Source: an uncultured Pseudomonadota bacterium
GTDB taxonomy: Bacteria > Pseudomonadota > Alphaproteobacteria > Rs-D84
DNA: 64,000 bases
Assembly (NCBI GenBank): GCA_946613885.1
Contig: CAMOGA010000002.1
Span: 44,880 to 108,879 of the forward strand
Reading direction: 5' to 3'
Below the pieces are notes generated by a model. The model ran no database searches. It worked only from the letters and a program-made list of their open reading frames with translations, and was not told the origin of the DNA. Below are positions 1 through 64,000 of the stretch, piece after piece. Position 1 is the stretch's first letter. Each line of letters starts with the position of its first letter. The translations under genes and the position numbers were made by a program.

Positions 1-66
1 TATAATATTTGGAAATGTGAAGATTTTTATCAAGATATGAAAAATTCTGATTTGGTCATAGATTAA
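1..66 (+). CDS. C-terminal end of an upstream gene (partial)
   Basis: An open frame runs in from the left edge and stops with TAA at 64-66. The last 21 residues are visible and end in NSDLVID. The stop lies 2 nt before the next ATG, so the two genes are probably co-transcribed. Too little is visible to name a product. Confidence 0.6.
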   Translation, partial: YNIWKCEDFYQDMKNSDLVID

Positions 67-68
67 AA

Positions 69-689
69 ATGAAATATATATTTTCTATTTTTTTATCATT
101 ATTTGTTTTTAATGCGTTTGGTATGGATGATTGTTTAAATTATAAATTAAATCCAACAATAAATATAAAAACACCAACATGGCAAAAAAGTGTAGTTCAA
201 CCGTTAAAAAAAATGGAAATTTTACATGGCGAAGTTATTGCAACATTGACCGATGAATTTGAAATAACTGGGGATATCACACCAATAGAAGATGGTTTTT
301 GTGTTGCTTTGAAAAACATAGATGCTTTGATTGGTTATTCTGATTTTTTGGTCCAAATAGATATATCACACAAACCTGATAGTTGTTCATACAATGCGAT
401 TTTACAACACGAAGACGAACATATTCGTGCATATTTATCGGTTATCGAAGATAATCAATATTTGATTGAACAATCTGTAAAATCTGCGGCTGAATCAATT
501 GTGCCAGTATTTGTTCATAATGAAAAAGATATTGAATCTGCCATTGATAAATTAAACAATGAATTGCAAAACCATCCAGATATTATTTTATTAAAACAAC
601 AAATACATGCAGCCGAAGAAATTCGTAATAAACATGTTGATTTAAATGATACAGGCGAAACATTAAAGAAATGTTTTGAACAGATTTGA
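69..689 (+). CDS. Secreted protein with HExxH motif (DUF922-like)
   Basis: A 206-residue protein with a cleavable-type signal peptide (basic start, hydrophobic core, likely cleavage after NAFG). Around residues 115-121 it reads QHEDEHIRAY, an HExxH motif (HEDEH) as in zinc metalloproteases and the DUF922 family of envelope proteins. The rest is polar and acidic, with a helical charged tail at residues 150-206. It probably acts in the periplasm or outside the cell. The zinc site is read from the motif only; no substrate can be inferred. It follows the partial gene at the left edge by 2 nt and is followed by the convergent lrgB. Confidence 0.6.
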   Translation: MKYIFSIFLSLFVFNAFGMDDCLNYKLNPTINIKTPTWQKSVVQPLKKMEILHGEVIATLTDEFEITGDITPIEDGFCVALKNIDALIGYSDFLVQIDISHKPDSCSYNAILQHEDEHIRAYLSVIEDNQYLIEQSVKSAAESIVPVFVHNEKDIESAIDKLNNELQNHPDIILLKQQIHAAEEIRNKHVDLNDTGETLKKCFEQI

Positions 690-723
690 CAATTATACAA
701 ATGTAAAAAATCTTAATTAGTTT

Positions 724-1422
724 TTATCCGAAATAAAACCATACCGCAATTGGGGCAATAACGGCAGTCATCAGACCAGATAATACGATTGCCAATGAAC
801 TGAAAGAACCTTCTATTTTTCCCATTTCCATGGCTTTGACAGTACCTGCGGCATGTGAAGCGTTTCCGATTGCCAAACCACGTGATATTTGATTTTTTAT
901 ATTCATCCATTTACATAATTTATCACTGACCGATGCACCCAGAATACCTGTGATAATTACGGCGGACACAGTCAAAGAAACCATACCACCCAATTTTTCA
1001 GTAATCCCAATTGCCAGTGCAGTTGTCACAGATATAGATACCAATGATCGTGCAATAACATCTGATAACCCGAACAATATAACCAATATACATATTGATA
1101 ACACAGATGCCATAACTCCAACCAGCATCGCAAATAAAATTGATAAAATATGTTTTTTTAATAATGGTAATTGACGATACATTGGAACTGCAAAACATAC
1201 AGTCACAGGAACCAGAAAATAAGTTAAATATTTTGCTGTGTTATTATACGTGTTATATGGAATTTTAAAAGACAATAATATTGCAATAACAAACATTGTT
1301 CCTAAAAACAAAGGTGTAGTAAACGGATTTGGCCATTTTTTGTTGATAACAGTTGCCAATATAAACATTGCAATTGTAATAACAATACCAAAGTAAGTTG
1401 AATTAGTAATCAAATTAATCAT
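724..1422 (-). CDS. lrgB: LrgB family membrane protein
   Basis: A 232-residue, very hydrophobic protein with about six to seven predicted membrane segments. It carries the LrgB/CidB signature in its middle and C-terminal half: conserved glycine/alanine-rich segments including SVTTALAIGITEKLGG and the RGLAIGNASHAAGTVKAMEMG region. In other bacteria the LrgAB pair modulates murein hydrolase activity and transports small organic acids such as pyruvate. The start overlaps the stop of lrgA by 4 bp, so the two are translationally coupled. It converges with the secreted HExxH protein gene. Confidence 0.9.
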   Translation of the reverse strand: MINLITNSTYFGIVITIAMFILATVINKKWPNPFTTPLFLGTMFVIAILLSFKIPYNTYNNTAKYLTYFLVPVTVCFAVPMYRQLPLLKKHILSILFAMLVGVMASVLSICILVILFGLSDVIARSLVSISVTTALAIGITEKLGGMVSLTVSAVIITGILGASVSDKLCKWMNIKNQISRGLAIGNASHAAGTVKAMEMGKIEGSFSSLAIVLSGLMTAVIAPIAVWFYFG

Positions 1423-1778
1423 TTTTTATTCCGTTTATTTTTATCCAGAAAATAATCTGCGGTTTTACCAGTTATAACCATTGTCACAAAATAAGCCGCC
1501 ACTAATAATAAAACTAAATAATACCAAATATCTGAAATTTGTGGCCATATATCAATAACCGCAACCGCAGGCGCAATAAAAAACAAAGCCATAACACTGT
1601 GAAACCAATCTGCAACATCTGATACCCACGCCAATTTAACTATACCGGTCCATAACGCAATAAATAATAATAATAACCCATAAATACTGCCAGCGATAGG
1701 CAATGGTATAAAATATTCACAAACTTCGCCTAAAAAAACGAAAATCAAAATAATCATAAATTGAAATAAATATTTCAT
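1419..1778 (-). CDS. lrgA: LrgA/CidA family holin-like protein
   Basis: A 119-residue integral membrane protein with four predicted membrane segments and a short basic C-terminal tail, typical of CidA/LrgA. The family hallmark region FIPLPIAGSIYGLLLLF lies near residues 24-40. It is the first gene of the lrgAB pair. A good Shine-Dalgarno sequence (GAGGG) precedes the ATG, and a TATAAT-like -10 lies further upstream on the minus strand. The family is holin-like and forms membrane oligomers. The physiological role here (programmed lysis or pyruvate uptake) cannot be told from sequence. Confidence 0.9.
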   Translation of the reverse strand: MKYLFQFMIILIFVFLGEVCEYFIPLPIAGSIYGLLLLFIALWTGIVKLAWVSDVADWFHSVMALFFIAPAVAVIDIWPQISDIWYYLVLLLVAAYFVTMVITGKTADYFLDKNKRNKK

Positions 1779-1834
1779 ACAATCCCTCGCTGTTTTTGAT
1801 TATATATAAAAACGTATTTTTTGAAAAGTTTTTT

Positions 1835-2395
1835 TTAACGATTTTTAGATATTACATTGTTAAAATATTGGATTTCTTTTTTTAAAACATCGCGCCAATT
1901 TTTACCGTTATCACAATCACGACCGCAATATAAACAATTTACATAGCCAGGATAATTTTCATCAATATAACAATCATCACGTTGGTTTTTTTCTGGTGGT
2001 GGAATTATGTGTCCTTGACGAACAGTCAAAGGAAACATAATACATGCATTTGGTTTGTATGACCATTCGTGTATGTTTTCACGTATAGCAATTTTTTGTA
2101 ATATACACAAACCATTATCATCTGAAAAAATACATTTTGTTTGATTAAAATGTTTTGGAAAATCATCAGGATATACAAAAGGTCTGGTCTTTGTTTTTCG
2201 ACCAACAACTATATTTTTCCAATTTCCATTTTCAAAATAAAATTCTGCGTCATGTTCAAAATCATCTGGATGATTTTTTATAATTTGTTTTAATTTTTTT
2301 TCTTCATCATCAGATATATACACACCATCATAACAACAGTATCCTGCACATTTTGTCATATCACATTTTTTTAATTTAGGATTACGTTTAATCAT
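1835..2395 (-). CDS. YkgJ/DUF3109-like Cys-cluster protein
   Basis: A 186-residue soluble protein with clustered cysteines. N-terminal CDMTKCAGYCC at residues 11-21 is the CxxxxCxxxCC core of YkgJ-type proteins, thought to bind zinc or an Fe-S cluster. Further cysteines follow at CIF and CIL, then the family-typical KPNACIMFP segment, and finally CLYCGRDC near the C-terminus. No signal peptide, so it is likely cytoplasmic. Function is unknown in the family. It is preceded on the minus strand by the gene for the repeat surface protein, with a 22-nt gap. Confidence 0.65.
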   Translation of the reverse strand: MIKRNPKLKKCDMTKCAGYCCYDGVYISDDEEKKLKQIIKNHPDDFEHDAEFYFENGNWKNIVVGRKTKTRPFVYPDDFPKHFNQTKCIFSDDNGLCILQKIAIRENIHEWSYKPNACIMFPLTVRQGHIIPPPEKNQRDDCYIDENYPGYVNCLYCGRDCDNGKNWRDVLKKEIQYFNNVISKNR

Positions 2396-2416
2396 ATCAG
2401 TAGAATCTTTATATAG

Positions 2417-3586
2417 TTAATTTATTCCAACCAGATGGTATGTTTTTCCATCTGTGTATTCAAAATTAAATGTTCCTGTACCAGATTTTGTAAAAACATA
2501 ACATGTTGTATTGTTTAATTTTATATACAATTTTGGATTACTGGATGGTTCTAATTCACCGAAAACATCAAAACTTAAACTGGTATCAACCATTAACTTT
2601 GTTCCAAAAGAACATAAATTATAACATGCGCCATCATATCTGCCTTGGCCATTTGGGCATGTTAAATCCAGTTCACAAGAAACACGACTATTAAAATAAC
2701 TTTCAAACCCAGTTGTATATTTTTTATAACCCGATGGGCAAGATGTTAACATGTTTGTTGTGTTAGCAAAGACGTTTGTAAACGCACCATTTGTTCCTGT
2801 GACTGCCGGTGTCACATTAATACCTGCAAATAATTCTGGTGGAATAAAACTTGATAATTTTGAGCAATAATTAAAAGTGTTTTGGAATAATCTTTCTTGT
2901 TGATTACCCGCAATACCTGCAAACAATTCCCCTGGAATCGAGCCAGTAAGCCCAGAACAATAATAAAACACACCATAAAACAAATTTTCAGTTGGCGTTC
3001 CATACAATCCAGAAAATAATTCCCCTGGTATTGAACCAGTTAATTTTTTATCGTTCCAAAACAAAGAACGAAACATTTCATCACGTGGTTGTCCGGTTAT
3101 ACCATCAAATAATTCCCCCGGAATTGTTCCTGCAAGATTTGTATTTTCTGCAAATGTTGCCTTGAATAAAGGTTGTGAACCGTCAGATAATGTTGGAAAT
3201 AATCTTCCCAACGATCCAGATATTCCGGTTATATATGTATTATCGGCAAAACTGATTGCGGCATCAGATTCTTCACTGCCCGTGCTGTATGCGGTTGCAA
3301 CACCACCCAGTTTTATAGTTCTGGATGTTGTTGATGTATATCTGTGTGTATAACTGGCCTGATTTGTGTTTGTGCGCGTTATTGTTTGTGTGTTTCCATC
3401 ACCCCAATCGACATAAAATGTTCCAGCAGCACTTAATTTAAAATATGTAGCAGTCGTATTTCTGGCAGGTGTCACAGTAAATGTAAATTTTGCCTCAAAA
3501 TTATTTTCATCTTCTGCATAAACAAGACCATGGAAAAAAGCCCCCGTAATAAGAAATACGATAAAAAATATTCGCAATATTTTCAA
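2417..3586 (-). CDS. Exported surface protein with SIPGELF repeats
   Basis: A 389-residue protein. The N-terminal signal peptide ends near LVYAED. Residues 30-95 look like a small beta domain containing DWGDG, a motif seen in PKD-like and BspA-type modules. Residues 125-270 hold four imperfect copies of a ~35-residue repeat with the core GSIPGELFxGI; the last copy is degenerate (SFIPPELFAGI). The C-terminal third is rich in paired cysteines (CPSGYKK, CELDLTCPNG, CYNLC) and likely disulphide-stabilised. This arrangement suggests a secreted or surface-displayed LRR-like adhesin in the BspA/DUF285 style. No LPXTG or lipobox is present. Ligand unknown. Confidence 0.6.
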   Translation of the reverse strand: MKILRIFFIVFLITGAFFHGLVYAEDENNFEAKFTFTVTPARNTTATYFKLSAAGTFYVDWGDGNTQTITRTNTNQASYTHRYTSTTSRTIKLGGVATAYSTGSEESDAAISFADNTYITGISGSLGRLFPTLSDGSQPLFKATFAENTNLAGTIPGELFDGITGQPRDEMFRSLFWNDKKLTGSIPGELFSGLYGTPTENLFYGVFYYCSGLTGSIPGELFAGIAGNQQERLFQNTFNYCSKLSSFIPPELFAGINVTPAVTGTNGAFTNVFANTTNMLTSCPSGYKKYTTGFESYFNSRVSCELDLTCPNGQGRYDGACYNLCSFGTKLMVDTSLSFDVFGELEPSSNPKLYIKLNNTTCYVFTKSGTGTFNFEYTDGKTYHLVGIN

Positions 3587-3693
3587 TACTCTTCCTTAAT
3601 ACAGCAAGATTAGCAAAATGTAAAAATTCGCGCAAGAAAAAATCAGTTGAATATCAAAATATTAATAATAAAATGTATCAAAAAGGTTGCTAT

Positions 3694-4152
3694 ATGCCAA
3701 AAGAAATAAGATTTTGTACACCAACTGGAAAATATTGGTTTTTATCCCCGTTGGCAGATTTTTCAATAAAAATGAACGTTGATGGTGTGGAATACGTTTT
3801 TCCTACGGTTGAACATTATTATCAGGCAATGAAATTCTATGCGTATGACAACAGGTTTCATAAAATATTGCAGTTAAAAAATCCAGATGACGCACGTTTA
3901 TTAACAAAAAAACCAGAATATAAAACAAATCGCAGAACTGATTTTGATAAAAATAAATATGACATTATGGAACGTGCATTATGGGCCAGATATAAACAAA
4001 ATCCAAAAGCCACAGAATTATTAAAATCTACTGGTGATGCAATATTAATAAAATCATGCCCAGTATGTTATAAATGTGGTTTTGGCATCGGCAGTGGCAC
4101 AAACCGCATAGGTAAAATTTTGATGCAAATCCGATCCGAATTTCAAAAATAA
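3694..4152 (+). CDS. NADAR domain protein (YbiA-like)
   Basis: A 152-residue protein of the NADAR/YbiA family, which hydrolyses N-glycosidic bonds of ADP-ribose-type or riboflavin-pathway intermediates. Family landmarks are WFLSPLADF (GxLSNF equivalent), EHYYQAMKF, a central MERALWARYKQNP, and the C-terminal GTNRIGKILMQIR. The usual DxxWGxG near the C-terminus is changed here to CPVCYKCGFGIG, so the conserved Trp is lost and Cys residues appear. I prefer the ATG at 3694 because AAAAGG lies 7 nt upstream; an earlier in-frame ATG at 3673 has no ribosome-binding site. It stands alone, without an obvious partner, which matters because NADAR proteins also counter ADP-ribosylating toxins. Confidence 0.8.
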   Translation: MPKEIRFCTPTGKYWFLSPLADFSIKMNVDGVEYVFPTVEHYYQAMKFYAYDNRFHKILQLKNPDDARLLTKKPEYKTNRRTDFDKNKYDIMERALWARYKQNPKATELLKSTGDAILIKSCPVCYKCGFGIGSGTNRIGKILMQIRSEFQK

Positions 4153-4162
4153 TATATTTAAT

Positions 4163-4330
4163 TGGTTGCGGGAGATGGAATTCCCTCGACACTTCGTGTC
4201 TGCGGGGCAACCGTGACGATTTGATTGCGCTATAATCACCCACAAAATTTTTCAAATTTTGCGGGGCCCGATGCTTATCAAATCTACTTGTTGTGAACCA
4301 GGCAACTGTGTTGCATGGCACAAACCAACA
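4163..4330. repeat. Repeat A, copy 1, beginning with a tRNA-fMet 3'-end duplicate
   Basis: Positions 4163-4179 exactly repeat the 17 bases at 4387-4403, the 3' end of tRNA-fMet including the CCA. The following segment (about 4185-4330) resembles a second copy at about 62275-62390: both have a ctcg.cactt.gtg core, then a shared ...gtgacgattt block, then a shared aaatctact block. No convincing gene is present. It looks like a dispersed non-coding repeat or a decayed element next to a tRNA. Confidence 0.6.
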
Positions 4331-4348
4331 ATCCACAACAAATTAAAT

Positions 4349-4380
4349 AAAAAATGTGCCACTTTGGACACATTTTTTAT
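4349..4380 (-). terminator. Terminator behind tRNA-fMet
   Basis: Inverted repeat AAAATGTG (4351-4358) and CACATTTT (4369-4376) with a 10-nt loop, followed on the minus strand by a T-rich run. It lies just downstream of the minus-strand tRNA-fMet gene. Confidence 0.6.
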
Positions 4381-4386
4381 TTAAAC

Positions 4387-4463
<77 letters not shown>

Positions 4464-4550
4464 ATAAGTAGAATTTATTATATACTTTTTTATCTATATG
4501 TCAAATAAATAAATGTTTTTAATCTTATTTTTTATAGATTTAACCCATGC

Positions 4551-4579
4551 TTGCATTGTAATTTTTTTATTGCTATGAT
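4551..4579 (+). promoter_or_regulatory. Sigma70-type promoter of the lipid A operon
   Basis: TTGCAT (4551-4556), a 17-bp spacer and TATGAT (4574-4579) predict transcription from about 4586. This rules out in-frame upstream start codons for the next gene and supports the ATG at 4599, giving a short leader of about 13 nt. Confidence 0.65.
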
Positions 4580-4598
4580 AAGAACAAAGTTATTTATC

Positions 4599-5360
4599 AT
4601 GAAAAAATCAATTAAGAAAAGATTAAAACGATTTTTCAGATTCCTGTACGGATGGGGCGTTGTTCAATGGTTTTTAGCCGTTGTTTACTATGTTCTTATT
4701 TGGTTTGTATATTTTACATCTAAAAAGAATATTTCCGGTCTAGAAACTTTGAAAAAATATGCTAAAAAGCCCGCAATTTTTGTGTTTTGGCACGGACGAA
4801 CAATGATGTTATCGCCGGTGATCGCGTTAAATCGTGTGCGTGGTTATGCAATTGCAGACCCACGTCGTGATGGTCGTGCGATTGCCAAAATGGAAAAGTT
4901 ATTCGGTTTACGGACATTGTATGGTTCATCTGCACGGGGCGGGGTGTCTGTGTTAAAGCGGGGAATTAATATTTTAAATTCTGGACGATTTTGTTTGGCG
5001 TTATCCCCAGATGGTCCACGCGGGCCATCTATGCGGTTTCATGATGGGGCTTTATATTTTGCAAAAATGACCGGTGCGCCGATTATTCCGGTTTGTTATT
5101 CATCTTCACGTCCATGGTTTTTAAATCGTTGGGACAGGTATTTATTAACTAAACCTTTTTCGATTATTGCCGGAACGGTGGGCAACCCGATATTTATTGA
5201 CAGAAAAACCAAGACATCTGAATTTGAAAAAATTCGAAAAACATTGGAAGATATTATGGTAAAACAGGCGTATGATTTAGATAAACGTTTTACAAAATTT
5301 CGTGTTGAACAAGATTTAACCGCAGAAAATTTTGAAAAAACAATGGGTGAAATCAAATGA
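4599..5360 (+). CDS. Lysophospholipid acyltransferase (DUF374)
   Basis: A 253-residue membrane-anchored acyltransferase of the DUF374 branch of the LPLAT superfamily. A membrane segment lies near residues 20-40. The catalytic HxxxxD-type block is represented by FWHGRTMM, and the family motif SPDGPRGP lies near residue 130, where acyltransferases bind the phosphate of the acceptor. It ends by overlapping lpxK by 4 bp. In alphaproteobacteria DUF374 genes commonly accompany lipid A genes, so an acyl transfer to a lipid A or phospholipid precursor at the inner membrane is likely. The start was chosen from the promoter position; TTG 4551 and ATG 4575 would lie upstream of the predicted transcript. 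Confidence 0.8.
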   Translation: MKKSIKKRLKRFFRFLYGWGVVQWFLAVVYYVLIWFVYFTSKKNISGLETLKKYAKKPAIFVFWHGRTMMLSPVIALNRVRGYAIADPRRDGRAIAKMEKLFGLRTLYGSSARGGVSVLKRGINILNSGRFCLALSPDGPRGPSMRFHDGALYFAKMTGAPIIPVCYSSSRPWFLNRWDRYLLTKPFSIIAGTVGNPIFIDRKTKTSEFEKIRKTLEDIMVKQAYDLDKRFTKFRVEQDLTAENFEKTMGEIK

Positions 5361-6283
5361 AAACACCACATTGGTTTTTAAAACGAACAATTGTGTCATA
5401 CCTGTTATGGCCTTTATCTGGTTTATATTTGTTGGGTTCAAATATTGTTTTTAGTTTTCGTAAATTGCACGAATATAAATCGCACAGGCCAATTATTTGT
5501 TTTGGAAATATTTTATCTGGCGGTGTTGGTAAAACACCAATTGTGCGCACTGTTGCAAAATTTTTTGATGCCCCGGTTGTAATGCGTGGATATAAAAAAT
5601 CTGAATCCACGGATGGTATCGGGGACGAGGCAAAGATGTTATCAAATGATAATATTTTGGTTCATGTTGGAAATCGCAAATGTAATTTGATTTTATTAAA
5701 CAAACAAAAATCAAATACACCAATTATAATGGATGATGGATTTCAAAATTCTTCTATTAAGAAAGATATTTCTGTATTGGTTTTTGACGAAGGTATTGGT
5801 TTTGGAAATGGATTTTTATTACCTGCGGGTCCAATGCGTGAAAAAAAATCTGCGATTTTACGTGCAGATGCTATTATTTTAATAAAACGAAAAAATATGG
5901 CGCGTGATTTTTCGCTGCCGACAAATATTCCTGTGTTTAATGCACGTAATCGTGAAATTTGTCCGTTTGATAAAAAAACACGTGTGGTTGCGTTTGCTGG
6001 TATTGGTTATCCAGATAAATTTTTTAATAATATACCGTGTAATGTTATAGATACTGTCGCGTTTCCTGATCATTATCAATATACAGATACAGATATAAAA
6101 AAACTGATAAAACGTGCAGAATCCAACAAAGCAAAACTGTTAACCACAGAAAAAGATTGGGTGCGTTTGCCAATTTGGGCACAACAAGAAATTGCATTTT
6201 CTGCGCTGGATACAGAAATAGACGGTAAATTTTTTAATTGGTTAAAGGAAAGGTTACATGACTACGATAACAAACAAGGTTAA
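5357..6283 (+). CDS. lpxK: Tetraacyldisaccharide 4'-kinase LpxK
   Basis: A 308-residue LpxK, which phosphorylates the 4' position of the tetraacyldisaccharide-1-phosphate precursor to give lipid IVA at the inner membrane. Seen here: an N-terminal membrane helix (residues 10-30), the Walker A loop GGVGKTP near residues 54-60, VMRGYKK, GDEAKML, and the Walker-B-like region MDDGFQN around residue 120. The length is close to that of the family. Its stop lies inside the start of lpxC (26-bp overlap), so lpxK and lpxC are translationally coupled; the pairing brings an early committed and a late enzyme of lipid A synthesis together. Confidence 0.95.
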   Translation: MKTPHWFLKRTIVSYLLWPLSGLYLLGSNIVFSFRKLHEYKSHRPIICFGNILSGGVGKTPIVRTVAKFFDAPVVMRGYKKSESTDGIGDEAKMLSNDNILVHVGNRKCNLILLNKQKSNTPIIMDDGFQNSSIKKDISVLVFDEGIGFGNGFLLPAGPMREKKSAILRADAIILIKRKNMARDFSLPTNIPVFNARNREICPFDKKTRVVAFAGIGYPDKFFNNIPCNVIDTVAFPDHYQYTDTDIKKLIKRAESNKAKLLTTEKDWVRLPIWAQQEIAFSALDTEIDGKFFNWLKERLHDYDNKQG

Positions 6284-7193
6284 AATATCTGGCGTTGGTA
6301 TTCATTCTGGTAAAACAGTGAATATGGTTATAAAACCGTCAAAAAAAACTGGGATTTTTTTTAACAGGATTGATATACCAAATTCTGAATTGATACCTGC
6401 AACATTTAATAATGTTGGCGAAACATTGATGCGCAACACCACAATTGGAAACAAAAATGCTGCACATGTTCAAACGATTGAACATTTAATGGCGGCTTTG
6501 TTTGTTTTGGGTATTGATAGTGCGATTATTGATATAGATGGCAACGAAACGCCAATCTTGGATGGCAGTGCGTATGAATTTATAAAACTGTTAGCCCCAG
6601 TTGTTGATAAAAAAACTGTTATGAAAAAAATTATTGTTAAGAAAACCATTGTTGCGCATCGTAATGATTTGGTTAAAAATATGCGTGGTTGGAAAAAAAT
6701 AAAAACTATAATTTTAAATCATACGATTTGGCGGCGTGGTAATGGTTATGTTAAATTATCCCCAAATGAAAACGGTTTAAAAATAGATGCTACATTGGTG
6801 TATCCTGACAAGGTTATTGGTACACAATCATATTCTTGCGTACTGGATGGCACGAAAAAATCTGTGGATAATTTTGTAAAAAATATTTCAAAATCACGCA
6901 CGTTTGGAAAATATTCTGAATGGGAAAAATTAAAGGCGCATGGTATGGCGCACGGCGCAAACGAACATAATGTTATTGTATTAAGTGCAAATGGTGATAC
7001 AACTTTAAATACATTACATTATGAAAACGAATTTGTTCGTCATAAAATCATAGATGCCGTTGGTGATATGTTCACATCCGGTGGTTTTATTTACGGACAT
7101 TTGGAATCCATTAAGGGTTCACATGCGTTGAATAATCTGGTTTTACAGAAATTATTCAGCGATACTTCAAATTATGAAATAATCGAAAAATAA
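6258..7193 (+). CDS. lpxC: UDP-3-O-acyl-N-acetylglucosamine deacetylase LpxC
   Basis: A 311-residue LpxC, the zinc amidase that commits UDP-3-O-acyl-GlcNAc to lipid A. Key residues are visible: E75-H76 in TIEHLMAAL, H262 and D266 in RHKIIDAVGD, and H289 in GSHALN. The spacing 262-266-289 matches E. coli H238-D242-H265. So the zinc ligands and the general acid/base are all present. It overlaps the end of lpxK by 26 bp. In many proteobacteria lpxC sits by ftsZ; here it is in a small lipid A operon instead. Confidence 0.95.
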   Translation: MTTITNKVKISGVGIHSGKTVNMVIKPSKKTGIFFNRIDIPNSELIPATFNNVGETLMRNTTIGNKNAAHVQTIEHLMAALFVLGIDSAIIDIDGNETPILDGSAYEFIKLLAPVVDKKTVMKKIIVKKTIVAHRNDLVKNMRGWKKIKTIILNHTIWRRGNGYVKLSPNENGLKIDATLVYPDKVIGTQSYSCVLDGTKKSVDNFVKNISKSRTFGKYSEWEKLKAHGMAHGANEHNVIVLSANGDTTLNTLHYENEFVRHKIIDAVGDMFTSGGFIYGHLESIKGSHALNNLVLQKLFSDTSNYEIIEK

Positions 7194-7204
7194 AAGGAGA
7201 AAGT

Positions 7205-7519
7205 ATGAAAAAAATAACTTTGTGTTGTGCTGTATTGGGTTTGGCGGCATGTGCGACAACTGTAAAACCAGATAATGGTTTAAAAATGGTTGATACAGAA
7301 CCGACAGATTGTGAATTTTTATATAATTTAAATTCATCAATTACAAATTACAGAATGATGGATAAACGTGAATATATTGAAAAAACAATTTTAGAACAAA
7401 AAAATATTGGGGATACATATTACATCGCGTCAGAAGATGTTGTAAATAATCCAGGTGCGGTTTTTGGTCCTGAACAAACATATAAATTCAAAGTAAAAGT
7501 ATACAAATGCAATAAATAA
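7205..7519 (+). CDS. Small lipoprotein (DUF4156-like)
   Basis: A 104-residue protein with a lipoprotein signal: basic start, hydrophobic stretch and lipobox LAAC, giving a lipidated Cys15. The mature part has one Cys near residue 33 and one near the end, and a pattern resembling DUF4156-type envelope lipoproteins, but the match is weak. The AAAGGAGA ribosome-binding site lies just after the lpxC stop, so it is probably the last gene of the lipid A operon, closed by the hairpin at 7525. Function unknown. Confidence 0.65.
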   Translation: MKKITLCCAVLGLAACATTVKPDNGLKMVDTEPTDCEFLYNLNSSITNYRMMDKREYIEKTILEQKNIGDTYYIASEDVVNNPGAVFGPEQTYKFKVKVYKCNK

Positions 7520-7524
7520 AAAAA

Positions 7525-7550
7525 CGGTCGTAGAAATACGACCGATTATT
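7525..7550 (+). terminator. Hairpin terminator after the lipid A operon
   Basis: CGGTCGTA (7525-7532), a GAAA tetraloop and TACGACCG (7537-7544), then an A/T-rich tail. The T run is short, so termination may be partial. Confidence 0.65.
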
Positions 7551-7583
7551 ATAAATTTCGTCTTTATTTTTTTTATCAGTTTG

Positions 7584-7592
7584 TGTTATAAT
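7584..7592 (+). promoter_or_regulatory. Extended -10 promoter of the pil cluster
   Basis: TGT-TATAAT (TG at 7584-7585, TATAAT 7587-7592) forms an extended -10; the -35 region is poor. Transcription would start near 7599. The AGAGAGGGA ribosome-binding site at 7602-7610 then precedes the GTG start at 7612. Confidence 0.6.
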
Positions 7593-7611
7593 ATTTTAAC
7601 AAGAGAGGGAA

Positions 7612-8847
7612 GTGATAAAACAAATAATAACAATTAACCGTAAAAAATATGCCACGGGGCTGTTTTGGCAACCCATGGGGGTTGGTAATAATGCCAAAAA
7701 TTATGCTAAACAATTATCTAAAAATAAAAAATATACACTGTATATTGATTATAAATCTATGATTGGTTTGACCAGCAATCGTGACGGTGCAAAATCTGGC
7801 ATGATGAGTGCTGCGGTGGAAGTAATAAACGCATTGTCTGAATTTGTTTCTTTTCTGGCGGTGTTTCGTGTTGATAATAATTATTATTTGATTGCGGTTA
7901 GAAACGGGATTATTATTCGTGATGTTTTACTGGATAATGCAGATACGGCACGTAAATTTTTTATGGAATTATCACAAATTCCAGATTGGGGCGGTTTGTT
8001 TGCACCTGCATCATGGGGTATTCCAAAATCCCAAGAAAAATATTTAACAGATTTAATTGGTCGTGGAACTGGTATAAAATTACGTCAAATAAGTGTTGCA
8101 AAATCAATCGTGCCAACATTATTTTTCGTGTTTATATTTATTTTATTTGGTTTGTATGTTTTAAAAAATCCAATTTCTGTACAAAAAGTTCATGTTCCAA
8201 ATATAACTCAGGAAACAATCGATAAATATAGACAACAAATTGAATCTAAAAAACAAAATGTTAATGATGTTAAACAGATTACAGAAACAAAAATTATATA
8301 TCCGTATGATAATTTGCCAGATATGATGGAACGCGCAAATTTGTGTTATAAAGCGATTGCGTTTGTTATGCAACCAATTATAGGATGGAATCAAACGCAC
8401 GCGAAATGTGATGGTGAATTTGTGTCTGCGACTTTTTCACGTGATTTTGGAACATTAAATGATTTTTATGAAATAGGCGGTGATTTAATGCCTGGCGCAA
8501 CGGTTCAACAAATGTCTGATGATGAAATTATTTTGCGGGTCAGATTACCAGAATTAAAAACCGGTTCTGAAATTGATGAACGTGACCAAGAAACAATTAT
8601 GCGTGATGTTGCAACAATATTCCAACAGGCAAATATTAACGCTGAAATTAATGGTGTCACCGATACCGTTATGAATAACAATAAAACAGAACAATTACAC
8701 GTGACGGAAATAGCAGTGTCGTCTAAATTAACACCAATGGAATTTATGCAGGCGTTCAAGGGCTTTAATGGTGTTTATATGACGGCTGTGTCATGGCATG
8801 CGAATACACGAATTTGGAATTATGAAATAATAATTTATTCTAAATAA
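7612..8847 (+). CDS. pilO2: Type IVb pilus protein PilO2-like
   Basis: A 411-residue bitopic inner-membrane protein. Residues 1-165 form a mixed alpha/beta cytoplasmic domain, one membrane helix lies at about 167-186, and the remainder is periplasmic with a coiled linker and a C-terminal alpha/beta domain. Length and layout fit PilO2 of R64 thin-pilus systems, an assembly subcomplex component that links the ATPase/platform to the outer-membrane secretin. GTG start with a strong AGAGAGGGA site. It is followed at short spacing by pilP-, pilQ- and pilR-like genes in the same order as in R64, which is the main support for the name. Confidence 0.75.
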   Translation: MIKQIITINRKKYATGLFWQPMGVGNNAKNYAKQLSKNKKYTLYIDYKSMIGLTSNRDGAKSGMMSAAVEVINALSEFVSFLAVFRVDNNYYLIAVRNGIIIRDVLLDNADTARKFFMELSQIPDWGGLFAPASWGIPKSQEKYLTDLIGRGTGIKLRQISVAKSIVPTLFFVFIFILFGLYVLKNPISVQKVHVPNITQETIDKYRQQIESKKQNVNDVKQITETKIIYPYDNLPDMMERANLCYKAIAFVMQPIIGWNQTHAKCDGEFVSATFSRDFGTLNDFYEIGGDLMPGATVQQMSDDEIILRVRLPELKTGSEIDERDQETIMRDVATIFQQANINAEINGVTDTVMNNNKTEQLHVTEIAVSSKLTPMEFMQAFKGFNGVYMTAVSWHANTRIWNYEIIIYSK

Positions 8848-8863
8848 AACAAAAGGGTGGAAT

Positions 8864-9598
8864 ATGATAAAAAAATTAAACATAGTGATGATGGTTGGTT
8901 TAATGATTTTTGGCATGAACAGTTATTCGTATGCTGAAACCATTTATACTGATGACGTATTTGAAGAATACGATGATTCCATTGATAATGAATTTGAAGA
9001 ACAAGAACAATCGGAAGAATCTGTTTCAGACGATTTAAGTGATGAAGAATTTGCAGATAAAGTTTCATCTCAGGCATTATCTGATTATGATGCATCTGGT
9101 TCTTTGTTTGAAAAAATTACCACCCTGGAACAAGAAAAAGTTGTTGCTCAATTAGAAAAAGAACGTGCTCAACTGGATTTGGAATTGGACAGATTAAATG
9201 CTGAAAGAATTAAATTACAAATGGAATTGGATACTTTATCTGGCCGTGCAGAACAACAACAGGCAGAATTAGAATCTGCAAAAAAACAGTTAGAAATACA
9301 AACAGAAAAATTAATGCGCCAACAGGATTCGATTGATGATGACGAAGATGTTGTTATAAAAACAAAAACACAACAAAACCCAGAAGAAACAGATATCAAT
9401 AAAAGATATAAATTAATCAATGTTGTTGGTGTTGATAATCAATTACAGGCAACAATTGAAGAAGTGTCTTCGGGACAAAACAAACGTATTTCTGTGGGCA
9501 AAGAATTGGATGGTTATATTGTAAAATCTATTTCTTTGAACGATGGAATTGTTTTTGAAAAAGATGGCAACACGGAAAGTTTGAATATCGGAAAATAA
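8864..9598 (+). CDS. pilP: Type IVb pilus protein PilP-like
   Basis: A 244-residue exported protein: signal peptide ending near SYAE, a strongly acidic stretch (residues 25-70), a long coiled coil (about residues 85-155, Glu/Gln/Leu-rich), and a compact C-terminal beta domain (from about 180) with YKLINVVGVDNQLQATI, like the TIGR03021 PilP family. It is periplasmic and likely binds the secretin and PilO2. It lies 16 nt after pilO2 and 3 nt before the ATPase gene. Confidence 0.75.
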   Translation: MIKKLNIVMMVGLMIFGMNSYSYAETIYTDDVFEEYDDSIDNEFEEQEQSEESVSDDLSDEEFADKVSSQALSDYDASGSLFEKITTLEQEKVVAQLEKERAQLDLELDRLNAERIKLQMELDTLSGRAEQQQAELESAKKQLEIQTEKLMRQQDSIDDDEDVVIKTKTQQNPEETDINKRYKLINVVGVDNQLQATIEEVSSGQNKRISVGKELDGYIVKSISLNDGIVFEKDGNTESLNIGK

Positions 9599-9601
9599 TC
9601 A

Positions 9602-11227
9602 ATGCAAAGTATGGACGATAATTTTGCAAATACACCAGAACAGACATTACCAAATGGTTTGGAAAATGCCGATGTAAAAAAAATACTAGATTACCTGTTT
9701 GCCAAAGGAAACAAACTGTTAACCGGTTATACAGGTGAATTGGCTATACCAAAAGATACGCAAAATTTGGTGGCATATTTTTCTGGTGGTGAAATTATTA
9801 TATCGCGTACCCATCGATATGACGGGCGCGTGTTGGCTTTTATTGATTTATTGCGTCAAAATAATCGTGTTATCAAAGAACCGTATTATTCAGATTTGGG
9901 ATTGATTTCCAGTATATATAAAACATACGAAGAACGTTTGGGTGTAAATTCACGTTCACGTGTTGATTATGACAACAATATGCAGAAAGATTTTGTTGAT
10001 ATAATTGCACGTGCGGCGGCACAAAAGGTTTCTGATATTCATATTGAGGTTGCAGATCAAACAACAATTTATTTTCGTATTGATGGCAGTATGCAACCGG
10101 TTTTTGAATATAATTCTGGATGGGGTGAATCTTTTGTTCGTGCGGCGTTTGCGTCTGCTGATATTTCTAATTCCAGTTATGCACAAAACGAATATCAAAC
10201 CGCCCAGAAAGACGGTCGTACACCATTACGTGGAACCAAAGATTTATATTTACCATCGGGGGTTTTGGGAATCAGAATGCAATTTAATCCAATTGCGTTT
10301 GGGTCTCAGTATGTTGTTATGCGTTTATTATATGATAACCCCAGTGAAGGTATCAAAACAGAACAAGAATTTAATGAATATGAACAAAAAATGTTAATGC
10401 GCCTGCGTTCTGCGCCAACCGGTCTGGTTATTGTTGCAGGACCAACATCATCTGGAAAATCAACGACATTGGTTCGCAATATGGCATTAATGTTAAAAGA
10501 ACGCAGATATGAAATAAATTTAATTACCGTAGAAGACCCGGCAGAACAAAAAATATTTGGTGCACATCAAATGCCTGTGGTTAATGCGATTAACGAAGAA
10601 CAACGTGAAGAAAAATTTACTGAGGCGCTGGCTGCCGCTTTGCGTAGTGATCCTGATACATTGATGGTCGGTGAAATACGAACATTATCTGCGGCACAAT
10701 TAACGGTCAAGGGTGCATTGTCTGGGCATAATGTTTGGACAACTTTGCATGCAAACTCTGCAATGGGTGCTTTGACACGTTTGTTGGACATGGGGGTTGA
10801 GGCATTTAAGTTAAAAGACGAAACAATGATGCGTGGATTGGTATCTATGCGATTGTTCAAAAAAATATGTCCATATTGTCGTGAACCATTAAATGAACAT
10901 CATGAACACGGTGCGTATAATCGTGTCAGGGATGCGTTTGGTGATTTAGGATTGAATCAGGTTTATATTCGTGGTGTCGGATGTGAACATTGTAATGGGA
11001 CGGGTACAATTGGTCGTATCAAGGCTGGCGAAATCATCATGACAAACAGCGAATTTTTAAGTTTAGCATTGGCAGGCGAAACAGAAAACGCATTGAAATA
11101 TTGGCTGGAAAAAATGAACGGGCGAACATTGAAAGAGGCTGCTACTGAATTAATGTTGCGTGGAATTATTGGTGTGGATGAATTGGAACGTTGGGTTGGA
11201 TTATTAGACAGACCGTGGGTATATTAA
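9602..11227 (+). CDS. pilQ: Type IVb pilus assembly ATPase (PilQ of R64 type, GspE family)
   Basis: A 541-residue GspE/PilB-family secretion ATPase. The Walker A loop GPTSSGKST lies near residues 280-288, the Asp box and Walker B near residues 345-358 (DPDTLMVGEIRT), and the His box follows (TTLHANSA). Two CxxC pairs (CPYC near 423, CEHC near 461) form the zinc knuckle typical of GspE/PilB. It powers pilin polymerisation from the cytoplasmic face. Named PilQ after the R64 plasmid system, where PilQ is the ATPase, not the secretin of type IVa pili. It is followed 3 nt later by the platform protein. Confidence 0.9.
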   Translation: MQSMDDNFANTPEQTLPNGLENADVKKILDYLFAKGNKLLTGYTGELAIPKDTQNLVAYFSGGEIIISRTHRYDGRVLAFIDLLRQNNRVIKEPYYSDLGLISSIYKTYEERLGVNSRSRVDYDNNMQKDFVDIIARAAAQKVSDIHIEVADQTTIYFRIDGSMQPVFEYNSGWGESFVRAAFASADISNSSYAQNEYQTAQKDGRTPLRGTKDLYLPSGVLGIRMQFNPIAFGSQYVVMRLLYDNPSEGIKTEQEFNEYEQKMLMRLRSAPTGLVIVAGPTSSGKSTTLVRNMALMLKERRYEINLITVEDPAEQKIFGAHQMPVVNAINEEQREEKFTEALAAALRSDPDTLMVGEIRTLSAAQLTVKGALSGHNVWTTLHANSAMGALTRLLDMGVEAFKLKDETMMRGLVSMRLFKKICPYCREPLNEHHEHGAYNRVRDAFGDLGLNQVYIRGVGCEHCNGTGTIGRIKAGEIIMTNSEFLSLALAGETENALKYWLEKMNGRTLKEAATELMLRGIIGVDELERWVGLLDRPWVY

Positions 11228-11230
11228 GAT

Positions 11231-12301
11231 ATGAATAATTTGGAATTATTATATGCGAAATTTGTGTTTAAAACAGATACTGAAAAACGTATGGCTGTTT
11301 CGCGTAAAATCGCATCTTTGTTGCGGAATAATTTCACATTAATGGATGCGTTGCATCGTATAGAAATGATTGAATCAAATAACGGTAAAAAACCAAACGA
11401 ACCCTTTGCAATTGCGATGCGTGAAATTCAACAAAATTTAGAGCGTGGAATGACTTTTGCCCAGGCAACACAAGATTGGGTTCCAAACGAAGAAACATTG
11501 TTGTTAACGTCTGGAAATGTGTCCAGTTTGTTAATATCATTGGAAAACATAGGACATATTGTCGGTGGGATTAACAGAATAAAACGTGCTATGTTATCCG
11601 CGGTGGCGTATCCGTTGTTTTTATTTGCGTTAACGGTTGCAATAATAATTATGGTTGGTTTGTATTTGGTTCCCCCATTGGCAGATGCAGCCGGTTCGAC
11701 AGTTGTATGGCGTGGTACGGCGGCATCTTTGATATTTGTGTCTGGTTTTGCCGGCAAATATTGGCACGTTGTGACCGGTACTTTTATTGTGTTGATATTT
11801 ATTATATGGGCATCTTTACCGGTGTGGACGGGGCGTTTACGCACGTTTTTTGACAGATTTGCACCATGGAACACATACAAATTACAATTATCGGTCAGTT
11901 GGTTAATGTCTTTATCTGCAATGGTATCTGCCGGTGTATCTGTGCCTGATGCAATGCGGTTATTGGCAGATTCATCAAATCGTTATTTATCAGACATCTT
12001 GGATGAAACAATGCATTATATCGCAAATGGTGAAAATCTGGGAAATGCGCTGGCAATGACTGGTAAAGAATTTCCCAGTAATGAAATTATCGGCGATTTG
12101 ATTATATATGCTGATATGAACGATTTTGACAAGAATTTAAAACAGATAGCGGATGATTACATGGAAGAATCTGTCCGTAAAATGGAAAATATATCCAGTG
12201 TATTAAACAGTATCGGAATCATTATCGTATCATTAATAATTGGATGGGTTGTAATGGGTACTTTCCAGATGCAGGAACAAATAACATCTGTATTGATGTA
12301 A
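11231..12301 (+). CDS. pilR: Type IVb pilus inner-membrane platform protein (PilR, GspF family)
   Basis: A 356-residue GspF-family platform protein with two cytoplasmic helical domains, each followed by a hydrophobic segment: membrane helices near residues 130-160, about 180-200, and the C-terminal IGIIIVSLIIGWVVMG. It partners with the ATPase to drive pilus assembly. It is the last gene of the cluster; a strong terminator follows at once. No prepilin, prepilin peptidase or minor pilin gene is present in this cluster, so these must lie elsewhere in the genome. Confidence 0.85.
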   Translation: MNNLELLYAKFVFKTDTEKRMAVSRKIASLLRNNFTLMDALHRIEMIESNNGKKPNEPFAIAMREIQQNLERGMTFAQATQDWVPNEETLLLTSGNVSSLLISLENIGHIVGGINRIKRAMLSAVAYPLFLFALTVAIIIMVGLYLVPPLADAAGSTVVWRGTAASLIFVSGFAGKYWHVVTGTFIVLIFIIWASLPVWTGRLRTFFDRFAPWNTYKLQLSVSWLMSLSAMVSAGVSVPDAMRLLADSSNRYLSDILDETMHYIANGENLGNALAMTGKEFPSNEIIGDLIIYADMNDFDKNLKQIADDYMEESVRKMENISSVLNSIGIIIVSLIIGWVVMGTFQMQEQITSVLM

Positions 12302-12303
12302 AA

Positions 12304-12328
12304 AAAACCGGTAAATACCGGTTTTTTT
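12304..12328. terminator. Bidirectional terminator
   Basis: AAAACCGGTA (12304-12313) and TACCGGTTTT (12316-12325) with a very short loop, flanked by A and T runs on either side. It lies between convergent pilR and the RusA-like gene and can serve both. Confidence 0.85.
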
Positions 12329-12329
12329 A

Positions 12330-12899
12330 CTATGCCATAAACGGCAGGTTTTCCAAAGTCCCCTCGGTCACACGAACATTTACGTCAATCAACATAAACA
12401 CAGAATCTGGTGTTCTTTCTGTGTCGCACGGAAAAATATTTGGAGATAACAAATGGCTGGTGTTAACATTTAGTTTTGTCACCAAATGATCATCATCCAA
12501 TAATGTATAAATTGGACCGATATCACGCGGTGTGTTTTGACCGATTTCGTGTTCATTTTGTGGACAACGTAAACCATCCAAAATTGTTTTAACACGGTTA
12601 TCAATATCAGAACGCGGAACACCTATAATCTCAGGATGCATTAACAAAATATCCAATTCTGCAATCATTTTTAGGTTTGGGGTAATAATTGGATTCCAAT
12701 CAATGCCACCAATATGACGTGTTATAATTGGGCTTTTTGTTGCGTCAGGCATCATAAATTTAGTCAAATTATCCCACGGTTTAAATTCAATTAATTTCTT
12801 TAATTGCGGATGAAATTGCATACGAATATCGGCAATATGTTGCGCCCGTTTTTTTGGGTTTGTTAATATATCACCATAATATAATAACTTAAATTTCAT
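12330..12899 (-). CDS. RusA-like Holliday-junction resolvase
   Basis: A 189-residue protein. The core RSDIDNRVKTILDGL resembles the RusA signature PDxDNxxKxxxDxL, and a later LLDDDHLV fits the DDxxV motif. These supply the acidic residues RusA needs to bind magnesium and cut four-way junctions. RusA enzymes are usually phage-borne and about 120 residues; this one has longer ends. It is coupled (1-nt overlap) to an upstream HTH protein, and no other phage genes sit nearby. The family call rests on these two motifs; it could be a diverged member without nuclease activity. Confidence 0.6.
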   Translation of the reverse strand: MKFKLLYYGDILTNPKKRAQHIADIRMQFHPQLKKLIEFKPWDNLTKFMMPDATKSPIITRHIGGIDWNPIITPNLKMIAELDILLMHPEIIGVPRSDIDNRVKTILDGLRCPQNEHEIGQNTPRDIGPIYTLLDDDHLVTKLNVNTSHLLSPNIFPCDTERTPDSVFMLIDVNVRVTEGTLENLPFMA

Positions 12900-13213
12900 T
12901 ATTTTGCCTTTTGTTTATTCAAATAATCTTGAAAAATATCAATTGCCAGCGGATGTAAACGTGGTGTTCCCGTACCCATGTTTACAATAACCGGTGATTT
13001 ATGACCATTAATCACAAATGTAGCATGTTTAAAAATTAAAGTTTTCATGATACTTTTTGCTTTTTCTGTTGAAATATCAAACCGTTTAGCCACCTTAGCC
13101 GGGGTTAAATAATCGTCTTTGGAATATGTTGTTATTGGTTTTGCCAACGAGCCAACAGTTTTCAATCTTTTACAATCTTCTGCTGTTGCAGATTTACCAT
13201 GAACAGATTTCAT
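12899..13213 (-). CDS. Small HTH-type protein
   Basis: A 104-residue basic protein with a helix-turn-helix-like centre: YLTPAKVAKRFDISTEKAKS at about residues 39-58 reads as helix-turn-recognition helix of the kind found in excisionase and transcription-factor families. The remainder is a short beta-rich segment. A good AAAAAGGAT site precedes the ATG. It heads the two-gene unit with the RusA-like gene and is divergent from gyrB, so it may act at that shared upstream region. No specific family recognised. Confidence 0.5.
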   Translation of the reverse strand: MKSVHGKSATAEDCKRLKTVGSLAKPITTYSKDDYLTPAKVAKRFDISTEKAKSIMKTLIFKHATFVINGHKSPVIVNMGTGTPRLHPLAIDIFQDYLNKQKAK

Positions 13214-13250
13214 TTTTTTATCCTTTTTTACGTTTTTTTCTTATTTTTCC

Positions 13251-13279
13251 TTGATAATTATATCATAAATTGCTATGTT
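13251..13279 (+). promoter_or_regulatory. Promoter of gyrB
   Basis: TTGATA (13251-13256), 17-bp spacer, TATGTT (13274-13279). It lies 29 nt before the gyrB ATG, with AAAGGA as ribosome-binding site. Confidence 0.6.
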
Positions 13280-13307
13280 TTGAACAGCAAAAAGAAAGGA
13301 TTTTTAA

Positions 13308-15707
<2,400 letters not shown>

Positions 15708-15728
15708 GTAAAATAAAGGAATCTAATA

Positions 15729-16394
15729 ATGTCTGATAAATTATACAGCATTTTAAAAGAATACAAAAACTTAAAAAAATGTACAGACAAATATAGTGAT
15801 TTCTATGAAAAATCCCAGGGTAATTACAGTGTTATTCAGGATTTGATAGACGCTGCAAATAATATTTTAAAAAGTGATTTGTTTTCACTTGATTATAAGA
15901 CATTATTAAAAAAATCGTGCGAATCCATGATTAATGGCACGATGGATATGAATACACGTTTAGAAAAAATAAAGCAATTCAAGGTTGTTGTTGATTCTAT
16001 GAAACCAGAAATGACCGAAGCGTTATCTTTAACATGTCTTTCAAATATTAAAAACAGTTTTGATGAAATGTATAAAAACATCCAACAAAATGGTTTTTCA
16101 GATATTGCATTTAATAAATTTGTCGAAGAATTAAATGTGTATTTATTTACAGATACCAAAGATGCAATTTCGTTATATAATGAATTGAAAGTTCCTGTAT
16201 TAGGACTGCATCAAATGTATCAGAAAAATAAAAATATCAATCCTGCTGTTTTACAGGGATGTTTGGATGATATAAAAAAATATTTAAATGGGCACATTAA
16301 TTTTTTTCAAAAACAAATTGGGGTAAATCAATCATCAAAACAAGATGATTGGGCGGACAATATTCTGAAACAGGCAATTACAGAAAAAGAGTAA
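15729..16394 (+). CDS. Unknown helical protein
   Basis: A 221-residue, mostly helical, charged protein without signal peptide or membrane segment and with no recognised motif. A ribosome-binding site AAAGGA precedes the ATG. It starts 22 nt after the gyrB stop, so it is probably in the gyrB transcript, and is followed by another small gene after 23 nt. Codon use resembles its neighbours. Function unknown. Confidence 0.55.
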   Translation: MSDKLYSILKEYKNLKKCTDKYSDFYEKSQGNYSVIQDLIDAANNILKSDLFSLDYKTLLKKSCESMINGTMDMNTRLEKIKQFKVVVDSMKPEMTEALSLTCLSNIKNSFDEMYKNIQQNGFSDIAFNKFVEELNVYLFTDTKDAISLYNELKVPVLGLHQMYQKNKNINPAVLQGCLDDIKKYLNGHINFFQKQIGVNQSSKQDDWADNILKQAITEKE

Positions 16395-16417
16395 TTATCG
16401 TATCAAAGGAAGGAAAT

Positions 16418-16738
16418 ATGACAGATTACAAAATAAACCAAAATGGGGAAATTGTTTTTGATAATTCTTCTAGGGATGTTCCAGAATCTGATCCATTATG
16501 GGCTGAATTTTCTAAATTACAATACGAAGTGCTTAACAATCATCATAATCCAACCAAAGATCCGAAAAAAATTGCACGTTATAATGAATTAAAAAAACAA
16601 TTAAATATCGAAGAAAACAATCGTGCATTTGATGAGGCCGTTGAGAAAATAAAAAATGAAATGATTGAATCTGATGAATCGCCGGATAATTCTGTTTTAT
16701 ATACTGCAATTACAAATTTTAAAAAAAGAAATGGATAA
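16418..16738 (+). CDS. Unknown small acidic protein
   Basis: A 106-residue acidic, probably helical protein with no recognised domain. I chose the ATG at 16418 because AAAGGAAGG lies just upstream (16406-16414); the open frame extends further 5' into the end of the preceding gene without a ribosome-binding site. Its TAA is immediately followed by the ATG of the next gene (glycosylase-like), so translation is probably coupled. No function can be assigned. Confidence 0.5.
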   Translation: MTDYKINQNGEIVFDNSSRDVPESDPLWAEFSKLQYEVLNNHHNPTKDPKKIARYNELKKQLNIEENNRAFDEAVEKIKNEMIESDESPDNSVLYTAITNFKKRNG

Positions 16739-17386
16739 ATGTTTTCTGCTGCCTGGTTTTTAGATTTAGAAAAACAATTGCGCAATATGGGGTTGGACAG
16801 TGATGATAAATCTTTTGATGAAATAAAACAAAATTTATCAAATCCAAAAAAATTATCATCTGATGAATTTGCAAGCGCTGTGTTTTATGTTATTTTGGCA
16901 GGCGGTTTTTCACAAAAAACAGCAAAACGTATTCACAAAATAATTATTGATAAAATATATGAAAATCCATCAATTGATGATTTATTAAAAATATTTAATA
17001 ATAAAAACAAAATAAATGCGATTGTAAAAATTTGGAATAATCGACAAAAATTTTGTGACGATTTTTATAAATGTAAATCATTAGATGAAAAATTATTATA
17101 TTTACAAAAATTACCACATATTGGAAAAATAACTGCAAATCATCTGGCACGTAATTTAGGGGAAAATGTTGTAAAATATGATATTTGGATTCAGCGTCTG
17201 GGTGTTGTATACAGCGGAAACCGCGCATTAGCACAAAAGATAGATAATGGAAATTTAGACGCAGAAATAAAAAAATGTTGTGATAAAATGTTTGAACATT
17301 TGGAACAAGAAACCGGTTTGCCACGTGGGTATATTGATGTAGTGTTATGGAAATCATTACAAAATCATTTAATTCCGGGGGTGTAA
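16739..17386 (+). CDS. HhH-fold DNA glycosylase-like protein
   Basis: A 215-residue helical protein. LPHIGKITANHLARNLG near residues 126-142 is a helix-hairpin-helix (LPGIG-type), followed 8 residues later by a YD pair that sits where HhH-GPD glycosylases place their catalytic Asp (VKYDIWIQRLG). The C-terminus PRGYIDVVLWK completes the core. The overall shape matches small HhH base-excision glycosylases, but no FeS cysteines are present and it is not clearly one of the named families. It starts right after the preceding stop and ends 1 nt before ung, so it belongs to a base-excision repair pair. Confidence 0.6.
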   Translation: MFSAAWFLDLEKQLRNMGLDSDDKSFDEIKQNLSNPKKLSSDEFASAVFYVILAGGFSQKTAKRIHKIIIDKIYENPSIDDLLKIFNNKNKINAIVKIWNNRQKFCDDFYKCKSLDEKLLYLQKLPHIGKITANHLARNLGENVVKYDIWIQRLGVVYSGNRALAQKIDNGNLDAEIKKCCDKMFEHLEQETGLPRGYIDVVLWKSLQNHLIPGV

Positions 17387-17387
17387 A

Positions 17388-18053
17388 ATGGATGTAAAAA
17401 TTGAACAATCTTGGAAGAATATTTTATCTGATGAATTTGAAAAAGATTATTTTAAAAATCTGACAGATTTTGTTCGTGGTGAATATTTGTCTGGTAAAAC
17501 AATTTATCCGAAACCACAAAATATTTTTAACGCGTTTAATTTATGCCCATTGCCAGATGTCAAGGTTGTTATTATTGGCCAAGACCCATATCATGAACCT
17601 GGTCAGGCGCATGGTTTGTGTTTTTCGGTTGAAAACGGAATTGATTTGCCGCCATCGTTGCAAAATATTTATAAAGAAATAGAATCTGATATTGGTCATA
17701 AAAGTATTACAAATGGCGATTTATCTGCATGGGCGCGTCAGGGCGTGTTATTGTTAAATTCAACATTAACGGTGCGGGCGCATGTTGCAGCATCGCATTC
17801 AGGACACGGTTGGGAAACATTTACAGATGCAGTTATTCGTGCATTGGCAAACAATCGTAAAAATATTGTATATATGTTATGGGGGTCGTTTGCCCAAAAA
17901 AAAGCAGAATTTGTTGACGCACAAAATAACTTGATTTTAAAAAGTGCGCATCCGTCACCATTGTCTGCCTATCGTGGTTTTTTTGGAAACCATCATTTTT
18001 CACTGGCCAATGAATATTTGGTTAAAAATGGAAAAACACCAATTGATTGGTAA
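17388..18053 (+). CDS. ung: Uracil-DNA glycosylase
   Basis: A 221-residue family 1 UDG. The water-activating motif GQDPYHEPGQAHGLCFSV lies near residues 64-81 with its catalytic Asp, and the C-terminal DNA-minor-groove motif reads HPSPLSAYRG with the catalytic His. It removes uracil from DNA as the first step of base-excision repair. It begins 1 nt after the HhH protein gene, and the two stops and starts suggest one operon. It converges with the PagL-like gene, with no space between the two stops. Confidence 0.97.
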   Translation: MDVKIEQSWKNILSDEFEKDYFKNLTDFVRGEYLSGKTIYPKPQNIFNAFNLCPLPDVKVVIIGQDPYHEPGQAHGLCFSVENGIDLPPSLQNIYKEIESDIGHKSITNGDLSAWARQGVLLLNSTLTVRAHVAASHSGHGWETFTDAVIRALANNRKNIVYMLWGSFAQKKAEFVDAQNNLILKSAHPSPLSAYRGFFGNHHFSLANEYLVKNGKTPIDW

Positions 18054-18629
18054 TTAGTAATTATACGTCAAACCCAATCCATAAAACGCATAGGAATTAT
18101 TTTCATCGGCAGTGTTTGCATTTGAAAAATGTTGGATAAAAAATTCCATTCCCCATTTATCATTGAAATTATATCCAAATGTCACTTTGAATTCAAAAAT
18201 CAATTTTGCGCCCAAACGTGCGTTTTCTTGTGCCTGCAAACCAACACCAGCACCCAATCCTGCATATAAATCATTATACCGGAACAGGGCGATATCTTCA
18301 TCTACGTATATCATCGGTATAGAAAAATCTTGCCATTTCCAGCCATTTTTTTCATACAGCCCAATTGTTTGTGATAAATTCAAAGAACGTCTGGCGGGTA
18401 TTCTGAAAAAATCCGTTGGTTGTGAATATCGTATGGATGCAATATAGAACGGGACAGGACGTACCGGTGGCGGCAATAAAATACCAGTATCGAAACCTTG
18501 ACCGATACCAAAAGCAATTTGATTTCTGTATTCACCCATAAAAGGGTCTTTTTCTGGCAAAATAGAACACTCTGCCACAGCAGTCATTGGCATAGCCAGA
18601 GCATATAAAACGATAAATTTTTTCAGCAT
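18054..18629 (-). CDS. PagL-like lipid A 3-O-deacylase
   Basis: A 191-residue outer-membrane barrel-type protein with a signal peptide (start MLKKF, cleavage near AVAE). Alternating amphipathic beta strands fill the mature part. QHFSNANTADEN near residue 170 matches the PagL active-site HxSN block (catalytic His and Ser), and the end GLGLTYNY carries the aromatic-terminal signature of outer-membrane beta barrels. PagL removes the 3-linked acyl chain from lipid A. I chose the ATG at 18629 since it is 7 nt downstream of a strong TATAAT: the predicted mRNA begins at or 1 nt before the start codon, so it is leaderless. Confidence 0.7.
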   Translation of the reverse strand: MLKKFIVLYALAMPMTAVAECSILPEKDPFMGEYRNQIAFGIGQGFDTGILLPPPVRPVPFYIASIRYSQPTDFFRIPARRSLNLSQTIGLYEKNGWKWQDFSIPMIYVDEDIALFRYNDLYAGLGAGVGLQAQENARLGAKLIFEFKVTFGYNFNDKWGMEFFIQHFSNANTADENNSYAFYGLGLTYNY

Positions 18630-18636
18630 GGTATAT

Positions 18637-18665
18637 ATTATAAATAAAAATGAATATTGTTGCAA
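18637..18665 (-). promoter_or_regulatory. Leaderless promoter of the PagL-like gene
   Basis: On the minus strand TTGCAA (18660-18665), 17-bp spacer and TATAAT (18637-18642). Only 7 nt separate the -10 from the ATG at 18629, so the transcript should begin at about the start codon. No Shine-Dalgarno sequence is present. Confidence 0.65.
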
Positions 18666-18687
18666 AGCAAAAATTTTCTGTTATAAT
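18660..18687 (+). promoter_or_regulatory. Promoter of tRNA-Met sharing its -35 box
   Basis: The same palindromic TTGCAA (18660-18665) can serve as -35 in this direction too, with a 16-bp spacer to TATAAT (18682-18687). The tRNA starts 12 nt later. Confidence 0.6.
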
Positions 18688-18698
18688 GACACCACATT

Positions 18699-18773
18699 GG
18701 CGGCGTAGCTCAGTGGTAGAGCAGAGGAATCATAATCCTTTGGTCAGGGGTCCGAATCCCTTCGCCGCTACCA
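18699..18773 (+). tRNA. tRNA-Met (CAT), elongator type
   Basis: A 75-nt cloverleaf with anticodon CAT and encoded CCA (18771-18773). The GGCGGCG acceptor and ...CGCCGCT partner resemble alphaproteobacterial elongator tRNA-Met; tRNA-Ile2 (also CAT) is possible but less similar. The T loop reads TCCGAAT, with C instead of T at position 55. Confidence 0.9.
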
Positions 18774-18780
18774 AAATAAC

Positions 18781-18805
18781 AAACGACCCAAGGTGGTCGT
18801 TTTTT
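18781..18805 (+). terminator. Terminator of tRNA-Met
   Basis: AAACGACC (18781-18788), a 6-nt loop and GGTCGTTT (18795-18802), running straight into a T tract to 18805. Confidence 0.9.
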
Positions 18806-18838
18806 ATTTTGGTATCTGGGATTTGGAGACCGGCACAG

Positions 18839-19041
18839 GGGTCCGACCCGCAGCAAAAAGGCGGAATAACGCCGGTCCACCGAAGTTTTAACGAAGGTGG
18901 ATTTTGCAAGGTGGCGAAGCGCAGCGAAACAATCCCGAGCCGCGTAGTCGCGAAAGATGAGGACCCCTGGTCCGACCCGCAGCAAAAAGGCAGATGTAAA
19001 TTTTTTACAAATTCTACACATCGACTATACGGCGGTTTACA
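18839..19041. repeat. Repeat B, copy 1
   Basis: A GC-richer, non-coding-looking segment between tRNA-Met and a methyltransferase gene. It contains an internal duplication (ggtccgacccgcagcaaaa at 18840 and 18970) and a stretch (18944-19041) shared with copies at 21511-21608 and, in part, 23811-23844. A minus-strand open frame crosses it but has no start or composition support. Base composition is clearly unlike the surrounding A+T-rich DNA. Confidence 0.7.
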
Positions 19042-19109
19042 TGAAATTTTTTATTGCGAATTGTTTTGTTAAATTGTAGCATAAAACTTGGTTTATCAAG
19101 GAGAATACT

Positions 19110-19853
19110 ATGTATAAATTTATTTGGGCTTTGATGATTGGTTTGCTAGTTTGCGTGTGTATTATTGTGTTTTTTAACAATAGAAAAAAAGGTTCTGCTA
19201 ATGGGGTAACTGGCGAATGGTATTGGGAAAAATTTAGTGAAGAAGAAATTCAGGCTTGGTCAAAAATGTTTATGATTGAAACAGGCGAAATTATGCAAAA
19301 ATGGAAAGATGCTGGTGTCAAACATGTATTGGATGTCGGAGCCGGTCAAGGACATTATTCTATGCGTTTTGCACGCAGTGGTTTTGATGTTGATGCATTG
19401 GATATAAATGATTTTAGTATGCAACGGTTAAGTCGTTTAGCTGGCGAGCAAAATATCAACATTAAAACGGTAACCGCGGATGCCAGAAAAATGCCTTATG
19501 CTGATAATACATTTGATGCGGTGTTTGCTATTCAAGTTGTGAATTTATTAGGATGCGATAATGTTGTGCCAATGCTTAATGAAATTTGTCGTGTTGTAAA
19601 ACCAAACGGCCAAATTTGGTTTACATTGGATGCTGTAGAAAATATGGAAAAACATGATATCAGCAAAAGTTCTGCATCATTACCCGAAGACAGATATAAT
19701 ATGGAATATTGTTTGTTTGATAATAAAAAAATACGCGAAATGATTATGCCGCTTATTGATGTCAACAACATATTCAAAACAACATATATATCCCCACAAA
19801 CAATGGATACTTTTATGACAAAATATGGCATAGTCGGGACTTGTAAAAAATAA
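19110..19853 (+). CDS. Membrane-anchored class I SAM methyltransferase
   Basis: A 247-residue protein: one N-terminal membrane helix (residues 4-23), then a Rossmann methyltransferase fold. Motif I VLDVGAGQGHYS lies near residues 73-84, an acidic end of strand beta-2 (DALDIND) and a DAVFAIQVVNL motif follow. It is probably an inner-membrane protein with a cytoplasmic catalytic domain; the substrate is unknown, but small metabolites or quinone-type substrates fit the UbiE/COQ5-like core. A GGAG site precedes the ATG. A terminator follows. Confidence 0.75.
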   Translation: MYKFIWALMIGLLVCVCIIVFFNNRKKGSANGVTGEWYWEKFSEEEIQAWSKMFMIETGEIMQKWKDAGVKHVLDVGAGQGHYSMRFARSGFDVDALDINDFSMQRLSRLAGEQNINIKTVTADARKMPYADNTFDAVFAIQVVNLLGCDNVVPMLNEICRVVKPNGQIWFTLDAVENMEKHDISKSSASLPEDRYNMEYCLFDNKKIREMIMPLIDVNNIFKTTYISPQTMDTFMTKYGIVGTCKK

Positions 19854-19872
19854 AATTTTGTATTTAATAAAC

Positions 19873-19895
19873 AACCGGTCAAACGACCGGTTTTT
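19873..19895. terminator. Bidirectional terminator
   Basis: AACCGGTC (19873-19880), AAAC loop, GACCGGTT (19885-19892), then a T tract to 19895. It lies between the methyltransferase gene and the convergent Cas2-like gene. Confidence 0.85.
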
Positions 19896-19903
19896 ACCTT
19901 GTT

Positions 19904-20176
19904 TTAGTGAAGATTATTTTTTATCCATTCGCTAACCTTGTTATCCAAGCTTTTCCACGTAGCCGGTGCGGAAGCCTTCATTATAAGTATTTTATCGTTA
20001 CTATCAAGATATCTTGATAAATAATCATAAATATCCGATGAAGATTGTTCAGTTTTTATCAACCAACAAGATTCCAAAGCATGACACCAAACACCGTACG
20101 ATTTTATCGCAAGTATAAGATCGTTATAGTTTTGGCCTGGGTTAACAAGGTCATAGTTTATAGAATATATAGCCAT
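19904..20176 (-). CDS. SinR-family protein with Cas2-like fold
   Basis: A 90-residue protein reading MAIYSINYDLVNPGQNYND at its start, then WCHALESCWLI and a C-terminal DKILIMKAS strand. This is the pattern of the small ferredoxin-fold SinR/VapD/Cas2-related family. Cas2-type members are nucleases or structural scaffolds, others are toxins. No CRISPR array or cas gene is visible, so it is a stand-alone member. It has a good AAAAGGAGT site and a structured upstream region (20200-20308). Confidence 0.65.
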   Translation of the reverse strand: MAIYSINYDLVNPGQNYNDLILAIKSYGVWCHALESCWLIKTEQSSSDIYDYLSRYLDSNDKILIMKASAPATWKSLDNKVSEWIKNNLH

Positions 20177-20199
20177 AGTTTACTCCTTTTGTTAAGAGT

Positions 20200-20308
20200 C
20201 CGGAGAAAAACCTTTTACAAATCTTTTTTGTATGTTATAATACAACTGTTCTTAGTATGTAATCGGTTTTCTCCGGTTCATATTTTCCCACCGATTTATC
20301 GGTGGGTG
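20200..20308. promoter_or_regulatory. Inverted-repeat leader upstream of the Cas2-like gene
   Basis: CCGGAGAAA-type arms at 20200-20212 and 20265-20276 are inverted relative to each other (one base longer on one side) and enclose a TATAAT-like element. A second perfect hairpin, CCACCGAT (20289-20296) and ATCGGTGG (20299-20306), follows. This may be an operator or a structured leader for the minus-strand gene. Confidence 0.4.
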
Positions 20309-20420
20309 TTCTTTAATAAAAACCACATGTTGTAATGATTTTTATTAACCATACACAATATATAGTTGTTTTTTTATTTTTTTAAGAAAAAAATTTTTTA
20401 TTTTTTCACTTTTCTGCTTG

Positions 20421-20497
20421 CAATTTTGTAAAGCCCGATAACAGTGCTTTGTAGGCACTGATTTGCTGCAGAAATCAGCAGTTTTTTTGTACAAAAT
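20421..20497 (+). ncRNA. Candidate structured RNA with terminator-like end
   Basis: A closing stem ATTTTGTA (20423-20430) and TACAAAAT (20490-20497) encloses CAGTGC/GCACTG (20442-20447, 20455-20460) and a competing CTGATTT/AAATCAG hairpin (20458-20464, 20472-20478). The two inner hairpins share three bases, so they are alternatives. A T7 run follows at 20482-20488. No ORF of interest lies here. It may be a small RNA, an attenuator or simply a terminator. Confidence 0.35.
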
Positions 20498-20572
20498 ACT
20501 CTGAAGTGTGGGATTTTTAAACAATTTTTGTTAAAAATAATTATTTTTGCCCAGAAAACCGATTCGTTTGGG

Positions 20573-21406
20573 CTATTTCTTCGTTATCTTTTTCAACTCT
20601 TTGGCATTGCGACCAGTTAAAACAGGTTTGCCAGTTTTTGATTCAATATTTTTTCTGGCATCACCGGCTACGCTTGCGCCTTCATGTGCAACACGAAGAT
20701 TTTCTGACAAACCGTATGGCTTTTCTTTTTTTGCGATTTCTGTTATTGTGGCTTCGGCTAGCATATTCAGAACCAATTCCAAATTGCTCATATTATCACG
20801 CAGGTTTTCTTTGTATAAACCCTTTAACTTTTTATATTGGCGGGTATTCATCCCAGTCCAGCCTTTATAAATTTCATCTGTTAAAATAGCGTATTCTACA
20901 CCTTTTTTGACACCACCACGGTCCCATTCGTCAGTAAGTAATTTTCGAACTTCGATTGTTTTTAATCTTTGATTTATCCAATCAAGAGAATAACCTTTTT
21001 TGGCATATGTTTCCAATGCGCGATTTATAGCAATTTCGGGGTCTGCAATTTCATCTAATCTTTCAGAACCAACACGTGCCAGCCATTGTTTAAAAGGTTC
21101 TGCTTTTTTGCTTGGGATAGATTGTACTAAGCGTAAAATCTGTTCTGCATCCCCAACATCTGTTTCGCGCATTTTGCCATCTGGGGCAAGCATTTTCAAC
21201 TGGTTACAATTTGTAACCGTTTCGTTACCCTCTGATTTAAGGCGATTTTTTAATACTTTCCAATAATTTCGTGCCTGTTGATAATTGGAATCTGTAAGCA
21301 CACTTATGATATCCACAACAGAAAAATACCATTTTTCTACTTTATCATCCCAAAGGGTTCGAATATTTTTATCTTCAAATAATTTTATATTGGTCGATTG
21401 TGTCAT
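20573..21406 (-). CDS. Bro-N domain protein (phage antirepressor-like)
   Basis: A 277-residue protein. Residues 8-110 form a Bro-N DNA-binding domain, with WYFSVVDIISVLTDS, NYWKVLKNR and a QLKMLAPDGK loop. The remainder is helical with AEPFKQWLARVG, EWDRGGVKKGVEYAI and KPYGLSENLRVAHEGASVAG, a C-terminal block shared with DinD-type relatives widespread in gut bacteria. The family includes phage antirepressors and damage-inducible proteins. No other phage gene lies next to it. It is preceded by GGAAGTAAAA as a weak ribosome-binding site. Confidence 0.8.
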   Translation of the reverse strand: MTQSTNIKLFEDKNIRTLWDDKVEKWYFSVVDIISVLTDSNYQQARNYWKVLKNRLKSEGNETVTNCNQLKMLAPDGKMRETDVGDAEQILRLVQSIPSKKAEPFKQWLARVGSERLDEIADPEIAINRALETYAKKGYSLDWINQRLKTIEVRKLLTDEWDRGGVKKGVEYAILTDEIYKGWTGMNTRQYKKLKGLYKENLRDNMSNLELVLNMLAEATITEIAKKEKPYGLSENLRVAHEGASVAGDARKNIESKTGKPVLTGRNAKELKKITKK

Positions 21407-21484
21407 TTTTACTTCCTTCGTATTGATTATAGACGTAAAAAATTTGTAATTCCAGTTTTATGTTATTCGGTGTATTGGCTTAAC

Positions 21485-21608
21485 AGAAAATTCAAAAATA
21501 AAGTTTTGGTCTAGTCGCGAAAGAAGAGGACCCCTGGTCCGCCCCACAGCAAAAAGGCGGAATAATGTCGGTTTGCCGTCAGATAAATTTTTTACGGCGG
21601 TTTACACA
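21485..21608. repeat. Repeat B, copy 2 (left flank of the PEP-type gene)
   Basis: Positions 21485-21541 nearly equal 23787-23844 (two mismatches and one inserted base by eye). Positions 21511-21608 also match copy 1 (18944-19041), ending with the shared ...ttttttacggcggtttaca block that runs into the end of the PEP-type gene. Confidence 0.75.
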
Positions 21609-23503
21609 ATTTTTTTTACTTTTGATAAATTTTTATAAAATTCATTTAGCATAAACATATTATCTGTATCTTTTATACCAATAGCATTTAATGCCGCCCG
21701 TTGCATTTTGGTCGCATTTTCTGGCACCCAATATCCGGCAATTTCGGGAAATAATTCTTGGAATTTTGGATAAATATCGTTGCGTTCTTGTGATAAAGCA
21801 GTAATAAAATCATAATATTTTTTTGGAATTCCTTTTATTTTTTTTAGTGCCAGCAAATCAGCAAATGTTGCACCAGCCAGGTGTAATTTTTGTGCGGTTT
21901 CATAATACAGTTGATAAAGTGCGATTGCACGAGGAAATATGACGTCCAATATTATGTATTGTGCAACAACATTTTCACTGTAATATAATCTGGTTGCGGC
22001 ATTTGTAGTGTTTTGTGCCAAAGAAATATATTTTTTTGCAGTATTTATACAAGATTTATAAAAACGGTGAACGGCGGATGCAGACATAGATTTTGCGACA
22101 TTATATGCTTTGTTTAGTGCCGCAGAATAGCCGGGTAATTTTTTATGGTTTCTGTCTTCAAACCAAGAAAAGAATTTCTGGCTGTATTGGGAATCGCCAC
22201 GGATGATGTTTGGTGCAACACCAAATTTTTTACGGATGAATAAATTTAAATCTGAAACATCTTTAGATTCCATCAATGGTGCATAAACATTTAATCGATT
22301 TGGTAATGATTCTACCAAGACACAGTCACTGTTATATGGTATGCGTTTTATATTATCAAACAACCATGCTTCATCCATCCAGGCGGTTTCATTTGATTGT
22401 ATAAATTCGATATCTTCTTTGATTTGACCGGTGGTTGCATTCATTGTGATTATATCACCATTTTTAAATTTTTTTGTTGCGTTTGGATAATTTACAATGC
22501 ATGGAATACCCAGTTCGCGTGATAATATAGCCGCATGGCTTAATACACCGCCTTGTTCGGTAATAATACCAGATGCGCGTTTCATAATTGGGACAAAGTC
22601 AACTTCGGTATATAATGCAACCAATATTGCCCCGTCTGGAAATTCCGCAAAACGTTTTTTCATAATTTCCGGGGACGTATGTGCCCCCAGTTCTGGTATC
22701 ACAAAAACAGGCGCGGTCACAGTTCCACCAACAACAGGTATTGCGGAATTTGTGGTTCTGGGTTTGATAAATACCGGTTGTGTTATTGGACGTGCCTGGA
22801 CGAACCAGACATTATTATCAGAATCGATACACCATTCTGTATCCAATTTTGTCTTGGATTTATTGCGTAGAATTTGTATTTGTTTAATCAAATTATTTAT
22901 TAAATCAATACCCGGCAATAATTTTCCAGAAATAAAAATATTATCTTGGTCTAAAATATCATCGTGTATAGGAACCTTGATTTGTGTCGGTGTCACCAAT
23001 CCTGACACCAATTTATCGCCCAGACCATATGTTGCTTCTATCAACACAACATCTGAACCATCTGTATCTATTGCGCCGGTAAAAGCGACACCAGAAATAA
23101 TAGGCTTTATCATTTTTTGAATCACGATACCCATATTGTTATTGCCACCATCGTATTCGTTTACACGTAATGATGTGCCACTGGCAATAACAGAGGAAAT
23201 AGCATTGCGTAAATCATTTTTTGTTGTCGGTACGTTTAATTTGCTTTCAAACATACCGGCAAAGGATTTTTGTGTGCCGTCTTCGTTATCGGCAGATGAA
23301 CGAACGGCAACTAAATTGTCGGAACCAAAATATTCGATTATTTTATCAAGCAGTTTATCAGATATGTTTGATGCTTGGGACCAATTCAAGGCAATCCATT
23401 GTGGAACCGGCATTTTCATTTTGTTTAATAGTGCCAGTCCCGTGGCCTTGCCACCACAGGTATTTGAGTTGTCGTTATTAAATTTATTTGTTTTCTTGGT
23501 CAT
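21602..23503 (-). CDS. PEP-synthase-like phosphotransferase with a novel C-terminal domain
   Basis: A 633-residue protein of the PEP-utilising family. Residues 15-245 are an ATP-grasp (PPDK N-terminal) domain, with VAVRSSADNEDG near 65-76, SFAGMFES and the C-terminal VWFVQARPITQ. Residues about 255-365 form the swivelling phosphohistidine domain, and GGVLSHAAILSREL carries the catalytic His323. Residues 370-633 match no domain I recognise: helical, without the PEP/pyruvate TIM barrel. So an ATP-driven transfer through phospho-His to an unknown acceptor is likely. In rifampicin phosphotransferase the His domain is C-terminal, so this order is different. A broken small gene precedes it, and direct repeats flank both. 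Confidence 0.75.
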   Translation of the reverse strand: MTKKTNKFNNDNSNTCGGKATGLALLNKMKMPVPQWIALNWSQASNISDKLLDKIIEYFGSDNLVAVRSSADNEDGTQKSFAGMFESKLNVPTTKNDLRNAISSVIASGTSLRVNEYDGGNNNMGIVIQKMIKPIISGVAFTGAIDTDGSDVVLIEATYGLGDKLVSGLVTPTQIKVPIHDDILDQDNIFISGKLLPGIDLINNLIKQIQILRNKSKTKLDTEWCIDSDNNVWFVQARPITQPVFIKPRTTNSAIPVVGGTVTAPVFVIPELGAHTSPEIMKKRFAEFPDGAILVALYTEVDFVPIMKRASGIITEQGGVLSHAAILSRELGIPCIVNYPNATKKFKNGDIITMNATTGQIKEDIEFIQSNETAWMDEAWLFDNIKRIPYNSDCVLVESLPNRLNVYAPLMESKDVSDLNLFIRKKFGVAPNIIRGDSQYSQKFFSWFEDRNHKKLPGYSAALNKAYNVAKSMSASAVHRFYKSCINTAKKYISLAQNTTNAATRLYYSENVVAQYIILDVIFPRAIALYQLYYETAQKLHLAGATFADLLALKKIKGIPKKYYDFITALSQERNDIYPKFQELFPEIAGYWVPENATKMQRAALNAIGIKDTDNMFMLNEFYKNLSKVKKIV

Positions 23504-23514
23504 ATATAATGCCT

Positions 23515-23707
23515 TTATTTTTTTGTTAATTTTACAATCCTGTCAAAGTCGCTTTCTATGTTTTGTGTTTTGTTAAATTCATCGTATATTGCTTCGGCAT
23601 ACTGTTTTGCATCGGTGGCACTAATTTTAACCGTTCAATTTAATAGTGCCATAATCATCTTTATATAAAAATATTTCACCATTTATTGGTTTTAATCCTG
23701 CAGCCAC
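23515..23707 (-). pseudogene. Small frameshifted gene upstream of the PEP-type gene
   Basis: On the minus strand a GTG at 23707 with AAAAGG 8 nt upstream opens a frame that stops after 26 codons. A +1 shift near 23631 continues it as ...KISATDAKQYAEAIYDEFN to a TAA at 23515-23517 (about 63 residues in all, a length of 193 nt). The TAA lies 12 nt before the PEP-type ATG, so it was part of that operon. A programmed frameshift is possible, but no classical slippery site is seen, so decay or a sequence error is likelier. Product unknown. Confidence 0.45.
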
Positions 23708-23786
23708 AATAATCACCTTTTATTATGTCTTATATGCTTGCATAAACTTGGATAAAATACAATGAAAATAGGTGTAATCAGGTCAA

Positions 23787-23844
23787 AAGAAAATTCAAAA
23801 ATTAAAGTTTTGGTCTAGTCGCGAAAGAAGAGGACCCCAGGTCC
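23787..23844. repeat. Repeat B, copy 3 (right flank of the PEP-type gene)
   Basis: A 58-bp near-copy of 21485-21541 in the same orientation: ...aaagttttggtctagtcgc then aggaccccaggtccg. It contains the small palindrome GGACC-CCA-GGTCC. The two copies bracket the phosphotransferase gene and the broken small gene. Confidence 0.75.
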
Positions 23845-23882
23845 GCAAACGTTGCGATTTGGAAAGGGGTCTACGAATAAAA

Positions 23883-25280
23883 TTAAAATCTGAAATAAAT
23901 AAATGGATTGTAAGTGGATGCGGCAATTGCTGATACTGATACCACAAACAATGTCATTATCCATGTGTTGATTGCAATATGTTTATATTTGTTTGTTATT
24001 GGCAAAGTGATATTTTTAAATATTGGCATTGCGCATAACACCGCAACAGCAAAAGTTAATATTTCAATATTATCGATATAGTATCCCAGTGTATATGTTA
24101 TGTTGTGGTTTTTGACCAATCCCAGCATGTTTTTGAAATATTGCCACGCATATGTGATATTGTCAGCGCGGAACAACACCCAACCGAAAACGAACACTAA
24201 CATTGTATATAAGTGTTGAGATACGGACAATCCAATACCACCTTCCTTTTTATGCCAACCTGTCCATTTTTCCATAATGATAAAGAACCCATGCCACAAT
24301 CCCCAAATAATAAATGTCCATTCTGCGCCATGCCAAATACCAGTTGCCAAAAACACCAAAAACAGATTTAAATACATACGTGATTTAGCAACACGATTTC
24401 CACCCAGTGGTATATATAAATATTCTTTGAACCACGTGGACAGTGATATATGCCATCTGCGCCAAAATTCCGTAATAGATTTAGAAATATACGGGTAATT
24501 AAAGTTTTCCAAGAATTTAAAACCGAATATAGATCCCAAACCAATTGCCATATCTGAATATCCTGAAAAATCATAGAATATCTGGAAAGTATATGCCAAT
24601 GCACCAACCCACGCAGTTAATGTTGAAAATTCATTAACGGGCAGGGCGAATATTTTATCAGCAACCGCGCCCATAGTGTTCGCAATCAGCATCTTTTTTG
24701 CCAAACCAATAATGAATCTTTTGATACCATAGACAACTTTATCAAATGTTTCTTCACGTTTATCAATTTGATCTTTGACATCATGATATTTAACAATTGG
24801 TCCAGCAATCAGTTGTGGAAACAAACAGATATATAATGCCAGTTTATCAATATGTTTTTGAACGGCAACATCACCACGATAAACATCAACAACATACGAC
24901 AATGCCTGGAATGTATAGAAAGAAATACCAATAGGCATAATAACATCCAAGAACGGAATATCGGCACCAAATGCAGTATTTATATTTGTCATCACAAAAT
25001 TAAAGTATTTGAAATAGAACAAAAATCCCAAATCAGACACAATAGTCCCAATTAAAATCCATTTTTTGTGTTGTTTATATTTATCAATTAATAATGCACC
25101 AAAATAATTAACCACAATAGTAGTCAACATAATTGCCAAATATTTTGGTTCACCCCATGCATAGAATAAAATACTGGCCGCCAATAAAACATAGTTTCGA
25201 TACTCATGACGCGTCAACCAGTATAAACCGCATACAATCGGTAAAAACAATCCAATAAAAGTCATAGATGAAAATAACAT
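23883..25280 (-). CDS. MBOAT-family O-acyltransferase (AlgI-like)
   Basis: A 465-residue polytopic protein of the MBOAT family, AlgI/PatA type, with about ten to twelve hydrophobic segments. Diagnostic blocks are LFYFKYFNF, PIGISFYTFQALSYVVDVYRG, FPQLIAGPIVKYHDV, the re-entrant FWRRWHISLSTWFKEYLYIP, and the catalytic-His loop GIWHGAEWTFIIWG. MBOAT proteins of this branch pass acetyl groups across the inner membrane to periplasmic SGNH transferases that O-acetylate polysaccharides. It is 3 nt from the AlgJ/AlgX-like gene, completing an O-acylation module. Confidence 0.9.
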   Translation of the reverse strand: MLFSSMTFIGLFLPIVCGLYWLTRHEYRNYVLLAASILFYAWGEPKYLAIMLTTIVVNYFGALLIDKYKQHKKWILIGTIVSDLGFLFYFKYFNFVMTNINTAFGADIPFLDVIMPIGISFYTFQALSYVVDVYRGDVAVQKHIDKLALYICLFPQLIAGPIVKYHDVKDQIDKREETFDKVVYGIKRFIIGLAKKMLIANTMGAVADKIFALPVNEFSTLTAWVGALAYTFQIFYDFSGYSDMAIGLGSIFGFKFLENFNYPYISKSITEFWRRWHISLSTWFKEYLYIPLGGNRVAKSRMYLNLFLVFLATGIWHGAEWTFIIWGLWHGFFIIMEKWTGWHKKEGGIGLSVSQHLYTMLVFVFGWVLFRADNITYAWQYFKNMLGLVKNHNITYTLGYYIDNIEILTFAVAVLCAMPIFKNITLPITNKYKHIAINTWIMTLFVVSVSAIAASTYNPFIYFRF

Positions 25281-25283
25281 TGT

Positions 25284-26951
25284 TTACTCCTTTGGAAAAC
25301 TTTTATTATATAATTTCGGGATGAAACGTTCTACTTGTTCCAATATGATAATATCAGAATTATTTTTTATATACTGTAAATCATCTTTGGTTATATCATA
25401 ACGCCATTCATATTTAACAGTATTAAATGTATTATTAAAATATCTTACCGGGGCTTCAAAAAAAGAATCGCGTAATATAAAAACATTTAATTTTTTATTT
25501 TTATTATAACATATAAAACCATTTCTTTGGTTTTTATCATCGGTTTTATATTTGCATTTGGCATTATCTTTTATTATTGGGTGAATATATTCAGTCAAAT
25601 CTTTTTTACCAGAATTACCCAACATCTTTGTTAAATCACCATATTCATGTGAATTTTTGTCCGTTTCCGTATAAACAACAGGTATAATTTGTTTATGTTT
25701 TTTCTTTATCTGGTTTATAATTTCTTGATATCCAATATACGCACCAAAATCATTCCAATGTGTATCATTTTTGTAATAAAGTAAACCATTGTCTTTATTT
25801 TGCATAATAACATCATACAGGTATATTACCGTGACATTTGTGTTTGTGTGTAAATATTTTACTAATTGATTGGTTCTGCTGTCTGTGTCGGGACGAAACT
25901 TTTTCAATACAGTTATATTTTCACCATATATTTTATTTTTATCTGGGGCAATAACATAATAAAAACTTTTACCATTTTTTATTGCCCAATTATTTATATC
26001 AGAAAGGTATTCGGCAAAATGTTTTAATTGTTCATCGGAAAATAAATTTTTGTTTTGGAAATTTTCCAAAGATTTATCGCCTTTGTAAAACAACCAATCG
26101 TCTTTGCCTTGCAAAACTTTATCGTTATCAACAGACATTGATTTTTTGATATGTGAATAAAGGCGTATAAAATGTTTTCTGCCAAAAAACCTGTCATTAA
26201 ACCAATCATTAAATTGTATGCCGTATTTATTGTTTATATCGTCATCAACAAATAAATCAGGACTTTTGGCCAACATTCTATTTTCTTGTTCTGATTTTTC
26301 AGCATTTGAAATATGCAACATTGGGATACAAATTAATATTCCAAACAACAAAACAAATATCGCATCTGTTTTATTGTTTTTGTTTGATACAAACGAAACC
26401 AATACCCATGACAAAGCCAACCAAAAACATAGCAACATTATCAATATAGGATAATTTATTAAAACAGTAGTATTTGTTTCGTTTACATCTGTTTTGTACA
26501 CCAAATATGGATCGTTTTTATCAGATTTTATAATCATTTTATTGTTTTCAACAATTAACGATTCAACATCTTTGCTTTTGCTAAACTTATTCAAATCTAA
26601 TGATTTGCTGTTTATTTTTAAATCAGATATTTCAACTATTCCTGGTTTGACACCGATATCTAACCTAAACAATTTTATTTCATTTTCAAAAACTTTGATT
26701 TTTACATTTTTATTATTTGTTTTATATTTTACAGATTGTTTTTCTGTGACTTTATATGTTCCATCATTTACATAAAAAACCTGATATTCTATTGGTTGGC
26801 TTGCCTTTTGGTTGAACGATACAGATATATAATTTGTTGTAAACCATGGTTTTGACAGTAATAATAAAAACAATGTCAAAATTATTATAAAAAATTTTTT
26901 ATATTTTATAAAAAACATATCTTTCACCATATTATACGTTATTTTCCCCAC
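25284..26951 (-). CDS. AlgJ/AlgX-like SGNH O-acyltransferase (paralogue 2)
   Basis: A 555-residue protein with two membrane segments (about residues 15-35 and 168-190) around a beta-rich periplasmic domain of ~130 residues, followed by an AlgX/AlgJ/DHHW-type SGNH domain. ENRMLAKSPDL, FNDWFNDRFFGR, APDKNKIYG and NDTHWNDFGAYIGYQ (the DxxHW-type catalytic block) are visible. It would accept acetyl groups from the MBOAT partner. It overlaps its paralogue upstream by 13 bp. The 248-bp core 26182-26429 is almost identical to 27870-28117 in that paralogue; the sequence around it has diverged. Confidence 0.85.
   Translation of the reverse strand: MGKITYNMVKDMFFIKYKKFFIIILTLFLLLLSKPWFTTNYISVSFNQKASQPIEYQVFYVNDGTYKVTEKQSVKYKTNNKNVKIKVFENEIKLFRLDIGVKPGIVEISDLKINSKSLDLNKFSKSKDVESLIVENNKMIIKSDKNDPYLVYKTDVNETNTTVLINYPILIMLLCFWLALSWVLVSFVSNKNNKTDAIFVLLFGILICIPMLHISNAEKSEQENRMLAKSPDLFVDDDINNKYGIQFNDWFNDRFFGRKHFIRLYSHIKKSMSVDNDKVLQGKDDWLFYKGDKSLENFQNKNLFSDEQLKHFAEYLSDINNWAIKNGKSFYYVIAPDKNKIYGENITVLKKFRPDTDSRTNQLVKYLHTNTNVTVIYLYDVIMQNKDNGLLYYKNDTHWNDFGAYIGYQEIINQIKKKHKQIIPVVYTETDKNSHEYGDLTKMLGNSGKKDLTEYIHPIIKDNAKCKYKTDDKNQRNGFICYNKNKKLNVFILRDSFFEAPVRYFNNTFNTVKYEWRYDITKDDLQYIKNNSDIIILEQVERFIPKLYNKSFPKE
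26182..26429. repeat. Near-identical 248-bp segment in paralogue 2
   Basis: Identical to 27870-28117 except for one base (A at 26218 vs G at 27906). The flanks diverge abruptly on both sides. It encodes the second membrane segment and the start of the SGNH domain. Confidence 0.9.
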
Positions 26952-28606
26952 ATGTTTTTTAAATGATTTAAAAAACTAGAATCAATAACAAACAGCAATA
27001 CCCGTGGTTTAATTTTCAAAATATCTTTTTCCCATCGTGACATGTTTAAATCTTTACCATCGTAATTGTTTGCACGATATTTATAAACATGTTTAAAATC
27101 ATGTGCAAAAAATTGCACAATATTTTCTGTCATAGAATTTCCGATTATAATAATATCGCCATAATTACCATCAGGATTTGTGTATTTAGCAAACAGTTCT
27201 TTTGGAGAATTATTTCGCATAATTTTTGTCCCGTTTGGTAAATCAAAATATTTATATTCGTATGATAAAGGGCACGTCCAAGACATATTCATTTGTTGGC
27301 ACAGGCTGCCGTAGGTATATTCACGTTGATATTCTGCACGAACCATTTTGTTACGACTGATTCTGTAAAAAGATTCATCTGTTGACAATGTTATTTTGGC
27401 GTCTTGTTTTAATCTGTCTGCAACTGCTTTATATCCAATCCATGCGCCATAATCGGTCCAATGGTGGTCTGTTTTGAAAAACACAGGTTCGGCTTTGTTT
27501 GCCGATAATAATTGTGAAGTTATATCTAAGAACACAGAATTTTTATTGTCTTTCAGATTATCTGATAATACAGATGAGTATGTAAAATATGGTTGCGGTA
27601 ATGTATCTGCATCAGGCAGAAATAATTCTCTTTCTGGTACCGATAAAAAATAGCATTTTATTTTATTATCACGACAGAAATTTGATAAATTTATCAAAGC
27701 ATGTTTATCTTTTTGTATTTCTTCTATGTCTGGAATATTTCTCTTTGGGTTTTCTCTATCAAAATTTTTGATAAAATCTTTATTAATCAAGCAATTGTTT
27801 TTCATACAATATTTATTGCTTAAAAAGGCATATTTTGTGGTTGTATCAATGTTCATTGCAAGATTGCGTCCAAAAAACCTGTCATTAAACCAATCATTAA
27901 ATTGTGTGCCGTATTTATTGTTTATATCGTCATCAACAAATAAATCAGGACTTTTGGCCAACATTCTATTTTCTTGTTCTGATTTTTCAGCATTTGAAAT
28001 ATGCAACATTGGGATACAAATTAATATTCCAAACAACAAAACAAATATCGCATCTGTTTTATTGTTTTTGTTTGATACAAACGAAACCAATACCCATGAC
28101 AAAGCCAACCAAAAACACAGTAATATTATAAATATCGGATAATTTATCGATAAACTACCATTGGCATTAATAATATCTTTATAAACAATATACGGGTCAT
28201 GTTTATTTGATGTTATTATCATTTTGCCGTTTTTAACAACAAAAGATTCCACGTCTGCGCTTTTATTGAAATTATTTAAATCCAATGATTTACCATTTAT
28301 TTTCAAATCAGAAATTTCAACCACACCCGGCTCAATACCAGTATCTAATCTGAAATTTTTTATTTTTTTGTTGGGAATCCGGATATAAACATTTGTTTGA
28401 TTATTTTTTGTTGTAAGTTTCTTTTGTGCATGTTCGGAAAATTTTTCGTGGTTATCATCTGTCCAAAAAACCTGATATTCTATTGGTTGTGTTGTATTTT
28501 GATTAAATGAAACAGATACACAATTAGAGATAAATAATGATTTGGATAAAAATAATCCAAATAATGTTATAATCAGCACAAAATATTTTTTCATATTTTT
28601 TATCAT
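26939..28606 (-). CDS. AlgJ/AlgX-like SGNH O-acyltransferase (paralogue 1)
   Basis: A 555-residue paralogue of the following gene with the same plan: membrane segments near residues 7-27 and 168-190, beta-rich periplasmic domain, then DHHW-type SGNH domain with ENRMLAKSPDL, VFFKTDHHWTDYGAWIGY (DxHHW catalytic block) and an extra Cys-containing insertion. Only the second half diverges strongly between the paralogues, suggesting different polysaccharide acceptors. It is first in the acylation operon. A promoter for the opposite strand lies about 40 nt upstream of its start. Confidence 0.85.
   Translation of the reverse strand: MIKNMKKYFVLIITLFGLFLSKSLFISNCVSVSFNQNTTQPIEYQVFWTDDNHEKFSEHAQKKLTTKNNQTNVYIRIPNKKIKNFRLDTGIEPGVVEISDLKINGKSLDLNNFNKSADVESFVVKNGKMIITSNKHDPYIVYKDIINANGSLSINYPIFIILLCFWLALSWVLVSFVSNKNNKTDAIFVLLFGILICIPMLHISNAEKSEQENRMLAKSPDLFVDDDINNKYGTQFNDWFNDRFFGRNLAMNIDTTTKYAFLSNKYCMKNNCLINKDFIKNFDRENPKRNIPDIEEIQKDKHALINLSNFCRDNKIKCYFLSVPERELFLPDADTLPQPYFTYSSVLSDNLKDNKNSVFLDITSQLLSANKAEPVFFKTDHHWTDYGAWIGYKAVADRLKQDAKITLSTDESFYRISRNKMVRAEYQREYTYGSLCQQMNMSWTCPLSYEYKYFDLPNGTKIMRNNSPKELFAKYTNPDGNYGDIIIIGNSMTENIVQFFAHDFKHVYKYRANNYDGKDLNMSRWEKDILKIKPRVLLFVIDSSFLNHLKNMWGK
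27870..28117. repeat. Near-identical 248-bp segment in paralogue 1
   Basis: Partner of 26182-26429, offset by exactly 1688 bp. Confidence 0.9.
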
Positions 28607-28645
28607 TTATAGGAATAACTATAATGTATAATAAAATAAAAACAA

Positions 28646-28674
28646 TTGATTTTTTATCGTTTTTATGATATAAT
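28646..28674 (+). promoter_or_regulatory. Promoter of the tail-fibre-like gene
   Basis: TTGATT (28646-28651), 17-bp spacer, TATAAT (28669-28674), with transcription predicted from about 28681. It fires into two tandem hairpins before the gene. Confidence 0.75.
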
Positions 28675-28687
28675 TTAACCACATCAG

Positions 28688-28741
28688 CGGGTTGTTTTTG
28701 CGCCCGTTTTTTATTACCCACAATTTTTTGTGGGCTTTTTT
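28688..28741 (+). terminator. Tandem hairpins in the leader of the tail-fibre-like gene
   Basis: Hairpin 1: CGGG (28688-28691) and CCCG (28703-28706) followed by six T. Hairpin 2: CCCACAA (28717-28723) and TTGTGGG (28728-28734) followed by CTTTTTT. Both lie between the promoter and the ribosome-binding site, so the leader may attenuate expression. Confidence 0.65.
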
Positions 28742-28762
28742 GTTATAACAAAAGGAGTTATC

Positions 28763-29605
28763 ATGCAAAAAGTATCATATATGGGTGATGGTACAACAAC
28801 AGAATTTACTTTTAATTTCCCATATTTTGAAAATTCAAATATTATTGTGACCAAAAATGGTGAAATCACCACAGGATATACTATTATTGGAACGTCTGCC
28901 GCGCCTGATGCAGATATTCCGTATACAGGGGGCAAAGTCGTTTTTGAAACTGCGCCGACAAATTTAGACAGTATAACAATTGCACGCCATTTACCATTGA
29001 TTAGAAACGTAGATTATCAACCAACTGAAAACATAGATCCAACCATATTAAATCAAGACCTGAATTATTTAATGGAGGTTATCAAAGACCGTAAAGACGA
29101 ATTAAACGATTTAATTGAAAAATACGCAGAAATTACAAACAAAGAATTACTTGAAACTGTTCTGGCACGCATAGATGCGATTCATGGCGAAATTGTTAAT
29201 ATAGATGAAAAAATAACGGAATTGGGCGATATTTCGCAAATTAACAATGATATAACATCTTTAAAAAATGCTGAAAATTTTACCACAACAGGCAAAAATA
29301 CAATAACACACCAATCTATGCCCGGCGACAGTTCTGTTGAATTAACATTGGGGGCAGATGGTTCAGCATATACAATGCCTGCAGATGGGTATTTATATTT
29401 GGCAAAAACTTCATCGGCATCTGGTCAGCGTGTTAAATTTACAAATATTTCATCAGTAAATATGGCTGTTTCAACATGGAGTTCTGGCGTGCAAAATCTT
29501 GAAATTATAATGCCGGTGTCCAAAGATAATGTTGTGTATGTATATTACAACGCAGGCGGATTAACAAATCAGTTTAGGTTTATTTATGCAAATGGAACAA
29601 AATAA
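28763..29605 (+). CDS. Phage tail-fibre-like protein
   Basis: A 280-residue protein. Residues 1-100 match the T7 gp17-like N-terminal fibre module: YMGDGTTTEFTFNFPYF, TIARHLPLIRN and ENIDPTILNQDLNYLMEVIKD. A helical coiled stretch follows (about 100-170), then a beta-rich C-terminal head (190-280) that likely binds a ligand. I chose the ATG at 28763 with AAAAGGAG upstream; the frame extends 5' but has no site. No other tail, capsid or lysis gene is nearby, so it is a solitary phage-type fibre within a polysaccharide island. It may be a relic, a tailocin part kept elsewhere, or a decoy/adhesin. Confidence 0.7.
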   Translation: MQKVSYMGDGTTTEFTFNFPYFENSNIIVTKNGEITTGYTIIGTSAAPDADIPYTGGKVVFETAPTNLDSITIARHLPLIRNVDYQPTENIDPTILNQDLNYLMEVIKDRKDELNDLIEKYAEITNKELLETVLARIDAIHGEIVNIDEKITELGDISQINNDITSLKNAENFTTTGKNTITHQSMPGDSSVELTLGADGSAYTMPADGYLYLAKTSSASGQRVKFTNISSVNMAVSTWSSGVQNLEIIMPVSKDNVVYVYYNAGGLTNQFRFIYANGTK

Positions 29606-29616
29606 AAGGATATAAT

Positions 29617-29802
29617 ATGTTTTTAGGAATACAGAACGATTTAATTGCTATGATTGCAGAAACTCGTGAAGAATTGGAAAATATGCCATGTATGGAATTT
29701 ACAGAAATTATTGAAACAAACGAACCGGTAGAAATGATAAACTGTAAATATTATGTTGGTGTTCAAAATATTCAAGATGCAAAAATGGGGTTAACAGAAT
29801 AA
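29617..29802 (+). CDS. Small protein after the tail-fibre-like gene
   Basis: A 61-residue acidic protein (ATG with AAAAGGAT site, 11 nt after the fibre gene stop). No recognised domain. Its position right behind a fibre gene is typical for tail-fibre assembly chaperones or small phage accessory proteins, but this is context only. A hairpin follows at 29812. Confidence 0.5.
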   Translation: MFLGIQNDLIAMIAETREELENMPCMEFTEIIETNEPVEMINCKYYVGVQNIQDAKMGLTE

Positions 29803-29811
29803 AGCGAACAA

Positions 29812-29837
29812 TCCCCAGGTATTTATATGCCTGGGGA
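29812..29837. terminator. Hairpin between convergent genes
   Basis: TCCCCAGG (29812-29819) and CCTGGGGA (29830-29837) with a 10-nt loop. The T run is weak. It separates the tail-fibre unit from the TupA-type gene. Confidence 0.65.
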
Positions 29838-29843
29838 AAACAA

Positions 29844-31268
29844 TTATTTTGATTCTTTAAATTGTTTTTTATCCAAATCATAAATTTTTGATGGCAATTT
29901 AATTAAATCTCCAAATTTTTTATTTATATTTTCATCGTTCCATTTTGAAACACCTGATGCAGAACTGAACGTCATTTCACCGAAATATAATTTTCCATCA
30001 TTCATTCTGTAAAAATCTACACGAACATGACTAAACCCTGTTGATAATTTTTCAGCCAATTTTATCATGTCATCTAAATTATCTGGTTTTTCGATATTTT
30101 TGACATCCAATGGATAATCATACACAAAATTTTGTTTGTTCCATTTTTTATCATAAAAAGCCATTTTTAAACCATCTAAATTTCTTTCAGATAAAAATTG
30201 AATATAATAAACTTTGCCATCAAAACACCAAAATTTATAATCGTATAAATCATTTGTTCCCTGATTTTCAATATATTTTTCAATGATAATTTTGGGTTCT
30301 ATGTCACGATAGTGTAATTCATAACCATAACGATATGCAAAATTTTCACGCATCCATTTGTTAATTTTATTTTTTACATCATCGATGTTAATTTGCGATT
30401 TATCTTTGACGATAATATTATATCCCGAACCGTGATTGCATTTTATCACAAATTGGTTTGGTAATTTATCGAAATCAATATCTTCAAATTTATTATAAAC
30501 ACCAATAATTGGCACCAAATATTCTTTACCAATTTTTTCTGCGACCCAATCACGAACCAAATACTTGTCTGCCAGACGTGTTTTTTCGGGTGTGGAATCA
30601 TACAGTTTTAACCATTGAATTTTTTCATTATAAGTTGTTGGGTTGTCCAGATTTAACAAACAACCTGTTTTTGAACGGTACCAAATTTCAAGTGCTTTCT
30701 TAAAATCTGTGACTGACAATAATCGTTCTTGAATCACTGTGAAATTATTATTCGCTTCTGTACGAACCATGGAAAGATTTTTTTGAACAGATTTCACCAA
30801 ATTAATTTGATTATCAGAATTTTTAATCAATTCGTTTTGTGTATGGTTTTGGTTTTCCAAAATATCCCTAATTTTAATCAATTCGTTTTGTGTATGGTTT
30901 TGGTTTTCCAAAATATCCTTAATTTTAATCAATTCATTTTGTGTACGGCTTTGGTTTTCTAAAATATCCTTAATTTTAATCAATTCATTTTGTATACGGC
31001 TTTGGTTTTCTAAGATATCCTTAATTTTAATCAATTCATTTTGTATATGGTTTTGGTTTTCTAAGATATCTTTACGTGTTTGCGTTAATGTATTGGTTAA
31101 ATCTTTTTGTGTTTGTTGTAATTGATTGTTTGTTTGTGATAGCTTGGCACAAAGTTTTTTATATTTATTTGTGTGTTGAATTTTTATTCCACAAAACTTA
31201 ACAACCTTTTTTATACCATCTGATTTGTAAGAAAAAAATCGTGAAAGTTTGAACGTTTTATCTGACAT
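29844..31268 (-). CDS. TupA-like ATP-grasp protein with repeat coiled coil
   Basis: A 474-residue protein. Residues 30-170 form a coiled coil built of 17-residue repeats (DILENQxxxQNELIKIK), five full DNA units of 51 bp. The C-terminal half is an ATP-grasp of the TupA/PF14305 type: FVIKCNHGSGYNIIVKD, PKIIIEKYIENQG, KFWCFDGKVYYIQFL and HVRVDFYRMNDGKLYFGEMTF carry the nucleotide- and metal-binding residues. TupA-type proteins attach amino acids or sugars in teichuronopeptide and capsular polymers. No signal peptide. It is the last gene of the minus-strand polysaccharide operon. Confidence 0.8.
   Translation of the reverse strand: MSDKTFKLSRFFSYKSDGIKKVVKFCGIKIQHTNKYKKLCAKLSQTNNQLQQTQKDLTNTLTQTRKDILENQNHIQNELIKIKDILENQSRIQNELIKIKDILENQSRTQNELIKIKDILENQNHTQNELIKIRDILENQNHTQNELIKNSDNQINLVKSVQKNLSMVRTEANNNFTVIQERLLSVTDFKKALEIWYRSKTGCLLNLDNPTTYNEKIQWLKLYDSTPEKTRLADKYLVRDWVAEKIGKEYLVPIIGVYNKFEDIDFDKLPNQFVIKCNHGSGYNIIVKDKSQINIDDVKNKINKWMRENFAYRYGYELHYRDIEPKIIIEKYIENQGTNDLYDYKFWCFDGKVYYIQFLSERNLDGLKMAFYDKKWNKQNFVYDYPLDVKNIEKPDNLDDMIKLAEKLSTGFSHVRVDFYRMNDGKLYFGEMTFSSASGVSKWNDENINKKFGDLIKLPSKIYDLDKKQFKESK
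30821..31075. repeat. Five 51-bp tandem repeats inside the TupA-like gene
   Basis: Unit starts at 30821, 30872, 30923, 30974 and 31025, a period of exactly 51 bp. Each encodes 17 residues of the coiled coil. Copies differ by a few bases, mostly in the xxx positions. Confidence 0.9.
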
Positions 31269-31279
31269 TTTTTAATTCC

Positions 31280-32230
31280 TTATATTGATTTTTTCCATTG
31301 AACAAATTTGCGAATACCTTCTTTAAATGATGTTTTTGGTGTATAGCCCAATAATTTTTGTGCCTTGGACCAATCGCATACTGTTTTATCAACATCGCCC
31401 GGTTGCATAGGCATTTGATTGATTGTTGCTTTTTTGCCAGAAACATCTTCTATTGTGGCAATCATATCTTTTAATGTGATTGGTTCGCCACCACCCAGAT
31501 TAATTATTTCATAGCCAGTTTTATCATAATTTATTGCCCCACATATTCCAGCCACAATATCGTCAATATATGTATAATCACGTTTTGTTGAACCGTCACC
31601 ATACATATCTATTGGTTTATCTGACATTATCAATCTGGTAAATTTGTTTATTGCCAAATCAGGACGTTGACGCGGGCCGTATACAGTGAAAAACCGCAAA
31701 GCAACAACATTTATTCCATATAAATGATGCCATGTATATAATAATTGTTCACACGCAGATTTTGTTGCTGCATATGGGGAAATTGGTTCTGTGACCTTTA
31801 AATCTTCGCTAAAAATATTTTCTTTACAGTTTCCATATACAGATGAAGAAGATGCAAAAACAATCTTTTTAATATTTTTTTCACGCATACATTCCAATAT
31901 ATTAACTGTCCCCATAATATTGGTTTTTACATAGTCCACAGGTCTTTCCAAAGATGGACGAACCCCAGCACGTGCAGCCAAATGAACAACAACGTCTATA
32001 TCATTTTCATTAAAAACCTTTTTTAAATCGTCTATGTTTTCAATGTCAAAACGATAAAGTTTATAATTAGGGTTGTTCAGGTTATGTTTGATATTACGTT
32101 CTTTGACAGAAATATCATAATAATCATTAAAATTATCAACAACAATAACACGATGATTGTCTGATAATAATTTATCTGCTAATGAAGAACCTATGAATCC
32201 GGCACCGCCTGTTATTAAAAAAGTTTTCAT
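31280..32230 (-). CDS. UDP-glucuronate 4-epimerase-like SDR
   Basis: A 316-residue extended SDR. GGAGFIGSSLADKLL is the NAD-binding GxxGxxG, and the catalytic triad reads SSSSVYG then YAATK (Tyr-x-x-x-Lys). LAARAGVRPSLERP, RFFTVYGPRQRPD and KRDYTYIDDIV are hallmarks of UDP-glucuronate/UDP-galacturonate 4-epimerases (CapI/LspL type) rather than GalE. It interconverts UDP-GlcA and UDP-GalA to supply precursor to the surface polysaccharide made by neighbouring genes. It lies 12 nt from the large glycosyltransferase upstream. Confidence 0.85.
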   Translation of the reverse strand: MKTFLITGGAGFIGSSLADKLLSDNHRVIVVDNFNDYYDISVKERNIKHNLNNPNYKLYRFDIENIDDLKKVFNENDIDVVVHLAARAGVRPSLERPVDYVKTNIMGTVNILECMREKNIKKIVFASSSSVYGNCKENIFSEDLKVTEPISPYAATKSACEQLLYTWHHLYGINVVALRFFTVYGPRQRPDLAINKFTRLIMSDKPIDMYGDGSTKRDYTYIDDIVAGICGAINYDKTGYEIINLGGGEPITLKDMIATIEDVSGKKATINQMPMQPGDVDKTVCDWSKAQKLLGYTPKTSFKEGIRKFVQWKKSI

Positions 32231-32241
32231 TTCAATATCCT

Positions 32242-35200
32242 TTATTTATACCAATTTTTAAAAAGTGGTGTATATGTATTATGTTGTATATCGCTGGCAT
32301 ATTGTATTTTTTGCATGTAATATTTATCATTATCCGTTGGGTAAGAATTTAACAATGAAACCCAAACAGAAACCATCTCGATATCATAATCTATTGTGGT
32401 GTCAGGAAAATATTTTTTCATATCCTGATTAAATGCCACACATCCATCAGAAATACATGGATAAATTTTCACACGGAATATTTCTGATTCGTTATCGGTT
32501 TTTTTGTACACAGGTTTTCCATTTTGTAAATCACGAATTGGATATTCTGGGGCGGTGAACAACAATTCTATAAAATCGTATGGTTTTAATAAAGAAAGGG
32601 ATGTCCCATCTTTGTCAAAAACAAATTCTTTGGATTTTTGATTAGTGTTCAATCGCCAATAAAATCCAACAATATCTTTGTTTGGATATATAGATTCAAA
32701 TAATTTTTGGGATGTATATCCAATGGTCGCAGAATCCACAACCGCGAACTTTTTAGATTTGTAATTAAATTGTCCCAGATATTTCAGATATTCTTTCTTT
32801 TTTATTTCAGAATATTTTTTGATATTTGTTTTATTTTGTTTAATAAACAGCAAATCGTTTTCATAAGATTCTGTTAAATCTGACGATTTTTTTGCATTTT
32901 GTAAATTTGCCCTGTAATAATCAGCAATAGATTTTACCTGGTCATGATTTTTTTCGTTATAGTGTAAAGAAATAATATGGCTTAATAATCTGGGGGCATA
33001 AACATAATGTGCGTTTAAACCAGATTTATTTATCAAATCAAATACACGCACAAAAGAATAACCGTCGCGTGCAACCATGGCAATATCTTTGATATTGTTT
33101 TTTACACAATTAGAATAAACATAATTCATAAATTGATATGCAATTGGGCCACCATATACATATCCCAGATTATAATAATAATCTGTTTCGGTGATATTGT
33201 TTGTTTTTATTGTGTGTAATGCCAAAATGCTTAAAAATATAGACGTTTCTAAATTATCTTTTTTGTAATCATATAACATTTTGGTTCGAATATCTGTATT
33301 GAACAAATTATCGATAATTTTCGGTATAACCAAACTGTTCAAATGTTTTTTATCTGCCTGGTCACCGTCTTTTGTTTGGTTGTCGCCTATGTGAATAATG
33401 TCCTGGGGATTACATTTCATATGTTTTATAATATAATCATATAGTGTCCCATCACGTTTGCTGGCACCACATTCATTAGATATAAAAACTTCGTGGAATT
33501 TATTATATTTGTTTTTGTGCAGCATTTTTACCAGTAATGATTTTGGCAAATACATATCTGATACGGCAATAATGGTTTTCCCAGAATCAACCGCATAATC
33601 ATACAGTTCTTTAATAATCGGGTGTTGTATAGAACGCGTGTATTCAAAATCCATTTCCTTATCACGCATAGATAAAAATTTTTTTGGCATAAACTTATAA
33701 ATCATATCTAAAGTGACATCACCATCAAACGGCATCGCAAAAGCAGTTTTTTCGGCATTTATTCTGGCATTTGCAAAATCCGGCTTGTTAAAGATTTTTT
33801 CCATGTGTACAAATAAATCTGTTGGTTTAACATACGGACGACATAACAGAGTATCAAATATATCAAACGAGACAATTTTACATGCATCTATTTTTTTCTT
33901 GTATTCTTGTATTTTCTTTGCAGAAAACGCATTTTCTTTTGTTATATCATTATCAAAAGATATAGCGCGACCTTCGCGTTTGCCATACAGTTCGTAATGC
34001 AACAATGGACAAACTTTCCCATTTTTTACATCTTTGTTAAGTAATAAATACATAAAAGAATCAAATTTTGGCGATGGGTTGCGACCTTCCTTCCATCCGT
34101 ATTTCAAATAGTGTTCTGCCGGATTTACATTTGCTGTTTTTACATCAGGATTTTGATTTAAATACCATTTTTTATCAAAATATTTAGAATGTTTGATAAC
34201 TTTTAACGGGTTCGCCCGTTTGTTATCGCGTCTTTTATCCAATCTGGCTTTTAATTTTTTATACAGTGTCCCAACAGTATGAACACCAACAGTTTTATAT
34301 CCACAATCATGAACCAAAATACCAAACATCGTTTCGCAAGAATGTGCCAGTGACCCACCATCACCAGTTTGGTTTGCAGAAACAAATTCAATTGCTTCAA
34401 ATTTTGTTTTCTGAAAAGGTTTTAATAATTGTGCACGAATCATGAACATTGTTCCAGAGATAAAATCTGCCGTGCAATATTCTATCCCCATTTTTTTACA
34501 TAATTTTTCCGTGTTAGGAATTTGCGGCTTATATTCAATTTTTCTTAATAAATTTGCACAACCAACCATACCAACCTTAGGTTGTTGAAATTTACGTAAT
34601 GCACGATTAAACAAGAATTTATTGCCTATCAAAGGATTTATTAAATCATTTCGCCAATCTGGACCACGGTATAATATATCTTTGAATTTCCATGGTTGGG
34701 TATCTCTGTCTGCTTTTGTGTGTATTTTTAATACACAATCATAATCATCCAGATTTACATTTTGTAATACCTGATAAAACGGATAAACATCATAGCCCAT
34801 ATTGCCTACTTGCGTTATATGCGCGTCATTTTTAAATTGTTTTATTTTTTGAACAATATTTTCGTTTTTATCAACAACTGTCACATATAAATCGTAATTT
34901 ACTGTTATATTTTTTAATTTTTTTAAAAACCAATCCAATTGATTTTGATAATATAAATGTAAATGAACCAATAATTTAATATCTTTTTTATTTTTTGGAA
35001 AATCATCATTAATATTGTTTGCTGTTGATTTTTCTATCACAGATTGAACATGTTTAAAATATGCATCTTCGGTAAAATATTGTTTATACAATTTGTATGA
35101 TAAATTACCCATTTTTGCCAAATCATATTTTTTTTCTATGATATTGCTGAAACATTTTTTTAAACTGGCCAGATTGCCGGCTTTTACGATAAATCCATCC

Positions 35201-36372
35201 TTGTTATTTGTTATATAATCTGCCTGGCCACAACAATCGGATACAATGCATGCCTTGTGCATCATCATGCCTTCCATAACAACCTGAGGATTTGGGTCAT
35301 CCAATGATGGACATAATAAAATATCACATGAATTTAAAACATCATATTTTTCTTTGCCTTGTAATATACCATGATAAAACAAATTATCATTTTTTATAAT
35401 GTTTTTTGATGTTGCACCAATAAAGTGAATTTCAATTTTATTTTGATATTCATTTGGTAGTTCTTGAAACGCCTTTATAATTAAATTTTGAGCTTTGCGG
35501 GCGCAAAAATTACCGATTACACAAAAACGCACTTTGCCGTCATTGGAATATGTTGGTACATATTCATTTGATAAATCTTTAACACCATATAATAATAATT
35601 TGGTATGCTTATTTAAATTTGCAATACAACGTTGGGTATATTTACTGACCGCGTAAACATTTGAATCGTTTGATAATGTTTCCAATAACCCTGTTTTGTG
35701 ACCAAATGTTTCGTGAACGTTTTTACCTTCGGCTATACGCCACATATGCGGAACACGTTTTATCGACTGTATAAATGGATACGTTAAAACTGTATTACAG
35801 AAAACAAAATCAAAATTATTTATTCCCGCTTCAATATCATCGTTGGTCCAGTGAAAATTGGTAAAACAATCTATGTTTTCTGCCTGGTATTGTTTAACTA
35901 ATTCATCATTGTCGCCACCAATAACAGTCACATGATATCCACATGATTTTAAATATTTTGCCGTATTAAACACCGCCAATGGCGCACCTGTTATATTAAA
36001 AGAATGTGTAATTAACAATATATTTTTTGTATCGTGTTTTAAACGTTCGCTGTATCGTTTAAAACGTCTGGTATATTTGTTTGACGGAAAATAGGGTGTG
36101 CGTCCCAGTTCATGACAACCATATTTTAAATAATGCAATAATGGATTTATGCCCGCCTGTTTAACATCGGCATTAAAATTTAAATATTCATTTGTATTAA
36201 AATATTTGGATGGATTGCGTCCTTCCTTCCAACCATAATTCATATAATGTTTTATTGGGTTTGCTTTCGTTGTTTTTACATCAGGATATGTTTTCAAATA
36301 CCATCTTTTGTTGAAAAGTTTTGATTTTGCAATAATTTTATAATCTTCACTGTGATTGGTAAATAAATGCAT
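32242..36372 (-). CDS. Giant glycosyltransferase fusion GT4-RgpF-HAD
   Basis: A 1376-residue protein with at least three enzymatic modules. Residues 15-95 and 727-805 are two copies of a short domain with NPDVKxxxxNPxxHYxxYGWKEGRNPS-type spacing. Residues 115-450 form a GT4 glycosyltransferase (FCVIGNFCARKAQN, SLDDPNPQVVMEGMMM). Residues 463-715 match rhamnan synthesis protein RgpF (LYVTVVDKNEN, GPDWRNDL, GTMFMIRAQLL). Residues 830-1010 are a HAD-type domain with SFDIFDTLLC (836-845), SDMYLPK and GDNQTKDGDQAD. Residues 1030-1376 are uncharacterised. No membrane segment is seen. The modules probably build and modify a polymer repeat unit. Confidence 0.85.
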   Translation of the reverse strand: MHLFTNHSEDYKIIAKSKLFNKRWYLKTYPDVKTTKANPIKHYMNYGWKEGRNPSKYFNTNEYLNFNADVKQAGINPLLHYLKYGCHELGRTPYFPSNKYTRRFKRYSERLKHDTKNILLITHSFNITGAPLAVFNTAKYLKSCGYHVTVIGGDNDELVKQYQAENIDCFTNFHWTNDDIEAGINNFDFVFCNTVLTYPFIQSIKRVPHMWRIAEGKNVHETFGHKTGLLETLSNDSNVYAVSKYTQRCIANLNKHTKLLLYGVKDLSNEYVPTYSNDGKVRFCVIGNFCARKAQNLIIKAFQELPNEYQNKIEIHFIGATSKNIIKNDNLFYHGILQGKEKYDVLNSCDILLCPSLDDPNPQVVMEGMMMHKACIVSDCCGQADYITNNKDGFIVKAGNLASLKKCFSNIIEKKYDLAKMGNLSYKLYKQYFTEDAYFKHVQSVIEKSTANNINDDFPKNKKDIKLLVHLHLYYQNQLDWFLKKLKNITVNYDLYVTVVDKNENIVQKIKQFKNDAHITQVGNMGYDVYPFYQVLQNVNLDDYDCVLKIHTKADRDTQPWKFKDILYRGPDWRNDLINPLIGNKFLFNRALRKFQQPKVGMVGCANLLRKIEYKPQIPNTEKLCKKMGIEYCTADFISGTMFMIRAQLLKPFQKTKFEAIEFVSANQTGDGGSLAHSCETMFGILVHDCGYKTVGVHTVGTLYKKLKARLDKRRDNKRANPLKVIKHSKYFDKKWYLNQNPDVKTANVNPAEHYLKYGWKEGRNPSPKFDSFMYLLLNKDVKNGKVCPLLHYELYGKREGRAISFDNDITKENAFSAKKIQEYKKKIDACKIVSFDIFDTLLCRPYVKPTDLFVHMEKIFNKPDFANARINAEKTAFAMPFDGDVTLDMIYKFMPKKFLSMRDKEMDFEYTRSIQHPIIKELYDYAVDSGKTIIAVSDMYLPKSLLVKMLHKNKYNKFHEVFISNECGASKRDGTLYDYIIKHMKCNPQDIIHIGDNQTKDGDQADKKHLNSLVIPKIIDNLFNTDIRTKMLYDYKKDNLETSIFLSILALHTIKTNNITETDYYYNLGYVYGGPIAYQFMNYVYSNCVKNNIKDIAMVARDGYSFVRVFDLINKSGLNAHYVYAPRLLSHIISLHYNEKNHDQVKSIADYYRANLQNAKKSSDLTESYENDLLFIKQNKTNIKKYSEIKKKEYLKYLGQFNYKSKKFAVVDSATIGYTSQKLFESIYPNKDIVGFYWRLNTNQKSKEFVFDKDGTSLSLLKPYDFIELLFTAPEYPIRDLQNGKPVYKKTDNESEIFRVKIYPCISDGCVAFNQDMKKYFPDTTIDYDIEMVSVWVSLLNSYPTDNDKYYMQKIQYASDIQHNTYTPLFKNWYK

Positions 36373-36388
36373 TTATGTTCCCTTTTGT

Positions 36389-37330
36389 TTAATAATTATT
36401 ATCTGTATTTACTATATTTTTTAGTTTGTTCATATAAAAATCAGAATTTAATAAATACGAACGAACCTGTCTGCGCCATTTTGCAACCGGAATACAACAG
36501 GCGATAATGTTAATCAATGTTTTTTGAATTTTCAGTTTCTTATATAACATATTCACATGTTTTTTATGTTTAATGGATGTGAACGGATCAACTATTTTCA
36601 TACCGCATTTATATACAGCCGCCCCAATAGTGCGTTCAACAACATGTGCAAATTGTGTTTTATGATCTGCGGTTGATTTATCAAACAAATCAATAGAAAT
36701 ATTCAAATTTTTTATTAACTGAATTGGTTTTATCTTTGATATAAACATTGTGCCGGCAACGAAATTAAAATCATCCAATTCAAAAATATATTGCGGATAT
36801 AGTTTTTTTGCATCATCCATAATACCGCCAATGTTTGGTTTGTTGTGTATCAAATTATATCTGGTACACATACCAATCTGTGGATTTTGTAATGCATCCA
36901 GGCATTTTTGTAAATTTTGTTTTGTTGATATAAAATCTAATAAATTATCACGCCACGTTGAACCATTATTCATGAAATATCCGTTGCCCAAATTTACCAA
37001 CCCGTTGACACCCAGATCTTCTGGTTTCATATCGCGTTTTGTGTGTAATTTTATTAAATAATCATATTTTGATAAATCAATATCGGTTATTACTTTGATA
37101 AATGGCCATATATCATATCCAACATTTTCAACAGATATAAAATTAAAATCTGGTTTTTGTTGCGATATTGTTTTTGATATTAAATCTTGGTTTTTATCAT
37201 CACTGGTCACATACAAATCGTAATCATATGGTATATTTTTCAAACAATCAACCAACAGATTTAATTGATCTGTATAATAAATATGCATAACAACTAAAAT
37301 CCTGGGATTTTTTGACACTATTATTTCCAC
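36389..37330 (-). CDS. RgpF-domain glycosyltransferase (stand-alone)
   Basis: A 313-residue soluble protein whose whole length corresponds to the RgpF domain in the middle of the neighbouring 1376-residue fusion: LYVTSDDKNQD, NVGYDIWPFIKV, DYLIKLHTKRDM, GSTWRDNLLDF, FVAGTMFIS. RgpF-type proteins add rhamnose or related sugars in cell-wall polysaccharides. It overlaps the GT2 gene upstream by 10 bp and precedes the fusion by 16 nt. The two RgpF modules in one operon suggest duplication followed by fusion. Confidence 0.75.
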   Translation of the reverse strand: MEIIVSKNPRILVVMHIYYTDQLNLLVDCLKNIPYDYDLYVTSDDKNQDLISKTISQQKPDFNFISVENVGYDIWPFIKVITDIDLSKYDYLIKLHTKRDMKPEDLGVNGLVNLGNGYFMNNGSTWRDNLLDFISTKQNLQKCLDALQNPQIGMCTRYNLIHNKPNIGGIMDDAKKLYPQYIFELDDFNFVAGTMFISKIKPIQLIKNLNISIDLFDKSTADHKTQFAHVVERTIGAAVYKCGMKIVDPFTSIKHKKHVNMLYKKLKIQKTLINIIACCIPVAKWRRQVRSYLLNSDFYMNKLKNIVNTDNNY

Positions 37331-38169
37331 CTTAATTTTGCGATTGGTATAAATTCAAACAAATAAATTTTATTGTTTTTTAACTTAAGCAGTGGGATTA
37401 TTCCAAACAAGCGAACACGCCAGTGGGTGTGATTATCGAAATGTTTCATGTATTCTATGTGATACGCAGGAAACATATTTCTGATTTCATAAGATACTTT
37501 GTCGTGCATTATCGCCATTTCTTGTTTTTTTTGAACAGATGTCATTGTTTTATCTAATCTGTATTTAACCAGAACTTCTTGGATATTATGGAAAGATGTT
37601 TTATTCATCAAACGTTCCCACAAACGATAATCTTCGGCTGGAAAATATTCTGGTTCATATTTTATATCATTATCAACCAATACAGATTTTCTTATCATTG
37701 CGGCAGTATGCATAACGTAGTTATTTTCAGTTAAAAACATTTTTATCAAAATATCTGATTTTGGTGTTTTGTATATAAAATTTTTATCGCCGAATTTTTC
37801 AACCCAACTGCTGACCACGCCAACATTTGGATTGGCATCCAGATAGGCAACCTGTTTTTCCAGACGTGTTGGCTCAGATATATCATCATGATCAAATATT
37901 GCCAAATATTCACCATTTGCCATCTGTAATAATTTATTGCGGGAATTTGATATTCCAATATTTTTGTTGTTTTTTAGATATTTAATACGTTTGTCTTTAT
38001 ATGATTTAACAATTTTTTCAATTTCTGTGTTTTCAGGACTGTCGTTCAAAATTAAAAATTCAAAATCAGTAAATGTTTGTGTCAACACAGATTCAATCAT
38101 TTCACGCAGATACACAGGATTTGTGTTATAAATTGGCGTTAAAACAGAAACACGTGGCTTTGTCGTCAT
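37321..38169 (-). CDS. Family 2 glycosyltransferase
   Basis: A 282-residue GT-A protein of family 2. RVSVLTPIYNTNPVYLREMI at the start, FEFLILNDSPEN, NIGISNSRNKLL and AIFDHDDISEP (the DxD-type metal site) are visible; PAEDYRLWERLM provides the catalytic-base region ED. The C-terminal basic amphipathic stretch (LFGIIPLLKLKNNK) may associate with the membrane. It is the first gene of the minus-strand polysaccharide operon, and overlaps the RgpF gene by 10 bp. Confidence 0.9.
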   Translation of the reverse strand: MTTKPRVSVLTPIYNTNPVYLREMIESVLTQTFTDFEFLILNDSPENTEIEKIVKSYKDKRIKYLKNNKNIGISNSRNKLLQMANGEYLAIFDHDDISEPTRLEKQVAYLDANPNVGVVSSWVEKFGDKNFIYKTPKSDILIKMFLTENNYVMHTAAMIRKSVLVDNDIKYEPEYFPAEDYRLWERLMNKTSFHNIQEVLVKYRLDKTMTSVQKKQEMAIMHDKVSYEIRNMFPAYHIEYMKHFDNHTHWRVRLFGIIPLLKLKNNKIYLFEFIPIAKLRWK

Positions 38170-38303
38170 ATTATGTTTTTCCGTGTATTTGTTTGATTTA
38201 ACAAAAAAACAACTGATTAATAGTTGTCATTTGGATGATTGAACAAAATCTGGTGTAAATCAAGCAATATTTCGGTTTTTTCGTAAAATAATTTGTTTTT
38301 ATA

Positions 38304-38331
38304 TTGATTTTTGTGTGAACAACGTTATAAT
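38304..38331 (+). promoter_or_regulatory. Promoter of tRNA-Thr
   Basis: TTGATT (38304-38309), 16-bp spacer, TATAAT (38326-38331), 12 nt before the tRNA. Confidence 0.7.
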
Positions 38332-38343
38332 ACGTGAACGATT

Positions 38344-38417
38344 GCCCTAATAGTCTAGTGGTAAAACACGTCCTTGGTAAGGACGAGTCGCAAGTCCGAT
38401 TCTTGCTTAGGGCACCA
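38344..38417 (+). tRNA. tRNA-Thr (GGT)
   Basis: A 74-nt cloverleaf with acceptor GCCCTAA/TTAGGGC, anticodon stem CGTCC/GGACG, loop TTGGTAA (anticodon GGT) and encoded CCA. Two oddities: the T loop is TCCGATT (C at position 55, as in tRNA-Met here), and the D stem GTCT/AAAC has one mismatch (C12-A23). It may be fully functional, but it is more diverged than usual. Confidence 0.85.
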
Positions 38418-38445
38418 TCCGCTTTCATTGTTTTTCGTGATAAAT

Positions 38446-38955
38446 ATGCAAACTTATTTCGTTTTGGGAAATTTATTTTCGTTTGTTGCGGCAATTTGCC
38501 TGGCGGTATCAGTATTCAAAAAAAACACCAAAGATTTATTATTGTGGCAGGTGATGGAGGTTGTTTTTTGTATTCTGTCAAATATTGCGTTGGTGACATA
38601 TTCTGCGTTAACAACAAATTCTGTTGCGTTGGTTCGTGATATATTGGCGTTCAAAAATAAATTAACAAAAAACATAACAATTATTTTGGTGCTGTTAAGT
38701 GTTTTTATCGGATTAATGGTAAACAATCGTGGTGTAATCGGATTCTTTCCAATGGCTGCATCGGTCGTTTATACTGTGTTTTTATACGCAACCAGAAATG
38801 AACAACAAATCCGTTTTGCTTTGATTATCAATTTAATGTTATGGTTTGTGCATGATTTTTATGTTGGTGCATATCCATCTGCCTTGATGGATGCAGGTTT
38901 AAGTGTTTGGACTTTGTTTAACATATTTAAAAACATAAAACATGATGAAAAATAA
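38446..38955 (+). CDS. YgjV-family inner-membrane protein
   Basis: A 169-residue membrane protein with five or six predicted helices. Recognised by the YgjV/Imp-YgjV pattern: GNLFSFVAAICLAVSVFKK, then QVMEVVFCILSNIALV, NRGVIGFFPMAASVVYT and LMLWFVHDFYVGAYPS. Function unknown in E. coli. The frame also runs upstream into tRNA-Thr, so a start after 38417 is required; I use ATG 38446 (GTG 38437 is possible). It overlaps the next gene by 14 bp. Confidence 0.75.
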   Translation: MQTYFVLGNLFSFVAAICLAVSVFKKNTKDLLLWQVMEVVFCILSNIALVTYSALTTNSVALVRDILAFKNKLTKNITIILVLLSVFIGLMVNNRGVIGFFPMAASVVYTVFLYATRNEQQIRFALIINLMLWFVHDFYVGAYPSALMDAGLSVWTLFNIFKNIKHDEK

Positions 38956-39628
38956 TGTATTAAATTTGCTGTATACAGCACAAGATACAGCGTATAAAGA
39001 TTTTTCAAAACGATTAATTCCAAATTTATCGTCCAATGTTTTTATTGGTGTGCGGACACCGATATTAAAGCAAATTGCGCGCGATATGGTAAAAAATAAT
39101 ACTTACCAAGATTTTATATTCGATTTGCCACACAAATATTTTGAAGAAAACCAATTACATGCGTTTATCATATCGCAAATTCGTGATTTTGATATTGCGT
39201 TGCGTGAAACAGAACGATTTTTACCGTATATAGATAATTGGGCAACATGTGATCAAATGTCGCCACAGATATTCAAAAAACAACCAGATACATTATTTAC
39301 ACACGTTTGTAATTGGATAAAATCAGATGATGTTTATACGGTTCGTTTTGGAATAAAAACATTGATGCAATATTGGCTGGATGATAATTTTGATAAAAAA
39401 TATGCCGATATGGTGGCAGATATAAAATCTGATGAATATTATATAAATATGATGCGTGCATGGTATTTTGCCACGGGCGCAGCTAAACATTTTGATGTAT
39501 TTATACCTTATTTTAGATATGGGCGAATTGACGATTGGACACGTTTGCGCGCAATTCAAAAGGCCATTGAATCTTTACGTGTGCCAATTAAAAATAAAGA
39601 GTTTTTAAAATCTTTGCGAAATAGTTGA
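38942..39628 (+). CDS. DNA alkylation repair protein (AlkD-like)
   Basis: A 228-residue all-helical HEAT-like protein of the AlkD/PF08713 family. FIGVRTPILKQIARDM, the block IDNWATCDQMSPQIF with the conserved Trp and Asp, and TVRFGIKTLMQYWLDDN are typical. AlkD removes 3- and 7-alkylated purines without base flipping. The catalytic Asp and aromatic partners fall in the DNWATCD block; whether activity is retained is unknown, since many family members have lost it. Co-transcribed with the YgjV gene. Confidence 0.8.
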   Translation: MMKNNVLNLLYTAQDTAYKDFSKRLIPNLSSNVFIGVRTPILKQIARDMVKNNTYQDFIFDLPHKYFEENQLHAFIISQIRDFDIALRETERFLPYIDNWATCDQMSPQIFKKQPDTLFTHVCNWIKSDDVYTVRFGIKTLMQYWLDDNFDKKYADMVADIKSDEYYINMMRAWYFATGAAKHFDVFIPYFRYGRIDDWTRLRAIQKAIESLRVPIKNKEFLKSLRNS

Positions 39629-39638
39629 TAAAATTATA

Positions 39639-39666
39639 TTGACACTTTTATTTTTTGGTATATATT
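39639..39666 (+). promoter_or_regulatory. Promoter of the coiled-coil protein gene
   Basis: TTGACA (39639-39644), 16-bp spacer, TATATT (39661-39666). The ATG at 39697 has GGAG at 7 nt, so a long in-frame 5' extension from TTG 39655 is excluded. Confidence 0.6.
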
Positions 39667-39696
39667 TACAGTTTGTTAGAAATATGGAGTGTTTAC

Positions 39697-41382
39697 ATGC
39701 TGCTTACAGAATTAGAACGTCAAGAAATTGTAAAAATGATTAAAGAATACAAAAGTGCACATAAAAAATTGGCAGATAATTACAAATCACGCCGTGCACG
39801 TACTGTTGTAAATAGTGTAAACAAACGTGTTGAACGTTATTTTGAAATGATGAATTATAAATCAGATGAAATTACATCTGACGATGTTAAATATTTTTCC
39901 TTGATTGTGGATATTTTTGAACCAATGCGTCGCAATTCTTTGTTAAAAGAATTGCAAAAACATGCGGATTTTGACGTGTTTTTATATGTAGAAAATTATA
40001 ACAACGGTTTGGTTAAACGTATTTCGAACAGTGTAAAAAATGATTTAAATGATTTGTCTCCGAAACAAATGGACAAGATATGTGTTAAATATAAAACAGC
40101 ACGGGCAAATTTGAAAAAAGGCAGAAATATACACAAAAATACAGCATTTATTGAACAGTGTCGTTTGGGTGCATATGCGTATGCGCGTGCAATAATTAAT
40201 GGTAATGTAAGTATAGATTCAATAGATGTAAATTCTGCATATGCATATTTGACACAAATATGTCCTTCGTGTGTTGATGGTGATGAAATGGAAAGTGCGC
40301 AAAATTTGTTGGCACAAAAAATCCAAGAAAATAAAGAAAACAATATTAATGCAGAAGAATTAAAACGTCAGCAGGAACAAGAACGTGCACAGCAAAAACG
40401 TCAGCAAGAGCAAGAACGTGCACAGCAAGAACGTCAGCAAGAGCAAGAACGTGCACAGCAAAAACGTCAGCAAGAACAAGAACGTGCACAACAAAAACAA
40501 CTGCGCAAACAAGAACGTCAGCAAAATCGTCAAATCTTTTTTGGCGGTATCAGACAAAAATTTAGAGATTTTATAAATAATGCCAGAACCACATTTGCAA
40601 ACGATACAACGGTTGAACATGCTGATTTTGAACCTTTGTATGAACAGGCAGATGTCGCTGAAACAAATCAACGTATGGTTGAAAATCATACCCAAAACAC
40701 AGAACCGGTTGTTGAAGAAAAACAACGTAAAGAAAAAACTAAAATACATCGTTCTATATTTACACGTGTTGCGGCGGTTGCTGCTGTGGCGGCTGTTATT
40801 ACCGCAGGTATTGCGATGTTCAAATCTGATAGTAATAAAAACACTAAATCGCAACCAGAACCAATAAAAAAAGAAGTAAAACATACACCTGTTATGCAAA
40901 AACAAACAATTAATCAAACAAACAATGAAACCATTGCGCCATTGGATACGGCATATGCACGTGCATTAAAGAATTATTATAATTCTGCGCTGGATATTAT
41001 CGCAGGCAACAAAAAATCAGATGTTTTGAATAAAATTGAAAATCAGGTTAAATCTGGAAACGTTGCATTGTCAGATTCTATTACGGTTGAACGTATTGCG
41101 TATGCGTATTTTATATATCGTGAATACGGATTCAATATTGATATATTAAATCTGGCTGTAAATGGTAATCAACAATTAACCAAATCTCAACAACAAGAAT
41201 TAATTCGGGTTATCAAAGATGCCGGCGAACGTGGAACAGGTGTTCAAAAAATGGCAAAACAACGCCTTGAATCACGTGGGGGACAATTAAGTTCGCACAG
41301 TAAATTTAAAAACGCATCTAAACAACAACAGCGTCAACATTTGGTGAATCTGGGGTTGTTGAAAAAAGCACATGTAAGATAA
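39697..41382 (+). CDS. Large coiled-coil protein with one membrane segment
   Basis: A 561-residue protein. Residues 1-205 are helical with a Cys-containing region; about 210-285 form an uninterrupted Gln/Glu/Arg coiled coil with four 11-residue repeats (RQQEQERAQQK); about 345-365 is a single membrane segment (VAAVAAVAAVITAGIAMF); the C-terminal domain (about 410-561) is helical and soluble. It resembles no family I know. The membrane segment with basic KIHR on one side suggests the N-terminal part is cytoplasmic and the C-terminal part periplasmic. It is transcribed from its own promoter and precedes the aspS T-box leader. Confidence 0.55.
   Translation: MLLTELERQEIVKMIKEYKSAHKKLADNYKSRRARTVVNSVNKRVERYFEMMNYKSDEITSDDVKYFSLIVDIFEPMRRNSLLKELQKHADFDVFLYVENYNNGLVKRISNSVKNDLNDLSPKQMDKICVKYKTARANLKKGRNIHKNTAFIEQCRLGAYAYARAIINGNVSIDSIDVNSAYAYLTQICPSCVDGDEMESAQNLLAQKIQENKENNINAEELKRQQEQERAQQKRQQEQERAQQERQQEQERAQQKRQQEQERAQQKQLRKQERQQNRQIFFGGIRQKFRDFINNARTTFANDTTVEHADFEPLYEQADVAETNQRMVENHTQNTEPVVEEKQRKEKTKIHRSIFTRVAAVAAVAAVITAGIAMFKSDSNKNTKSQPEPIKKEVKHTPVMQKQTINQTNNETIAPLDTAYARALKNYYNSALDIIAGNKKSDVLNKIENQVKSGNVALSDSITVERIAYAYFIYREYGFNIDILNLAVNGNQQLTKSQQQELIRVIKDAGERGTGVQKMAKQRLESRGGQLSSHSKFKNASKQQQRQHLVNLGLLKKAHVR
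40366..40497. repeat. Four 33-bp tandem repeats in the coiled-coil gene
   Basis: Unit starts at 40366, 40399, 40432 and 40465 (33-bp period), encoding 11 residues each; a degenerate fifth copy follows. Confidence 0.85.
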
Positions 41383-41430
41383 TATCTGCTTGCAAAAAAA
41401 ATATTTGGTTATAAAATAATGTATTATTTT

Positions 41431-41600
41431 ATGGGTGCGGGGCTGATGATATGACCGACAACCATGTAGGCACCAAAACCCAACAAAAGTGATAAATTCG
41501 GGTGGCACCGCGCGCCATTAATTTATAAATGTTCGCGCCCCGGAAATAACAAAATAATGGTGCCGATTTTTTATTGGCACCCATAAAACAAAAGGGTGTA
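41431..41600 (+). promoter_or_regulatory. T-box riboswitch of aspS, translational type
   Basis: The leader contains CGGGTGGCACCGCG (41499-41512). It forms the classic antiterminator: helix A1 CGGG (41499-41502)/CCCG (41539-41542), a 7-nt bulge TGGCACC (41503-41509), helix A2 GCGCG (41510-41514)/CGCGC (41534-41538). The TGGC would pair with the GCCA end of a tRNA with G73, as tRNA-Asp has. A short Stem I-like hairpin (41434-41474; outer GGTGC/GCACC, inner 41449-41453/41463-41467) displays GAC followed by A (41457-41460) in its loop. The second half can switch: GGCACC (41504-41509) pairs with GGTGCC (41559-41564), releasing CACCC (41578-41582) to block the Shine-Dalgarno GGGTG (41594-41598). 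The alternative pair 41559-41564/41576-41581 frees it. No T tract follows, so control is likely translational. Details of Stem I are uncertain. Confidence 0.85.
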
Positions 41601-41603
41601 AAA

Positions 41604-43373
41604 ATGTTATCTTTGAAATCAAAATACAGAACGCACACATGCGGCGAATTAAACGAAACAAATGTTGGCGAAACTGTCACTTTATCTGGATGGGTTCATC
41701 GTAAACGTGATCACGGATCTTTGTTGTTTGTCGATTTGCGCGATAATTATGGTATCACACAGTGTGTGTTTGATGGTGGGGACGAAAATCTGGAAAAAAT
41801 TCGTCCAGAATCTGTTATAAAAATTACAGGTAAGGTTGTTGCACGTGATAAAGATGCAATCAATGATAAAATTCCTACTGGTCATATTGAAATTCAATCT
41901 GGTAAATGGGAAGTATTAACAAATTCAGAAGTTTTGCCGTTCCAAGTGTTTGGTGATGAAGATACCGGTGAAGAATTGCGTTATCAATATCGTTTCTTGG
42001 ATTTGCGTCGTGAAAAATTACATCATAATATTTTAATGCGTAATAAAATGATAAAGTGGATGCGTGACAAGATGTGGGAATTGGGATTTTCTGAATTTCA
42101 AACACCGTTGTTAACGGCTGATTCGCCCGAAGGTGCGCGCTGTTTCTTGGTTCCATCACGTTTGAATCATGGAAAATTTTATGCGCTGCCCCAGGCACCA
42201 CAAATGTTTAAACAATTATTACAGGTTGCTGGTTTCGACAGATATTTCCAAATTGCACCATGTTTTCGTGATGAAGATTTACGTTCAGACAGATTGTTGG
42301 AATTTTATCAATTAGACGTTGAAATGTCATTTGTTGATTTGCCTGAAATTCAACGTGTAGGCGAGGTTGTAATTCCTGAATTAATAAAAACATTTGCGCC
42401 AGATGCCAATGTATATCCAGAAATTCCGCATATATCTTTTGATGATGCAATGTTAAAATATGGTTGCGATAAACCAGATTTACGCAATCCGATTTTAATC
42501 AGCGATGTGACAGAAATATTCCGCGGTTCTGATTTTGGAATTTTTGCAAATGCAATTGAAAATGGGGCTGTTGTACGTGCGATACCTGCACCGGATACTG
42601 CCGAAAAACCACGTTCTTGGTTTGATAAATTGGTCGAATATGCCACAAAAGAATTAGGATTGGGTGGTTTGGCTTATATCGTTTTTGCCGATGAACCAAA
42701 GGGTCCTGTTGCAAAAAAATTGGATGCCGACAGAATTGAACAATTGCACAAAATCGCAGGTGATAAATCTACATTATTCTTTGTTTGTGATACAGAAGAA
42801 GTCGCAGCCAAGGCGGCCGGTAAATTGCGCAATAAATTGGGTGCAGATTTGGGTTTGGTAAATCCACGTGATTTTGCAATTTGTTGGGTTGATAATTTCC
42901 CATTTTTTGAACCAGATGAAGACAGGGGCGGTGCACCAATGTTCACTCATAATCCGTTCTCTTATCCGTTGGCAACATTGGAAGAATTGTCAACCAAAGA
43001 TCCATTTACAATCAAGGCGGCACAATTTGATATGGTTATAAATGGTATTGAAATGTGCAGTGGTGGTCTGCGTAATTATAACCCAGATGTCATGAAAAAA
43101 TGTTTTGATATTGCGGGTTATCCAATCGAGGCCGTAGAAAAGAACTTTAACGCATTGTACACAGCGTTTAAATACGGTGCACCACCACATGGCGGTTTTG
43201 CATTTGGTATTGACCGTTTGATTTCTGAGATTTTGGGAACAGGTGAAAGTTTACGTGAAACTGTTGCTTTCCCGGCAAATCAACGTGGTCAAGATTTATT
43301 AATGGGATCACCAAATGAAGTTAGTGAACAACAATTAAGGGATGTTCATATTAAAATCCGCGATAAAAATTAA
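41604..43373 (+). CDS. aspS: Aspartyl-tRNA synthetase
   Basis: A 589-residue class II synthetase: N-terminal OB-fold anticodon-binding domain (LSGWVHRKRDHGSLLFVDLRD), the bacterial GAD insert in the middle (about 300-420), motif 2 with QAPQMFKQLL and FRDEDLRSDRLLEFYQLDVEMSF, and motif 3 GFAFGIDRL near the end. It charges tRNA-Asp and, if nondiscriminating, also tRNA-Asn. ATG 41604 has AAAGGG upstream, embedded in the switch; an earlier in-frame ATG at 41574 falls inside the leader hairpin. This is a direct target of the T-box leader. Confidence 0.97.
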   Translation: MLSLKSKYRTHTCGELNETNVGETVTLSGWVHRKRDHGSLLFVDLRDNYGITQCVFDGGDENLEKIRPESVIKITGKVVARDKDAINDKIPTGHIEIQSGKWEVLTNSEVLPFQVFGDEDTGEELRYQYRFLDLRREKLHHNILMRNKMIKWMRDKMWELGFSEFQTPLLTADSPEGARCFLVPSRLNHGKFYALPQAPQMFKQLLQVAGFDRYFQIAPCFRDEDLRSDRLLEFYQLDVEMSFVDLPEIQRVGEVVIPELIKTFAPDANVYPEIPHISFDDAMLKYGCDKPDLRNPILISDVTEIFRGSDFGIFANAIENGAVVRAIPAPDTAEKPRSWFDKLVEYATKELGLGGLAYIVFADEPKGPVAKKLDADRIEQLHKIAGDKSTLFFVCDTEEVAAKAAGKLRNKLGADLGLVNPRDFAICWVDNFPFFEPDEDRGGAPMFTHNPFSYPLATLEELSTKDPFTIKAAQFDMVINGIEMCSGGLRNYNPDVMKKCFDIAGYPIEAVEKNFNALYTAFKYGAPPHGGFAFGIDRLISEILGTGESLRETVAFPANQRGQDLLMGSPNEVSEQQLRDVHIKIRDKN

Positions 43374-43383
43374 TAAAATATAA

Positions 43384-43409
43384 AATCCCCGCATGGCGGG
43401 GATTTTTTT
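43384..43409. terminator. Bidirectional terminator
   Basis: AATCCCCGC (43384-43392), ATG loop, GCGGGGATT (43396-43404) and a T run to 43409. It lies between convergent aspS and the AsmA-type gene. Confidence 0.9.
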
Positions 43410-43411
43410 AT

Positions 43412-45889
43412 TTAAAATTTATTATGATTTTGAATAAATGTCCGCATGTATTCTGCATCAAAATGCATCATGATTTGCGATAGTGAAAATTCACGTTTAT
43501 TGTTCGCATATATTGTTAAATCTATTGGTTCTACACCACTGGATGTTCCGCGTAAAACCAATTGTATTTGTGCGAACATTTCGTTGTCATCTATTTCCAA
43601 AGCGCCAGATGCATCAACATGTTTCATTGATAATGTTAATGGTCGTATTGTTTTTATATCGCCATTATTATATATTCCCATTATGTGCATTTTCTTTATG
43701 TTTGTTGTTCCATAATTTAATGCAGCTGATAAACGTTGTTCTGCGTTTAAACTTGTTATGTCATTGGCGGTTGCATAAAAATTATCAAGTCCCAGACCGT
43801 ATATTATTCCGCCGTCAAAAGATGCATCAAATGTTCCATGCATATTATCAATAATATCACGTGCTATCAATCCAGATGTGTCCAAATTAATTTCCGCTGT
43901 TATATCGGTGTCAGAGATATTTAACGGGGTGTTTTCAGGCAATAATTTTTCATTGAAAACAAATTTGTTTAATTGAATATTTAAAGCATACTTTGTTTTA
44001 TTTTTATTAATTGTTGCCAATAAATTTCCACGATTTGAATCTGATATTGAAAAATTTTGGGTATTATCGCGTTTCGAATAAATGAAATTATCATATGTTT
44101 GTTTATTGTAAATCAAAGCATCGGCAGATAATGCAATATTTGATTTTAATTCAAAAGGTATTGTTAATGGGTGTGCAACAAAGAAGGCTAATTCTTCATA
44201 ATTATCGAAAAATTCGGCATTAATAACAGAATCTATATCCAAAACATCTGTTTTTAGAGTAATTGATTTATTTGATGCAGAACCGGTAAATTTAAAACCG
44301 TCTATTTCAATTGTTAAATTTGAAATATTATTTTTACGATATTTTCCAGATATCATATACGGCATATCGCGTAAAAATTGTAAATCAACCCCATTAAACC
44401 ATTGCTTAAAATTATTACCATGAATTGTAAAGAAATCATTTTTTGTTGCGATTTGCCATGTTTCTGATTTAGGTATAAAAATCATAGAATCGTATTCCCA
44501 CACAAAATCACCGTCTTCTTTTAACATAGTTTCTGGTAAAAACGGTAAATCAATATTTGCCCATAACAAATTTTTATCATGCACAAATTCATACTTTATG
44601 TCATATGTATCGCGATTTATTTTTATTGTGCCGGCCATATCAGGAAAATCAAATTTTATAATTCCGATATTTCCAAAGCGTTTTGCAGAATTTATAATTG
44701 CTTTTATATCTGATATTTTTTCTGTGGAATAAACATTAGTGATAAATGTTTTTTTATCAACAGATATATTTCCATACAAAGATTGCCCATATGAAAATTT
44801 ATCGCAAGACCATTTTGTGGGGGAACCATTAAATATACATGTTGTGTTAACACCGTTTTCTGGCAAAGATACGTATAAATTATGTGCGCCATACGCATCA
44901 ATTGTTCCGCCAGTAATTCGCATCTCGTCTGCAATAATTGTATTGATTTTTATTTCTTGTTCTGTCCCGACAGTCATAATTTTTACATGATGAAATTTTT
45001 TATCAACAAATCGCAAATCGCCATAAAAATCTAAATTAAATGTCGCATTTTTTAATATGTCCGGATTATATAGAAAAAAAGATAAATCATAATTCGCATT
45101 TCTGGATTTTAATTTCACTGTTTTATATCCATTGTTATGAAATTCCACATCACCTGTGACACCGTTCGCAGATATATTATAAAAATTGACACCATATTTA
45201 CCATCCCATGTCATGTCTGCAACAACAGGAAATTGTCCAGTAATACGCGGTTTATCAAATTCAAACCATCGATTTATGTTTTGTGCGATTATTTCAATGT
45301 GTGCGGTTGCTGTCCCGTCATCAAACAATTCACCAGATAAATGTAAATCATTATTTTTATTTTTGATTACAAACGAATTATTGTGTGATTTTATTTCGTA
45401 TTTATGTTGGTCTGTTCGAACAATAGCATTAACGTCACTGTCAGACATTTCTGCGTATATGATATTGTATTCTTTGTTTAAAAATTGTATTGCTGAATTA
45501 TTCACAATAATTTTTGTATTTATTGTAAAAGGAACGATTTTTTCAATTAATAACGATGCACCATTTACGATAATATCGCCAGATATATTTGCGTTTTGAA
45601 TATCAAAAATATCGAAAAAGGGGATTGAAAATTCGGCAGATTCAACCATACCATTTGGAACAGATATATTATGTGCGATAATGCGCGCTGTTCCAACCAA
45701 AGAAAAATTTATATTCCCATTTATTTTTGCCGATACACCTGTTTTATTTGTAATAATATTTTCAATTTTTGGTTTGATATAATTTAAATTTATCATTGGT
45801 GGTACAATCATAACAGCCAATACAATCAAAGCCAAAATTGAACTAATCAGCCAAACAAATTTGTTCTTAAAAATATTTTTGATGGACAT
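43412..45889 (-). CDS. AsmA-family outer-membrane biogenesis protein
   Basis: An 825-residue protein of the AsmA/YhdP type: N-terminal membrane helix (about residues 5-27, LISSILALIVLAVMIVPP), then a long run of beta strands, ending in a block with SGLIARDIIDNMHGTFDASF and SLNAEQRLSAALNYG that is typical of AsmA C-termini. Such proteins span the periplasm and move phospholipids between the membranes. I chose ATG 45889, with AAGGAAAGAG upstream on the minus strand; a frame extension to 45913 has no site. It is divergent from uvrB. Confidence 0.8.
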   Translation of the reverse strand: MSIKNIFKNKFVWLISSILALIVLAVMIVPPMINLNYIKPKIENIITNKTGVSAKINGNINFSLVGTARIIAHNISVPNGMVESAEFSIPFFDIFDIQNANISGDIIVNGASLLIEKIVPFTINTKIIVNNSAIQFLNKEYNIIYAEMSDSDVNAIVRTDQHKYEIKSHNNSFVIKNKNNDLHLSGELFDDGTATAHIEIIAQNINRWFEFDKPRITGQFPVVADMTWDGKYGVNFYNISANGVTGDVEFHNNGYKTVKLKSRNANYDLSFFLYNPDILKNATFNLDFYGDLRFVDKKFHHVKIMTVGTEQEIKINTIIADEMRITGGTIDAYGAHNLYVSLPENGVNTTCIFNGSPTKWSCDKFSYGQSLYGNISVDKKTFITNVYSTEKISDIKAIINSAKRFGNIGIIKFDFPDMAGTIKINRDTYDIKYEFVHDKNLLWANIDLPFLPETMLKEDGDFVWEYDSMIFIPKSETWQIATKNDFFTIHGNNFKQWFNGVDLQFLRDMPYMISGKYRKNNISNLTIEIDGFKFTGSASNKSITLKTDVLDIDSVINAEFFDNYEELAFFVAHPLTIPFELKSNIALSADALIYNKQTYDNFIYSKRDNTQNFSISDSNRGNLLATINKNKTKYALNIQLNKFVFNEKLLPENTPLNISDTDITAEINLDTSGLIARDIIDNMHGTFDASFDGGIIYGLGLDNFYATANDITSLNAEQRLSAALNYGTTNIKKMHIMGIYNNGDIKTIRPLTLSMKHVDASGALEIDDNEMFAQIQLVLRGTSSGVEPIDLTIYANNKREFSLSQIMMHFDAEYMRTFIQNHNKF

Positions 45890-45901
45890 TATTCTCTTTC
45901 C

Positions 45902-45929
45902 TTGTAATTTCATTATAATGAATTATACT
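45902..45929 (+). promoter_or_regulatory. Leaderless promoter of uvrB
   Basis: TTGTAA (45902-45907), 16-bp spacer, TATACT (45924-45929). Seven nt separate the -10 from GTG 45937. No ribosome-binding site is seen, so translation is likely leaderless. Confidence 0.55.
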
Positions 45930-45936
45930 GTGCTAT

Positions 45937-47946
45937 GTGAATAAAAAAATGAAAAAAACGAAAAGTATTTTTTCTTTGGAATCTGATTATGCGCCGATGG
46001 GGGATCAACCAACGGCGATTGCTGAATTGGTAAACGGGGTAAAATCCGGTCAAAAATCTCAGGTTTTATTAGGTGTGACCGGGTCTGGAAAAACTTTTAC
46101 AATGGCAAATGTGATTGCCGAATTATCACGTCCAGCAATGATTATGGCACCGAACAAGATTCTGGCGGCGCAATTATATACAGAAATGAAATCTTTTTTT
46201 CCGCATAATCATGTTGAATATTTTGTGTCTTTTTATGATTATTATCAACCAGAAGCCTATGTTCCAACAACAGATACGTATATTGATAAAGATGCTGCAA
46301 TAAATGAACAATTGGATCGGATGCGTCATTCTGCAACACGTGCCATGTTGGAAGAAAGAGATGTTGTTGTGGTTTCGTCTGTTTCGTCAATTTACGGTAT
46401 CGGTTCGCCAGAACAATATTCTGAAATGAAAATGGTTTTAAAATCTGGGGACAAAATATCTGAAAAAGAGATTATGCGTGCATTGGTTGATATTCAATAC
46501 AAACGAAATGATGTTGGTTTTGCGCGTGGTGATTTTCGTGTACGTGGCGATACATTGGATATATTCCCATCTCATTCCCAAGACAGGGCATGGAAATTAT
46601 CTTTTTTTGGTGATGAAATTGATGAAATATGGGAATTTGATACGTTAACTGGTGGAAAATTATGTAAACTGGATCGTATTGTCGTGTATCCAAATACCCA
46701 TTATGCAACACCGATGCCATCTGTGATGCAGGCAATTGGTAATATTCGTGCAGATTTAGAAGAACGGTTGAAATATTTTCATGATAACATGAAATATGTC
46801 GAAGAACAAAGATTACGTGAACGTGTAAATTTTGATATTGAAATGATGGAATCAACAGGGACATGTCGTGGAATTGAAAACTATTCACGATATTTAACTG
46901 GGCGTTTGCCTGGGCAACCCCCACCAACATTGTTTGAATATTTACCACGTGATGCGATTTTATTTCTGGATGAAAGCCATGTGACTGTTCCGCAAATTGG
47001 CGCAATGTCACGTGGGGACAGGGCGCGTAAAGAAACATTGGCTCAATATGGATTTCGTTTGCCATCATGTGTCGATAATCGTCCGTTAACATTTGAAGAA
47101 TGGGATGCTTTGCGCCCCCAGACAATATTTGTGTCTGCGACACCTGCACAATGGGAATTGGAACAATCTGGTGGTGTTGTTTCAGAACAGGTTATACGTC
47201 CAACTGGATTATTAGACCCAATTTGTGATGTTCGACCAATTGAACATCAGGTTGATGATTTATTAGATGAAGTAAAAAAGACATCAGGCCGTGTTATTGT
47301 CACAACATTAACAAAAAAAATGGCGGAACAATTAACTGATTATTTTGTTGAAAATGGTGTTCGTGCACGGTATTTACATTCTGATATTGAAACATTGGAA
47401 CGTATAGATTTACTGCGTGATTTGCGTTTGGGTAAATATGATGTTTTGGTTGGAATCAATTTATTACGCGAAGGTCTGGATGTGCCAGAATGTGAATTGG
47501 TTGCAATTATGGATGCAGATAAAGAAGGTTTTTTACGTTCCACGCGTTCGCTGATTCAAACGATTGGACGTGCGGCACGCAATGCCAAAGGACGCGTGAT
47601 TTTATACGCAGATACAATTACTGAATCTATGCGTGCAGCATTGGACGAAACCGCACGCAGACGTGAAAAACAAGAAAAATACAATCAAGAACATGGAATT
47701 GTTCCAAAAACAATTTCTAAATCGATATTTGAAGAGGTCAGAGAAACAGAAGAAAAAACTGACAAAACACGTAAATTTGTTTATAATAAAGATGGCGGCG
47801 TGATGGATGCAGAATCTTTGCGTAAAGAGATTAAGGCACTGACAAAAACTATGCAGAAACATGCTGAAAATTTAGAATTTGAACAGGCGGCACAGGTGCG
47901 TGATTTAATTCATGCGCTGGAAGACGATTTATTATTGGTGGAATAA
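45937..47946 (+). CDS. uvrB: Excinuclease ABC subunit B
   Basis: A 669-residue UvrB: Walker A GVTGSGKTFTMAN near residue 40, the beta-hairpin YYDYYQPEAYVP, DESH box (LDESHVTVP), helicase motifs V/VI VGINLLREGLDVPE and QTIGRAARNAKG, and the C-terminal UVR domain with FEQAAQVRDLIHAL. It scans DNA for lesions with UvrA and recruits UvrC. The start is the GTG at 45937, since the promoter predicts mRNA from about there; ATG 45949 is an alternative. Its stop is 1 nt from tsaE. Confidence 0.97.
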   Translation: MNKKMKKTKSIFSLESDYAPMGDQPTAIAELVNGVKSGQKSQVLLGVTGSGKTFTMANVIAELSRPAMIMAPNKILAAQLYTEMKSFFPHNHVEYFVSFYDYYQPEAYVPTTDTYIDKDAAINEQLDRMRHSATRAMLEERDVVVVSSVSSIYGIGSPEQYSEMKMVLKSGDKISEKEIMRALVDIQYKRNDVGFARGDFRVRGDTLDIFPSHSQDRAWKLSFFGDEIDEIWEFDTLTGGKLCKLDRIVVYPNTHYATPMPSVMQAIGNIRADLEERLKYFHDNMKYVEEQRLRERVNFDIEMMESTGTCRGIENYSRYLTGRLPGQPPPTLFEYLPRDAILFLDESHVTVPQIGAMSRGDRARKETLAQYGFRLPSCVDNRPLTFEEWDALRPQTIFVSATPAQWELEQSGGVVSEQVIRPTGLLDPICDVRPIEHQVDDLLDEVKKTSGRVIVTTLTKKMAEQLTDYFVENGVRARYLHSDIETLERIDLLRDLRLGKYDVLVGINLLREGLDVPECELVAIMDADKEGFLRSTRSLIQTIGRAARNAKGRVILYADTITESMRAALDETARRREKQEKYNQEHGIVPKTISKSIFEEVRETEEKTDKTRKFVYNKDGGVMDAESLRKEIKALTKTMQKHAENLEFEQAAQVRDLIHALEDDLLLVE

Positions 47947-47947
47947 A

Positions 47948-48346
47948 ATGAAAGAATATATTTTGAATAATCTGGATGAAACACATAAATGGGCGCATGA
48001 ATTTGCTAAAACATTGCATGCACCAATTACTGTTGCTTTGCATGGTGATTTGGGCATGGGAAAAAGCGAGATAGCACGAGAGATAATAAAAACATTACGT
48101 GGTGCAGATACTGTTGTGCCATCACCAACATTTACACTGGTGCAAAATTATGATGGTATTTCACATTTTGATTTATATCGAATCAACGATGAATCTGAAT
48201 TGGCAGAGATAGGATTGCAATACGCAATCGATAACGATATTACATTAATTGAATGGCCAGATATTGCGAAAAATATTTTACCAAAAAATACTGTTCATAT
48301 TTATATCACACAAAACGGCGATGGTAGAAAATTAGTGATTCAATAA
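47948..48346 (+). CDS. tsaE: tRNA threonylcarbamoyladenosine synthesis ATPase TsaE
   Basis: A 132-residue small P-loop ATPase: Walker A LHGDLGMGKSEIAREI near residues 32-47, the SPTFTLVQNY block, HFDLYRINDESELAEIG and the final EWPDIAKNILP. It drives t6A formation on ANN-decoding tRNAs together with TsaB, TsaC and TsaD. It begins 1 nt after uvrB and is likely co-transcribed. Frame extension into uvrB was rejected because it has no ribosome-binding site. Confidence 0.9.
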   Translation: MKEYILNNLDETHKWAHEFAKTLHAPITVALHGDLGMGKSEIAREIIKTLRGADTVVPSPTFTLVQNYDGISHFDLYRINDESELAEIGLQYAIDNDITLIEWPDIAKNILPKNTVHIYITQNGDGRKLVIQ

Positions 48347-48362
48347 AATTTATTTTATGCTT

Positions 48363-49847
48363 TTACTGATTTTGTTTTGATGTAATTTTGTTTACTAGAT
48401 TAGGTATATCTTGTTTGAACATATGTCTTATTTTGTTTTTTGCAATTTTCATTTTATCCCGTTTGTCAAAAATATCTTTATCACCAATAACAACATCATA
48501 TAATTTCTTGTTATTGGATAAAAAACCAGTCATCGCTTTTTGCAGGTTTGGTGCATAAAACTTTTCAAGTTTTTCGTTGTTGGATAAAAAGTTTGAAAAA
48601 ACGGTTTTTAAACTTGGCAGTTCTAGGTTTGTTAATTCTTTATTAAGATATAAAAAATCATCATTAACTTTTTCAAGATTTGGCGCGTTAAATTTTTTTA
48701 GTGTTCTATTACAGTATAAGAAATCGGATCCAATTGTTTTTACATTCGGCAAGTTTAATTCTGTTAATTCAGCGGTATCTAAAAACTGATTGCCAATAGA
48801 TTCTAAATTTGGTGCATTAAATTTTCTGAGTTTTTTGTTGCTGTGTAAGAATCCATTACCAATTTTTTTTATGTTTGGTAAATTTAATTCTGTCACTTCC
48901 CCATTTTCTACGCTTAATACATGAACACTGTCTGCATAAATCATTCGTTCGTGTTTGTTGTTTGGGTTTGTTTTTACAACAATTTTTTTATTTTTTAATT
49001 CTTCGTTTATGACATTTATTGTGTCTTCAGATATATTTTCAATTTGATTACGAATTTCGCCTGTTCTGGTATCTAATATAAAATAATCCAACATGATTTC
49101 ATAATCTTTGTTTAACTTGGTGATTGTGCTGCCAGAAAAATAATAATCAGGGCCAAAATACATATTGTTAACTTCGTAATTGAAATATACTAATTGGTCG
49201 TTTACCATACGGAAATTATCTGGCAGTGAATTTTCTGTTGTGTTAAATTCAACGTCAAAATATTTCTTTAACGAATAAGATAAACCACGAATAATATTAT
49301 CTGGATTATTATTAAACGTTGCATCAGGATTGTTTACTGTATGATTATAACGATTTTTGATTGAAATAAATCCACCTGTCTTGGCTATTTGAATTGATAT
49401 TACCGATGTTCCATATTCGTCTTCGCGTTCTGGATGATTGGACGGTTTAATTTTATCTGCCCCACGTTTTATTGCATGAATTATGTAATAATTTTCATGA
49501 CGATTTGGATCGTTAAATGTACATAATTTTTCATTTGTTCTGTAATATTTTGCTATGGAATTTTTTTGTTTTTCTGTTTTAACAACAAAAGCATCATACC
49601 CGGCATCATTTAATAATTCCAGTGGGTTTTTATTCGTTTGATATTCAGGTGTTTTTTGTGTTTTATAAATTTCCCTTATAACTGGCACCAATTGTTTTAT
49701 TTGTTCAGAATCATTACCAGCAAATTCTAGAACATGTGCAATGTTTGGGATGTCCAGTAATATTTCGCTGCGTAAAATTTTAGCGACCGCTTCGCCATTT
49801 TGTTTTTTTATTTTTTTATACATATCATCTGTGTTTATTTCTGGCAT
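48363..49847 (-). CDS. LRR protein with conserved N-terminal domain
   Basis: A 494-residue soluble protein. The N-terminal ~300 residues carry a conserved globular block: REDEYGTSVISIQIAKTGG, ISIKNRYNHTV, NNPDNIIRGLSYSLKKYF and NYEVNNMYFG. Residues 310-450 contain about six BspA/LRR_5-like repeats of 22-23 residues with core LxNLxxIGxxFLxxNxxLxxFxAPNLE. No signal peptide or membrane segment, so it is probably cytoplasmic or exported by a special route. Relatives occur in gut Firmicutes as far as I recall, so transfer is plausible. It follows the FtsA-Rpe fusion by 1 nt on the minus strand, but its function is unknown. Confidence 0.6.
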   Translation of the reverse strand: MPEINTDDMYKKIKKQNGEAVAKILRSEILLDIPNIAHVLEFAGNDSEQIKQLVPVIREIYKTQKTPEYQTNKNPLELLNDAGYDAFVVKTEKQKNSIAKYYRTNEKLCTFNDPNRHENYYIIHAIKRGADKIKPSNHPEREDEYGTSVISIQIAKTGGFISIKNRYNHTVNNPDATFNNNPDNIIRGLSYSLKKYFDVEFNTTENSLPDNFRMVNDQLVYFNYEVNNMYFGPDYYFSGSTITKLNKDYEIMLDYFILDTRTGEIRNQIENISEDTINVINEELKNKKIVVKTNPNNKHERMIYADSVHVLSVENGEVTELNLPNIKKIGNGFLHSNKKLRKFNAPNLESIGNQFLDTAELTELNLPNVKTIGSDFLYCNRTLKKFNAPNLEKVNDDFLYLNKELTNLELPSLKTVFSNFLSNNEKLEKFYAPNLQKAMTGFLSNNKKLYDVVIGDKDIFDKRDKMKIAKNKIRHMFKQDIPNLVNKITSKQNQ

Positions 49848-49848
49848 T

Positions 49849-51633
49849 TTATTTCCTTAATAAACTTTGTACTGCCAATGGAAAATCGGCGGATTTTGCC
49901 AGATAAGAACCACTAACTAACAAATCAGCCCCTGCATCCCAACATAATTTTGCGGTTTCAGGATTTATTCCGCCATCAACACTGATTAAATATTTCAAAC
50001 CGTGTTTTTTGCGTGTATGATTTAAAATTTTAATTTTTTGAATTACGCGTTCATCGAATTGTTGACCGGCAGCACCAGGTTTTACCGCCATAACCATAAT
50101 TTCGTCAACCTGGGTTAAAATCGGTTTTAATATTTCAATATTTGAATCTGGATTTAATGCAATTCCACAACGTTTTCCGGCGGATTTTACAATATTTATT
50201 GCATCACGAACACCGGATGTGTTTGTTGATATAATCACAGTATCTGCACCGGCATTTATTGCATCACGTGCCCAAACAGATGGGCTTTCTGTCATTAAAT
50301 GCACATGCAGGTGTGATTTTGTGTTGCGTCTTATTTCTGACAACTCTTTTATACCGCCTGCAATTTTATCAACATAAAACCCGTCCATTATATCAACATG
50401 TATCATTGAAATTCCAGCGGATGCAAACATTGTATATGTTGATATATCGTTCATGTTAAAACACAGTGTGCTGGGCATAACAGGAATAAATTTCTTTCTA
50501 ACAACACGTTTTTTACGATGAAAAATTCTGGTTATTTTTTCAATTAAATTTTCAATTCTTTCTTGTCTTTGTAAATATGTATTACGTTCAGGTAAATGTG
50601 ATGCCCATATATATTCAGACAGAGCATTTAATGTCGCATTATCGCCCAAATTTTCCACAGGTAATTTAAATACACTTTCAACAAATGCATTAATATTGTT
50701 AATTGATGCACCACCACCGGTCAGAATAATTTTTTCCGGTTTATATTGATTGATATATTTTGCAGATTCTTGCACAACCATATTTAACAATTCTGTTAAT
50801 TTTGGAATAAAAATATCATTTATGTCTGCACGTGAAAAAGATGCGAATCTTTCTGCGGAATCCGCCGGTGTAAATCTATCCATTTCATTTGGAATTGCGT
50901 TTGAAACCGATATTTTTAATGTATCTGCATCGTGTGTATCAATTCTTAGCCCCTCAGATATTGCATTTGTAATATCGGATTGACCGAATTTGATTTTATT
51001 CATATACAATGGGCCACGCATTGTCCAAATTGATACTGTTGTAAATTCATTACCTAAATCCAAGAATAATATTTTTTCTTTATCTTTTTTATATATTGCA
51101 CTTTGTAGAAAAGTCGCATCGAAAAAACCACCAGATTGTATATGGGCACGGCGTAAAATATCAGATATTTCACGTGTACGTGCTTCTTCGTATGAAATAA
51201 CACTGAATATAGATTTTAATTCTGTGTCAATATGACCAATTGGTGTATTTGAAATATTTTTTATATGTGGCGTTCCATAAAACACAGGTACAATATGCAT
51301 GGCATAAAAACCGTCTGGTGTTGGAATTTTTGCAACCTGGTGCTTTAAATCTAAATCAGATATTTTATGTTCATCGCGCCAAGAAATAGTATCTGAAAAA
51401 TTACAAAAATCCATTTCTCCGAAATTACCGGTAATAAATGCAGAACTAAAACGAGTGTTTAATTCTTGTTCTAATTCATCAATAACAGTTTTTAATGCAA
51501 ATAATGTATTTTCATTTTTTACAAAATACATCGCAGAACGAACAATTTTTGCATTTTTTATGCTGTGTGCCAACCCACGAACACCATACGTGCCGATATC
51601 TAAACATAAAAAAGACGCAGCAGATAATTTCAT
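49849..51633 (-). CDS. FtsA fused to ribulose-phosphate 3-epimerase
   Basis: An unbroken 594-residue product. Residues 1-345 are FtsA: phosphate-1 LCLDIGTYGVRG, the 1C/SHS2 insert (about 80-165), phosphate-2 LFLDLGNEFTTVS near 189-201, adenosine motif ILTGGGASI near 303-311. Residues 355-378 look like FtsA's amphipathic membrane-targeting helix (basic, ENLIEKITRIFHRKKR). Residues 384-594 are a complete Rpe: Ser388, His412 and Asp414 in HVDIMDG, His445 in HLMTES, the MAVKPG loop (515-520) and Asp553 in SVDGG, so active-site residues are kept. FtsA anchors the Z ring; Rpe interconverts ribulose-5-P and xylulose-5-P. It overlaps ftsQ by 4 bp. Confidence 0.9.
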   Translation of the reverse strand: MKLSAASFLCLDIGTYGVRGLAHSIKNAKIVRSAMYFVKNENTLFALKTVIDELEQELNTRFSSAFITGNFGEMDFCNFSDTISWRDEHKISDLDLKHQVAKIPTPDGFYAMHIVPVFYGTPHIKNISNTPIGHIDTELKSIFSVISYEEARTREISDILRRAHIQSGGFFDATFLQSAIYKKDKEKILFLDLGNEFTTVSIWTMRGPLYMNKIKFGQSDITNAISEGLRIDTHDADTLKISVSNAIPNEMDRFTPADSAERFASFSRADINDIFIPKLTELLNMVVQESAKYINQYKPEKIILTGGGASINNINAFVESVFKLPVENLGDNATLNALSEYIWASHLPERNTYLQRQERIENLIEKITRIFHRKKRVVRKKFIPVMPSTLCFNMNDISTYTMFASAGISMIHVDIMDGFYVDKIAGGIKELSEIRRNTKSHLHVHLMTESPSVWARDAINAGADTVIISTNTSGVRDAINIVKSAGKRCGIALNPDSNIEILKPILTQVDEIMVMAVKPGAAGQQFDERVIQKIKILNHTRKKHGLKYLISVDGGINPETAKLCWDAGADLLVSGSYLAKSADFPLAVQSLLRK

Positions 51634-52316
51634 TTTCTTTCTTTGACTAAAATTCTGGCATTATCACGCATATCTATAATATCCAGTTTTCGTGATAACA
51701 ACTTGTGTGTATGATTTAGCGTATTTATTTTATTTATCGCTATTTCTGGATTTTGTTCTGGTAAATATATAACAGTTCCATTTTTAGTGTGTAAATTCCA
51801 TCGCCGGGATTCAATATAATCAATATAGTCAATATCTTTGGATATAACCGATACGTGGTTTATAATATCTGTTAAATTTTCAGGTAATTCCCCACGAAAA
51901 ACAATTGAATTATTATTTCGTTCTGTGGACGGGGTGTTAATTTTTGTCCCATCGGCAGACAGCGGATAAAAATATTCTCCATCAGACCATGTTGCAACAA
52001 TGCGATATTTTTGAATTTTTATTGCAATATCGCCATTAGGTAAACGGCGCACAGCGGATTTTTTTACACCTGGGATATTGGCAACCCTGTTATTTAATTG
52101 ATGTAAATCAATCGAGCGTAAATTTGTTCCATCAGACACGCCCACAGACATTTTTATGATTTCTGCATCTTTGGCAGATGTTCCGCGGGTAATAATGTTT
52201 TGAACATTTGATATTGGACCACGCCCCATTTGCCCAGTTATAATGCGGACAGAAAAATACACCGCCAACACAATGGATAAAACAAAATACAGCCAAAATA
52301 ATATGGATTTTTTCAT
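51630..52316 (-). CDS. ftsQ: Cell division protein FtsQ
   Basis: A 228-residue bitopic inner-membrane protein: short cytoplasmic N-terminus, membrane helix (about residues 6-24), a POTRA domain (about 40-105, with SIDLHQLNNRVANIPGVKKSAVRRLPNGDIAIKIQK split by a few residues) and a beta-rich FtsQ domain. FtsQ bridges FtsBL and later division proteins at midcell. Its stop overlaps the start of the FtsA-Rpe gene by 4 bp, the usual ftsQ-ftsA coupling. ftsZ does not follow in this window. Confidence 0.8.
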   Translation of the reverse strand: MKKSILFWLYFVLSIVLAVYFSVRIITGQMGRGPISNVQNIITRGTSAKDAEIIKMSVGVSDGTNLRSIDLHQLNNRVANIPGVKKSAVRRLPNGDIAIKIQKYRIVATWSDGEYFYPLSADGTKINTPSTERNNNSIVFRGELPENLTDIINHVSVISKDIDYIDYIESRRWNLHTKNGTVIYLPEQNPEIAINKINTLNHTHKLLSRKLDIIDMRDNARILVKERK

Positions 52317-52365
52317 GCGATATATTATATCACATTTTTAATAAATATCCAATAACAGAATATTT

Positions 52366-52746
52366 TTATTTGCCACGCAACAAATAACCGCGTCTTAACA
52401 TACATTTACGGTAATAACCAACGGTTTTTGACGATTTGTTTGGCGGTACAGACAACAAAGCACGTTGTCCAACATCGCGATATTCATTTGATTGAAACGT
52501 CACCCACAAACCATCCCAATCAGGCATTTGTGCGCTTTGATTTGGTGATAATAATTTTGCAATTCTGGAACGTGGTACATAATTTTCATCTTTTATTCCC
52601 AGACATGATTTATGGTCACGAACAAATTGTTCTGTGGTCACCGCATCGTTTTCCCAGTTCAAAATAGTTGCATCATCAATCGAGCCACGATTGGCAGATG
52701 CGCATCCAATTAATCCTAATAATAAAAATAAATATTTTATTTTCAT
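52366..52746 (-). CDS. Small Cys-containing lipoprotein
   Basis: A 126-residue lipoprotein: MKIKYLFLLLGLIGCAS gives a signal with lipobox LIGC. The mature part has two further Cys (CLGI and KCML near the end), likely one disulphide, and no recognised domain. The predicted promoter on the minus strand is 7 nt before the ATG (TTGCCA 52777-52782, TATAAT 52754-52759), so the mRNA is probably leaderless. It lies downstream of a divergent promoter for the next plus-strand gene. Function unknown. Confidence 0.6.
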   Translation of the reverse strand: MKIKYLFLLLGLIGCASANRGSIDDATILNWENDAVTTEQFVRDHKSCLGIKDENYVPRSRIAKLLSPNQSAQMPDWDGLWVTFQSNEYRDVGQRALLSVPPNKSSKTVGYYRKCMLRRGYLLRGK

Positions 52747-52753
52747 AATTTAT

Positions 52754-52782
52754 ATTATAATTTAATTGCGTTCGTGTGGCAA
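52754..52782 (-). promoter_or_regulatory. Leaderless promoter of the small lipoprotein gene
   Basis: TTGCCA (52777-52782), 17-bp spacer, TATAAT (52754-52759), then 7 nt to ATG 52746. It interleaves with a plus-strand promoter (TTGCGT 52766-52771, TATAAT 52790-52795). Confidence 0.65.
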
Positions 52783-52819
52783 TAGTTTTTATAATGTAAA
52801 AAACACAGGGGAAAATAAT

Positions 52820-53143
52820 ATGGCAATAAATATTCAAAATTATGTAAAAATTGCCAATTTTTACAATGAAATGGCAACGATATTATCTGCGATTTGTGTG
52901 GCTAAGGGCGGAATTGCATTGGAAAATTATGTGGGGCGATTTTTTGCGGCAGATGTCTTGGAATATATTGTTGAATATGGAAACAGATTAAAAAAATCTG
53001 GTGAAAAAATTACACCAGAAATACAATCTGTGATGGATTTATTTGAAAAACAATTTGAAAAGGTAAAAACTTTGGTTACACCAAATCAAAAACCAATACA
53101 CGAAATGACACTGGAAGAATTTGAAAAAATTATGAATATATAG
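52820..53143 (+). CDS. Unknown small protein
   Basis: A 107-residue helical protein with a slightly hydrophobic middle and charged C-terminus; no recognised family. I use ATG 52820 with AGGGGAAAA just upstream; an extension to 52766 lies within the promoter region (TTGCGT at 52766 and TATAAT at 52790-52795). It stands alone between the divergent lipoprotein and the secretin-type gene. No function can be assigned. Confidence 0.5.
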   Translation: MAINIQNYVKIANFYNEMATILSAICVAKGGIALENYVGRFFAADVLEYIVEYGNRLKKSGEKITPEIQSVMDLFEKQFEKVKTLVTPNQKPIHEMTLEEFEKIMNI

Positions 53144-53178
53144 TATAAACAGATTAATTAAAAGAAAAGGAATGCACC

Positions 53179-54516
53179 ATGGCACAAAATAAAACAAAAC
53201 ACATCTGGACTATATTGATTGGTCTTTGCGCGTTTGCAATATATGGATGTTCACAAATGCCACGTCAAGATATACAACAATACGATGATGTTAATGTTAT
53301 TGAAAATACTGTCATAGATGAAAATTCTGTGCCAATTTTCCCTAAAAAGGCGGCTTTGACAACCGATATGGCACAACATTTTGCATTGGATTTGCCAAAA
53401 AGATGTACGGTTGATTGGAATAATCAAAGTGTTGTTTCTGTTGTACCCGAAGAAAAAATAGAAATTGTTCGTCTGGATACGGGTGATGCTTTGCCTGAAT
53501 TAAAGGTTTCAGATTATGATTTTAAACGTATGTATGTCAAAGATGCACTGGAAAAATTATTGGCAGATACAGATATTTCTGTTATAGAAGATCAGGCAAC
53601 ATTTGAAAAAATTTCTGGGACAATTTCAACCAGTTCATTATCGGATGCGGTTGATTTAATGACTAAATTGGGTCGTGTTTATTATTCTTATGATGCGGCG
53701 TTTGGCGAAATTCATTTAACAGGTCATGGCAAATGGATGATAAAGATGCCCAAAGATGAAACAATGATAATGGCAATACTGGATGCAATGCGTGGTGCAG
53801 ATGTTCATAATTTGTTGGTTAATTGGCAAGAAAAAACATTGGTGTTCGAAGGCGATTATCAAACAGAGCGCGAGGTTTCTCGTTTAATCACAGATGTGGC
53901 ATCAAAAAAATATGTTTTAGCATGGGATATTGATGTTTATCGTGTGTATCCTAAAAATGATACAGCGATTGTTTGGATGAATATGTTGCCTGCGTTTGGT
54001 GATAAAAATATACGTATGTCTGTGCCAGGTGTTGTTGGACGTGCGTTGGTCGTAAGTCCTGAAATAAACACACGTACTTTACAGGAATTTATATCGCGTC
54101 AGGCAAATTTGGTATTGGTATCCCAGGGAACATTTGCAATACCAAACGGTTGGCAATCACGGTTTGATGTTGGTCAGTGTGGCAAAGAAGACAGATTAGA
54201 AACAGATTTGATTATCGGTGCAACCGGTAAATACGGTAATTATGGCGGCTATAAAAAAATTGATGCTAAAATTGTATTATCAACAACAAATGGCGAATTA
54301 ACTTCATTTAATATTCCATCGAACATAGGGGATAATTATGTTATTGTTGGTATTCCAACACATGCATTTGTGACAACCCCAGAAACCTTGATATCACCAT
54401 TTGCTGAATTGGTTGTATTTATGTCGCCACGTTTAATATCAATTGTTGATGCAGACGATGTCAAACAAATTACACCATTGTCTGGTGATAAATTACGTGA
54501 TTTTTTAAATAAATAA
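53179..54516 (+). CDS. PilN-like type IVb pilus secretin lipoprotein
   Basis: A 445-residue outer-membrane-type lipoprotein. A hydrophobic signal with lipobox IYGC lies at residues 20-23. The N-terminal half has secretin-type N0/N1 domains (YVKDALEKLLADTDIS-like). The C-terminal quarter ends with VGIPTHAFVTTPETLISPF and ELVVFMSPRLISI, which reads like the final strands of a secretin. Such lipoproteins are PilN in R64-type pili. It is 40 kb from pilO2-pilP-pilQ-pilR, to which it most likely belongs. The secretin core is short, so a split or atypical secretin is possible. Confidence 0.6.
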   Translation: MAQNKTKHIWTILIGLCAFAIYGCSQMPRQDIQQYDDVNVIENTVIDENSVPIFPKKAALTTDMAQHFALDLPKRCTVDWNNQSVVSVVPEEKIEIVRLDTGDALPELKVSDYDFKRMYVKDALEKLLADTDISVIEDQATFEKISGTISTSSLSDAVDLMTKLGRVYYSYDAAFGEIHLTGHGKWMIKMPKDETMIMAILDAMRGADVHNLLVNWQEKTLVFEGDYQTEREVSRLITDVASKKYVLAWDIDVYRVYPKNDTAIVWMNMLPAFGDKNIRMSVPGVVGRALVVSPEINTRTLQEFISRQANLVLVSQGTFAIPNGWQSRFDVGQCGKEDRLETDLIIGATGKYGNYGGYKKIDAKIVLSTTNGELTSFNIPSNIGDNYVIVGIPTHAFVTTPETLISPFAELVVFMSPRLISIVDADDVKQITPLSGDKLRDFLNK

Positions 54517-54526
54517 GGAACGAGTT

Positions 54527-55783
54527 ATGTTGTTTACACCTTTGGAAAAAAAGATTGCTTTTAGATATATGGCCGCTAAAAAACGCGGATTTGGTTCTGT
54601 GGTTTCGTGGGTGTCGTTGATTGGTATCATGTTGGGTGTTGCAACATTAATTGTTGTTATGTCTGTGATGGGTGGTTTTCATGATACATTGTTATCACGT
54701 ATTATCGGTATGAACGGGCATGTTGTCGTATATCATCAAAACGGTACAATATCGGATTATGATTTTTTAATGGATAAAATGCGTCAAAATAAAGTTATTG
54801 AAAAATACGTTGTGTCCATGGTCCCCATTGCCGAAGGTCAGGTTATGGTGTCTGCGCATGGGAATAATTCTGGGGCGATAGTTCGTGGAATTCGTATGCC
54901 TGATTTGATTTCCAAAACAACACACGGAACACGTTTATATGGAAAAAATTTAGATGCAATATCTGATGGTGAATTGGTAATTGGTTCGGTTTTATCACGT
55001 AATTTACATGTGACATCTGGGGACAAGGTTTCTTTGATATCTGCAAATGGCGGAACTGCAACACCGTTTGGAACAATGCCACGAATAATGTCTTATCCAG
55101 TTGTGTCATCGTTCTTTGTTGGTATGTATGAATACGATAATGGATATATTTTTATGCCATTAGAAACCGCGCAAAAATATTTGAATATTGAAAATTCTGT
55201 CACACATATTGATTTGTTTTTAACAAATGCCGAAGACAGTGAACGTGTCGTAAAGGCGCTGGATAATTTATTGCCAGATGGTTTTATTGTGCGTGATTGG
55301 CGTGATTTAAATCGCGGTTTTGTCGGTGCATTACAGGTTGAATCTAATGTTATGTTTTTAATATTAATGTTGATAGTTATTGTTGCTGCATTTAATATTA
55401 TTTCATCACTGGTTATGTTGGTCAAAGATAAAAATAAAGATATTGCTGTGTTGCGGACGTTTGGTGTATCGCGCAAATCAATGATGAAGATATTTATTTT
55501 ATCTGGTACATCAATCGGGATAATAGGCGCATCGTTTGGAACATTGTTGGGTGTAGTTGTTGCGGTATATATTGAACCAATACGTCATTTTGTACAATAT
55601 ATCACAGGTCATGATTTGTTTCCTGCGCAATTATATTCTTTGTCTGAATTACCGTCCAAGGTTGTTCCTACAACTGTAATAGGTATCGCATTGATTGCTG
55701 TTGCGTTGGCTTTCTTGGCGACATTGTATCCGGCATGGCGTGCTGCAAACACAGATCCGGTAGAGGTTTTAAGAAATGAATAA
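54527..55783 (+). CDS. lolC: Lipoprotein-releasing system permease LolC
   Basis: A 418-residue ABC permease of the LolC/LolE family: N-terminal FRYMAAKKR, a membrane helix near residues 25-45 (SWVSLIGIMLGVATLIVVMS), a large periplasmic domain (about 45-270), and three C-terminal helices with the coupling KNKDIAVLRTFGVS. It extracts outer-membrane lipoproteins from the inner membrane and hands them to LolA. Only one permease gene is here, so it may function as a homodimer (LolF type) or pair with LolE elsewhere. It overlaps the next gene by 8 bp. Confidence 0.9.
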   Translation: MLFTPLEKKIAFRYMAAKKRGFGSVVSWVSLIGIMLGVATLIVVMSVMGGFHDTLLSRIIGMNGHVVVYHQNGTISDYDFLMDKMRQNKVIEKYVVSMVPIAEGQVMVSAHGNNSGAIVRGIRMPDLISKTTHGTRLYGKNLDAISDGELVIGSVLSRNLHVTSGDKVSLISANGGTATPFGTMPRIMSYPVVSSFFVGMYEYDNGYIFMPLETAQKYLNIENSVTHIDLFLTNAEDSERVVKALDNLLPDGFIVRDWRDLNRGFVGALQVESNVMFLILMLIVIVAAFNIISSLVMLVKDKNKDIAVLRTFGVSRKSMMKIFILSGTSIGIIGASFGTLLGVVVAVYIEPIRHFVQYITGHDLFPAQLYSLSELPSKVVPTTVIGIALIAVALAFLATLYPAWRAANTDPVEVLRNE

Positions 55784-56408
55784 AGATTTAGATAAAAAAT
55801 TACAATTTTATATTGTTAATATGGCTGCGCCTGATTTGCCGTTTGGGTCTGTTTGGGATTCTAGTGCAAAAAAACTGTCAGATACTTTGTATGCGCGTGG
55901 AATTAAATTACCAAAAAAAATATATTATGAATATAAATTGCCAGACAATATAAAAGCATCAGATTTTTTAGCCAGATTGATAAAGGATTATTTTGTATCT
56001 AATTTTTTTTCTAGTTATGCTAAACGTGTTTTGACTGATAAAAAACTAACGATGTCTGACAAGGCGAAAATATTCAAATATGTTTGGAATAATCGTGCTT
56101 CGTATGAAAAAATGACCAAACAGTATGAAATAGAAATAAAAAAACTAAATCCAGAACTATCACATATACCCGTAAAAAATTCACGCAGTATTGTGTACGG
56201 GGCAACATTTGGGTTTGCGCCTGATGAAATTGAATATTTTTCTGATTCAGACAATCGTGATACCGATGCAGAAAATAAAGTCATAGAATTATTAGATAAA
56301 AAATATGGTATAAAATTAACCTATGTTTTGGCACCACAAACTGCAAAAATAATAATTGATGCATTGGAACAAAATGTGCATTATAATAACATCGCAAAGG
56401 AAAGATAG
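55776..56408 (+). CDS. Unknown protein encoded between lolC and lolD
   Basis: A 210-residue soluble, mostly helical protein with basic patches (KIYYEYKLPDN, YVWNNRASYEKMTK) and no recognised motif. It overlaps lolC by 8 bp and its TAG is immediately followed by the lolD ATG, so it is translationally coupled on both sides. Position in the operon suggests a link to lipoprotein sorting, but there is no sequence evidence for it. The gene is intact and codon use matches its neighbours. Confidence 0.55.
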   Translation: MNKDLDKKLQFYIVNMAAPDLPFGSVWDSSAKKLSDTLYARGIKLPKKIYYEYKLPDNIKASDFLARLIKDYFVSNFFSSYAKRVLTDKKLTMSDKAKIFKYVWNNRASYEKMTKQYEIEIKKLNPELSHIPVKNSRSIVYGATFGFAPDEIEYFSDSDNRDTDAENKVIELLDKKYGIKLTYVLAPQTAKIIIDALEQNVHYNNIAKER

Positions 56409-57119
56409 ATGGCTGGCATATTAGATTCTTTATCAAAAATATCCCGTAAAGACATCGTGATGTCTGTGCGTGATATTAAAAAAACTTTTATCGAAGGTGG
56501 ACAGCCATTAAAGGTTTTACGTGGCGGCGGATTTGATTTGTATCGTGGCGAAATTGTTGCATTGGTCGGGCAGAGTGGTTCTGGAAAATCTACATTATTA
56601 CAATGTGTTGGATTGTTAGATAAACCAACAGGCGGCGATATATTTATTAATGGTGCGCCAATTGATAAAATCAGTGAGGAAACCAGAACAAAATTACGTC
56701 GTGAAAAAATTGGCTTTGTATATCAAAAACATAATTTATTGTCAGATTTTACCGCATTAGAAAATGTTGTTTTGCCGATGATGTCAAATGGTATTGATGA
56801 AAACGTTGCATGTTCGCGTGCAATGAAATTATTAAAGATGGCAAATGTTGCACATCGTGCATCACACTATCCATCTGAAATGTCTGGTGGTGAACAACAG
56901 CGTGTCGCAATTGCACGTGCGATTGCGAATAATCCAGAAATTTTATTGGCAGACGAACCAACCGGCAGTTTAGATCCAGAACATGCAACCATAGTTTTTG
57001 ATTTATTGTTAGAATTGGTTCGTAAAAATAAAATGTCTTTATTGTTTGTGACACATGATATGAATCTGGCAAAGCGGGCAGACAGAATTATCACCATTAA
57101 AAACGGTGTTGTAAAATAA
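56409..57119 (+). CDS. lolD: Lipoprotein-releasing system ATP-binding protein LolD
   Basis: A 236-residue ABC ATPase: Walker A GQSGSGKSTLL near residues 55-65, Q loop (FVYQKHNLL), signature MSGGEQQRVAIARAI near 158, Walker B ILLADEPTGSLD and H loop THDM. Together with LolC it powers lipoprotein release. The N-terminal extension of ~15 residues is slightly longer than usual. It is followed, 27 nt later, by a gene for an exported protein in the same orientation. Confidence 0.93.
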   Translation: MAGILDSLSKISRKDIVMSVRDIKKTFIEGGQPLKVLRGGGFDLYRGEIVALVGQSGSGKSTLLQCVGLLDKPTGGDIFINGAPIDKISEETRTKLRREKIGFVYQKHNLLSDFTALENVVLPMMSNGIDENVACSRAMKLLKMANVAHRASHYPSEMSGGEQQRVAIARAIANNPEILLADEPTGSLDPEHATIVFDLLLELVRKNKMSLLFVTHDMNLAKRADRIITIKNGVVK

Positions 57120-57146
57120 TAATATAAATATAAAGGAGAGAGAAAC

Positions 57147-58004
57147 ATGACAGAAAACAAAAAATCAACGATATACGGGATAATTGGTGCGGTTGCATTA
57201 ATTGTCATTGGAATAATGATTGGATATATTATTAATGGTTCAAACCGTGTTAATCGTTCCACAATGAGCAAGCAAGATTGTCGTAATCTGGCTGACGAGA
57301 TTGTATTGGCGGCACGAAATAATAAACCAGATTTAATTGAACAATTAAACAAAGTTTATTCTGAAAATTGTTTAAATCGTGAATTTGAACAACCAAAACC
57401 ACAACCAAAACCACAGGTTAAAGAACAGAAATTACCAGAAACAACATGTGCAGCAATCGAAGAATTATTGAAACAAAATTTGCTGGATGAAAATGATAAT
57501 TCTTGGGAAGTGCATGATAATAATGCCAGTATATATCAAAAATTAGCAGACAATGGTTGTGAAGAAAATCATGAAAAATATTTGCAATTAAGTCGACGTG
57601 AATCTGATATTGCACGTGCTTTAAGAAATCAAACAACTGAAGTTAAGTCAGATGCGCCAACTTGTAAACAAATTGAAATGTTATTGACGGAAAAATTATA
57701 TCATGATGGTAATCCAGATGCCGAAGCACATATTGATAATGCAAAAATTTATGCGAATTTATCTGAACGTGGATGTGCTGAAAATTCACAAAAATATAAA
57801 GAATTGGCAAAAAAAGAATTAGAAATTGCACGTGCATTGAACGATGATAATTTAGATGACAAACATGATTCAATTGAAATCGTTGAAACTTATAAACGTT
57901 TGCAAATGCAGGCCGAAGCCGAACGTATGATTGAAAAGGCAAAAAAATTAACCAATCCTGCAATTGATTTTATAATGGAACTGGAAAGGATTATTGAAGA
58001 ATAG
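57147..58004 (+). CDS. Exported protein with two Cys-paired helical repeats
   Basis: A 285-residue protein with an N-terminal membrane helix (about residues 8-29) and a mainly helical extracytoplasmic part. Two homologous ~62-residue repeats (about 99-160 and 172-233) share TCxxIExLL at the start, NAxIYxxLxxxGCxENxxKY in the middle, and ExxIARAL at the end; each carries two Cys, likely a disulphide. They are followed by a charged helix. No family recognised. A GGAGAG site precedes the ATG, and it is followed by a small Cys-rich protein gene, which suggests a shared redox or envelope function. Confidence 0.55.
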   Translation: MTENKKSTIYGIIGAVALIVIGIMIGYIINGSNRVNRSTMSKQDCRNLADEIVLAARNNKPDLIEQLNKVYSENCLNREFEQPKPQPKPQVKEQKLPETTCAAIEELLKQNLLDENDNSWEVHDNNASIYQKLADNGCEENHEKYLQLSRRESDIARALRNQTTEVKSDAPTCKQIEMLLTEKLYHDGNPDAEAHIDNAKIYANLSERGCAENSQKYKELAKKELEIARALNDDNLDDKHDSIEIVETYKRLQMQAEAERMIEKAKKLTNPAIDFIMELERIIEE

Positions 58005-58013
58005 GGGGTAATC

Positions 58014-58298
58014 GTGAAACAAAAATCTGTAAAAAAATTATCAAACAAAAAAACAATTGTGCAACCCAAATGTCGTTTGTGGGTTTGGGTTGTATGTGCA
58101 TTTTTGTTGGGGGGCGCAATTGGTTATATCACACATTATACAATTATAAATTGGCATGGTTTTTTTGCAACATGTCCAAATGGTATTAGTCCCGATAAAA
58201 ACGGATGCTGTGGTGATGAAGTATACACTGATGCAGGTGACGGTTGGATGGTGTGTTGTCCCCCAGAAGGCGATAATTGTTTTCCGCCAATAAAATAA
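58014..58298 (+). CDS. Small exported Cys-rich protein
   Basis: A 94-residue protein starting from GTG 58014 with AGGGGGT upstream. A basic N-terminus and a membrane helix (about 22-44) precede a short periplasmic tail with CPNG, GCCGDEV, CCPPEG and a final Cys: six Cys in about 40 residues. The CC motifs hint at disulphides or metal binding. Co-transcribed with the preceding Cys-paired repeat protein. Unknown function. Confidence 0.5.
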   Translation: MKQKSVKKLSNKKTIVQPKCRLWVWVVCAFLLGGAIGYITHYTIINWHGFFATCPNGISPDKNGCCGDEVYTDAGDGWMVCCPPEGDNCFPPIK

Positions 58299-58304
58299 GA
58301 ATAT

Positions 58305-58334
58305 AAACCGGAATTTTTTTTATTCCGGTTTTTT
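58305..58334 (+). terminator. Terminator
   Basis: AAACCGGAAT (58305-58314), a T-rich loop and ATTCCGGTTT (58322-58331), followed by T residues to 58334. Confidence 0.85.
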
Positions 58335-58411
58335 ATAATCAAAACATTTATTATTGAAAAACATCATTTTTTATAATACATTTTCAATACATTAAATTAA
58401 AAGGAGAAAAT

Positions 58412-59464
58412 ATGAAATCATCTTTAATTTTTTTATTGGCCGGTATCATAATCGGTGGTGCAATTGCGTGCTTTTATGCCGGACATGATGGCGTGCACAT
58501 CACGCATTCGTGGGATAAAGTTTTTGCAAAAAATGACAACGTTAAATCGTCTAAGGTTAAATTTAAAAATCGTTATGGCATAACATTGGTTGGTGATTTA
58601 TATATGCCCAAAGATTTAAATAAAAACGACAAATATTCTGCGATTGCGGTGGCTGGACCATTTGGTGCAGTAAAAGAACAATCTTCTGGCCTGTATGCCC
58701 AAGAAATGGCAAATCGTGGTTTTGTGACTTTGGCGTTTGATCCGTCTTTTACTGGTGAAAGTGGTGGCAATGTTCGTTATGTTGCATCCCCAGATATAAA
58801 TACAGAAGATTTTTCGGCGGCTGTTGATTATTTATCAAATCTGCCATATGTTGATGAAAATAAAATTGGAATTATCGGTATCTGTGGTTGGGGTGGCATG
58901 GCGATTAATGCCGCTGCGATGGATACACGTATCAAGGCAACGGTTGCATCAACAATGTATGATATGACGCGCGTGACGGCTAATGGATATTTTGATTCAG
59001 AAAACAGTGCCGAAAAACGTTATGAAAAAAAAGTCGCAATGAACGCGCAACGTAATATTGATTATAAAAATGGCAAATACGCATTGGCTGGTGGGGTTGT
59101 TGATCCGTTGCCAGATGATGCACCACAATTTGTTCGTGATTATTATGCGTATTATAAAACACCACGTGGATATCATAAACGTTCATTAAATTCTAATGGT
59201 GGTTGGAACGTGACCAGTGCATTATCTTTTATGAATATGCCATTGTTGCAATACGCAGATGAAATAAAAAATCCTGTATTGATAATTCATGGCGAAAATG
59301 CGCACAGTCGTTATTTTAGTGAAGATGCGTTCAAAAAATTAACAGGCGATAACAAAGAATTGTTAATTATACCGGGTGCAAACCATGTTGATTTATATGA
59401 CAATATGGAAAAAATTCCATTTGATAAATTGGAACAATTTTTCAATACTAATTTAAACAGATAA
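58412..59464 (+). CDS. Alpha/beta hydrolase with Cys nucleophile elbow (YcjY-like)
   Basis: A 350-residue exported or membrane-anchored hydrolase: N-terminal helix (about residues 2-21), then an alpha/beta-hydrolase fold. The nucleophile elbow reads IGICGWGGMA near 156-165, with Cys at the position usually held by Ser, as in dienelactone hydrolases and YcjY. The acid lies in VLIIHGENAHS and the catalytic His in GANHVDLYD near the C-terminus. The substrate is unknown. It is 11 nt from a flavodoxin-type gene in the same operon. Confidence 0.75.
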   Translation: MKSSLIFLLAGIIIGGAIACFYAGHDGVHITHSWDKVFAKNDNVKSSKVKFKNRYGITLVGDLYMPKDLNKNDKYSAIAVAGPFGAVKEQSSGLYAQEMANRGFVTLAFDPSFTGESGGNVRYVASPDINTEDFSAAVDYLSNLPYVDENKIGIIGICGWGGMAINAAAMDTRIKATVASTMYDMTRVTANGYFDSENSAEKRYEKKVAMNAQRNIDYKNGKYALAGGVVDPLPDDAPQFVRDYYAYYKTPRGYHKRSLNSNGGWNVTSALSFMNMPLLQYADEIKNPVLIIHGENAHSRYFSEDAFKKLTGDNKELLIIPGANHVDLYDNMEKIPFDKLEQFFNTNLNR

Positions 59465-59475
59465 AGGAGTAAAAA

Positions 59476-60048
59476 ATGAAAAGATTATTATATGTTTTAT
59501 TTGCGATTATTGCGATTGTTGTTGTGTCTTTGATTTTGTGGCCAACAAAAACAAATGCGGTAATGGGTGATAAAACACTGGTTGCGTATTTCAGCGCAAC
59601 TGGAAACACTCGCGGTGTGGCTGAAAAATTATCAAACGCGATTGGTGCAGATTTATTTGAAATTGTTCCAGAACAATTGTACAGCGCAGACGATTTGAAT
59701 TGGCAAAATGATGCCAGTCGTTCATCTGTGGAAATGAAAGATGCCGCATCTCGTCCGGTTGTTGCGTCAAAAATTGAAGATATGTCACAATACAAAATCG
59801 TATTTGTCGGTTTCCCAATTTGGTGGGGACGTGAACCATCAATCATAGATACATTTATGGAATCTTATGATTTTGCCGGCAAAACAGTTATTCCTTTTGC
59901 CACATCGGGCAGCAGTGATATCGGCAATACGTATGAAAACCTGAAAAAATTGGCACCAAATGCAAACGTGTTGCCAGGAAAGCGTTTTGCCTCAGATGTA
60001 TCTGTGGAAGATTTAAAATCATGGGCAGACACAGAAATCGCAAAATAA
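59476..60048 (+). CDS. Flavodoxin-family protein with N-terminal membrane anchor
   Basis: A 190-residue flavodoxin_4-type protein. Residues 4-21 are a hydrophobic helix followed by a possible cleavage site (TNAVMG). LVAYFSATGNTRGVAEKL is the FMN phosphate-binding loop, and the later GFPIWWGREPSII and SGSSDIG are FMN isoalloxazine-contacting regions. It probably carries electrons at the periplasmic face of the inner membrane, an unusual site for a flavodoxin, next to an alpha/beta hydrolase. A terminator follows. Confidence 0.8.
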   Translation: MKRLLYVLFAIIAIVVVSLILWPTKTNAVMGDKTLVAYFSATGNTRGVAEKLSNAIGADLFEIVPEQLYSADDLNWQNDASRSSVEMKDAASRPVVASKIEDMSQYKIVFVGFPIWWGREPSIIDTFMESYDFAGKTVIPFATSGSSDIGNTYENLKKLAPNANVLPGKRFASDVSVEDLKSWADTEIAK

Positions 60049-60067
60049 TAAAAACATAATTTAATAA

Positions 60068-60095
60068 AACACCCATTATTTTATGGGTGTTTTTT
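60068..60095. terminator. Bidirectional terminator
   Basis: AACACCCAT (60068-60076) and ATGGGTGTT (60083-60091), with a T run to 60095. It lies between convergent genes. Confidence 0.85.
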
Positions 60096-60642
60096 ATTCA
60101 AATATTTTTATTAATATTATCATAGGGCGTTGGATATGGTGTAATCCATCACGTTTATAAGGTTTAAATGTTGTCCGTTTTAAATTAATTTGTGGGTAAA
60201 AATAACTGTCAAATAATTTTAAAATATTTGATGTCTGGCGTTGTGCAACAGTCCAATGGTCGCCCAATGCAGTATTATGTAATCTCAAAATTGTTGATGT
60301 GTTTGGTTCACGTAAATATCGTTGGATATATATCCATAAATTTTTATCGGGTAAATCTGAAAAACTAAGTAATTTTTTATAATGCAATTTTAATCTATAT
60401 TGTTTAAACAGATATTTTTTTGTTTCCGCCAATAATTCATACATTAATTGATAAGATGTCCCATGATGTAATACCTTTAAAAATTTTTCGTTTTTATATA
60501 AAAACTTTATTAAGTGTTGAAAAAACAGACATCCTTCGTGATATGTAAAATTATGCACAGGTTGTGCCGCAATCCTGACGGCATTTATAATTGCATACAC
60601 GCCACAGAAATAATCTATTTCGCCTTGATAATATGCCTTCAT
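60094..60642 (-). CDS. Papain-like cysteine peptidase-like protein
   Basis: A 182-residue soluble protein. Near the N-terminus YYQGEIDYFCGVYAIINAV reads like the Q-x6-C oxyanion/nucleophile block of papain-fold (C39-type) peptidases (Gln6, Cys13). GDHWTVAQ near residue 125 and LFDSYFYP downstream could supply the catalytic His and Asp. It has no signal peptide and no ABC transporter neighbour. The call is from motif spacing only. Could also be a related non-peptidase amidase. Confidence 0.55.
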   Translation of the reverse strand: MKAYYQGEIDYFCGVYAIINAVRIAAQPVHNFTYHEGCLFFQHLIKFLYKNEKFLKVLHHGTSYQLMYELLAETKKYLFKQYRLKLHYKKLLSFSDLPDKNLWIYIQRYLREPNTSTILRLHNTALGDHWTVAQRQTSNILKLFDSYFYPQINLKRTTFKPYKRDGLHHIQRPMIILIKIFE

Positions 60643-60715
60643 AATATAACGCTTTGTCTTATTACTGTGTAATTATGCCATAAATTGATAAAAAATATAA
60701 CATTTTTATTAATAT

Positions 60716-61312
60716 ATGATAATATTCAATATTATGTTCTTTGTTATTTATATTTTATTAGCATTTGTTGTGATTGGTTATATCTTTTTGATGTTCAAAT
60801 TTTTTGAATATTTTTATTGTGCGTGTGTGCGACATCAGCCACCTTTTGTTGCCAGTCCTGATTTATCCAGAAAATTGGTTGTTTCTGAAATAATTAAAAA
60901 TTATCCAAATGCAAAAAATATATGTGAAATTGGCTCAGGTTTTGGTGGACTGGCACGTGCGGTTGCACGTAATACAAATGCAAATGTGTATGCATTGGAA
61001 AATATGCCTTTTAGCGCATTTGTGTCAAAATTATTTGATAAGATATCGTTTTGTAAAAACAATAAAACCATTTGGTGCGATGCATTTGAATTTTTGGATA
61101 ATACAGATATTAAATTTGATGTTGCAATTGCATTTCTTGGGCCAAAATTGACACCCTGTATACAAAAATACACCGATAAAATAAAAGTGTTAATTTCGTT
61201 AGATTTTGAAATAGGTTGTATAAAACCGACACGAATTATAGAAATTGGACATGGCGCAACAATTTATCAAAATATTGAATACCCCCACAGATTATTTGTA
61301 TATGAATTTTAA
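60716..61312 (+). CDS. Membrane-anchored methyltransferase-like protein
   Basis: A 198-residue protein with one N-terminal membrane segment (about residues 7-28) and a Rossmann methyltransferase-like domain: ICEIGSGFGGLARAVA near 68-83 is motif I, YALEN follows for the adenosine-binding acidic residue, and FDVAIAFLG is motif IV-like. The downstream portion is short, so the substrate-binding part is reduced. ATG 60716 has no clear ribosome-binding site and 60734 (MFFV) is a plausible alternative. A repeat-C hairpin ends the transcript. Confidence 0.6.
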   Translation: MIIFNIMFFVIYILLAFVVIGYIFLMFKFFEYFYCACVRHQPPFVASPDLSRKLVVSEIIKNYPNAKNICEIGSGFGGLARAVARNTNANVYALENMPFSAFVSKLFDKISFCKNNKTIWCDAFEFLDNTDIKFDVAIAFLGPKLTPCIQKYTDKIKVLISLDFEIGCIKPTRIIEIGHGATIYQNIEYPHRLFVYEF

Positions 61313-61313
61313 A

Positions 61314-61460
61314 AAACACCCCCAAAAGGTGGTGTTTTTATTTTGGTGGAACATCGTTTGCATTAATCGAACAGAAAACAAACAAGAGTTTAGTGATTTG
61401 ATGAAACTGGTAAAAGAGTTTAAAGATAAATGGCTAATTTCATCCGAAGGTGAAAATTGA
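61314..61460 (+). repeat. Repeat C, copy 1
   Basis: A hairpin AAACACC (61314-61320)/GGTGTTT (61331-61337), then ttttggtgg and a stretch that reads in frame as INRTENKQEFSDLMK... ending in GEN and a stop (61458-61460). It matches copies at 62392-62537 and 62970-63079. Confidence 0.7.
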
Positions 61461-61510
61461 AAATATATTATATGTATGATACAATTAACGCGAATACAGA
61501 GAGCAAAGTT

Positions 61511-62074
61511 ATGGAAAAAATTATAAGATTGTTTCAACGCAACTTGAAAACACCGCATTTGGAACTGCGGACAATAAAACCAACGAAAGAACTTGCTGCA
61601 AATTTTTGGGATATAATAAAAAACGAAAATCCCGATGATTTTAAGTACATGTCTTTTTCAACCGATTACTTAAAACCTCTGCCACAATCGGAACAAGAAA
61701 CTTTTGACACATTGATAAAAGAAAATAACAAGTCAAATGCAGTTAGTTATGCTGTTTATAACAATAATAATTTAATCGGTTTTTTCCAAATTAAATATTG
61801 GGAAGATAATGCCACACTGGAAATGGCTGAAATGTGGTTTATTAAATCTGCACGCAGCAAAGGTTTTGCCAATGAAATTGATGAAGCAATAGAGAAAATT
61901 GCTTTTGCCGAACCAGGCATATCACGCATTGGGTGGCAGTGTTTTGAACCAAATATTCAATCTAAAAATGCGGCTTTGCGTAATGGATATAAAATTTTGA
62001 AAAGTATCAACGATTCCATAAGAAAAGATACAGTTAGATTAGTATTGGTAAAAACACCACCTGTTCGACAATAG
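61511..62074 (+). CDS. GNAT acetyltransferase (RimJ/RimL-like)
   Basis: A 187-residue GNAT protein: LELRTIKPTKELAANFW at the N-terminus, AVYNNNNLIGFFQIKYW for the beta-2/3 pair, and AEMWFIKSARSKGFANEIDEAIEKIAF with the acetyl-CoA-binding P loop (partly degenerate: RSKGF), then NIQSKNAALRNGYKI, typical of N-terminal ribosomal-protein acetyltransferases. Target is unknown. I use ATG 61511 (GAG about 11 nt upstream); an in-frame extension to TTG 61457 overlaps repeat C. Confidence 0.75.
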   Translation: MEKIIRLFQRNLKTPHLELRTIKPTKELAANFWDIIKNENPDDFKYMSFSTDYLKPLPQSEQETFDTLIKENNKSNAVSYAVYNNNNLIGFFQIKYWEDNATLEMAEMWFIKSARSKGFANEIDEAIEKIAFAEPGISRIGWQCFEPNIQSKNAALRNGYKILKSINDSIRKDTVRLVLVKTPPVRQ

Positions 62075-62141
62075 GTAAAAATTGGTCTTTCTTAAAATTA
62101 TAATTATCGAACTCGCAGAATTATTAGAATTCTAAAGAAAA

Positions 62142-62180
62142 ACCGCACTGTTTAAGTGCGGTGTATCTTTTGGTGGAAGT
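62142..62180 (+). repeat. Repeat C, truncated copy 2
   Basis: Hairpin ACCGCACT (62142-62149)/AGTGCGGT (62155-62162) followed by ...atcttttggtggaag, matching the 5' part of copy 4 (62970-63000); the coding-like tail is missing. Confidence 0.6.
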
Positions 62181-62274
62181 GGGTGCGCCTTGATAAACGA
62201 TAAATAAAATTAAAAAAATTTTGTGAACTTCAATTTTTTAACATTTTCTTAATTATTTATCTATGTAGTCGCTC

Positions 62275-62390
62275 GCTCGGCACTTTGTGCCGGCTGCGCG
62301 GCAATCGTGACGATTTCACTGTGTTATCACTTATGAAATCTACTGCTTGTCGAACGATGGATTCGCGCATTGCCATATCTAGCAAAAACA
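62275..62390. repeat. Repeat A, copy 2
   Basis: Shares with 4185-4330 the ctcg.cactt.gtg.c core, the cgtgacgattt block, and a following aaatctact segment. It is clearly GC-richer than its surroundings and non-coding. Confidence 0.6.
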
Positions 62391-62391
62391 T

Positions 62392-62537
62392 AAACACCCC
62401 AAAAAAGGGGGGGGGTGTTTTGGTGGGAGTATGCTTGCGTTAATCGAGCAGAAAACAAACAACGGTTTGCTGATTTAATGAAACAGGTAAAAGAGTTTAA
62501 AGAGAAATGGTTAATTTCACCCGATGGTGAAAATTGA
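62392..62537 (+). repeat. Repeat C, copy 3
   Basis: Hairpin AAACACCCC (62392-62400)/GGGGTGTTT (62412-62420), including a run of nine G (homopolymer, so length uncertain), then ttttggtggg and a frame reading VNRAENKQRFADLMK... to GEN and TGA (62535-62537). Confidence 0.7.
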
Positions 62538-62600
62538 TATAATATATTGAAAATTAAATAATGATTGTTTAGCATGTTGGTATAACCAAAGGGGCCATAT

Positions 62601-62903
62601 ATGAAAAAATTATTGTTATTATCTTTATGTTTAGTTGTTGCAGCTTGTGACAATGGTGGTTTTATTGGGAAATGTTTACCAAACGAAAGAACCATAACAA
62701 CAACAGAAGAAAATGGGCAGGTTGTTGAAGTTAGTAAGACACATTTATTGTTATGTGGTTGTTTCGATAATAATGAATTAGATACTCCTAATTTTATGAT
62801 TTCAAAAGAAGAATTTAGTTTTGAATCTGAACTTGAATCTAATAAAATTTGTGACAGCCAGTGTTCAAAATTGTGTAAAAAACGCAATATTGTTCGAAAA
62901 TAA
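62601..62903 (+). CDS. Small Cys-rich lipoprotein
   Basis: A 100-residue lipoprotein: MKKLLLLSLCLVVAACDN gives a signal with lipobox VAAC. The mature part has seven further Cys (CLPN, CGC, CDSQC, LCKK), so it is probably disulphide-rich. No family recognised. It stands between two repeat-C copies. ATG 62601 has AAAGGGG 9 nt upstream. Confidence 0.6.
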   Translation: MKKLLLLSLCLVVAACDNGGFIGKCLPNERTITTTEENGQVVEVSKTHLLLCGCFDNNELDTPNFMISKEEFSFESELESNKICDSQCSKLCKKRNIVRK

Positions 62904-62969
62904 GTAAAATTTAATTATTTTTAAAAACGCCTTCTTCGAACCTGTGTAAATATTGAAATCTAAAGAAAA

Positions 62970-63079
62970 ACCGCACTTTTATAGTGCGGTGTATCTTTTG
63001 GTGGTAGTCAGCTTGCATTAATCGAGCAAAAAACAAACAAGAATTTTCTGATTTGATGAAACGGGCAAAAGAGTTTTAA
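62970..63079 (+). repeat. Repeat C, copy 4
   Basis: Hairpin ACCGCACT (62970-62977)/AGTGCGGT (62983-62990), then atcttttggtggtag and an in-frame INRAKNKQEFSDLMKRAKEF followed by a stop, so the tail is shorter than in copies 1 and 3. Confidence 0.7.
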
Positions 63080-63090
63080 AAACATCTAAA

Positions 63091-63828
63091 TTAATTAAGT
63101 TTACAAAAATTTTCTATGGCTTTGTTTCTTTTTTCTAAAAACACCATTTGTTTTTCAAGCAATTGTTCCCATTCTGCCTGTTTCCATGCAAATGGAGAAT
63201 GATTAAAAATATCATCATTATATGTACCAAAGAAGAAATCTACTTTTCCATCTTTAACCAAATCATCAAGGAAGAAAAAGTTTACATATTTTTCAAAACC
63301 TCTAACCCCAGTACCAAATAAACCAAAAAATTCTTTATCCATTAATAATATTTTTTCTAGTGGGTTTGGTTGTATATGTTCATAAAACCTTTTTATACAC
63401 TCCAAAGTTAAATCAAATCTGTCCTTAATTTGTCTATAAACACCACGACATTGGTTTATAGAATATCTATGTTTAGGGAATATTATTTCGCCACCAATAG
63501 TACGTGCTGTATCAAGGTATTCTTGATAAAGTTTTTTATAATAGTTAGAGCAAATGGAAAAATATTTTTCGTGTGTTTCTTTGTATTCTTTATACATTTC
63601 ATTCATGTTTATAATACAATCACTAGCAAATCGTATATTTTTTTCTTTATAAATTAAGTAATCATAATCCATACGATTACCAAAATCTAAGCATAATTTT
63701 TCTCTGCTGTATAATTCTTTTTGATAAATTCTTAAGGTGTTATTGAATATATCAGGATCCCCTTTTATATTGTTTTTAACGGAATCTTTAGTAAAATCTA
63801 AATGTATATTTATATCTGATTTTTCCAT
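63091..63828 (-). CDS. DUF6994-like protein
   Basis: A 245-residue soluble protein. The C-terminal half reads IIFPKHRYSINQCRG, DRFDLTLECIKRFYE, GFEKYVNFFFLDDLV and FFFGTYN, strongly like the DUF6994 pattern of widely scattered bacterial proteins whose function is unknown to me. ATG 63828 has AAAGG 9 nt upstream on the minus strand; a longer frame to 63918 has no site. It stands alone at the right edge after repeat C copy 4. Confidence 0.7.
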   Translation of the reverse strand: MEKSDINIHLDFTKDSVKNNIKGDPDIFNNTLRIYQKELYSREKLCLDFGNRMDYDYLIYKEKNIRFASDCIINMNEMYKEYKETHEKYFSICSNYYKKLYQEYLDTARTIGGEIIFPKHRYSINQCRGVYRQIKDRFDLTLECIKRFYEHIQPNPLEKILLMDKEFFGLFGTGVRGFEKYVNFFFLDDLVKDGKVDFFFGTYNDDIFNHSPFAWKQAEWEQLLEKQMVFLEKRNKAIENFCKLN

Positions 63829-64000
63829 ATTAAATAACCTTTGATTGTTTTGAAAAATTATATCATACAAATTAGTATATAACAAACTAAACCGCCTTTG
63901 TAGATTCGAACAGGGCAAACACTTGGAAATCTGGGCTGTTCGAAGATTGGTAAAATTTGGTGTTTTTTGAATGCGCTGTTTTCGAATCTTTAAAAGTATT

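Follow-up and report, generated by a model that had tools for sequence, protein, structure and literature searches.

A reduced T-box upstream of aspS in an alphaproteobacterial order, with a predicted translational relay

Does the leader of aspS in a 64,000-nt stretch of DNA from an uncultured alphaproteobacterium (the window) contain a T-box, and how could such an RNA control its gene? T-boxes are regarded as mainly Gram-positive, and the initial annotation had nevertheless placed one here; it turns out to be of a kind that most genomes in a single alphaproteobacterial order share.

Anatomy and conservation of the aspS leader

The gene aspS (41604-43373, plus strand, as are all leader features below) encodes a bacterial-type aspartate--tRNA ligase (AspRS) of 589 aa, which scores 710 bits with NF001750 (cut-off 443) and 555 bits with TIGR00459 (cut-off 373.85). 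Its leader (41433-41604) contains the T-box core GGGTGGCACCGCG between the end of an upstream frame at 41382 and the ATG at 41604. A promoter-like TTGCAA-16-TAAAAT (41390-41417) would start transcription just 5' of Stem I; we treat it as a weak lead only, because one such site is seen in the window and 1.5 are expected in shuffles.

The lower helix of Stem I (41434-41474) has eight covarying pairs beside the kink in relatives. In the window it is imperfect in the fixed alignment register, and an alternative pairing of GGTGC (41434-41438) with GCACC (41470-41474) is possible. The K-turn-like motif (41445-41468) has a 3-nt bulge (41445-41447) and GA (41448-41449) opposite TA (41467-41468); GA faces GA in 27/29 leaders and TA in the window and one relative (L024). 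A K-turn at the base of Stem I is described as a T-box feature in a passage of PMC7583486. The specifier hairpin (41451-41465) pairs ATG (41451-41453) with CAT (41463-41465) below a 9-nt apical loop, ACCGACAAC (41454-41462), in which the Asp codon GAC (41457-41459) is followed by A, as first annotated; GAC or AAC is kept in relatives. An A-rich linker (41475-41486) takes the place of Stem II and IIA/B, judging by the spacing in 29 leaders. The antiterminator or antisequestrator (41499-41542) consists of helix A1 (CGGG 41499-41502 with CCCG 41539-41542), helix A2 (GCGCG 41510-41514 with CGCGC 41534-41538) and, between them, the 7-nt bulge TGGCACC (41503-41509), which has the form UGGNACC and whose TGGC complements a tRNA 3' end GCCA with G73. 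Read from the window sequence, all segments given in the initial annotation are correct to the base, including GGTGCC (41559-41564) and GGCACC (41576-41581) 3' of the antiterminator.

A search for aspS returned 80 loci, of which the closest 28 (82-93% identity) are recorded as Alphaproteobacteria or proteobacterium, many of them with record titles naming rumen or gut samples. The exact core lies 94-133 nt 5' of the ATG in 28/28 of these loci and is found in 0/52 of the others, where a covariance model at E 1 also finds 0/52. Across 29 leaders, the proposed structure shows 91.1% standard pairs compared with 75.9% in shuffles, 113 cells with double-sided changes compared with 44.2, and a covariation score of 0.478 compared with 0.193 (sd 0.018) in shuffles and 0.065-0.164 in slid registers; compensatory changes in aspS leaders were a check that the initial annotation had named. 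Helices A1 and A2 are 100% paired and the bulge is invariant, the first A1 pair being CG in 13 leaders, AU in 12 and GU in 4. The specifier hairpin helix is 98.9% paired, and all 8/8 pairs of lower Stem I have changes on both sides, with 79.3% of cells paired. The total folding energy of the leader is unremarkable (z -0.24). A leave-one-out covariance model, built from the 28 relatives with the window excluded, gives the window element 76.4 bits and an E of 3.6e-18 across the 64 kb, where the second-best match has E 0.31.

The Rfam search proposed at the outset gave a weak match only. RF00230 scores the window leader at 22.1 bits (E 0.014), short of its gathering score of 93; at the gathering threshold three tRNAs and no T-box are found in the window, and at E 0.001 RF00230 has no match in the window's genome. 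A large part of the standard Stem I is absent, as are Stems II and III in full, and we file the leader as a T-box variant because the gathering score is missed. The distance from specifier to GGGTGG is 43-47 nt in 29 leaders, leaving no room for Stem II, IIA/B and Stem III. Stem II (S-turn) and the IIA/B pseudoknot of class II T-boxes are absent from the window leader. Where a T-box has Stem III the window has no stem, only a flank-like AAGTG-ATA-AA (41487-41496) that fits the flank motifs RRRxG and AA of Stem III given in a passage of PMC7583486. The bases at -5,-4 are AA in 61/76 leaders, AG in 11 and AT in 4. The ordinary T-box implied by the initial annotation thus gives way to a reduced form that lacks both Stem II and Stem III.

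Chance or contamination as its source is ruled out by the relatives, the covariation, the order-wide occurrence described below and the leave-one-out E of 3.6e-18. From its sequence, structure and covariation, the leader is likely to be a T-box RNA that retains only one K-turn-like hairpin and the antisequestrator, and it is predicted to act as a tRNA-dependent translation switch. The original observation is confirmed overall, and its interpretation is supported by comparison.

The predicted switch downstream of the bulge

No terminator-like site was found in 41340-41640, in agreement with the translational type first proposed. Most known T-boxes act by controlling termination, and the same order does hold a transcriptional T-box 5' of tyrS (L148:1501-1638, minus strand, in G017), whose bulge reads TGGTACC and whose terminator-like hairpin has a T run. 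In the window, however, no run of T follows the hairpin at 41559-41581, and we consider a transcriptional T-box at this aspS extremely improbable.

In the predicted translational switch, AspRS translation would be turned on by the binding of uncharged tRNA-Asp or, where a relative shows AAC, of uncharged tRNA-Asn. The tRNA would base-pair at two places, through its anticodon with the GAC of the apical loop and through its 3' end GCCA with the TGGC of the bulge, which would refuse a charged 3' end. Without tRNA, T-box GGCACC would pair with a middle switch element, GGTGCC (41559-41564), freeing a third element, GGCACCC (41576-41582), to mask the Shine-Dalgarno region AAAGGGTG (41591-41598, 5' of the ATG at 41604). 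With tRNA filling the bulge, the middle element would instead fold into a hairpin with the third, leaving the ribosome site open. In 11/14 short leaders of relatives, the Shine-Dalgarno sequence itself is GGTGC or GGTGT and could be masked directly by the T-box, and the relay of the window looks like such a direct-masking switch with a second, relaying hairpin.

The 76 distinct leaders comprise 58 long and 14 short ones, with L118 (plus strand), L125 (minus strand), L217 and L126 in neither set. GGTGCC, the complement of the T-box, occurs 3' of the antisequestrator in 53/58 long leaders compared with 1.5 expected, and GGTGYY in 58/58 compared with 3.6 expected; in the short leaders, 0.85 Shine-Dalgarno regions with GGTGY are expected and 11/14 have it, all but L131, L145 and L192. 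Among 55 distinct long leaders, the middle element pairs better with its own third element than with swapped ones (-10.96 vs -10.01 kcal/mol; 0/2000 permutations), the third element likewise with its own Shine-Dalgarno region (-7.55 vs -6.52 kcal/mol; 0/2000), and the control pairing of the middle element with the Shine-Dalgarno region gives no signal (1850/2000), although these counts are not probabilities because leaders share kinship. Both alternative pairings of the three-segment swap that had been proposed are therefore leader-specific, with a negative control, which supports the translational relay.

The same results bear on whether the T-box or another leader segment could mask the Shine-Dalgarno region of the window directly, the middle/third hairpin being a spacer. 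This would fit with GGTGC or GGTGT as the Shine-Dalgarno sequence in the short-leader relatives, with the complementarity of the window's own GGGTG to Stem I GCACC and T-box CACC, and with a folding of the window that does not favour the relay. Against it, the leader-specific pairings link the third element to the middle one and to the Shine-Dalgarno region, and none links the middle element to the Shine-Dalgarno region; various long leaders have GGGACC or GGGAAC as Shine-Dalgarno sequence, with no T-box complementarity left. We therefore regard direct masking in the window as unlikely and retain the three-element relay.

In energy models of the 58 long leaders, the Shine-Dalgarno region is on average 0.666 unpaired in the on state vs 0.521 in the off state, with on above off in 43/58, but just 20/58 have the off state as the lower-energy one. 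An earlier folding model of the free state put on above free in 44/58 long and 9/12 short-type leaders. The window's own leader gives equal energies for both states (-44.9, -45.1), with its Shine-Dalgarno region 0.94 unpaired off and 0.79 unpaired on. Masking by the last segment, as first proposed, thus appears on average over the 58 leaders but not in the off model of the window itself, and we do not take folding as proof of the switch because the window fold alone shows no masking. In the leaders of L015/L094, L016, L021 and L108, the stretch that separates the Shine-Dalgarno region from the third switch element contains a near-identical hairpin-like piece, CCCACTTCGCCAAGGCTTCGTGGGAC.

Specifiers, tRNAs and the two AspRS types

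The 76 distinct leaders come from the loci fetched, largely best-scoring, and not from all 163 genomes with a match (see below). A script seeking [GA]AC at the hairpin-defined place found a specifier in 69/76 leaders, GAC in 53 and AAC in 16, followed by A in 61 and by G in 8, and the hairpin is fully paired in 59/69, as GTG/CAC, GCG/CGC, ATG/CAT, CCG/CGG, ACG/CGT or CGG/CCG. GAC followed by A, in front of aspS, gives the window a specifier that fits the downstream gene with a purine after it. Of the remaining seven leaders, all but L129 belong to longer T-boxes; on visual inspection, the specifier is GAC in L129, L130 and L131 and AAC in L118 (plus strand), L125 (minus strand), L145 and L217. 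A tandem-codon reading of GACAAC was rejected because the second triplet is variable (AAT, AAA, ACC, GCC); a two-codon T-box of C. acetobutylicum was reportedly described by Saad in 2013.

The tRNA 3' end is G-CCA in tRNA-Asn of the window's genome (G000) and in tRNA-Asp of a congener (G020), so the expected match of TGGC to G73 holds, with the bulge C complementing the discriminator (for tRNA-Asp, that of the congener). The window's genome has three tRNA-Asn genes; typing of 30 of the 35 tRNA hits in this assembly, which is 91% complete, revealed no tRNA-Asp. Its class II synthetase-family proteins are three, namely AspRS, a LysRS-like and an asparagine synthetase A-like protein, with no AsnRS among them, and GatB is present. 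The asparagine synthetase A-like protein (L214, G000:C20:6782-7648), an AsnRS relative, falls in the PRK06462 group with 252.7 bits, below the cut-off of 389. In the good congener genomes G020, G094, G127 and G162, this family consists only of AspRS and one LysRS-sized protein. Since AsnRS is missing and GatB present, AspRS probably also charges tRNA-Asn for GatCAB, and an Asn specifier would then make sense. H31 is a residue of non-discriminating AspRS.

Some relatives have a second, archaeal-type enzyme, named aspartate--tRNA(Asn) ligase by NCBIfam. It exceeds the NCBIfam cut-off in L122, L123, L126, L130, L287, L295-L297 and L300; the partial L118 falls just short of it (344.5 of 353 bits), and L217, L218, L299 and L125 are assigned by likeness. 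In the eight two-enzyme genomes with both leaders read, the archaeal-type gene has AAC in 8/8, and the bacterial aspS has GAC in 5 (G174, G175, G176, G178, G195) and AAC in 3 (G076, G080, G100). The archaeal-type frame of G175 is only 79 aa in the stretch read, and G098 was excluded from the count, having two aspS leaders (AAC, GAC) and an archaeal-type gene whose leader start was unread. We rejected a clean Asp/Asn split between the two AspRS genes because it holds in only 5/8 genomes. Archaeal-type genes with a short T-box have GAC in L122, L126 and L130 and AAC in L123.

Longer T-boxes with an AAC specifier and parts like Stem II and IIA/B also lie 5' of archaeal-type AspRS genes (L118, plus strand, before 1963; L125, minus strand, near 1851; L217, L218, L287, L295-L297, L299, L300). 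In several of them, the A1 3' strand with the next bases, TCCTTGTGTT, complements the Shine-Dalgarno region AACACAAAGGA, suggesting a second translational design. Three genomes, G038 (L115/L132), G098 (L114/L133) and G178 (L118/L134), have two aspS genes, each with a T-box, and perhaps represent mixed strains.

The T-box shape might also be a remnant, kept for mRNA stability or protein binding after tRNA sensing was lost. The loss of Stem II, IIA/B and III and the ordinary folding energy would be consistent with this, but the TGGCACC bulge is invariant, the R-A-C specifier is accompanied by compensatory changes in its hairpin, and AAC recurs at every archaeal-type AspRS gene counted in the two-enzyme genomes, which makes a remnant highly improbable. 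For a leader predicted to sense tRNA, the GAC/AAC change beside two AspRS types is a natural experiment on specifier identity.

Occurrence, longer relatives and known T-boxes

We scanned the order of the window's genome, which we take to be RF32 in GTDB, with covariance model R1 at E 0.001. Matches were found in 163/201 genomes, a count that includes the source genomes of R1 itself, in 108/126 good genomes and in 12/23 genera. Eight of the 38 genomes without a match were inspected: six have no apparent bacterial-type AspRS by score and length (G045, G085, G088, G183 (zero matches), G188, G191), and two (G179, G190) have aspS without the T-box core, G179 having a longer T-box 5' of its archaeal-type gene (L300). 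No further T-box of this type was found in the window's genome, where the next matches have E 0.3. A phylum sample of 398 genomes yielded the window's genome, one congener and two matches without the T-box bulge. RF00230, run at E 0.01 on 385 genomes sampled from the class, had 10 matches, four in the window's genus (its own genome included), one in its order and five from three other families. Weak matches were dropped at L135, where the core is absent, and at L263 and L264, where the bulge is absent. In another family of the class (G417), a canonical T-box of 110.3 bits, over the Rfam cut-off, lies 5' of a DAHP synthase gene (L144:1501-1741, minus strand); it too has a terminator-like hairpin, and is a possible case of transfer or contamination.

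The relatives and the order give comparative support to the alphaproteobacterial host named at the start. The T-box is, however, a feature of most genomes of the order, and Rfam T-box matches occur in three further families of the class. By comparison of sequences, the reduced T-box is real and present in most genomes of the order, with a predicted translational relay.

Longer T-boxes of relatives were judged by inspection. In the same order, the aspS T-box of G200 (L131) has Stem II and IIA/B and lacks Stem III, and G016 (L130) keeps Stem II alone, 5' of an archaeal-type enzyme; those of families f94 and f95 (L145-L147, L149) are apparently complete. RF00230 matches them at E 1.1e-6 (L131), 9.4e-10 (L145), 5.8e-7 (L146), 1.9e-5 (L147), 6.7e-5 (L149) and 0.0015 (L130), L131 from the order and L145 from the class being aspS leaders. 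At E 0.01 it leaves the short T-boxes of L120 and L126 unmatched, and the longer aspS leaders of order and class are also below its gathering score (37.1-55.9 bits). In a tree of AspRS, f95, f5/f6 and f1 cluster (83/99) and f95 adjoins f1 (95/83), with G288 (f94) and L184 unplaced; rows L038, L042 and L050 (wrong-frame pieces) were disregarded, and the tree was built without 22 of L001-L028 and without L198, a duplicate of the window. The longer T-boxes in relatives suggest a stepwise loss of stems, which would be the simplest reading. We lean towards the view that AspRS control in this order rests on the most reduced natural T-box described, made up of an anticodon-reading hairpin, a string of purines surviving from a deleted Stem III and the antisequestrator, that its three-segment relay arose from direct masking, and that the specifier shifts between GAC and AAC because AspRS serves both tRNAs. 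Since this T-box lacks parts that structural work deems essential, it offers a direct test of a minimal tRNA-sensing RNA, and with apparent intermediates in relatives (Stem III or IIA/B gone) and two kinds of switch, the reduction could be replayed in vitro.

Among the matches listed in a search of mostly open-access literature, no report of a T-box in Alphaproteobacteria appears in titles or abstract openings. According to an excerpt of PMC2494555, a 2008 survey found T-boxes in 2/125 proteobacterial genomes, Geobacter and Pelobacter, both 5' of leuA, and an excerpt of PMC7778990 states that the class II model of the T-box database was run on Actinobacteria and on those class I hits whose Stem I is truncated.

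The window leader shares with the canonical T-box of RF00230 the GGGTGGCACCGCG core, the UGGN bulge and the purine after the specifier, but measures about 110 nt vs 219 model positions and has no long Stem I. Glycine T-boxes, as portrayed in passages of PMC7583486, likewise lack Stem II. Unlike the window leader, they keep a long Stem I and Stem III, and they have a GGC specifier. The class II T-boxes with ultrashort Stem I upstream of actinobacterial ileS, in the descriptions excerpted from PMC10651847 and PMC7583486, resemble the window in their K-turn (a K-turn-like motif in the window), their short Stem I with an apical loop and no elbow-binding tip, their antisequestrator and their place in front of a tRNA ligase gene. 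The window leader differs from them in lacking Stem II, the IIA/B pseudoknot and Stem III, in the Asp/Asn specifiers of its kind and in its alphaproteobacterial host, and its order differs in the predicted use of a three-element relay or of direct Shine-Dalgarno masking.
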